Shown here: positions 1-20,481 of the stretch, piece by piece
Position numbering within the stretch: the stretch's first letter is position 1
Layout of the letters: each line of letters starts with the position of its first letter
Virus record (IMG/VR): IMGVR_UViG_3300018868_000057
Span: 1-20,481 of that record
Source: a virus
Length of the DNA stretch: 20,481 bases
Reading direction: 5' to 3' (one strand)
Program-made: the position numbers and the translations under genes
Notes under the pieces: generated by a model
What the model was told of the DNA's origin: nothing
Database searches by the model: none
The model's input: only the letters and a program-made list of their open reading frames with translations

Positions 1-204
1 ATTGCCAAGGGCAGGAAAGAGGCGATCAAACTAGCTTGGAATCGGGACTTGTTTCGTGAGAAGATTATGGATTTCATTGAGGGCAAGACAGAAGCAGACA
101 GAGATGCGGCCACAAATATAGTCTCTAACATCTTGGACGAAGCCCAGAAAGGCAAGGTAGAGGCCATACCAGCACCTCACCAAGCCGAACTGGGAAACGC
201 CTAA
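1..204 (+). CDS. Tail assembly chaperone, gpG-like (3' end only)
   Basis: The frame is open from the first base and ends at TAA 202-204, leaving 67 C-terminal residues. The remnant is charged and helical-looking (AWNRDLFREKIMDFIEG, then EADRDAATNIVSNILDEAQKG). On its own it is not diagnostic. The call rests on context: the last codons carry a canonical slippery heptamer (192-198) followed by a hairpin, the downstream -1 frame encodes a T-like domain, and a tape-measure-like gene follows at 1221. In lambda-type phages this protein (gpG) and its frameshifted form (gpGT) chaperone tail assembly by binding the tape measure and tail tube protein, and neither remains in the virion. The 5' end lies outside the window. 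Confidence 0.7.
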   Translation: MAKGRKEAIKLAWNRDLFREKIMDFIEGKTEADRDAATNIVSNILDEAQKGKVEAIPAPHQAELGNA

Positions 205-241
205 CGCCAGCGGGAACAGCCAGCTTTGTGTTCTCGTTGGC
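192..241 (+). promoter_or_regulatory. Programmed -1 ribosomal frameshift signal
   Basis: The heptamer GGGAAAC (192-198) sits in the correct phase of the upstream gene (G GGA AAC), two codons before its TAA stop. After a 7-nt spacer, 206-218 pairs with 229-241 as an uninterrupted 13-bp stem (two G-U pairs, 210/237 and 213/234) with a 10-nt loop (219-228). Slippery site, spacer length and stem match the known architecture of -1 signals; lambda G/T uses the related GGGAAAG. The GTG at 228 sits at the loop/stem boundary, which argues against independent initiation there. Confidence 0.87.
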
Positions 242-410
242 AGAAAAAACTGGATGGAGCGTGGACTATATCTTATGGGAGTTGCCTCTCGCCCTTATGA
301 CACAAGCGAGCCACGCCTATCTCTGGATGAATGGGGTGAAGTGTCGCAGGGTTGGGGGCGTAGCGGGAGAAGAATTAGTGAACCTAGAAAAACTTCTGGG
401 GCTAACTTAA
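198..410 (+). CDS. Frameshifted T-like extension of the tail assembly chaperone
   Basis: This is read as the -1 extension of the gene ending at 204, so the full product would be join(<1..198,198..410). The -1 frame has been open since base 129. The extension contains FSLAEKTGWSVDYILWELPL followed by an Ala/His/Tyr stretch and the segment LWMNGVKCRR. The pattern of Trp, then D-x-I-L-W-E-x-P-L, is typical of the short second protein that precedes tape measures in siphophages. If it were a separate gene it would have to start at GTG 228, which has no Shine-Dalgarno sequence and lies inside a predicted hairpin. Expected role: in the GT form, recruiting tail tube subunits onto the tape measure complex. 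Confidence 0.8.
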   Translation, partial: RLTPAGTASFVFSLAEKTGWSVDYILWELPLALMTQASHAYLWMNGVKCRRVGGVAGEELVNLEKLLGLT

Positions 411-426
411 CATAAAGAAGAATCTT

Positions 427-1215
427 ATGGGCAATTTCTTCAAGCTAGACGCAAGAGAGTTTAATAGGACGATTGACCTATACCTAGACCTAACTAACAG
501 AGATAGGATTGACGAGTTGAATCGCAGGGCGGCCAACATCTGTGCAAGGGCGGCAGGACTAACCCCAAGGGCAAATTTGGAAGATATTGTCAATGATATG
601 AAGGCAAGCCAATCAACTAAATATCTCAAAACCACAAAGAAAAGGGGAACATATTTAGCAGAACGCAAGGGCAAAAATCCCAAGATTACTTATTTTGCAG
701 AAAAAGCAAAGGCAGTAGAGGCTTTTGCAATAGCAAATTGGAGGCTTGCTAGGGGAAAGAGGATGGGCTTTTATAGTGGCAAGCGACCATTCCCAAATAA
801 ACTTGCGGGGCCGGGGAGGGGTAAAAGGGGTGGAACAGCGAGTGAGTTTTATAACAAGTTTGTTAAGCGGGCTAGATCATCTGCTGGATATATTGCGGCT
901 GGATGGTTGCCAGCGTATTATCATTTTAGTAATTTAGTGGGCAGAAAGGCAAAACCAATGGCAATAGATAGGAATTTAGCCAAATACTTTAGGGCATTAA
1001 AAGGAAGTGCTGGGTTGGGATTTGGAATTGAGAATGTTCTTGCGGCTGGTGAGGTAGTAAAGGCGGTGTTTGTTAATGCGGCCTCTGGAATCGGCAAGAT
1101 AGGGCGGGGGGCATTGCAAGACGCCATCAATGCAGAAGAGGCCGATATGAAGATAAAGATTGCACAAAAGCAACAAGAGATTGCTGACAAGGTCAATAGG
1201 ATAAGAATAAGGTAA
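427..1215 (+). CDS. Basic tail-module protein, unknown (262 aa)
   Basis: Family not recognised with confidence. The start ATG 427 has context TCTTATG with only a weak purine stretch upstream. The N-terminal third is helical and charged (RDRIDELNRRAANICARAAG). The middle is rich in Lys/Arg/Gly (ending GPGRGKRGG), then comes an aromatic segment, SSAGYIAAGWLPAYYHF, reminiscent of the RAGFLxxGWxPA motif of some minor tail or neck proteins. The C-terminus is a long helix (AEEADMKIKIAQKQQEIADK). It lies between the chaperone frameshift region and the tape-measure-like gene, a place where most siphophages have no gene. A minor tail structural or tail-completion role is inferred from position only. 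Confidence 0.75.
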   Translation: MGNFFKLDAREFNRTIDLYLDLTNRDRIDELNRRAANICARAAGLTPRANLEDIVNDMKASQSTKYLKTTKKRGTYLAERKGKNPKITYFAEKAKAVEAFAIANWRLARGKRMGFYSGKRPFPNKLAGPGRGKRGGTASEFYNKFVKRARSSAGYIAAGWLPAYYHFSNLVGRKAKPMAIDRNLAKYFRALKGSAGLGFGIENVLAAGEVVKAVFVNAASGIGKIGRGALQDAINAEEADMKIKIAQKQQEIADKVNRIRIR

Positions 1216-1220
1216 TATAT

Positions 1221-2474
1221 ATGGCTTTTGTATTAAAAGGAGAAGTTCAAATTGACGGAAGCAAGGCCACGGCTGGCTTGCGAGGGGTTCAGCAACAAGC
1301 CACAAAGACGGCAAATACATTTAGACAGTCAGACGCAAATGCTCAAAAATTAGGCAAAACCCTTGTTGGTCTTGGGCTTAATGCGAGCAGGGCAGGGGCA
1401 TCCCTTGGTATGTTGGCTAGGCTTGGTACTGGTGGAATCTTCGGGTATGCAGTAATTGGGGCGATGAACAAGTTTGGCGAAACCGTCAAACAAGCCTCAA
1501 CTGATTATTACTCTGCACAGAAAGACCTTGCTGATGCCTTTGAAACATCCTTCAAAAGCACATCGGTTGAGCAAGCCCAAGCGGGACTAGAAAAGACTCA
1601 AGATACAATCGAAAGATTGCGAGGAGAGACTACGCAACTTGGGCCTCTTTTTAGTAGGTTAGGCAAAAATATAGAAAGTCTTTCTGGTATAAGTCTTGGG
1701 ATAGGAAGCAGAGAAAAGTCATTAGAGCAAGCCAATCAAGAGCTAATTTTGCAAGAGGATATTCTTAAATTAAGACAATCCGAAAAGAAGGATAAAGAGG
1801 CCAGAGATAGGGCAGAATCTCAAATCAAGTTCGACAAGATGATTTTCTATGCAGAACAAAAGCTAGCCGACCAATCAGAGGCAAGGGAGAAAAAGACAGA
1901 GCAGGAAAGAGTGCAAAGAAAGATAGACAACAACAACCGCATTTATAGGGAAGAACGCTACAACATAGACGAAAAAATTAAGATAGAAAGCGATGCTGAT
2001 GATAGGAAATTTCAGCGTCTAATCCGTGATGCAAATAGGGCAAGGGAACAACAGAAAAGAACCTCTGAAACGGCCTCTGGCACGGCGGGTGGTGTGCTTG
2101 GCGCAAGCAGGGCTGGGCAACAAGCCCTTGATGTAGCTAGAAAACAAAGGGAACGACAACTCAAGACAGAGAATTTTAAGGTTGCCGAGAAGATTGCCCC
2201 AACCCAAAGGGACAGAGAAAAGCTAGCCGCACAGCAAGCCGCAGGGGAAATGCCCTCTTTAGGTGAGCAGATTCGTGGGGGTTTAAGTGGGGTTGACCCA
2301 TCACAACTTGCTAGGGAAGCGGCGGCAAGTAAGTTTGAGAAGGATAGGACTTTCACAAGGGGGACTACTCAATCTGGCAAGCTAGGCGAAGAACAAAGTT
2401 CACTATCAGCAGAAACTCTGACAGCAATCAAGGCTCTAGTGGATTTAATGAAATCTGGAACGGTTGTTAAATAA
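1221..2474 (+). CDS. Tape-measure-like tail protein
   Basis: The 417-residue protein opens with LKGEVQIDGSKATAGLRGVQQQATKTANTFRQ, the usual N-terminal style of tape measure proteins (beta strand, then D-x-S/x-A-x-x-G-L and a helix). A Gly/Ala/Leu hydrophobic segment follows (about residues 55-85, including GTGGIFGYAVIGAM), then a long charged coiled coil (about 90-280, rich in Glu, Lys, Arg and Gln) and an Ala/Gly/Ser-rich tail. Tape measures set tail length and enter the cell envelope at injection. At the usual ~1.5 angstrom per residue this one would measure a short tail of about 60 nm. Position after the frameshifted chaperone supports the call. Its shortness means a tail-internal scaffold cannot be excluded. 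Confidence 0.72.
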   Translation: MAFVLKGEVQIDGSKATAGLRGVQQQATKTANTFRQSDANAQKLGKTLVGLGLNASRAGASLGMLARLGTGGIFGYAVIGAMNKFGETVKQASTDYYSAQKDLADAFETSFKSTSVEQAQAGLEKTQDTIERLRGETTQLGPLFSRLGKNIESLSGISLGIGSREKSLEQANQELILQEDILKLRQSEKKDKEARDRAESQIKFDKMIFYAEQKLADQSEAREKKTEQERVQRKIDNNNRIYREERYNIDEKIKIESDADDRKFQRLIRDANRAREQQKRTSETASGTAGGVLGASRAGQQALDVARKQRERQLKTENFKVAEKIAPTQRDREKLAAQQAAGEMPSLGEQIRGGLSGVDPSQLAREAAASKFEKDRTFTRGTTQSGKLGEEQSSLSAETLTAIKALVDLMKSGTVVK

Positions 2475-2475
2475 T

Positions 2476-3126
2476 ATGGCAAGTCTAGTCATCGGCTCGG
2501 CAATCGGCTCAAAGGTATTGCAAAGGCAAAACTTTAATAAAGAACCCAATGGATTAGAAACAATCATTGAGGCTTATGCCATTCAAACAGCAAACAGAGA
2601 CGCGGTTGTTCCAGAGAAAAACACGCTCCACTCTGCTTTTTCATCTTCTAGCAAAAAATACTCTCGAATGGTTGTGGAGTCTGTAACCACAGAAGAACAA
2701 GACGGCGGCATTACTCAAATGCTTGTGACCTTTGTTGGCTTAACCTCCTCAACTGGATTGCCACCAGCGATCGTGCGCCTTATTCCAACACCCGATGCAG
2801 GCATATTCGGCCCCCCCCTTGTTATCGAAGCAGAGTTTATAACTGATGTTAGTGAGTCACAATTTATCAAGGGCAATATCAGCGCAACCGCTCAAATCAA
2901 GTTAGGGAATATTTCTTTTGGGCAGGTAAATCAAATGCCAGCACAGATTAATGGAACATTAATGCCGTCAAATCCAATAGCCCCGTTCACCGGCAAACAG
3001 CAAGGTCTTAGCATAAACAATTATTTTGGCTATTGCACAGACTCACACGCTTGTGAACGCAGGGGGTTGTTTCTTGTTGCAAGAACTATATATAAAGAGG
3101 TTCAGGCAGGATTTCAGTTTGCATAA
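2476..3126 (+). CDS. Tail-module protein, unknown (216 aa)
   Basis: I do not recognise the family. The start ATG 2476 lies just after the tape-measure stop and is preferred over the in-frame TTG at 2464, which lies inside the previous gene. The protein looks beta-rich with alternating polar and hydrophobic stretches (ITQMLVTFVGLTSSTGLPPAI; GNISFGQVNQMPAQINGTLM). It ends in an Arg/aromatic segment with two cysteines, GYCTDSHACERRGLFLVA. No transmembrane or enzymatic motif is visible. By order (tape measure, this gene, small gene, fibre-like gene) it is a candidate distal tail or baseplate protein. A C8 homopolymer at 2811-2818 lies within the coding region. Confidence 0.75.
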   Translation: MASLVIGSAIGSKVLQRQNFNKEPNGLETIIEAYAIQTANRDAVVPEKNTLHSAFSSSSKKYSRMVVESVTTEEQDGGITQMLVTFVGLTSSTGLPPAIVRLIPTPDAGIFGPPLVIEAEFITDVSESQFIKGNISATAQIKLGNISFGQVNQMPAQINGTLMPSNPIAPFTGKQQGLSINNYFGYCTDSHACERRGLFLVARTIYKEVQAGFQFA

Positions 3127-3132
3127 GGCCTT

Positions 3133-3321
3133 ATGAGGGAAAATAAACTTACAGAACTCCAAGGAACATCCATCCTTACAAAGTCTTTTTTCAATAAACT
3201 TATAAGAAGGATTGAAGATATTGCTGAAAGTGGTGTTGCTGGATATTCTGAAATCACTCTGAATGTTTGCTCCAATGGAACGCCAGACACAATCACAGTT
3301 CTTGCCAAAGCCCAGAATTGA
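3133..3321 (+). CDS. Small tail-module protein, unknown (62 aa)
   Basis: Starts at ATG 3133 in the context CCTTATG, 6 nt after the previous stop and with no Shine-Dalgarno sequence. The N-terminal half is helical and basic (TKSFFNKLIRRIEDIAESG), the C-terminal half is beta-like (ITLNVCSNGTPDTITVLAKA). It has no known motif. It lies between two tail genes in the same direction, and the same start context recurs at neighbouring tail genes, which supports it as real. Function unknown; probably a minor baseplate or fibre-attachment component. Confidence 0.65.
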   Translation: MRENKLTELQGTSILTKSFFNKLIRRIEDIAESGVAGYSEITLNVCSNGTPDTITVLAKAQN

Positions 3322-3338
3322 CACAAGGGAACACTTAA

Positions 3339-4985
3339 ATGGCTCAAAGTCTAGACATCTACATTGACACAACCAATGGAAACCTAGTGGCCGCGGGGTC
3401 GGCTAGGAATGGAACGCTCCCCACCCTTACCCGCAACGACTCCTATAACCTCCGAGTTCGTTTGCAAGAGAGAGACCAAAGCGGATTCCTACGAGATTTA
3501 GATTTAACTGGTTCTTCAATTAAGCTGGGTATTGGCGGGATTGATGACGACCCAACAGACGGACAATTTAAGCTGGTTCTCAACAGCGTAACCTCAAATG
3601 CTATTTCTTTCAATGCGAGTCCACTACAAGTTTATACCGCTATTTCTGGTATTGCTGGTACTGGTGTTACTGTAACGACCTATGGCAATGAACAATTTGC
3701 CTATCTAATCACTTGCCCAACTCTCGGAACGGCCATGTCGTTTGGCGGTTCTGCCTTTACCCTTTTCCCCACAAGCTCGGTTCTTGTAAGTACCCGCAGA
3801 TTCCCAACCGCATCGGTTGCCGCCCAGCAAGTTGTCCGATTGGTTCGCAACCCAGCCGTGTTTGCAGATACATTCGTTGCCTCACCCACCGCTGGGGTCT
3901 TGTCTCTAACAAGAACACAAATTGGCTCGACTACTGCCAACAAAAATGAAACCTATAATCTGGCAATAGGCTCAGATGCAGAGGGCGGTTCAGTTGTTCT
4001 TAATTTTGGAGTTAATTCAACCACGGCCATTCCAATCGGGGCAACTGCGACCAGCTTTGCCGAAGCCTTGAGTGCCGTAACTGGGATTGGTAGCGGGAAT
4101 GTAAGCGTTGATGTAGGCAACAATTCTGGGAACTATTCGATTTCTTTTGTTCGCAACCTTGGGCTTACGGCTCTTACAAACAATCTAACGCTTGATGCGA
4201 ATGGGGTTATCTTCGGGAACTTCTTACAGACAACTTGCACCCTCGCAACCGCCGAGCTTGATGAATTGTTTTCCGAAACTGGTGCAGACACAATCACTCC
4301 CAAGATTGAGGTTGAGCTAACGCAGAACGGAACACCCAAGACGGTTCTTCAAACTGATGTAAATGTTCGCAGGGATTTATTGACCACCGGTTCAGCCGTT
4401 CCCGCCGCACAGGCCAGCTACCTTACCGCCGCCGAGAGTTTCGCCGCCTTTGTTCGCAACTCTACGACTGGGGTAAATTCAACGGCTGGAAGTCTTGCCG
4501 ATTCCTCTGCCGTTACCTCTGTAAATTATGGAGCAAGGACGCTCAATAATAGCTCCGGCACGGCAGTCGTTAGTTATGGGGCAGGGCTTTCCTTTGCCAA
4601 CACTCCCCTTGGATTCTATGGGGCAACAGTTACGGCCCAACCAGCCAACATCAATGTTGTCTCTGGTCTAATTGCTGTCGGTCTGATTGCCTCTGGAACG
4701 ACCTATGGAGTGCTTCCGCAATCTCCAAGAACCGTCACCACCCTAACCTCTGTTTCCTTTGGGACGGTTGCTGGTAACGACCAGCATTATCGGGATGTGG
4801 TTGTTACTGGTGCGGCAGTAAATGATATTGCTTTGGTAGGCTTACCATCGGCAATTTCAGCGGGAGCAATCATTCAGGGCGTGGTTTATAAGACCAATAC
4901 AGTTTGCTTATCTTGCACAAACGCCGACAGCGTTGCTAGGGATGTGAACACGGCTACCTACCGAATCACCATCATCGGCTACTAA
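3339..4985 (+). CDS. Large beta-rich tail protein, probable fibre/receptor-binding
   Basis: The 548-residue protein is rich in Thr, Ser, Ala, Gly, Asn and Val, with few charged residues, a composition typical of beta-structured tail fibre or baseplate proteins. The N-terminal ~100 residues form a more charged domain (NDSYNLRVRLQERDQSGFLR, then DLDLTGSSIKLGIGG), which may attach it to the tail. Middle segments repeat a loose style (SVLNFGVNST, GSGNVSVDVGNNSGNYSISF). The C-terminus, VVVTGAAVNDIALVGLPSAI followed by a YRITIIGY end, resembles a small C-terminal module common on phage fibre proteins. It is the largest gene in the tail cluster and sits just before the lysis genes, the usual fibre position. 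The exact receptor is unknowable from sequence. Confidence 0.7.
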   Translation: MAQSLDIYIDTTNGNLVAAGSARNGTLPTLTRNDSYNLRVRLQERDQSGFLRDLDLTGSSIKLGIGGIDDDPTDGQFKLVLNSVTSNAISFNASPLQVYTAISGIAGTGVTVTTYGNEQFAYLITCPTLGTAMSFGGSAFTLFPTSSVLVSTRRFPTASVAAQQVVRLVRNPAVFADTFVASPTAGVLSLTRTQIGSTTANKNETYNLAIGSDAEGGSVVLNFGVNSTTAIPIGATATSFAEALSAVTGIGSGNVSVDVGNNSGNYSISFVRNLGLTALTNNLTLDANGVIFGNFLQTTCTLATAELDELFSETGADTITPKIEVELTQNGTPKTVLQTDVNVRRDLLTTGSAVPAAQASYLTAAESFAAFVRNSTTGVNSTAGSLADSSAVTSVNYGARTLNNSSGTAVVSYGAGLSFANTPLGFYGATVTAQPANINVVSGLIAVGLIASGTTYGVLPQSPRTVTTLTSVSFGTVAGNDQHYRDVVVTGAAVNDIALVGLPSAISAGAIIQGVVYKTNTVCLSCTNADSVARDVNTATYRITIIGY

Positions 4986-5014
4986 CTAGGGGCAGTTGCC
5001 CTAACGAAATCCTT

Positions 5015-5692
5015 ATGGCCTTTCTGTTTCCCAAATCCTTTCCTTTCTGCATAGCCCTAGAAGAAGAAACAAAGGATATTCCAGTAGGTTCTGGAACAGA
5101 ATACCCAATCGGAATGAGCCTAGCCGACGCAATGTTTCTTTTTTGGAAAAGCAAAACATTTTCATCCACAGTAAATTTTACTGGTACTGCCGTAGTCGGC
5201 CCACCAACCAGCCAATCCTTTACATCAACTTATTCTCAAGATGGCGTATTAAATCAAGCAGAAGAGGTGGTGTGGCCGAACAAAATGTCTGAAATGATTT
5301 GCGACCCTAATTCAAATTATTTCCGTGGAGAAGCAACTGGGACTGGCAGTATTACAGATGTGTTTGGCCCAAGCCTCGGTACAACTGTTATTCTTTTCCT
5401 CGGTGACATAATAATTAGGGACAAGAAATTCTATCCATCCATTGAAGTTGCTTCTTTTGTTGAAGGGTTTGGAGGAGGATTTCTTCAAGGTGCAAGGATT
5501 AGCTCTCTTCTACCCGAGCCGCCCTATGGCTCAAATATCCCCATACAAATTGCCGATGCGTTAAAAATAAACATTAACGAAACAGAGTATAAGGGCGATT
5601 TATTTATGGTGATAAATGTTACCGATCTGCCTGCACCCCCGCCTACTGCATCCTTTGTGATAAATGGACTTGTTGATCGTGAGGCCGCATAA
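5015..5692 (+). CDS. Tail-module protein after fibre gene, unknown (225 aa)
   Basis: Starts at ATG 5015 in the context CCTTATG without a Shine-Dalgarno sequence. The N-terminus (FPFCIALEEETKDIPVGSGT, then YPIGMSLADAMFLFWKSKTF) reads as a compact domain, followed by beta-rich sequence with aromatic residues (FVEGFGGGFLQGARISSLLP). There is no signal peptide or clear transmembrane helix. Family not recognised. Position directly downstream of the fibre-like gene and upstream of the lysis module suggests a second fibre/baseplate component or a fibre-assembly protein, but no motif distinguishes these. Confidence 0.7.
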   Translation: MAFLFPKSFPFCIALEEETKDIPVGSGTEYPIGMSLADAMFLFWKSKTFSSTVNFTGTAVVGPPTSQSFTSTYSQDGVLNQAEEVVWPNKMSEMICDPNSNYFRGEATGTGSITDVFGPSLGTTVILFLGDIIIRDKKFYPSIEVASFVEGFGGGFLQGARISSLLPEPPYGSNIPIQIADALKININETEYKGDLFMVINVTDLPAPPPTASFVINGLVDREAA

Positions 5693-5725
5693 TCTATTGC
5701 CACCCCTTGACACCCCCCCCTTCTT

Positions 5726-5896
5726 ATGAGCCAAATCTTAACCTTCATTCAGTCTCAAGATATGTTTGCTTGGGTGGGTGCGTTGGTTGCCCTCCTTTCT
5801 GCGGTGATTGCCGTTGCCTCTTTGATACCCGGTGACGAGCCGGAGAACACGCTCCAAAAGATTGTCGATTTCCTCTCGAAGTTCTCACGGAAATAA
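5726..5896 (+). CDS. Small one-helix membrane protein, holin-like
   Basis: This 56-residue gene starts at ATG 5726 (context TCTTATG) after a C8 run at 5713-5720. A single hydrophobic helix (about residues 14-34, AWVGALVALLSAVIAVASLI) is followed by an acidic turn (PGDEPENT) and an amphipathic basic helix (LQKIVDFLSKFSRK). One-helix proteins with a short N-terminus and a charged C-terminal helix fit the broad class III-like holins. It is the first of four consecutive genes leading to the M15 endolysin, which is the main support for a lysis role. Holins form membrane lesions that release endolysin or collapse the proton-motive force. It could also be an unrelated membrane peptide. Confidence 0.65.
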   Translation: MSQILTFIQSQDMFAWVGALVALLSAVIAVASLIPGDEPENTLQKIVDFLSKFSRK

Positions 5897-5898
5897 CA

Positions 5899-6060
5899 AT
5901 GTGGGAGGCCATTCTCGCCTCGCTTGCTGGTGTAATTGGAATCATCGCTTGGTGGACGAAGAACCGAGCCAAGACCCGCAAGGAAAGAGACGATGAAGAA
6001 ATTGCTTACAACCGCCGTCTACGAGATGCGGAAGTGGATTCTTGGATTCACCGCCGCTAG
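5899..6060 (+). CDS. Small membrane protein, possible i-spanin or second holin component
   Basis: Starts 2 nt after the previous stop and encodes 53 residues: an N-terminal hydrophobic segment (AILASLAGVIGIIAWW, about 4-19), then a very charged helix (TKNRAKTRKERDDEEIAYNR). Its 3' end overlaps the out-of-frame lipoprotein gene at 5993 by 68 nt, which is the layout of Rz/Rz1-type spanin pairs. Against this, the soluble part is much shorter than typical i-spanins, and the basic residues right after the helix favour a cytoplasmic C-terminus by the positive-inside rule, whereas an i-spanin needs a periplasmic one. An antiholin or accessory holin is an equal alternative. Confidence 0.55.
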   Translation: MWEAILASLAGVIGIIAWWTKNRAKTRKERDDEEIAYNRRLRDAEVDSWIHRR

Positions 6061-6271
6061 TTTGATTTGTGGGTGTGCGACCACCCGCCCTTACGACATT
6101 GGCGAAGTCCCGAACCAAGATTCAATTACCGACTACATTATGCGGTGGGACAAGCTCGACCGAACTAAAGCAACCCCTGAAGAATACAGACAGCTTTTTG
6201 GGCAATCGCTCAAAACGATATCTCGACTCGTGGAGGAGAATGAACGACTCCGAAAGAGGCTCGATCAATGA
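5993..6271 (+). CDS. Lipoprotein, candidate o-spanin
   Basis: Start ATG 5993 is supported by AAGGA at 5980-5984; ATG 6026 is a second in-frame start giving a more classical signal peptide. Residues 12-28 (MRKWILGFTAASLICGC) form a lipoprotein signal with the likely lipid-attached Cys28 (lipobox I-C-G-C; Cys26 is the alternative). The mature protein is short and ends in a coiled-coil helix (ISRLVEENERLRKRLDQ). An outer-membrane lipoprotein overlapping a small inner-membrane protein and immediately preceding the endolysin is what o-spanins look like. It lacks the Pro-rich character of lambda Rz1, so the name stays tentative. The next gene overlaps its stop (ATGA). Confidence 0.65.
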   Translation: MKKLLTTAVYEMRKWILGFTAASLICGCATTRPYDIGEVPNQDSITDYIMRWDKLDRTKATPEEYRQLFGQSLKTISRLVEENERLRKRLDQ

Positions 6272-6774
6272 CAATTCGGGAGGCCGTCGAAAGGTCAAGA
6301 GGCCACATCGAAAAGTGTGAGCCTAGTTTCGGCAAGCGGGTAGGAGCTTGGTACTCGGAGCTGATGAGCAAAAAGATTCCAGTTTTGATCTACTGTTCTG
6401 TTAGAACCCCCCAAGAGCAAGAGGAACTATACAGCCGTGGACGCACGAAGGCTGGGGTCAAAGTCACAAACGCTCGTGGAATACCCCCGCAATCGCTCCA
6501 CATTGACCAAGGCAAAGGTTCTCACGCCATTGACTATGTTCACCTTGCTCGTACTCCCAGCGGTGATCTAGTGGCCTCTTGGGACGATGACCAAGGCTAT
6601 TCAATCACCCGCAAGATCGCCGAGAAGCACGGCCTTCGAGGATTGGATTGGGAACAGCCCCATCTTGAGGATGCAAACATTTCTGGATGGCGGGAACTTG
6701 TCTCGCCACAAAAGCAAGGAGTGAACAAGCAAAAGATTTCTCTAGTCAGTAAGCGTCCGTGGTCTAGCAGATAA
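6268..6774 (+). CDS. M15-family peptidase endolysin
   Basis: This 168-residue protein has the hallmarks of M15 (VanY/L-Ala-D-Glu peptidase) endolysins, zinc enzymes that cut peptidoglycan stem peptides: an early VRTPQEQEELYSRGRT segment (45-60), zinc ligands His78 (QSLH), Asp89 (HAIDYV) and His132 (WEQPHLE), with Glu134 beside the last ligand. The first two ligands are 11 residues apart instead of the usual 7 of SxHxxGxAxD, because a short loop (IDQGKG) is inserted. There is no signal peptide, so release depends on the holin. The start overlaps the lipoprotein stop. The C-terminal ~20 residues are basic and may bind the wall. Confidence 0.88.
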   Translation: MTIREAVERSRGHIEKCEPSFGKRVGAWYSELMSKKIPVLIYCSVRTPQEQEELYSRGRTKAGVKVTNARGIPPQSLHIDQGKGSHAIDYVHLARTPSGDLVASWDDDQGYSITRKIAEKHGLRGLDWEQPHLEDANISGWRELVSPQKQGVNKQKISLVSKRPWSSR

Positions 6775-6778
6775 AAGG

Positions 6779-7138
6779 ATGACATCAGAGCAGGGCGTGG
6801 AGAAAACAGAAGAGAAAGTTTTTACAAAGAAGCACGATCTCCATCTCACCACCTTGCAAATGGCGGCGGTCGAGTCGATGGAGAGGAAATATAAAAAGGG
6901 AGTCGTAGAAAATTGTGGGACGAAATTATGGGAGATGCCCACCGCTCGCTTGGTTGAAGAGGCCATAGCCGAAGCAACAGATCAAATGGTATATCTCCTC
7001 ACCCTTCGCCAGCAAATGCATATTGTGATGGAGCTTGCTAGGGACGGATGCACGGACGAAACATTGACAAACCCTCGTGCAAGAGAGTGTTGCAATCTTA
7101 TTTACACTACTTTAACCGGTCAATCTAAACCCTTATGA
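6779..7138 (+). CDS. Small helical protein with MazG-like metal-binding motifs
   Basis: This 119-residue all-helical protein contains E32-S-M-E35 and E65-A-T-D68, an ExxE...ExxD pair that matches the metal-binding pattern of all-alpha NTP pyrophosphohydrolases (MazG/dUTPase-2 group). The spacing of 29 residues is at the long edge of the usual range. Around them lie KYKKGVVENCGTKLWEMPTA and EEAIAEATDQMVYLLTLRQQM, a layout seen in short phage proteins of this group (K-Y-x-x-G...LW...P...EAxxEAxD...YLLTLR). A dNTP-cleaning or nucleotide-signal-degrading role follows only if the fold is right. It starts 4 nt after the endolysin stop with AAAAGG upstream, and its stop overlaps the next start. Confidence 0.75.
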   Translation: MTSEQGVEKTEEKVFTKKHDLHLTTLQMAAVESMERKYKKGVVENCGTKLWEMPTARLVEEAIAEATDQMVYLLTLRQQMHIVMELARDGCTDETLTNPRARECCNLIYTTLTGQSKPL

Positions 7139-7884
7139 AGCCAATAAAGTTTGTCGCTTGTGGTGATATCCACGGCGACGAACAAGACGCTCCCTCGGTA
7201 AAGGCTCTGCTTGCTTTTACCAAGGAATACATCGGCAAGGATGGCGGGCTTGTGGTCTGCATCGGCGACCTCTGGGACTTCCGCGCCATTCGCAAGGGAG
7301 CGGGGGATGAGGAGCAAGCATCGAGTCTGCAAAAGGATTGGGATGCAGGGGAGGAGTTTATTCGAGAGTTCTTTAAGTTCGGGGATGAGAGAATCTTTTT
7401 AAGGGGCAACCACGATGAACGGATTTTCGATATGGCTAGGAACTGCCGAAGTGGAGTGGCTCGTGATTATGCCAATGATGGGATTGAGAATATCGAATTG
7501 ATAATGAAGGAAACCAAGGCGAGGATGTTCCCCTATGATTCAGTTGGTGGGATTTACAAGTGCGGGACGCTCTCATTCGCACACGGTTACGGCCACGCAA
7601 TGCACTCTGCCAAACAACACAGCGATGCGTATGGGGATGTTATCTTCGGCCACACCCACGCCATCGACTATTTCCGTAGCGTCTCGATCGACCCCCGGAC
7701 TGGCTACAATATCGGATGCCTATGCAACAAGACCCCAGAATATAATCGAGGCCAACTCCGTAGACTCCGCTGGCAACACGGCTGGGCGTTTGGAGCGATC
7801 TACCCAGACAAGACACACGAGGTATTCCAAGCACGGCAGAGGGGCAACAAGTTTTATTTACCAACTGACATAAAAGCATTTTAA
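7135..7884 (+). CDS. Calcineurin-like metallophosphoesterase
   Basis: All five metal-site motifs of the family are present in order: D11-I-H13 (GDIHGD), G44-D45-LW-D48, G91-N-H-D94 (RGNHDE), H150 (FAHGYG) and G172-H173-T-H175 (FGHTH). At 249 residues it is a single catalytic domain with nothing added. Family members hydrolyse phosphomono- or diesters with two metal ions; substrates range from phosphoproteins and dinucleotides to nucleic-acid ends, and the sequence alone does not choose among them. The start overlaps the preceding stop (ATGA). The ligase-like gene at 8671 is 0.8 kb downstream, which leaves a nucleic-acid end-processing role open. Confidence 0.9.
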   Translation: MKPIKFVACGDIHGDEQDAPSVKALLAFTKEYIGKDGGLVVCIGDLWDFRAIRKGAGDEEQASSLQKDWDAGEEFIREFFKFGDERIFLRGNHDERIFDMARNCRSGVARDYANDGIENIELIMKETKARMFPYDSVGGIYKCGTLSFAHGYGHAMHSAKQHSDAYGDVIFGHTHAIDYFRSVSIDPRTGYNIGCLCNKTPEYNRGQLRRLRWQHGWAFGAIYPDKTHEVFQARQRGNKFYLPTDIKAF

Positions 7885-7886
7885 TT

Positions 7887-8156
7887 ATGAAATCAAATCC
7901 TTGGCAGAAACTTTTACAAGAACACATCAAAGACAAGTTTGCACCACCCCCACCAGCGGGATATCACACGAGGGAGGAAGTAAGTAAGTTGTGGGGAAAA
8001 TCAATGAACACGACCTCAAGAATGTTGAGCCAAATGCTCCTTGAAAAGAAAGTGGACATGAAAAGACATCCCTTTGTTATCCCCAGAAAAGACCATCGTG
8101 TAGTTCGCAACTTAAAAATCTACAAGATTCTCCCTACAAAGCCCCCTCGTAAGTAG
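7887..8156 (+). CDS. Small winged-helix/HTH-like protein
   Basis: This 89-residue basic protein has a helix-turn-helix-like core (GYHTREEVSKLWGKSMNTTS followed by RMLSQMLLEKKVDMKRHPF) and a strand pair (VRNLKIYKI) that could be the wing. The architecture resembles small MarR/ArsR-style DNA-binding folds, but I cannot assign a family. It starts 2 nt after the phosphoesterase stop with no Shine-Dalgarno sequence (TTTTAATTATG). It is the last gene before the 84-nt non-coding stretch carrying the repeated element, so it may regulate that region; this is inference from position. Confidence 0.65.
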   Translation: MKSNPWQKLLQEHIKDKFAPPPPAGYHTREEVSKLWGKSMNTTSRMLSQMLLEKKVDMKRHPFVIPRKDHRVVRNLKIYKILPTKPPRK

Positions 8157-8240
8157 CGTGGTTATAGGGACTTACAAACAATCGTCAAAATAAGATAAAT
8201 AAACCCTTTACAAGTTAGGGGAGTGTGATAGGGTGTGGGT
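8157..8240 (+). promoter_or_regulatory. Non-coding leader/promoter region with repeated element (copy 1)
   Basis: This AT-rich gap contains TAAATAAACCCTTTACAA at 8196-8213, ending 27 nt before ATG 8241. The same element with one C fewer occurs at 8626-8642, ending 28 nt before ATG 8671. TTTACA (8207-8212) would serve as a -35 box, but the only -10-like bases nearby (GATAGG, 8227-8232) are poor and too close. Another ACTTACAA lies at 8170-8177. No convincing terminator hairpin is seen. Confidence 0.5.
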
Positions 8241-8519
8241 ATGCAAACAACCACAGCAAACACAAGATACTCAAAACAAGCCCACTCATTCACCGATGAA
8301 GATGGGGAAACAATAAATGCAATCGTTTATGGAGGACTAGATCATCCGAGCGATATCAACGGAAATATACACATCGTTGATCTTGGTGAAGGCCACGAGG
8401 GAGGACGCTATATGCTGACCCTTGAAAATGATGGATGGCTTTCTGATGATTTGAAAGACCTTGAGCCCCGCCTCTTTGAATGGATGAAAGCCGAAGGATA
8501 CGAAGAAGATTCCAAATAA
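8241..8519 (+). CDS. Small acidic protein, unknown (92 aa)
   Basis: ATG 8241 is preferred over GTG 8235, two codons upstream. The protein is strongly acidic, with a Thr/Asn-rich N-terminus, several Gly turns (GGLDHPSDINGNIHIVDLGE) and an acidic C-terminal helix (DDLKDLEPRLFEWMKAEGYE). No motif or family is recognised. It is the first gene behind the repeated element and so may begin an early transcript. Small acidic phage proteins often bind host proteins, but nothing here proves that. Confidence 0.6.
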   Translation: MQTTTANTRYSKQAHSFTDEDGETINAIVYGGLDHPSDINGNIHIVDLGEGHEGGRYMLTLENDGWLSDDLKDLEPRLFEWMKAEGYEEDSK

Positions 8520-8545
8520 CCCCCAACCAAGAAAGAACAAAACAA

Positions 8546-8632
8546 ATGACCAAACTCCTTATATCGTATATCGCTGGCCTCGTGATCGGGGCTGGCTCGG
8601 TACTTATAATAGTTGAACATCTACTTAAATAA
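8546..8632 (+). CDS. 28-aa single-helix membrane peptide
   Basis: ATG 8546 to TAA 8630-8632 encodes a peptide that is almost wholly a transmembrane helix (TKLLISYIAGLVIGAGSVLI, then VEHLLK). It has a basic residue at the front and a charged tail. Upstream sequence is A-rich (AAGAAAGAACAAAACAA) with no true Shine-Dalgarno sequence. Its stop codon lies inside the second copy of the repeated element. A hydrophobic reading frame with matching flanking charges is unlikely to be accidental, but at this length the evidence is limited. Function unknown. Confidence 0.5.
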   Translation: MTKLLISYIAGLVIGAGSVLIIVEHLLK

Positions 8633-8664
8633 ACCTTTACAACTCCAAATCGAAATCCTAGAAC
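8626..8664 (+). promoter_or_regulatory. Repeated element (copy 2) with candidate promoter
   Basis: TAAATAAACCTTTACAA (8626-8642) repeats the element at 8196-8213. Within it, TTTACA (8636-8641) is a 5/6 match to a sigma-70 -35 box; 17 nt later TAGAAC (8659-8664) is a 4/6 -10 box. Transcription from here would start at or next to ATG 8671, giving a nearly leaderless mRNA, which fits the absence of a Shine-Dalgarno sequence before 8671. Confidence 0.45.
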
Positions 8665-8670
8665 AAATCA

Positions 8671-9240
8671 ATGACATCCTTCCACCTCCCCGCAAGACCG
8701 CAAGCCTCCACAGTTCCAGCATCTCACATCGAGTTCAAAAAAGATACAGCCATTGAGGGCAAGGCGAATGGCTGGCGCGGATTGTTCGATCAAGAAACCA
8801 AGCAAGGCTACAACCGCCACGGCAAGTTCGCCTCAAATCATAACTTAATGGCCGAGAGGATTCTTGGTGCTGGAATCAAATCCCGCTTTGTCGATTGTGA
8901 GATTATGGGGCAGAGGACAAGGACTGGCAAAGGAACTATCGTGGTAATGGATGCCTTCGACCCAGCCAACCCCAAACCCTACGCCGAAAGGATGAAGGAG
9001 ATCGAACACATCGAAGCCGTGACCTTTGATGTGCCACAGAACAAGCTCCTCCGATTTGTTCAGCTTGCCCACCACAAGATCAATTCGATATGGGAGGAGA
9101 TGAACTTTCAAAACAACAAGGCGGGGGAAGTTATCTGGGAAGGCTTCGTGATGAAGGCTCTGGATGACGGCAAGTATCCTTATATCACCAACCCAAACTA
9201 CTGCTCGCCCTCGTGGCAGAAACAGAGGATTCGCTGGTGA
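8671..9240 (+). CDS. Minimal ATP-dependent DNA ligase-like nucleotidyltransferase
   Basis: The 189-residue protein shows the motifs of the DNA ligase/mRNA capping superfamily in order: motif I K31-A-N-G34 followed by WRG (nucleotide-accepting lysine), Ia-like NRHGK (48-52), III FVDCEIMG with Glu77 (73-80), IIIa IVVMDAFD (90-97), IV E157-G-F-V-M-K162, and V near SPSWQKQRIRW (179-189). It stops directly after motif V, so the OB-fold domain and motif VI of ordinary ligases are absent. Motif I has Asn where most ligases have Asp (KxDG). It probably seals nicks in phage DNA, possibly with a separate partner, but RNA or other nucleotidyl transfer is possible. No Shine-Dalgarno sequence precedes the start. 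Confidence 0.8.
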   Translation: MTSFHLPARPQASTVPASHIEFKKDTAIEGKANGWRGLFDQETKQGYNRHGKFASNHNLMAERILGAGIKSRFVDCEIMGQRTRTGKGTIVVMDAFDPANPKPYAERMKEIEHIEAVTFDVPQNKLLRFVQLAHHKINSIWEEMNFQNNKAGEVIWEGFVMKALDDGKYPYITNPNYCSPSWQKQRIRW

Positions 9241-9461
9241 TTATTTTCCTAGTCGCTTTCTTTGGGCTTCTGATTCTGCAAGGCGTGAGGATATTCGCAA
9301 AGCACATCGACCAGCAGAACTATGAGAGGCGCAAGTTTTATTTATTCGTGGCCGCCGAGCTAGATAAGATGGATAAGATCGTTGCCGAGGGCAACCAGCC
9401 AAAAGAACCGAAGCAACCAGAGCTAGTCCTTCCTAGCAAGAACTGGGTTGGGCGTAACTAA
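9237..9461 (+). CDS. Single-helix membrane protein, unknown (74 aa)
   Basis: GTG 9237 overlaps the ligase stop (GTGA) and has AGAGGA 6 nt upstream, so I prefer it over GTG 9213, which lies 24 nt inside the ligase gene. The N-terminus is a transmembrane helix (VIIFLVAFFGLLILQGVRIF), followed by a charged helical region (QQNYERRKFYLFVAAELDKM) and a Lys/Pro/Glu-rich tail (NQPKEPKQPELVLP). The topology is probably N-out/C-in. No family is recognised. It abuts the nuclease gene with no gap. Confidence 0.65.
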   Translation: MIIFLVAFFGLLILQGVRIFAKHIDQQNYERRKFYLFVAAELDKMDKIVAEGNQPKEPKQPELVLPSKNWVGRN

Positions 9462-9773
9462 ATGAAGCTCTCCCCATCGGCCAAGTTTGAACTTCTATGG
9501 AGAAGCCTTGGTGGTGGGGAGCTAAAAAAGGAATACAAATTTGCAGAAGGCAGAAGGTTTCGGTTTGATTATTATTCTTTTGGAATAGCTATCGAGCTAG
9601 AGGGTGGGGTTTGGACAAGAGGCAGACACACCAGACCCTCCGGGTTCTTGAACGATATGGAGAAATACAACCTCGCCGCCTCTATGGGCATCCTAGTTTT
9701 CCGAGTGCCATCTCACGACATCAGTACCAAATGGGTTTCCCCGATAGTCAAAACAATCATGGAAAGGTATTAA
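9462..9773 (+). CDS. Small PD-(D/E)XK-type endonuclease
   Basis: This 103-residue protein has the compact pattern F-R-F-D36 ... A-I-E45-L-E47-G-G followed by VWTRGRHTRPSGFLNDMEKYN and a strand with FRVP. The order Asp, then E-x-E/K on a strand, then a helix with EKYN is that of small phage nucleases of the PD-(D/E)XK superfamily (related to Vsr/DUF559-type and phage resolvase-like enzymes). The classical ExK lysine is replaced by Glu47; Lys68 on the helix may substitute. Likely role: cleaving branched or mismatched DNA during phage recombination or repair. ATG follows the previous stop directly. Confidence 0.78.
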   Translation: MKLSPSAKFELLWRSLGGGELKKEYKFAEGRRFRFDYYSFGIAIELEGGVWTRGRHTRPSGFLNDMEKYNLAASMGILVFRVPSHDISTKWVSPIVKTIMERY

Positions 9774-9776
9774 ATT

Positions 9777-9992
9777 ATGAGTGAAGAACTGCCTACATTC
9801 TGGCATCAAGAACCAGCCAAGAAAAAATTACCAAATGAAACTACGGATCAATGGGTAGTAAGAGTGTTTGGAGCGTTCCCCGATACAGAGTTCGACAGCC
9901 GGAATGACTTTAGATTTTTGAACTTACCCAAGACACAGAAAGAAAACGCCGAAGGCTTTGGCGTATTCGATGACGGACAACACAAACAATAA
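9777..9992 (+). CDS. Small protein, unknown (71 aa)
   Basis: Starts at ATG 9777 (TTAAATTATG), 3 nt after the nuclease stop and with no Shine-Dalgarno sequence. It has a Pro/Lys-rich N-terminus (PTFWHQEPAKKKLPNE), a short helix with Trp (TDQWVVRVFGAFPD) and an acidic/aromatic C-terminus. No domain is recognised. It lies between the nuclease and the putative annealing protein in the same direction with normal spacing, so it is probably real. An in-frame start of the next gene at ATG 9970 would overlap its end, but 10012 fits better. Confidence 0.6.
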   Translation: MSEELPTFWHQEPAKKKLPNETTDQWVVRVFGAFPDTEFDSRNDFRFLNLPKTQKENAEGFGVFDDGQHKQ

Positions 9993-10011
9993 ACAAAGAA
10001 AGAACCAACAA

Positions 10012-10818
10012 ATGAATGACCAACTAGCAGTACACAACGGCAACGGAGTCTCCAATCATATCCGACAAGCAACGGATGTGGCGGGGGCTTGTCGTGCCAT
10101 CGTAAAGGAAACTTGCCAACGCATCGGCCAAAAAGATTATGTTCGGGTTGAGGGCTGGCAGGCCATCGCAGTCGCCCACGGATGCGTTGCCTCCGCAAGA
10201 GATGTAGAGAGACTCGACGATGGCTATCGTTGCATCGGTGAGGTAAAGCGAATGGACAACGGCCAAGTAATCTCCCAAGCCGAGGGGTTCTTGGGTGATG
10301 ACGAGCCGATGTGGGAGAAGCGTCCGACCTACGCCAAGAGGGCGATGTGCCAGACTCGTGCAATCAGTAGGGCTTGTCGCTCTGCCTTTGCCCATATCGT
10401 AGTCCTAATCGACAAGAGCCTATCCACCACACCAGCCGAGGAAGTTCCTTATGGGGGATTCCAAGATATCAACACGGAGAAGTTTGAGGAAGCACCCAAG
10501 GCCGAACCCGCAAAGATCAGCAAGGCAGACTTGGCAGATATCACAGCCAAGCTCAACTCGCCCAACAAAACCAACGGTACAGAACCGAGGGATATGGAGT
10601 TGAAGTTCGGCAAATACAAAGGCTCAACCCTTCGGCAGATTGCCGCCTTCGGTGATAAGGGCTTGGACTACTTGGACTGGTTGAGCAAACAAGAACTCAA
10701 ACCCGGCAAGGACGGCCAACCATATAAGAACGACATCATACGCAACGAAATCATCCAAGAAATTCTTTTGGAGAGCGAGGCGTTAGCAAAAGGAACACCC
10801 GATGAAATCCCATTCTGA
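10012..10818 (+). CDS. Putative single-strand annealing protein with C-terminal DUF3820/ExoX-C-like domain
   Basis: ATG 10012 is chosen because it follows the previous stop and an A/G-rich leader; ATG 9970 is an alternative. Residues 20-135 contain KDYVRVEGWQAIAVAHG, SARDVERLDDGYRCIGEVKR and RPTYAKRAMCQTRAISRACR. I recognise this as a phage family placed near recombination genes; the Y-x-K/R-R-A-x-x-Q-T-R-A-x-S-R-A-x-R block resembles helices of Erf/Rad52-type annealing proteins, which is inference. An acidic Ala/Pro/Lys linker follows (about 145-195), then LKFGKYKGSTLRQIAAFGDK and LDYLDWL (198-224), typical of the ExoX C-terminal/DUF3820 module. Neighbouring nuclease and ligase-like genes support a recombination/repair role. 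Confidence 0.68.
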   Translation: MNDQLAVHNGNGVSNHIRQATDVAGACRAIVKETCQRIGQKDYVRVEGWQAIAVAHGCVASARDVERLDDGYRCIGEVKRMDNGQVISQAEGFLGDDEPMWEKRPTYAKRAMCQTRAISRACRSAFAHIVVLIDKSLSTTPAEEVPYGGFQDINTEKFEEAPKAEPAKISKADLADITAKLNSPNKTNGTEPRDMELKFGKYKGSTLRQIAAFGDKGLDYLDWLSKQELKPGKDGQPYKNDIIRNEIIQEILLESEALAKGTPDEIPF

Positions 10819-10990
10819 ACTTATCCAAGACATCCTTAACGATGTGAGGAGTAAGGCCGCCGACCTCGAAAGAGAACGATGCGCCGATCTGGTTCAACAA
10901 CTGGCAGACGGAACGGAGGACGCAGTCATCACCGGAATCTTAAACGAGGTGGTGGTCGCAATAAGGAGGCTTGCAGATGTCGGCCATTGA
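10802..10990 (+). CDS. Small helical protein, unknown (62 aa)
   Basis: ATG 10802 overlaps the previous gene by 17 nt, and its own end overlaps the next gene by 14 nt, a nested coupling pattern. It is fully helical with an amphipathic pattern (LIQDILNDVRSKAADLERER, then CADLVQQLADG and GILNEVVVAIRRLAD). It resembles the many short phage proteins with an ERERCA motif whose function is unknown. The small size and charge pattern suggest a dimeric helical bundle. Confidence 0.65.
   Translation: MKSHSELIQDILNDVRSKAADLERERCADLVQQLADGTEDAVITGILNEVVVAIRRLADVGH
10963..10969 (+). promoter_or_regulatory. Strong Shine-Dalgarno sequence (AAGGAGG)
   Basis: AAGGAGG ends 7 nt before ATG 10977 and fixes that start over the upstream in-frame TTG at 10971. 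It is one of very few strong sites in the window. Confidence 0.85.
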
Positions 10991-11195
10991 TGTTCGGATA
11001 CCAGAAACCAAGTGGTCAATGCTGGAGTGGAATACAACCAAGGAGATACCAAATGAAAATAGCAGGGTTCTTATCTATAATGGAAAAGAAGTTATCGGCG
11101 GGAGATACTTACAAGGGGACTATGTCGCCCAGAATTGGGGTCAACAAACCGAAGTCGTACTTTGGGCAAAGTGGCCGACCGCACCCAAATGGTGA
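10977..11195 (+). CDS. DUF551-like small phage protein
   Basis: Start ATG 10977 is set by AAGGAGG upstream. The 72-residue protein has the layout W-N-x-x-x-E-I-P-N...R-V-L-I-Y-N-G...G-x-Y-x-x-G-x-Y...W-A-K-W-P-x-A-P, which is that of DUF551 and related phage proteins (Trp-rich N-terminus, VLVY strand, terminal W-x-P). The biochemical function of the family is unknown; such genes are common in accessory regions of phages. It overlaps the previous gene by 14 nt and the next membrane-protein gene by a few nt. Confidence 0.7.
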   Translation: MSAIDVRIPETKWSMLEWNTTKEIPNENSRVLIYNGKEVIGGRYLQGDYVAQNWGQQTEVVLWAKWPTAPKW

Positions 11196-11338
11196 GTTTC
11201 CTTTCATACATCGTGAATCATTTAGCGGTGTGGTTCGTAGTTGCGGTCTGCTCATACAGCGTATTCATTCTGGGGCTATATCTGCTAGGCCGATTGTTGG
11301 GCTGGTTAAAAGATTGGTGGGACAACTATGAGCGTTAA
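11189..11338 (+). CDS. Small membrane protein, unknown (49 aa)
   Basis: The likely start is ATG 11189 (or GTG 11192, which forms GTGA with the previous stop); a longer frame reaching back to 11135 has no membrane or family logic upstream. One long hydrophobic stretch (VNHLAVWFVVAVCSYSVFIL, then GLYLLGRLL) is followed by an aromatic-basic tail (GWLKDWWDNYER). This could be one long or two short helices. The end overlaps the next start at 11328 by 11 nt. Function unknown. Confidence 0.6.
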   Translation: MVSFLSYIVNHLAVWFVVAVCSYSVFILGLYLLGRLLGWLKDWWDNYER

Positions 11339-11537
11339 GAGACTAAAGCTCGTAGAGCAATTCCACTCCGTTGTGTCCAAGAGGTTGAGGGATTTATTTA
11401 AAGACTTCGACCACGCAAAGCGGGAGTCTTACAAGGACATCATAAGCCACCTAGACTACTCGCATCGAATCACTAAAGAGTTGTTGGAGCGAGCCAAGAA
11501 ATATCAAAAGCGAGATGCGGAGAAGGCCAAGAAGTGA
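11328..11537 (+). CDS. Basic helical protein, unknown (69 aa)
   Basis: ATG 11328 lies inside the end of the previous gene. The protein is almost wholly helical and basic (LKLVEQFHSVVSKRLRDLFK, HAKRESYKDIISHLDYSHRI, ending KYQKRDAEKAKK). There is no recognised domain; the high Lys/Arg content suggests nucleic-acid or membrane-surface contact. Its stop TGA overlaps GTG 11534 of the replication gene, indicating translational coupling. Confidence 0.6.
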   Translation: MSVKRLKLVEQFHSVVSKRLRDLFKDFDHAKRESYKDIISHLDYSHRITKELLERAKKYQKRDAEKAKK

Positions 11538-12271
11538 AGTTGCCGTGGATTAAATTCTATCCGGGTGACTGGCTTTCCGATGAGGCTTTGCGGTCTTGTT
11601 CGGTTGAGGCGAGAGGCTTGTGGGTGGATATGCTTTGTCTTATGGCAAAGTCTGAATCCCACGGCCATCTCCTCATCGGTGGCAAGCCAGCTAGAGCCGA
11701 ACAGATAGCCAGAATCGTTGGTCTTTTACCCCAAAAGACTATGGAACTGATGGATGAGTTGAACTCCTCCGGTGTGTTCAGCTTCGATAACGAGACCATA
11801 ATATCCCGCAGGATGGTCAAGGATGAGCGAGTGCGTAAGTCTGACGCTAGTAGGAAGATGCACCAGCGTCACGGCGATGTCCGTCCGATGTCCAGAGAAT
11901 GTCCAGCAAATGTCACGGGGCAGAAGCTAGAGGCTAGAAGTCAGAAGCTAGAAGCTAGAACAGAGAGAGAGGGCTTGCGCCCCTCGCACGCTGAATGGAT
12001 TGCCTTCGCACAAGAGATCGGATGGAGATTGACGGATGCGGAGTCGGCTTTTGATTATTATCAGAGCAACGGATGGAAGGTCGGGGGCAAGGCATCGGTT
12101 AAGGATTGGCGAGCGTGTGCCAGAAATTGTCAGCGCAGAAGCAACCAACAACCAACCCAAGGAAACCAACCAATGAAGAAACCAATCAAATCGGGGTGCG
12201 AATCCCCACCAACTTACAAAATTATGGGCTTTCAGACGCTTGAAGCGTGGGAAAAGGCGGGGTGTCCGTGA
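11534..12271 (+). CDS. Replisome-organizer-like replication protein (DUF1376/DnaD-like)
   Basis: GTG 11534 overlaps the previous stop (GTGA). Residues 1-105 begin KLPWIKFYPGDWLSDEALRS and continue C-S-x-E-A-R-G-L-W-x-D-M-L-C-L-M, the classic N-terminal winged-helix domain of DUF1376-type phage replication proteins. A linker at 130-143 carries a 7-residue repeat (QKLEARS, QKLEART). Residues 150-200 (WIAFAQEIGWRLTDAESAFD, then YYQSNGWKVGGKASVKDW) match the DnaD/replisome-organizer C-terminal helices. Such proteins bind the origin, often inside their own gene, and load the host helicase. The DNA repeats under the linker are a candidate binding array. Confidence 0.82.
   Translation: MKLPWIKFYPGDWLSDEALRSCSVEARGLWVDMLCLMAKSESHGHLLIGGKPARAEQIARIVGLLPQKTMELMDELNSSGVFSFDNETIISRRMVKDERVRKSDASRKMHQRHGDVRPMSRECPANVTGQKLEARSQKLEARTEREGLRPSHAEWIAFAQEIGWRLTDAESAFDYYQSNGWKVGGKASVKDWRACARNCQRRSNQQPTQGNQPMKKPIKSGCESPPTYKIMGFQTLEAWEKAGCP
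11922..11963 (+). repeat. 7-nt tandem repeats, candidate origin iterons
   Basis: Six consecutive 7-mers: AGAAGCT, AGAGGCT, AGAAGTC, AGAAGCT, AGAAGCT, AGAACAG, followed by an AGAGAGA tract. Three 7-mers make a 21-nt unit (11922-11942 and 11943-11963), so the protein sees a 7-residue repeat. Placement in the linker of a replisome organizer parallels lambda O, whose iterons lie in its own gene. Confidence 0.6.
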
Positions 12272-12663
12272 ACGACCTCGTTTTAGCGGCCACAATCCAT
12301 CGGGTGAAGTGTTGCGAGGAGAAAATTGCCCAATTTGAACAACTCATAAGCACACTCACCGCCCAGATGGCTCATAATCGCACGGAATTGGCCTCCAAAG
12401 GGCTTGCAAACCTAGTTATGGGCACAACCACCCCCCTAGACATCCCAAGGGAGTTACGGCCAACCTTCGGCAAGTATAGGGCAAGGGGAAATCGCTCCCA
12501 CAACACAGTCCAGAAGCGTTGGGGCATTTGGAAGGCTCAATATGAGTCGGGACTGACGGTAAAGGAGATTGCAAACGCTTGGGGATGCCATCATTCCTCA
12601 ATCGTGAACGCAAAAAGCAAAAACTTCACGGCTCGGAAGTCAAGTGGGAGGGCAATCAAATGA
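12268..12663 (+). CDS. HTH protein with DnaA-domain-IV-like C-terminus
   Basis: GTG 12268 overlaps the replication-gene stop (GTGA); GTG 12262 and 12247 are less likely starts. The N-terminal half is a coiled helix (CCEEKIAQFEQLISTLTAQM). The middle holds a basic stretch (TFGKYRARGNRSHN), then a helix-turn-helix, WGIWKAQYESGLTVKEIANA followed by WGCHHSSIVNAKSK. The G-L-T-x-x-E-I-A...H-S-S-I-V order resembles DnaA domain IV and related replication HTHs. Coupled to the replisome-organizer gene, it may assist origin recognition or regulate the operon; this is inference. Confidence 0.68.
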   Translation: MNDLVLAATIHRVKCCEEKIAQFEQLISTLTAQMAHNRTELASKGLANLVMGTTTPLDIPRELRPTFGKYRARGNRSHNTVQKRWGIWKAQYESGLTVKEIANAWGCHHSSIVNAKSKNFTARKSSGRAIK

Positions 12664-12932
12664 TCTCAATGTTAGAGGCCGAGCAGTTTGAGTTGCCCTT
12701 TATGCGAACCACGCACCCAGTTAAGACCGAAGGCCACGACCAGAACGCTCGAATCCTAGCCCACCTACAAAATGGGCGAACACTCACGGCTCTGGAAGCC
12801 CTCGAATGGTTCAAGTGCTTCCGTCTAGCGAGTCGAATCTGCGACTTGAAAAAGGCGGGGCATCAGATTGAGAAGCGAACGGTGCAAACCAACAGCGGCA
12901 AGCGAGTAGCCGAGTATTATTTGCAGAAATGA
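12660..12932 (+). CDS. Phage winged-HTH protein
   Basis: ATG 12660 overlaps the previous stop (ATGA) and is preferred over upstream in-frame starts within the previous gene. The 90-residue protein has ILAHLQNGRTLTALEALEWF, then KCFRLASRICDLKKAGHQIE and a strand (KRVAEYYL). This is the well-known phage pattern L-x-x-G-x-x-L-T-x-x-E-A-L...F-R-L-A-x-R-I-x-D-L-x-x-x-G-x-x-I, a small winged helix fused to no other domain. Its role is probably transcriptional or replication-associated. A 55-nt gap follows (12933-12987) containing CTCAAA twice and no clear promoter. Confidence 0.75.
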   Translation: MISMLEAEQFELPFMRTTHPVKTEGHDQNARILAHLQNGRTLTALEALEWFKCFRLASRICDLKKAGHQIEKRTVQTNSGKRVAEYYLQK

Positions 12933-12987
12933 ACAACTTAAAATCATCCCTTGCCTCAAATCTGACTCAAAGTAGCTTGCACATTCG

Positions 12988-13281
12988 ATGAACGAACCCT
13001 TCACATCCTCAGAGGCAAAGGCCAAGGGCATTTTATCCGACCGCTACCCCGGCAAGGAGATGTCGAAGCTCTATGCCGAGAACCGCAATCAAGCGACTAT
13101 CGATATGTTGAGGGATGCCGTGTTCACTTTGATTACTAACGAGATTCCCACTTGCACGATTGCCCAAGTTCTTCGCAAAACCCACGGAGCAATCCAGTAT
13201 CACCTCCGCTATCTTGAGGGGGACGGCAAACTCAAGAGACGCAACAAGCGATGCCATTGGCGGGAGGCCGTTGAAGCGTGA
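12988..13281 (+). CDS. Small winged-helix-like protein (97 aa)
   Basis: ATG 12988 follows a 55-nt non-coding gap. The C-terminal two thirds look like a winged helix: DAVFTLITNEIPTCTIAQVL, then RKTHGAIQYHLRYLEGDGKL and the basic end KRRNKRCHWREAVEA. The AxQYHLxxLExxGxL pattern is that of ArsR/MarR-like recognition helices. Its stop overlaps the GTG of the methyltransferase (GTGA), so the two are probably co-translated, and it could regulate that gene. Exact family unknown. Confidence 0.68.
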   Translation: MNEPFTSSEAKAKGILSDRYPGKEMSKLYAENRNQATIDMLRDAVFTLITNEIPTCTIAQVLRKTHGAIQYHLRYLEGDGKLKRRNKRCHWREAVEA

Positions 13282-14246
13282 ATGAAAACCCAACCCACCT
13301 CGACTTGTTCAGCGGTATTGGAGGATTTGCTCTTGCCGCTGGATGGGCTGGATTTGAAACCGTTGGGTTCTGCGACAACGAACCCTACGCACAAGCCGTC
13401 CTCAAAAAGCATTGGCCTAGTGTCCCAATCCACGAAGACATCAAAACGCTCGATGGCACGGCATATCGAGGAGTCACTCTTCTCACAGGAGGATTTCCCT
13501 GCCAGCCGTTCAGTTGTGCCGGGAAGCAACGAGGCAAGGACGATGACCGCTATCTCTGGCCGCAAATGCTCCGAGTCATACAAGAGGCAAGGCCAGATTG
13601 GATCGTTGGTGAGAATGTTGCTGGCATCATCGGCTTGGCACTCGACAAAGTGTGTTCTGATTTGGAAGCGTGCGGATATGAAGTCGAGCCGATCATTATT
13701 CCAGCTTGCGGTGTCGATGCCCCGCACAGAAGAGACAGGGTTTGGATTATGGGCAACGCCAAATTCAATGGACACTCTGCCAGCAAGAACGGAAGCGGAT
13801 TGCTCCACAAATCAGAAGAACAGACAGGGGAGATCGAGGAGCGGGAATCTTCGGGAGCAAGTTGTTCATCCAAAAATGTGGCCGACTCCAAATGCGATGC
13901 CAAGGGGAGCGCATACAGGCAAGATGAGCGGAAAAGTCAGCGAGGACGGGAAAACAAGAATATCATCGAACGGAACGAGGCGGGGAGCAACCTTGCAGAC
14001 GGCGGCAAAGATGTGGCCTACCCCAACGGTGGACAATTCAGCCAATGTGAATCCCAAGGACAACAGATTCAGATGCCTTGTCAGAGCGGTGAACGAGTCT
14101 GCGGTGTGCGATGGCTCGCTGAACCCGGCTTGGGTCGCTTGGCTAATGGGATACCCAACCGAGTGGCTAAACTTAAAGGACTGGGCAACGCCATCGTCCC
14201 GCAAGTCGCATACCAAATTATCAAAGGCATAAGAGAGCTTCTATGA
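13278..14246 (+). CDS. DNA (cytosine-5) methyltransferase
   Basis: The 322-residue enzyme has the C5-methyltransferase motifs: I D9-L-F-S-G-I-G-G (SAM binding), IV GGFPCQPFS with catalytic Cys75, VI G-E112-N-V, VIII H-R-R151-D-R-V-W-I, and X G-N-A-I-V-P-Q-V (about 303-310). Between VIII and X (about 160-285) the target-recognition region is Ser/Gly/Glu/Lys-rich with repeated N/D-V-A-D/Y motifs (NVADSK, DVAYPN). It transfers a methyl group from SAM to cytosine C5 in a recognition site not predictable here, probably protecting phage DNA from host restriction. The GTG start overlaps the previous stop. The gene is covered in the +1 frame by the 13282 frame. Confidence 0.93.
   Translation: MNENPTHLDLFSGIGGFALAAGWAGFETVGFCDNEPYAQAVLKKHWPSVPIHEDIKTLDGTAYRGVTLLTGGFPCQPFSCAGKQRGKDDDRYLWPQMLRVIQEARPDWIVGENVAGIIGLALDKVCSDLEACGYEVEPIIIPACGVDAPHRRDRVWIMGNAKFNGHSASKNGSGLLHKSEEQTGEIEERESSGASCSSKNVADSKCDAKGSAYRQDERKSQRGRENKNIIERNEAGSNLADGGKDVAYPNGGQFSQCESQGQQIQMPCQSGERVCGVRWLAEPGLGRLANGIPNRVAKLKGLGNAIVPQVAYQIIKGIRELL
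13282..14232 (+). CDS. Overprinted protein in the +1 frame of the methyltransferase gene
   Basis: The frame is open for 316 codons inside the methyltransferase gene, starting at ATG 13282, 4 nt after the methyltransferase GTG. Its product has organised features, not shadow-like ones: SLFSQEDFPASRSVVPGSNE, SAWHSTKCVLIWKRADMKSS, LFQLAVSMPRTEETGFGLWA, two MWPTP repeats (199 and 244) with a WATP (157), and SLNPAWVAWLMGYPTEW (279-295). I recall proteins with this order (SSAW-S-T-x-C-x-L-x-W-K, F-Q-L, MPRT, LWPTP, LNPxWVxWLMGxP) near or over phage cytosine methyltransferases, sometimes as separate genes. The known function is unclear; it could modify or partner the methyltransferase. Confidence 0.62.
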   Translation: MKTQPTSTCSAVLEDLLLPLDGLDLKPLGSATTNPTHKPSSKSIGLVSQSTKTSKRSMARHIEESLFSQEDFPASRSVVPGSNEARTMTAISGRKCSESYKRQGQIGSLVRMLLASSAWHSTKCVLIWKRADMKSSRSLFQLAVSMPRTEETGFGLWATPNSMDTLPARTEADCSTNQKNRQGRSRSGNLREQVVHPKMWPTPNAMPRGAHTGKMSGKVSEDGKTRISSNGTRRGATLQTAAKMWPTPTVDNSANVNPKDNRFRCLVRAVNESAVCDGSLNPAWVAWLMGYPTEWLNLKDWATPSSRKSHTKLSKA

Positions 14247-14797
14247 AAATCAACAAGATGGAGGCCAAGGCAATCGAGGCACAGATCAACAAGCTAAAGA
14301 CCCCAGTTGACAGAGGCGATGGTAAGATAATCAAGGGGGACGAATCACCCTCAAGACGCTACCGCCATTTGTGCGAACGGCTTCACTTCTTAACGATGAA
14401 AAAAGCCATCCTCATCCTAGCCATCGCCCTCCTCGGTTCGGTGCAGGGGGCAAACATAATGAACGAAACACCGAAGCCTCCACCCAAGAAAACCATCAAG
14501 GCTCGCATCACGGCCTACTGGTTGGGCGAGGATGAGTTTGGCTATAAAAGCTCGACAGGAAAACGGTTAGTCTCTGGCAAATCTTGTGCAGTAGACCCCA
14601 AAATCATCCCCTACGGAACGACCTTATTAGTTGAGGGCAAGGCATACCACGCCCACGATACCGGCACGGCAGTCATATCCCGAAAGGCATCGGGCAAATC
14701 TAGGTTGCCAGTCGTTGACCTTTTCTACGCATCGGAACGGCAGGCAAGGCGGGAGTTGGCAAGGGTGGGACGGACGGCAGTAGTGGAAATCCAGTAA
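14243..14797 (+). CDS. Exported 3D-domain (lytic-transglycosylase-like) protein
   Basis: From about residue 85 the protein matches the 3D domain (double-psi beta barrel, related to MltA/RlpA): I-T-A-Y-W-L-G-E-D-E-F-G, S-S-T-G-K-R-L-V-S-G, SCAVDPKIIPYGTTLLVEG, and the three aspartates of A-V-D-P, H-D-T-G and V-V-D-L-F. A classical signal peptide begins at the internal ATG 14396 (MKKAILILAIALLGSVQGA). The longer start at 14243 overlaps the methyltransferase stop (ATGA) and adds 51 charged residues in frame. The short form (133 aa) is exported and may cut or bind peptidoglycan; the long form would hide the signal. Which start is used is uncertain. Confidence 0.78.
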   Translation: MKINKMEAKAIEAQINKLKTPVDRGDGKIIKGDESPSRRYRHLCERLHFLTMKKAILILAIALLGSVQGANIMNETPKPPPKKTIKARITAYWLGEDEFGYKSSTGKRLVSGKSCAVDPKIIPYGTTLLVEGKAYHAHDTGTAVISRKASGKSRLPVVDLFYASERQARRELARVGRTAVVEIQ

Positions 14798-15331
14798 ATG
14801 AACCACCTAGGCCAAGACCCAGCGGATTCAATCTTGGCTAGTTATACGCCCGATATGGCAGAGCATATCGACACCCTGCAAGATCGGGTCAAAGAACGGC
14901 TCGCAAAGATGAAGGCGATGAACCCCAGCATCGACCTCGACCAGCTAGCCAAGCTCACGGCAGAAGTGGTAGAGCAGACCATAAAACACGAAGGGGACAG
15001 CCAAATGTTGAGGCACCGGAGGGACGACACCTTGGACGAATCCTTGCTAGCCCTAGCCACAAACCGAAGCCCCGACTCGCTGACCTCCATCGCAAAGCGT
15101 TACATCAACCCAAGCACCGGGAAGCCCTACACTAGAGCGGCCATCTCGGCACGGCTTACGGAGTTGAGCCAGCGCACCGGCCTAGTTTTACGCATCCAAC
15201 GGAGCGAACGAGTACGCCAAATCTACAAGGAGCGGGCCTTGCGAGTCCACAAAAAGAGGCGAGAAGAATGCCCCAAATGGAACTCGGAAGCGTGGGCAAA
15301 AGGCATAAAACCACGAGGAAAAAAACGGTGA
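14798..15331 (+). CDS. Helical DNA-binding-like protein, unknown (177 aa)
   Basis: ATG 14798 follows the previous stop with no gap. The N-terminal half is helical (EHIDTLQDRVKERLAKMKAM; LDQLAKLTAEVVEQTIKHEG). Residues about 90-130 (SPDSLTSIAKRYINPSTGKP, then YTRAAISARLTELSQRTGL) look like a helix-turn-helix with a wing-like insertion, and the C-terminus is strongly basic (RALRVHKKRREE, KGIKPRGKKR). A nucleic-acid-binding protein is likely. A small-terminase or sigma-4-like HTH comes to mind, but I cannot assign a family. Confidence 0.65.
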   Translation: MNHLGQDPADSILASYTPDMAEHIDTLQDRVKERLAKMKAMNPSIDLDQLAKLTAEVVEQTIKHEGDSQMLRHRRDDTLDESLLALATNRSPDSLTSIAKRYINPSTGKPYTRAAISARLTELSQRTGLVLRIQRSERVRQIYKERALRVHKKRREECPKWNSEAWAKGIKPRGKKR

Positions 15332-15618
15332 GGGCAGGCTCGAAAGTGATATGTGTGGATGATCGCTTCCCCACCGAGATCATCCTTTTCTACAACCACC
15401 TCCCAATCAAAGACAAGGTCTATGTGGTAAGGGGGATGGGGGTAGGGGTAGGGCTGAATGGCCAAGAGGGCGAGGTTGTGGTCTATTTGGAGGGGCTAAA
15501 GAACCCCTGCTCGACCACCCCGCCTCACCCAGAGCGAGGCTTTCACGCCGACAGATTCAGAGAGATTGAACCACCCGCAGAAGTCGAGGCCGAGGAGTTG
15601 GCCGAGGCTCACGCATAA
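15328..15618 (+). CDS. Small phage protein of the V-C-x-D-D family (96 aa)
   Basis: GTG 15328 overlaps the previous stop (GTGA) and is preferred over ATG 15268 inside the previous gene. The protein has SKVICVDDRFPTEIILFYNH, LPIKDKVYVVRGMGVGVG, EVVVYLEGLKNP and a C-terminal G-F-H-A-D-R-F-R-E-I-E. This order (V-C-V/I-D-D...YNHLP-x-K-x-x-x-Y-x-V-R...E-L-x-N-P...F-x-x-x-R-F-R) is a family I recognise from many phages, a small beta-barrel-like protein of unknown function. It ends in a Glu/Ala-rich tail. Confidence 0.68.
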   Translation: MRAGSKVICVDDRFPTEIILFYNHLPIKDKVYVVRGMGVGVGLNGQEGEVVVYLEGLKNPCSTTPPHPERGFHADRFREIEPPAEVEAEELAEAHA

Positions 15619-15638
15619 CCCAAAAAGGACATCCCAAA

Positions 15639-16112
15639 ATGAGCGAAAAGCAAATAGGTATGGAGCTACAACGCACGGTCAAGGCACTAGAAAAAGCCAA
15701 GGAAACAGCCATCGAACAGATGGGGCAGGCCATCGGACTAGCCGCAGACGCCGGCGACATCCTGCTATCGGCCAGAACCGAGGGGCTAGACCTCGACGCC
15801 ATCCAAGACATAGCCCAAATAAACGGTGAGCAGGCAAGGCGATATGAGCGTGTGGCAAAGGCAAGGCCAAGCCTCCAAGCCCCCACACCCGGTGGCCTCA
15901 AGCAGTTAGCCCTATGGACTGGGCTACTACCCGACCCCATCGAGACCAGCAACCCCAAGGCTGAGCAAGCGTGGCATAGCTACATCATCAAGGCCCGCCA
16001 ATGGCTAGCACGCAAGAGCCCTACCCAATGGACACCCGCCCAAAAGACCCAGTTCCTTGAGGAGGCACGCCCTATCGTGGAGGCTTATAAGGAGGCAGGG
16101 GGCGAGCTATGA
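15639..16112 (+). CDS. Helical protein, DUF3102-like (157 aa)
   Basis: ATG 15639 has AAGGA 10 nt upstream. The first 75 residues are a helical hairpin (VKALEKAKETAIEQMGQAIG, then LAADAGDILLSARTEGLDLD and AQINGEQARRYERVAKARP), resembling DUF3102-type phage proteins in which an E-x-A-x-x-Y-x-R-V helix ends the domain. The rest is Pro/Trp/Lys-rich (QAWHSYIIKARQWLARKSPT) and ends in a helix. It is probably DNA-associated, by analogy only. Its stop overlaps ATG 16109 (ATGA). Confidence 0.65.
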   Translation: MSEKQIGMELQRTVKALEKAKETAIEQMGQAIGLAADAGDILLSARTEGLDLDAIQDIAQINGEQARRYERVAKARPSLQAPTPGGLKQLALWTGLLPDPIETSNPKAEQAWHSYIIKARQWLARKSPTQWTPAQKTQFLEEARPIVEAYKEAGGEL

Positions 16113-16303
16113 CAAAAGGGATATGCGACTTACGCAAGTTCTTACACAAGGCACAAGTGCGACTTACGCAAGCAGGGTCGTTGAGTATAGGGTACTTACG
16201 CAAGATAGGGTCATTAGTGCGTGATGTCAACAACTTAGGTAACTTTTACTTTGCCAAAACCACCCAAAACAGGTTCCGACGCCGAACTTTTTGTGGGAGT
16301 TAA
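16109..16303 (+). CDS. Doubtful small frame across the repeat region (64 aa)
   Basis: ATG 16109 overlaps the previous stop (ATGA), which is the only coding argument. The translation is dictated by the DNA repeats (DLRK, LHK, RLTQ, YLRK at each CTTACGCAAG copy) and otherwise has no domain or membrane character, ending in a basic stretch. The stretch is more easily explained as a control region. It may be an accidental frame or a leader peptide. Confidence 0.25.
   Translation: MTKGICDLRKFLHKAQVRLTQAGSLSIGYLRKIGSLVRDVNNLGNFYFAKTTQNRFRRRTFCGS
16129..16204 (+). repeat. Array of four CTTACGCAAG-type repeats, candidate operator or packaging/origin site
   Basis: CTTACGCAAG occurs at 16129-16138, 16163-16172 and 16195-16204, with the variant CTTACACAAG at 16141-16150. 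Start-to-start distances are 12, 22 and 32 bp, close to whole helical turns, so all copies face roughly one side of the DNA. Each is a near-palindrome (CTTrCGyAAG type). The first and third share the 14-mer GCGACTTACGCAAG; TAGGGT flanks the last copy on both sides (16188, 16206). The array lies directly upstream of a ParB-like gene and the terminase genes. Confidence 0.65.
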
Positions 16304-16324
16304 CCTAAGAATCTTTTAGTTAAC
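16299..16324 (+). promoter_or_regulatory. Paired GTTAAC sites in the AT-rich leader of the packaging operon
   Basis: The palindrome GTTAAC occurs at 16299-16304 and 16319-16324 (20 bp apart, each preceded by A). The following AT-rich sequence (16325-16361) holds ACTTACAAGTA and runs of A/T before ATG 16362. No canonical promoter boxes with correct spacing are clear. Two 20-bp-phased palindromes ahead of an operon suggest a repressor or activator site. Confidence 0.4.
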
Positions 16325-16361
16325 AACTTACAAGTAAAAATCTGCGTAACTTTTTAGACAA

Positions 16362-16826
16362 ATGAAATATCCCTGCCTAATTTCCAAGAAAATCTCAGAG
16401 CTTTCACCAGCAAAATACAATCCTCGGACAATCTCTTCCGACTCATTGGGCAGGCTCACAAAATCTTTGAGCGAGCTTGGGAATCTTCAGCCTATCACTT
16501 GGAACGCCAAGACTGGCAACATCGTAGGAGGCCACCAAAGGCTAAAGTGCTATTCGGCACTTGGGAAAGATGAGGTCGAGGTGTGGGCGGTGTGGTTGGA
16601 TGAGGTGCAAGAGAAGGCGGCCAATATCGCTCTAAACAAGTTGAGCGGAGAGTTTGATATGCCCAAGCTCAAGGACATCTTGGAAGAGATCGATGTAGGG
16701 GAGATCGATGTGGATATTACCGGATTCAGCTTAGAGGAGATTAGCAAGATGATGGAGGCAAGTATGCCAGAGGAAACAGAGAGTGGAGGGGGCGAGAAGT
16801 GTTTGGCGTGCGGGAAGCCCTTGTGA
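16362..16826 (+). CDS. ParB/Spo0J-like nuclease-domain protein
   Basis: The N-terminal 95 residues carry the ParB-domain pattern: L-S-P-A-K-Y-N-P-R (15-22), L-x-x-L-x-x-S-L-x-x-L-G-x-L-Q-P-I, I-V-G-G-H-Q-R (54-60) and A-A-N-I-A-L-N-K-L-S-G-E-F. The G-H-Q-R motif contacts DNA or NTP in this superfamily. The protein (154 aa) ends with one Cys pair, C147-L-A-C150, as in truncated zinc ribbons. Phage ParB-domain proteins are often near methyltransferase or terminase genes; roles include DNA binding, partition or nicking. Directly downstream of the repeat array, it could bind it. Confidence 0.82.
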   Translation: MKYPCLISKKISELSPAKYNPRTISSDSLGRLTKSLSELGNLQPITWNAKTGNIVGGHQRLKCYSALGKDEVEVWAVWLDEVQEKAANIALNKLSGEFDMPKLKDILEEIDVGEIDVDITGFSLEEISKMMEASMPEETESGGGEKCLACGKPL

Positions 16827-16829
16827 AGA

Positions 16830-17429
16830 ATGATAAGGCAAACCGACCTCGCTCAAAAGTGGAATGTCTCAAGGGCGGCAATCTCCAAGTTCGTAAAGGC
16901 TGGAATGCCCCTAACAAGCGTGAACGATGCCGAGCGTTGGAAGTTGAGCAATCAAAAGCGGGTGAGCAAGACCGAGATCAGTTTGATACCATCCCCGAAC
17001 TCCTCCGAGCCATTGAAGGACTCGGATGCCGAGTTATCTGTATCGAAAACCTCGCTTGGCAGATTGAATCGAGCCAAGAACGCCGAGGTAGTTGCTTACT
17101 CATTGGTAGCTACGGCGGCAACAAACAAAAACCCAGTCGCTATGAGGGCGGCGGTGCAAGGATGGGGCGAAGCAAAAAAACGAGTCGCAGAAGCCGAAAT
17201 GGAACACGCTCGGTGGGAAGAAGTGAGCCGAGTCACAGTTCGCATGGGGGAAGTGCAGGAATGGATAACGAAGTGGCACGGAGCAATAAGATCGCTTCTG
17301 GATGCCCTTCCTTCGAGCCTAGCGGCCAGAGCAAACCCATCAGACCCAGAGTGCGCAAAGCAAGCCATCCAAGACGGAATCAATCAAATCTTCGTTACCA
17401 TCCAGAAAGCAGAGGGGGCGTTTAAGTGA
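16830..17429 (+). CDS. Terminase small subunit (Nu1-like)
   Basis: Starts 3 nt after the ParB-like stop. The 199-residue protein begins with an HTH, TDLAQKWNVSRAAISKFVKA, followed by G-M-P-L and A-E-R-W, the pattern of gpNu1-type small terminase subunits. Then comes a variable Ser/Lys-rich linker and a helical region (LGRLNRAKNAEVVAYSLVAT; EMEHARWEEVSRVTVRMGEV; EWITKWHGAIRSLLDALPSS) like the oligomerisation helices of the family. It recognises the packaging site and stimulates the large subunit encoded at 18682, three intervening genes later. The stop overlaps GTG 17426. Confidence 0.78.
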   Translation: MIRQTDLAQKWNVSRAAISKFVKAGMPLTSVNDAERWKLSNQKRVSKTEISLIPSPNSSEPLKDSDAELSVSKTSLGRLNRAKNAEVVAYSLVATAATNKNPVAMRAAVQGWGEAKKRVAEAEMEHARWEEVSRVTVRMGEVQEWITKWHGAIRSLLDALPSSLAARANPSDPECAKQAIQDGINQIFVTIQKAEGAFK

Positions 17430-17563
17430 TACTAGGATTAAAAATAGGGGTCGGAATAGTGCTTGGAATCGTGCTAATCAATGTAGCGTTCTGGGCTTGC
17501 ATTATTCTTGCCTATCTGCTCGCTACTTTATTTGAGTGCATCGGGAAGTGGATTAAAAAGTGA
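17426..17563 (+). CDS. 45-aa membrane peptide, unknown
   Basis: GTG 17426 overlaps the terminase-small stop (GTGA). The product is two hydrophobic stretches (LGLKIGVGIVLGIVLINVAF, then ACIILAYLLATLF) with a basic tail (GKWIKK), likely one long or two short transmembrane helices. Its stop overlaps GTG 17560 of the next tiny gene. Placement inside the terminase operon is unusual for a membrane peptide. No family is recognised; possible roles are superinfection exclusion or a regulator. Confidence 0.65.
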   Translation: MILGLKIGVGIVLGIVLINVAFWACIILAYLLATLFECIGKWIKK

Positions 17564-17634
17564 ATGAATGTTTCCTTATCATCCTTGCCACCCTCGGCTT
17601 GCTAGGATTGATTCTGCCATACTTTGACGAATGA
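17560..17634 (+). CDS. 24-aa membrane micropeptide in a stop/start chain
   Basis: GTG 17560 overlaps the previous stop and its TGA (17632-17634) overlaps ATG 17631 of the next gene, so it is linked to both neighbours (GTGA and ATGA). The peptide (NECFLIILATLGLLGLILPY, then FDE) is a single hydrophobic helix with acidic ends. Such exact double coupling is hard to explain by chance, although at 24 codons the evidence is mostly architectural. Function unknown. Confidence 0.55.
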   Translation: MNECFLIILATLGLLGLILPYFDE

Positions 17635-18383
17635 AAACCCCTTGCATAGTTTCCTTTGGGGGGGGGACAAACTCTGCGGCTTTGCTTATTGAAATGCAAA
17701 AGCGAGGAGTTATTCCAGACCTTATTTTGTTTGCCGATACCGGAGGAGAGCTTCCGCAGACCTATGAGTTTGTTCAGATATTTTCTCAATGGCTAGTTCA
17801 GCGCAATATGCCAGAAGTAATTACCGTGAAGTATGCCAAGGAAACGCTTGAAGAGAATTGCTTGCGCCAAAACATGCTTCCCAGTTTGGCCTACGGATTC
17901 AAGGGATGCTCACAGAAATACAAGATTCAGCCACAAGACAAGTTCGTGAACAACTGGCAACCCGCTAAAGATTGTTGGAAGGATGGGGGCAGATGCCTAA
18001 AGCTAATTGGATATGATGCTGGCGAACATCACAGAGCAAAGATACCAGAGGATAAGAAATATATATATGAATATCCCTTAGTACGATGGGGATGGGGAAG
18101 GAAGAAATGCGTTGAGGTTGTGGCGGAGGCTGGATTCAAACCAGCCAAATCATCTTGTTTCTTTTGTCCAGCTATGAAAAAAAACGAGGTTTTAGACTTG
18201 GCAAAAAACCACCCAGACCTTGCAGAAAGGGCGGTGGAAATGGAAAACAACGCTCGCCTTACAAGCGTGGTTGGCCTTGGAAGAAATTGGAAGTGGGAAG
18301 ATTTAATTAAGTCTGACGCAAGCCAAATGAAGCTATTTGAGGACTTGCCAGATGAAGTTCCTTGTGGATGCTATGACGGATGA
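17631..18383 (+). CDS. PAPS-reductase-like PP-loop ATP-binding protein
   Basis: The N-terminal PP-loop is S8-F-G-G-G-T-N-S15, the SGGxxS variant of the PAPS reductase/ATP pyrophosphatase superfamily, followed by L-I-L-F-A-D-T-G-G-E (31-40). Later motifs are KGCSQKYKIQP with Cys93, L-I-G-Y-D-A-G-E-H-H-R-A and SSCFFCPAMKKNE with C176xxC179. The cysteines suggest an iron-sulfur cluster or thiol chemistry. Phage members are often called PAPS reductases, but sulfate assimilation is unlikely; thiolation or other modification of nucleic acid is a plausible use. The P-loop glycines are coded by a run of nine G (17658-17666). Starts and ends are coupled to its neighbours. Confidence 0.85.
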   Translation: MKTPCIVSFGGGTNSAALLIEMQKRGVIPDLILFADTGGELPQTYEFVQIFSQWLVQRNMPEVITVKYAKETLEENCLRQNMLPSLAYGFKGCSQKYKIQPQDKFVNNWQPAKDCWKDGGRCLKLIGYDAGEHHRAKIPEDKKYIYEYPLVRWGWGRKKCVEVVAEAGFKPAKSSCFFCPAMKKNEVLDLAKNHPDLAERAVEMENNARLTSVVGLGRNWKWEDLIKSDASQMKLFEDLPDEVPCGCYDG

Positions 18384-18685
18384 AACGCTCGCCCCTCAAA
18401 CGCAAAACCCCACTCAAGCGAGGCGGGAAACTACGCCGAGTGTCTGCCAAAAGACGAAAACAAAACGAGGTCTATTCTGATGTGCGAGAGAAGTTTTTGG
18501 GCAACACGCCAGTCTGCCAAGTTTGCCAGAGCAAGATGGCGAGCCAAGTTCACCATAGGCGAGGGAGGTTCGGGGATAGGCTAAACGAGGTTGAGTTTTT
18601 CTTGGCGGTTTGCTTTGAGTGCCATCACAAAATCCATATGAACCCAGCGTGGGCGTATGCAAAAGATTATCTGGTTAAGAGATGA
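18380..18685 (+). CDS. HNH endonuclease-like protein
   Basis: This 101-residue protein has a basic N-terminus (about 28 residues, Lys/Arg-rich), then C46-Q-V-C49, Q-V-H58-H59-R-R-G-R, and L-A-V-C78-F-E-C81-H-H-K-I-H86 followed by P-x-W-A. This is the zinc-braced ββα-metal (HNH) nuclease layout of small phage nucleases. HNH proteins beside terminase genes commonly assist genome packaging by cutting with the terminase complex, which fits the position immediately upstream of the large subunit. Start and stop are both coupled (ATGA). Confidence 0.85.
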   Translation: MKRSPLKRKTPLKRGGKLRRVSAKRRKQNEVYSDVREKFLGNTPVCQVCQSKMASQVHHRRGRFGDRLNEVEFFLAVCFECHHKIHMNPAWAYAKDYLVKR

Positions 18686-20457
18686 ACATCGGGGCGTTCA
18701 GCCGAAGTTTCTTTGAGCCAAGAGAGCAACTATCAATTCCAGAATGGGCAGAGAAAAACCTTACGCTCTCGGCAAGGGTAACGAACATACCCGGAGCATA
18801 TTCAACAACCCTCACGCCCTATGTTCGTGAACCCCTAGAGGCTTTTGGAGATGATTCGATTCGGAGGGTTGTTCTTGTCTGGGGGGCGCAGACCTCAAAG
18901 ACGACAACCATTCTCGCTGGCTTAGCCTACCGAGTAGCAGAGCGACCTTGCCCAGTCTTGTGGGTGATGCCTTCGGAACATCTAGCCCGATCATTTACAG
19001 AAACCCGCTGGCTTCCGATGGTGGACGATTGCCCAGCCCTAGCCAAAGAACGGCCAGAAAATACAGACCGAATCAAAATCCTAGAGCAACATTTTAAGCG
19101 ATGCTCGGTCTGGTGGGCGGGAACAAGTGCCTCGGCTCTTTCTAGTCGCTCGATTGCTTTACTCTGTATGGATGAGGTGGACAAGTTTCCAGAGCAAGCA
19201 GGGTCGGGGAGGGAGGCCAATCCGGTGCAGTTAGCAGAAGCACGAGTCAGCACCTACCCGAACCATCTCATCATAGCAACCAGCACCCCCACAACTGCCG
19301 ACTCAATAATTTGGGCTGAATGGCAGAAGGGCGACATGCGTTTCTATTTTGTCCCTTGCCCCCATTGCGGATTAAAACAAAAACTAATCTGGGGGCAAGT
19401 GAAGTGGGATGAAGCCGCAAAGATTGAGGATGGAGTTTATGATTATGCCCTAGTAAAATCCTCGACCTACTACGAGTGCGAAGGGTGTAAGGGCAAGATT
19501 CAAGACGGCCAGAAAGCCAAGATGCTCCGAGAGGGGGAGTGGAGGGCAACCAATCCCAAGGGTGAACCAGCTAGACGCTCGTATCACCTCAACGGCCTAT
19601 ACGCTCCGTGGGTATCCTTCGGGAGCTTAGCAGTCAAGTTCCTACAAGACAAACACAGCGGGATTATCGGCCTACAAGATTTTGTGAACCGAGTCCTAGC
19701 CGAGCCGTGGATGGAACACGAATCAGAAAAGATGCAGATCGTTCCCGGTGCTTACAAGATGGGCGAGGTTCGGATGGGCGATAAGCTGATTATGAGTTGC
19801 GACATTCAAGAGGCTGGGGGCTTCCACGCTTGGTGCGTTGTGAGGGCTTGGGATTTAGAGGGCAAACCAAGGCTTGTGTGGGCGGGTAGGCTAGAAACTT
19901 GGGGGGATATAAAGGCAAAACAAGATGAGTTTGGGGTTGAGGATAAGTGTGTCTTAATCGATTCGGGCGATCAAACCCGAGATGTATATTTGAATTGTTG
20001 CAAGAACGGCTGGGTAGCGTTGGTCGGTTCGGACAAGACCAGCTTCTCCGAGATCGTGAACGAGCAGAAGGTGCAAAGGCCATACGCTCGAATCGCAAAT
20101 GGCGACCCCTTCTCTGGTAAGGCAGTTCAATCCAAGGCGGGGTGGAAGTGGAAGCTCTGCCCGATTTGGCGATGGTCGAACCCATCCATCAAAGACATCC
20201 TCTCCCAATTATTGAAAGAGGAGGGATTCATCGCCCTAGACACGCCCGATGTCTGGAAGGTGCATATCGAAGCAGAGGTGAAGGTGAGGGTGAAAAATCC
20301 TATGACTGGCAGGGAAAGACTTGTGTGGAAGCAAATCGGGAAGCATAATCATTTAATGGATTGCGAATGTATGAACATCGTGGGGGCGGCACTCCACGGA
20401 CGGCTCAAAGTTTCACCCGCAAGTTTGACAGAGGAGGTTGAGAATGGCGAAGGGTGA
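18682..20457 (+). CDS. Terminase large subunit (GpA-like)
   Basis: This 591-residue packaging motor/nuclease is of the lambda gpA type. The N-terminal ATPase has Walker A W67-G-A-Q-T-S-K-T74, Walker B ALLCMDEVD (159-167) and the coupling motif ATSTPT (199-204). Zinc-knuckle-like pairs C226-P-H-C229 and C266-E-G-C269 lie between the domains. The C-terminal RNase-H-like nuclease shows Asp374 (IMSCDIQEAG) and Asp427 (LIDSGDQTRD), with a third acidic residue probably in NHLMDCECMN. The length is close to the family norm (about 600-640). The Walker A has Ser where GpA proteins usually have Gly (Q-x-G-K-T). ATG overlaps the HNH stop. Confidence 0.95.
   Translation: MNIGAFSRSFFEPREQLSIPEWAEKNLTLSARVTNIPGAYSTTLTPYVREPLEAFGDDSIRRVVLVWGAQTSKTTTILAGLAYRVAERPCPVLWVMPSEHLARSFTETRWLPMVDDCPALAKERPENTDRIKILEQHFKRCSVWWAGTSASALSSRSIALLCMDEVDKFPEQAGSGREANPVQLAEARVSTYPNHLIIATSTPTTADSIIWAEWQKGDMRFYFVPCPHCGLKQKLIWGQVKWDEAAKIEDGVYDYALVKSSTYYECEGCKGKIQDGQKAKMLREGEWRATNPKGEPARRSYHLNGLYAPWVSFGSLAVKFLQDKHSGIIGLQDFVNRVLAEPWMEHESEKMQIVPGAYKMGEVRMGDKLIMSCDIQEAGGFHAWCVVRAWDLEGKPRLVWAGRLETWGDIKAKQDEFGVEDKCVLIDSGDQTRDVYLNCCKNGWVALVGSDKTSFSEIVNEQKVQRPYARIANGDPFSGKAVQSKAGWKWKLCPIWRWSNPSIKDILSQLLKEEGFIALDTPDVWKVHIEAEVKVRVKNPMTGRERLVWKQIGKHNHLMDCECMNIVGAALHGRLKVSPASLTEEVENGEG
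20431..20437 (+). promoter_or_regulatory. Strong Shine-Dalgarno sequence (GAGGAGG)
   Basis: GAGGAGG lies inside the terminase gene 6 nt before ATG 20444 and fixes the start of the next, truncated gene. Confidence 0.8.
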
Positions 20458-20481
20458 TTTCATTGGGCTACCCCTTGCCAC
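20444..20481 (+). CDS. Start of next gene (12 codons; head module, possibly gpW-like or portal)
   Basis: ATG 20444 overlaps the terminase stop by 14 nt and has GAGGAGG upstream. Only MAKGDFIGLPLA is visible before the window ends, too short to identify. By synteny with lambda-type phages the next product would be a head-joining (gpW-like) or portal protein. Confidence 0.6.
   Translation, partial: MAKGDFIGLPLA

Follow-up and report, generated by a model that had tools for sequence, protein, structure and literature searches.

Chaperone systems of the G/GT type make both G and GT. GT is the minor product, is absent from virions, and binds both the tape measure and the tube protein. The G/GT frameshift of phage lambda is reportedly the subject of the original papers of Levin (1993) and Xu (2004). 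In lambda, a minority of ribosomes slip to produce GT, with the G part binding the tape measure and the T part binding the tube protein, as described in PMC5009743. Phage P2 (E/E+E'; AF063097.1) likewise has a -1 frameshift just upstream of its tail-length gene, as is proposed for the locus described here, at a different heptamer, TTTTTTG. Escherichia coli dnaX and IS911 are other genes serving another purpose, and they resemble this locus in that a slippery site is followed by a stimulatory stem-loop; dnaX has in addition an upstream Shine-Dalgarno-like stimulator (for both, PMC5009743 and PMC3711429).

We analyzed a complete viral record of 20,481 bases, referred to below as the window. Its 5' end falls within the first gene, which leaves just the C-terminal 67 residues of G. 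An earlier note, made from the nucleotide sequence alone, had described a -1 frameshift signal in a tail chaperone at this end of the record. We conclude that the site very probably directs a programmed, hairpin-stimulated -1 ribosomal frameshift that would yield two tail assembly chaperones, G and GT, in the manner of lambda. The identification draws on the phase of the heptamer, its conservation, covariation within the hairpin and gene order, and from these we infer ribosomal slippage, its rate and the chaperone roles of the products. The mechanism is a textbook one; the contribution here lies in the virus group and in how strong the evidence from its members is.

The probable shift signal and its closest known counterparts

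The following features were read or predicted at the start of the window.

1..204, + strand: G-like putative tail assembly chaperone, zero frame, C-terminal 67 residues; cut by the contig start, with a complete 126-aa homologue in the relative L009 (5824-6204)
192..198, + strand: slippery heptamer GGGAAAC, in phase with G as G_GGA_AAC; read directly, with an in-phase heptamer in relatives
198..410, + strand: T-like domain, the -1 frame extension, 70 aa after the slip (RLTPAG...LLGLT), from homologues and alignment; part of the proposed GT fusion
199..205, + strand: 7-nt spacer, which includes TAA (202-204), the stop codon of G; read directly
206..218, + strand: 5' arm of the predicted 13-bp stimulatory stem, from folding, covariation and the recoding test
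219..228, + strand: 10-nt loop, from folding
229..241, + strand: 3' arm of the 13-bp stem, from folding, covariation and the recoding test
427..1215, + strand: 262-aa gene between T and the tape-measure candidate; no significant family match
1221..2474, + strand: tape-measure candidate, 417 aa, assigned by position

Direct reading bore out the earlier claim of a GGGAAAC heptamer in the right phase near the G stop: the G frame ends CTG GGA AAC GCC TAA, with one sense codon between heptamer and stop. The 7-nt spacer, the stem of 13 uninterrupted pairs, two of them G-U (210-237 and 213-234), and the 10-nt loop were likewise all present as the note had given them. When the RNA of positions 185-260 was folded, exactly the 206-218/229-241 stem was returned as both the minimum-energy and the centroid structure (-24.1 kcal/mol), the result that the note had predicted. 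The -1 frame stays open over positions 129-410, and the post-slip peptide begins RLTPAGTASFVFSLAEKTGWSVDYILWELP; homologues are kept in the -1 frame, in agreement with the proposal that this frame continues as a T-like protein. Both of the overlapping frames, the second in -1, are conserved as coding in relatives.

The signal shares several features with lambda G/GT, namely a heptamer of the GGGAAA type close to where the upstream frame ends, a -1 extension, and a gene order in which a tube gene (V in lambda, a tube-like candidate in relatives of the window) lies upstream and the tape measure gene (H) downstream, although the order in the relatives contains two additions compared with V-G-T-H. 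The lambda heptamer, GGGAAAG, stands 15 nt before the G stop, whereas that of the window stands 3 nt before it. The two also differ in what follows the heptamer. When the region was recoded synonymously, we found no stable structure behind the lambda site (z +0.91 at 42 nt) or the P2 site (z +0.18 at 42 nt), in contrast to the covarying 13-bp hairpin of the window, in a comparison whose 42-nt length was picked to span that hairpin and so favors the window over lambda and P2. Longer stretches again gave no strong structure for either phage, with values of +0.68 (57 nt) and -1.21 (72 nt) for lambda and of -0.66 (57 nt) and -0.59 (72 nt) for P2. HK97 was left out of the comparison because the heptamer rule missed its annotated shift site. 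The window does have a dnaX-like feature in its stable stem-loop 7 nt after the heptamer, but nothing similar to the dnaX upstream stimulator lies just upstream of 192. Because no structure stood behind the lambda and P2 sites in the 42-nt test, the window would add a dnaX-like stimulator to a lambda-like gene pair. In the available text of the literature searched, which lay mostly outside subscription papers (including PMC5009743, PMC10885494, PMC3711429, PMC8008677, PMC12733950 and PMC4351075), we found neither a report of this virus group nor a covarying hairpin behind a tail-chaperone shift site. The comparison covers lambda and P2 only, and for that reason we do not claim hairpins in tail chaperones as new.

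To place the stability of the hairpin, we used synonymous recoding of the -1 frame peptide, which is the proper control for a coding region, with the codon usage of the window applied to all loci. Over 42 nt the window gave a z of -4.78, with 0 of 300 recodings as stable, and a second run gave -4.90, with 0 of 2000; with 57 nt the value weakens to -2.04, and with 72 nt to -1.42. Dinucleotide shuffling of the 76 nt from 185 to 260 did not set their energy apart (z -1.51; equalled by 14 of 200 shuffles). Among 4088 stretches of 42 nt sampled from the window, just 2 were as stable. In-phase heptamers are not rare, as 19 were found among the 5048 codons scanned in the window, and a strong hairpin stood behind just one of the 19, the present site (-21.6 kcal/mol), the next best reaching -12.4 kcal/mol. 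What is rare is the combination of a heptamer with a very stable hairpin.

Conservation of the heptamer and hairpin

Searches of IMG/VR with the G part and the T part returned 24 and 45 loci, respectively. A search with the T alignment returned 123 relatives, the best 80 of which were kept, and a search with a distant member returned 11 loci, with 9 new contigs. The IMG/VR loci were picked by similarity of the T protein, not by heptamer. Two loci (L150 and L154) that lie on the same contigs as L064 and L061 were counted once, and contigs carrying only G, with T cut off (e.g. L008), were left out of the counts. The junction was compared in 90 records, made up of the window, the best 80 of the 123 relatives, eight distant or partial IMG/VR loci, and Akkermansia phage Moulinsart; where a record held several in-phase heptamers (3 of 90), the last was taken. 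A T-like match without an in-phase heptamer (L070, MT836288.1; E 0.6) and two crAss-like matches (E 0.4) were left out as not significant. The T match of Moulinsart also reached only E 0.4, and this phage was kept for its similar large terminase and fitting gene order, so the count of 99 given below includes one record chosen beyond search score.

In 99 of 99 distinct contigs or records, the best 80 of the 123 relatives included, T lay in the -1 frame with respect to a long upstream frame, and the overlap of the two contained an in-phase X_XXY_YYZ heptamer. Across the 90 junction records (again with the best 80 of 123), GGGAAAC occurred in 78 and CCCAAAA in 7, and GGGAAAA, GGGAAAT, GGGAAAG, CCCAAAC and AAAAAAC occurred once each. 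All 11 distant-member loci had an in-phase heptamer (CCCAAAA, AAAAAAA or AAAAAAT). As the changed heptamers all fit X_XXY_YYZ, the substitutions preserve slipperiness. In the same 90 records, drawn from the best 80 of 123 and the others, the heptamer stood 3 nt before the stop in 64, directly before it (0 nt) in 19, and 18 nt before it in 7.

The hairpin was conserved as well. In the minimum-energy fold of the 52 nt after the heptamer, the closing base pair, between the 8th and 43rd nucleotides, was common to 89 of the 90 records (best 80 of 123 included), so that comparison with related phages, proposed in the earlier note as a check, found both heptamer and hairpin kept in place. Of these 89, 82 belong to the main group and 7 to the CCCAAAA group, whose sequence there is different, and only Moulinsart was without the pair. 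Covariation was examined in 46 distinct main-group rows, taken from the best 80 of 123 and others. Standard pairs made up 92.3% of cells, against 30-51% in slid controls, which had 2-19 double-change cells. The stem itself had 43 double-change cells versus 10.4 +/- 3.8 in shuffles, and 0 of 500 shuffles reached 43. The double changes fell in stem pairs 5, 6, 7, 8 and 12 (e.g. G-C/A-U, C-G/G-C and C-G/U-A). Two of the five covariation measures were weak: further pair types were not raised (13 vs 13.0), and there was only a mild rise in how many pairs carried a double change (5, a figure reached by 25 of 500 shuffles). In the recoding test, z was below -2 in 52 of 53 distinct sequences (from the best 80 of 123 and others), with a median of -4.6; the exception was Moulinsart (z -1.72), where the hairpin is weak and not at the same place. 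Together, the conserved position, the covariation and the recoding values point to an RNA structure that is under selection and stands a constant 7 nt from the shift site. The trick is well known in phages; what is striking in this virus group is the strength and conservation of the hairpin that would serve it.

Among named records, only Moulinsart (ON453896.1) yielded a T-like relative (34% over 47 aa, E 0.4; 23% in the alignment). It resembles the window in having an in-phase heptamer, A_AAA_AAC, with TAG directly after it, and in its large terminase (34.6%), and it differs from the window group in its weak hairpin. The tape measure of this phage is annotated as the fourth gene after T, with three genes between. 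We also observed by iterated profile search that a homologue of the gene directly before G in the window group lies at 5415-5864 of Moulinsart (L069), here just upstream of the tape measure, which means that the region has been rearranged between groups.

Alternatives to ribosomal frameshifting

T could in principle be a separate gene whose translation, through reinitiation or coupling once G has ended, begins at GTG 228 or some other start, with the hairpin hiding or gating the start. In the Moulinsart record T is annotated as a separate gene, and start codons do lie in the T frame at 228, 237, 261, 282, 297 and later. On this point the earlier note, which had called GTG 228 the only possible independent start, was wrong: this codon is the first ATG, GTG or TTG in the -1 frame, ahead of TTG 237, GTG 261, TTG 282, ATG 297 and others. 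Nor is it conserved: in the 46 distinct rows the codon was GTG in just 21, and otherwise GTA (17), GTC (5), GTT (2) or GCT (1). Moreover, 7 of the 46 rows had no ATG, GTG or TTG in the T frame before the conserved Trp. An independent start is disfavored for these two reasons. A separate T gene would also leave unexplained why the in-phase slippery heptamer is kept in 99 of 99 contigs or records (best 80 of 123 among them) and why P4, which lies upstream of the GTG start, is invariant in 31 sequences. We consider this explanation very unlikely.

Slippage of RNA polymerase, rather than of the ribosome, is less probable still as the source of the longer product. Runs of at least 7 A at the site in some distant relatives would suit it, but the window and 77 of the 89 other records have GGGAAAC, which has no homopolymer longer than 3 and is a poor site for transcript slippage, and the covarying hairpin, with its constant 7-nt spacer, is in keeping with a structure that stimulates ribosomal slippage. 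As a separate observation, the distant relatives with such A runs at the shift site are L151, L152 and L155-L160, and in these polymerase slippage may add to or replace the ribosomal event.

We give equally little credence to other readings of the hairpin, whether as a terminator of transcription, as a site of processing, or as something that merely follows from the peptide encoded there. Stems of about this size are common in terminators, but no terminator-like site was found on either strand in 1-600, the stem is not followed by a U tract, and the hairpin had no match in Rfam. If the structure were a by-product of the peptide, synonymous recodings should fold as well, and they fold less well (0 of 300 as stable). 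Finally, a single frame split by sequencing or assembly error or by gene decay, which one contig alone could not have excluded, is refuted by the identical frame break in 99 of 99 contigs or records (including the best 80 of 123 and a named phage record), and its probability is negligible.

Identity of G, T and neighboring genes

Pfam and PHROG searches with G and T gave no significant match. The best named chaperone family, Phage_TAC_7, reached E 0.069 with 1 of 14 members, and phrog_103 ("tail protein") reached E 0.034 at best with 2 of 14; neither is significant. A family of unknown function, phrog_11996, matched 14 of 15 T members weakly (best E 1e-3). A structural model of G (pLDDT 81) had no fold match in the PDB, and its top BFVD matches were mainly unnamed viral proteins. 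A family match is not required, as known tail chaperones share low similarity (PMC5009743). The tail-chaperone identity given in the earlier note is supported by gene order in relatives, not by sequence.

That order is a tube-like gene, one gene, G/T, one gene and the tape measure, and among relatives the number of other genes separating T and the tape measure ranges from one to three. The tube-like gene is a conserved 115-aa gene situated about 0.78 kb upstream of the heptamer, two genes before it, in relatives (94 loci, some on the same contig), and it falls outside the window. In the PDB the best matches of its model (pLDDT 69) were for the most part proteins from the tail tube, neck or baseplate of phages and related particles, including the tubes of R4C, SPP1 and lambda; the scores were weak (best E 5e-3), and when VIA-align was used on the model, ribosomal protein S24e ranked equal to the tubes. 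Judging from the predicted fold, this is probably the tail-tube gene.

Downstream, the second gene after T was recognized as a tape measure in three relatives (L148, E 6e-22; L064, E 2.4e-12; L058, E 4.3e-14). The window gene at 1221-2474 had no family match, and the syntenic protein of L009 (7214-8641) had no PHROG match. These two proteins are 90% identical over the C-terminal 228 aligned columns, but by BLASTP their N-terminal halves have no similarity, a pattern that suggests mosaic exchange inside the tape-measure candidate. In a host search, genome contigs were scanned with the T alignment and the large terminase, and no relative was found.

Proposed mechanism and implications

Under programmed -1 frameshifting, the majority of ribosomes would finish G at its TAA (202-204). 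The 13-bp hairpin, 7 nt ahead, would stall a ribosome whose P and A sites are occupied by GGA and AAC, respectively, and GT would be the minority product of those ribosomes that slipped. By analogy with lambda, G would coat the tape-measure protein while the T domain of GT would recruit tail-tube subunits.

A more speculative idea, which we regard as doubtful, is that the hairpin drives frameshifting at an unusually high rate, which would give a G:GT ratio that is itself unusual and is suited to a short tail, and that ratio, hairpin strength and tail length co-evolve. The tape-measure candidate of the window has 417 aa, those read in relatives have 475-620 aa, and lambda H has 853 aa. If the idea were true, the group would form a natural series for testing frameshift efficiency against tail length.

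A probable tail chaperone, and hence a tail module, is identified here in a virus group whose G and T lie outside curated families, and gene callers would miss T or start it wrongly. With its covarying hairpin, the group also lends itself to studying how the G:GT ratio is set by a stimulatory structure, lambda being without such a structure in the same test.

Other features of the record

The gene at 18682-20457 encodes a large terminase (PF05876, E 7e-62; phrog_15, E 2.6e-109). The nearest annotated records are about 25-35% identical, including those of Paenibacillus phage Pd_22F and Akkermansia phage Moulinsart.

Two forward open reading frames, 13278-14246 (322 aa) and 13282-14232 (316 aa), overlap almost completely in different frames. 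The first encodes a C5-cytosine methylase (PF00145, E 2.6e-44), and a Pfam search with the second gave no match. The second half of the latter contains repeated WPTP stretches and GSLNPAWVAWLMGYPTEW, which we take to resemble real protein; on account of this protein-like half, the region may be dual-coding.

An in-phase CCCAAAC at 9192-9198 lies near the end of a 189-aa open reading frame (8671-9240). From this heptamer the -1 frame is open through a small membrane-protein-like open reading frame (9213-9461) to 9461, and the fold behind the heptamer is weak (-7.6 kcal/mol). This is possibly a second frameshift site, or it may have arisen by chance.

Follow-up and report, generated by a model that had tools for sequence, protein, structure and literature searches.

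The small subunit (~176 amino acids) of the C5-cytosine methyltransferase M.EcoHK31I is reportedly specified by an alternative, overlapping reading frame. As described in PMC3404938, M.EcoHK31I (YGGCCR) is a two-polypeptide C5 methyltransferase (Lee, Kam and Shaw 1995), in which the large subunit carries motifs I–VIII and X together with a predicted recognition domain, and the small subunit contains motif IX. M.AquI (CYCGRG) is a further split C5 methyltransferase; its small subunit houses motifs IX and X, and its recognition region is divided (PMC3404938). The multispecific C5 methyltransferases of Bacillus phages, as cited in PMC8936443, are single-chain enzymes whose specificities have been tested. 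Here we describe a phage locus that very probably encodes a C5 methyltransferase split by overprinting, in which one frame would provide a catalytic subunit with motif X (alpha) and the +1 frame a subunit comprising recognition modules and motif IX (beta).

Two overlapping reading frames at a phage methyltransferase locus

The window, the whole stretch of DNA analysed here, is the complete IMG/VR record IMGVR_UViG_3300018868_000057 (20,481 bases) and contains a gpA-type terminase gene. The initial annotation had reported two ORFs with starts 4 nt apart in GTGAATG, the second in the +1 frame, and these coordinates were reproduced exactly (Table 1). The frame 0 product, alpha, matches PF00145 (E=2.6e-44) and phrog_363 (E=4.3e-79), and displays the C5 methyltransferase motifs I (FSGIGG), IV (PCQ), VI (ENV), VIII (RRDRV) and X (GNAIVP). 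The alignment of M.HhaI to alpha covers only residues 15–169 of M.HhaI, corresponding to motifs I–VIII, and no similarity to M.HhaI was found in alpha past motif VIII. This alignment, in combination with the segment-wise selection described below, indicates that the recognition region and motif IX are absent from the alpha chain. The +1 product, beta, matches phrog_1008 (E=1.5e-30), which, like phrog_363, carries the label 'DNA methyltransferase'. There was no match to beta in Pfam or NCBIfam, and a sequence search of solved structures found no beta relative. The beta motifs listed previously, LWATP, MWPTP (twice) and LNPAWVAWLMGYP, are all present, and the peptide MLLASSAWHSTK lies within approximately residues 88–150.

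Two further features were observed around such loci. A gene resembling phosphoadenosine-phosphosulfate reductase is located at 17631–18383 of the window (a weak Pfam match) and also at L028:4067-4741 and L034:4441-5346, within a few kb of alpha/beta in these three unrelated phages. In L014:2997-3713 a 1-base difference from the window in the catalytic domain, either a sequencing error or a real mutation, fuses alpha residues 1–94 to the beta frame.

Table 1. Features of the overprinted locus (window positions) and of related loci (L numbers).
Feature	Position or locus	Strand	Evidence or remark
alpha, C5-cytosine methyltransferase ORF, GTG start, 322 aa	13278..14246	+	motifs I–VIII, linker, motif X
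beta, +1 ORF, ATG start, 316 aa	13282..14232	+	phrog_1008 match; purifying selection in beta frame
GGGAGG, possible ribosome-binding site common to both starts	13262..13267	+	sequence; putative function
GTGAATG start pair: alpha GTG, TGA stop of upstream gene, beta ATG	13278..13284	+	
beta residues 1–87, shadow of alpha motifs I–IV	13282..13542	+	open, without protein conservation; predicted disordered
Candidate internal beta start M88, GAGG and AAGGA upstream	13543..13545	+	
Dual-coded segment, beta 88–154 over alpha up to motif VIII	13543..13743	+	both frames selected
alpha motif VIII, APHRRDRV	13719..13742	+	
beta candidate recognition module 1 (WATPNSMD...VVHPKM)	13750..13878	+	module common to 25 betas
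beta candidate recognition module 2 (WPTPNAMPRG...LQTAAKM)	13879..14013	+	module common to 20 betas
beta candidate recognition module 3 (WPTPTVDNSA...NESAVCDG)	14014..14115	+	module common to 11 betas
alpha residues 159–300, linker shadowing beta modules, stop-free	13752..14177	+	
beta motif IX-like segment, SLNPAWVAWLMGYPTEWLNL	14116..14175	+	family-wide conservation; M.HhaI likeness by eye
alpha motif X, LGNAIVPQ	14181..14204	+	selected in alpha frame
Actinophage adjacent-gene split methyltransferases	L209:2291-3524; L210:2420-3515		nearly without overlap
Tract loci	L086, L005/L093, L096, L097, L099, L004/L064, L071, L081		
Tract loci, continued	L083, L088, L094, L108-L110, L115; L105, L106		GA repeats in L105, L106

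The open +1 frame is not a product of chance

The length of the +1 frame was compared with a null in which synonymous codons were permuted within the methyltransferase gene, with the protein and codon usage fixed. In the window the longest open +1 stretch is 316 aa, against a mean of 154 aa in 200 permutations (P ≤ 0.005; the permuted maximum was 305 aa in one run and 321 aa in a second run on the unchanged sequence). A long +1 frame is retained by nearly all of ~110 relatives (80 found by searching with the methyltransferase frame alone); the longest open stretch is ~250–320 aa in most, compared with a permuted mean of ~110 aa, with the proviso that the loci are partly related and open-frame counts are therefore not independent events. 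Beta profiles built from viral and phage loci were also scored on 20 bacterial genes and on permuted versions of these genes. The profile of beta 88–155 scored ~67–113 bits (permuted means 25–49), while that extending from the recognition region to motif IX scored ~55–108 bits (permuted means 2–18). Codon permutation thus rules out chance or compositional openness of the +1 frame, and the view that a second protein frame overprints the methyltransferase almost throughout is upheld in the window and in nearly all of its ~110 relatives.

Selection switches frame from segment to segment

Where two frames overlap at +1, a base at a wobble position in one occupies a non-wobble position in the other, and thus the positions of substitutions reveal which frame is constrained. 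Across 1,928 viral pairs, alpha wobble sites account for 63% of the changes in the catalytic part and beta wobble sites for 72% of those in the recognition part; for comparison, neighbouring single-frame genes have 68–70% of changes at their own wobble sites. A sliding view displayed selection on alpha to around beta residue 100, joint constraint to residue 140, then selection on alpha at motif VIII, on beta from GLWATP through MGYPxxW, and again on alpha at motif X.

A stricter test used 62 disjoint pairs in a frame-neutral nucleotide alignment, where each locus appears once and deeper ancestry is shared between pairs. Motifs I–VIII are selected in alpha, except within beta 88–155, where purifying selection acts on both the beta frame (dNN/dNS 0.35, dSN/dSS 0.31) and the alpha frame (0.16 and 0.14, respectively). 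The recognition region and motif IX are selected in beta. In the recognition region the beta frame is strongly constrained (dNN/dNS 0.16) and alpha is near neutral (dNN/dSN 0.80), with a slight alpha constraint persisting (dNS/dSS 0.63). Motif X is selected in alpha (0.11). Outside beta 88–155 the selected frame depends on the segment, and bacterial pairs agree with this pattern.

These data confirm the expectation that substitution analysis of both frames across relatives would reveal purifying selection on the +1 frame, which is evident in beta 88–155, the recognition region and motif IX. The proposal that the region encoding NVADS/DVAYPN is co-shaped by two codes fails, dual shaping not being clear there: the +1 frame is strongly selected there, while the methyltransferase is near neutral at the amino-acid level, although its frame is nonetheless stop-free. 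As the recognition region is near neutral in alpha and constrained in beta, the +1 protein is most likely the recognition subunit. The initial annotation had suggested that the +1 protein may tune methyltransferase specificity; a bearing on specificity is consistent with these data, but mere tuning of a self-sufficient methyltransferase is not (alpha 0.80, beta 0.16).

Why both frames stay open, and where beta starts

In 173 of 176 loci the alpha frame runs through the recognition region without a stop, whereas permutation of the beta codons predicts 6.8 such loci; most simply, alpha needs to extend this far to include motif X. In the Brevibacillus borstelensis locus (L193), where it is the beta ORF that encodes motif X, alpha terminates after motif VIII; the former alpha frame contains 11 stops versus 9.8 expected, which is the chance rate. 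This locus (L193:2238-3522) may be a natural intermediate or a reversion. In two other loci, L131 and L190, a single stop lies in the alpha linker between motifs VIII and X, reflecting a pseudogene, an error or another route to motif X.

Of 180 loci, 67 combine the (A/G)TGAATG pair with a beta frame that is open. The beta N-terminus is open in 69 of 71 loci that have the start pair (23.8 expected), versus 17 of 96 that lack it (28.9 expected, and thus at chance or below; Fisher P 7e-28). Since the N-terminus is open only where the start pair exists, beta probably starts 4 nt past the alpha start in the clade of the window and internally elsewhere. Among paired viral loci, 68 of 81 have an ATG near that of M88, as do 75 of 79 unpaired bacterial loci, and a Shine–Dalgarno-like word almost invariably accompanies it; this is weak evidence for an M88 start because the Shine–Dalgarno-like bases double as codons of a conserved alpha motif.

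Beta as a mosaic of putative recognition modules

Beta proteins consist of a small dual-coded domain over the second half of the catalytic domain of alpha, one to five modules of ~40 residues and the segment LNPxWVEWLMGYPxGW, which, by eye, resembles motif IX of M.HhaI. The 368 beta modules have a mean length of 40 residues; shared modules are found at differing positions, and modules recur in different orders across phages and bacteria. The three modules of the window beta (34–45 residues each) fall in recurrence clusters of 25, 20 and 11 betas, the first of which includes bacterial proteins. Beta is thus a mosaic of exchangeable modules, which may each contribute to target recognition. The earlier description of the +1 product as having no known function is too weak in view of the motif IX-like segment and of homologues that represent the target-recognition half of split methyltransferases. 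In a Paenibacillus plasmid (L032:4004-4405) a separate small ORF, directly downstream of the overprinted alpha/beta gene, encodes a single WPTP module and a motif IX-like end, and is perhaps a spare recognition cassette.

Two AlphaFold runs on beta gave models of low confidence. Residues 1–76 are predicted to be disordered (pLDDT ~42), while the 88–155 region is predicted to adopt a helix-helix-strand-strand arrangement (mean pLDDT 66–79). Fold searches with Foldseek and VIA-align 2 returned nothing usable, an outcome that points in neither direction, and the structural evidence overall is weak.

Distribution and annotation of the overlap

A tblastn search with beta matched 77 phage records. 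A second clade, mainly enterobacterial, comprises 226 phage records, 70 of them of Escherichia, and includes phages that are easily handled in the laboratory; the representatives of this clade that were checked have the layout of the window, except LR134256 (L198), in which the gene is apparently broken. The bacterial collection was scanned with a narrowed beta alignment, the full alignment being without a conserved stretch, and yielded 277 matches. In all of the best 80 of these, beta lies at +1 over alpha, and these loci span Bacillota, Proteobacteria, Acidobacteria, Bacteroidetes and others. The statement in the initial annotation that such products occur over or beside other phage methyltransferases was correct, the former being the rule and the latter rare. 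Both frames are annotated in some Paenibacillus phages and one frame in other records. In Pseudomonas phage PMG1 (L201) and cyanophage Cy-LDV1 (L031) it is beta alone that is annotated as a DNA methyltransferase, with alpha unannotated. A search of the literature available to us found no paper on this overlap in phages.

Repeat tracts and possible frame switching

The recognition part of some viral relatives contains poly-G tracts (8–12) or GA repeats, often exactly at the motif VIII junction; the window alpha/beta gene has no such tract. There are 25 tracts in 94 kb of alpha/beta gene, compared with 13 in 430 kb of flanks. Module frames are swapped in 9 of 20 tract loci versus 2 of 85 loci without a tract (Fisher P 2e-6). 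This association suggests slipped-strand phase variation, with metagenome assembly error as an alternative. Slippage at the poly-G or GA tracts of some phages could move cassettes among the catalytic, beta and third frames. Combined with the wider proposal that, for a large group of C5 methyltransferases in hundreds of phages and bacteria, specificity resides on overprinted, swappable +1 cassettes, this forms a joint reading that we consider tenable but fall slightly short of favouring. If true, a virus would possess a means of switching frames, and thereby methylation specificity, by phase variation.

Relatives without overprinting

Gordonia phage Float294 and Mycobacterium phage LHTSCC contain adjacent gene pairs that overlap by only 14 and 26 nt, respectively, both members being annotated as DNA methylase or methyltransferase. 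The first gene encodes motifs I–VIII, while the second, which has its own start and is +1 relative to the first, encodes beta-type modules, motif IX and a motif X-like end (GNGVVPQ in Float294). Both shadow frames contain stops. The beta profile matches Float294 gp61 with a probability of 96% (E=1.4e-9), and the second genes of the two phages are the stand-alone homologues of the +1 product that had been sought. These non-overprinted relatives serve as natural controls for the overlap. Single-frame fused relatives, expected in actinophages, were absent from the three records examined, which instead displayed the tandem split (Float294, LHTSCC) or the overprinted arrangement (XFactor).

Alternative explanations

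A programmed +1 frameshift near motif VIII would generate one chain containing motifs I–VIII, the modules and motif IX, possibly with a shift back for motif X, and would render the upstream beta frame incidental. The selected frame does switch in the vicinity of motif VIII and a second time ahead of motif X, and in some G-tract relatives (L086) motifs I–VIII are joined in frame to the modules and motif IX. Selection on the beta frame upstream of the switch nevertheless argues against a pure frameshift, beta 88–155 lying well before the junction (dNN/dNS 0.35, dSN/dSS 0.31). In addition, the beta frame is open back to a start codon, alpha is kept open downstream where a frameshift product would not need it, beta possesses a separate start in Float294 and LHTSCC, and an unsystematic look at standard members noticed no conserved slippery sequence at the junction. 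We therefore regard a frameshift as improbable. We consider it equally improbable that beta is a distinct protein that regulates or inhibits the methyltransferase, or host restriction, with alpha keeping its own recognition region. This reading is favoured by the published placement of the M.EcoHK31I recognition domain on the large subunit (PMC3404938) and by the weak alpha constraint in the recognition region (dNS/dSS 0.63). Against this, alpha is without motif IX and its recognition region is near neutral, and in Float294 and LHTSCC the beta-type protein is the recognition half (modules, IX and X) of an enzyme whose first gene stops after motif VIII.

The least credible explanation, with a very low probability, is that conserved methyltransferase codons leave the +1 frame open as a by-product that is not translated. 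Certain peptides that look conserved, among them FSQEDFPAS and SMPRTEETGFG, mirror the invariant methyltransferase motifs IV and VIII, and beta 1–87 behaves exactly as a by-product would, the explanation holding there at the amino-acid level. For beta residues 88–298, however, it is effectively refuted by the codon-permutation nulls, the beta-frame ratios of 0.13–0.35 and the stand-alone homologues.

A model for a probable split methyltransferase

In the split enzyme that we favour, frame 0 would yield alpha, consisting of an AdoMet-binding/catalytic domain (I–VIII), a non-conserved linker and motif X, while frame +1 would yield beta, comprising the dual-coded small domain, three exchangeable recognition modules and motif IX. 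A single ribosome-binding site may serve both starts, with internal ATGs as alternatives. We propose that alpha and beta assemble, such that beta provides target recognition in trans. The presence of three modules suggests more than one methylated target sequence, and the enzyme probably shields phage DNA from restriction.

If this model is true, a class of phage and bacterial 'DNA cytosine methyltransferase' annotations would describe half an enzyme, a specificity predicted from the annotated frame would rest on a near-neutral linker, and the part that chooses the site would sit in a frame often missed by annotation. The locus also represents an unusually clear near-complete same-strand overlap, which is long, widespread and split segment by segment between the two frames.

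Comparison with known systems

The window products match phrog_363 and phrog_1008, families whose labels are silent on their mutual overlap and on half-enzyme status. The proposed enzyme would operate in the manner of M.EcoHK31I, and the distribution of motifs is similar to that published for it, with I–VIII and X on one polypeptide and IX (here assigned by eye) on the other. PMC3404938 assigns the M.EcoHK31I recognition domain to the large subunit, whereas here the recognition region under selection lies in beta, a mosaic that can contain as many as five modules. The locus further differs in its two starts, spaced by 4 nt, and in its phage carrier, in which no adjacent restriction enzyme was noticed. 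This comparison is made with the published description of M.EcoHK31I, and the locus may belong to the same class.

Like the multispecific enzymes of Bacillus phages, beta contains several ~40-residue units in tandem, here putative recognition units. Unlike in those single-chain enzymes, the putative units belong to a second, overprinted protein and are known from sequence alone. The layout of the window also resembles that of M.AquI in having a partly separate recognition region and a second polypeptide with motif IX, but differs in that motif X is in the alpha frame rather than with IX on the small subunit. The M.AquI layout, in which X accompanies IX, is more closely resembled by the Brevibacillus borstelensis locus and by LHTSCC and Float294, the last on the basis of its motif X-like segment.
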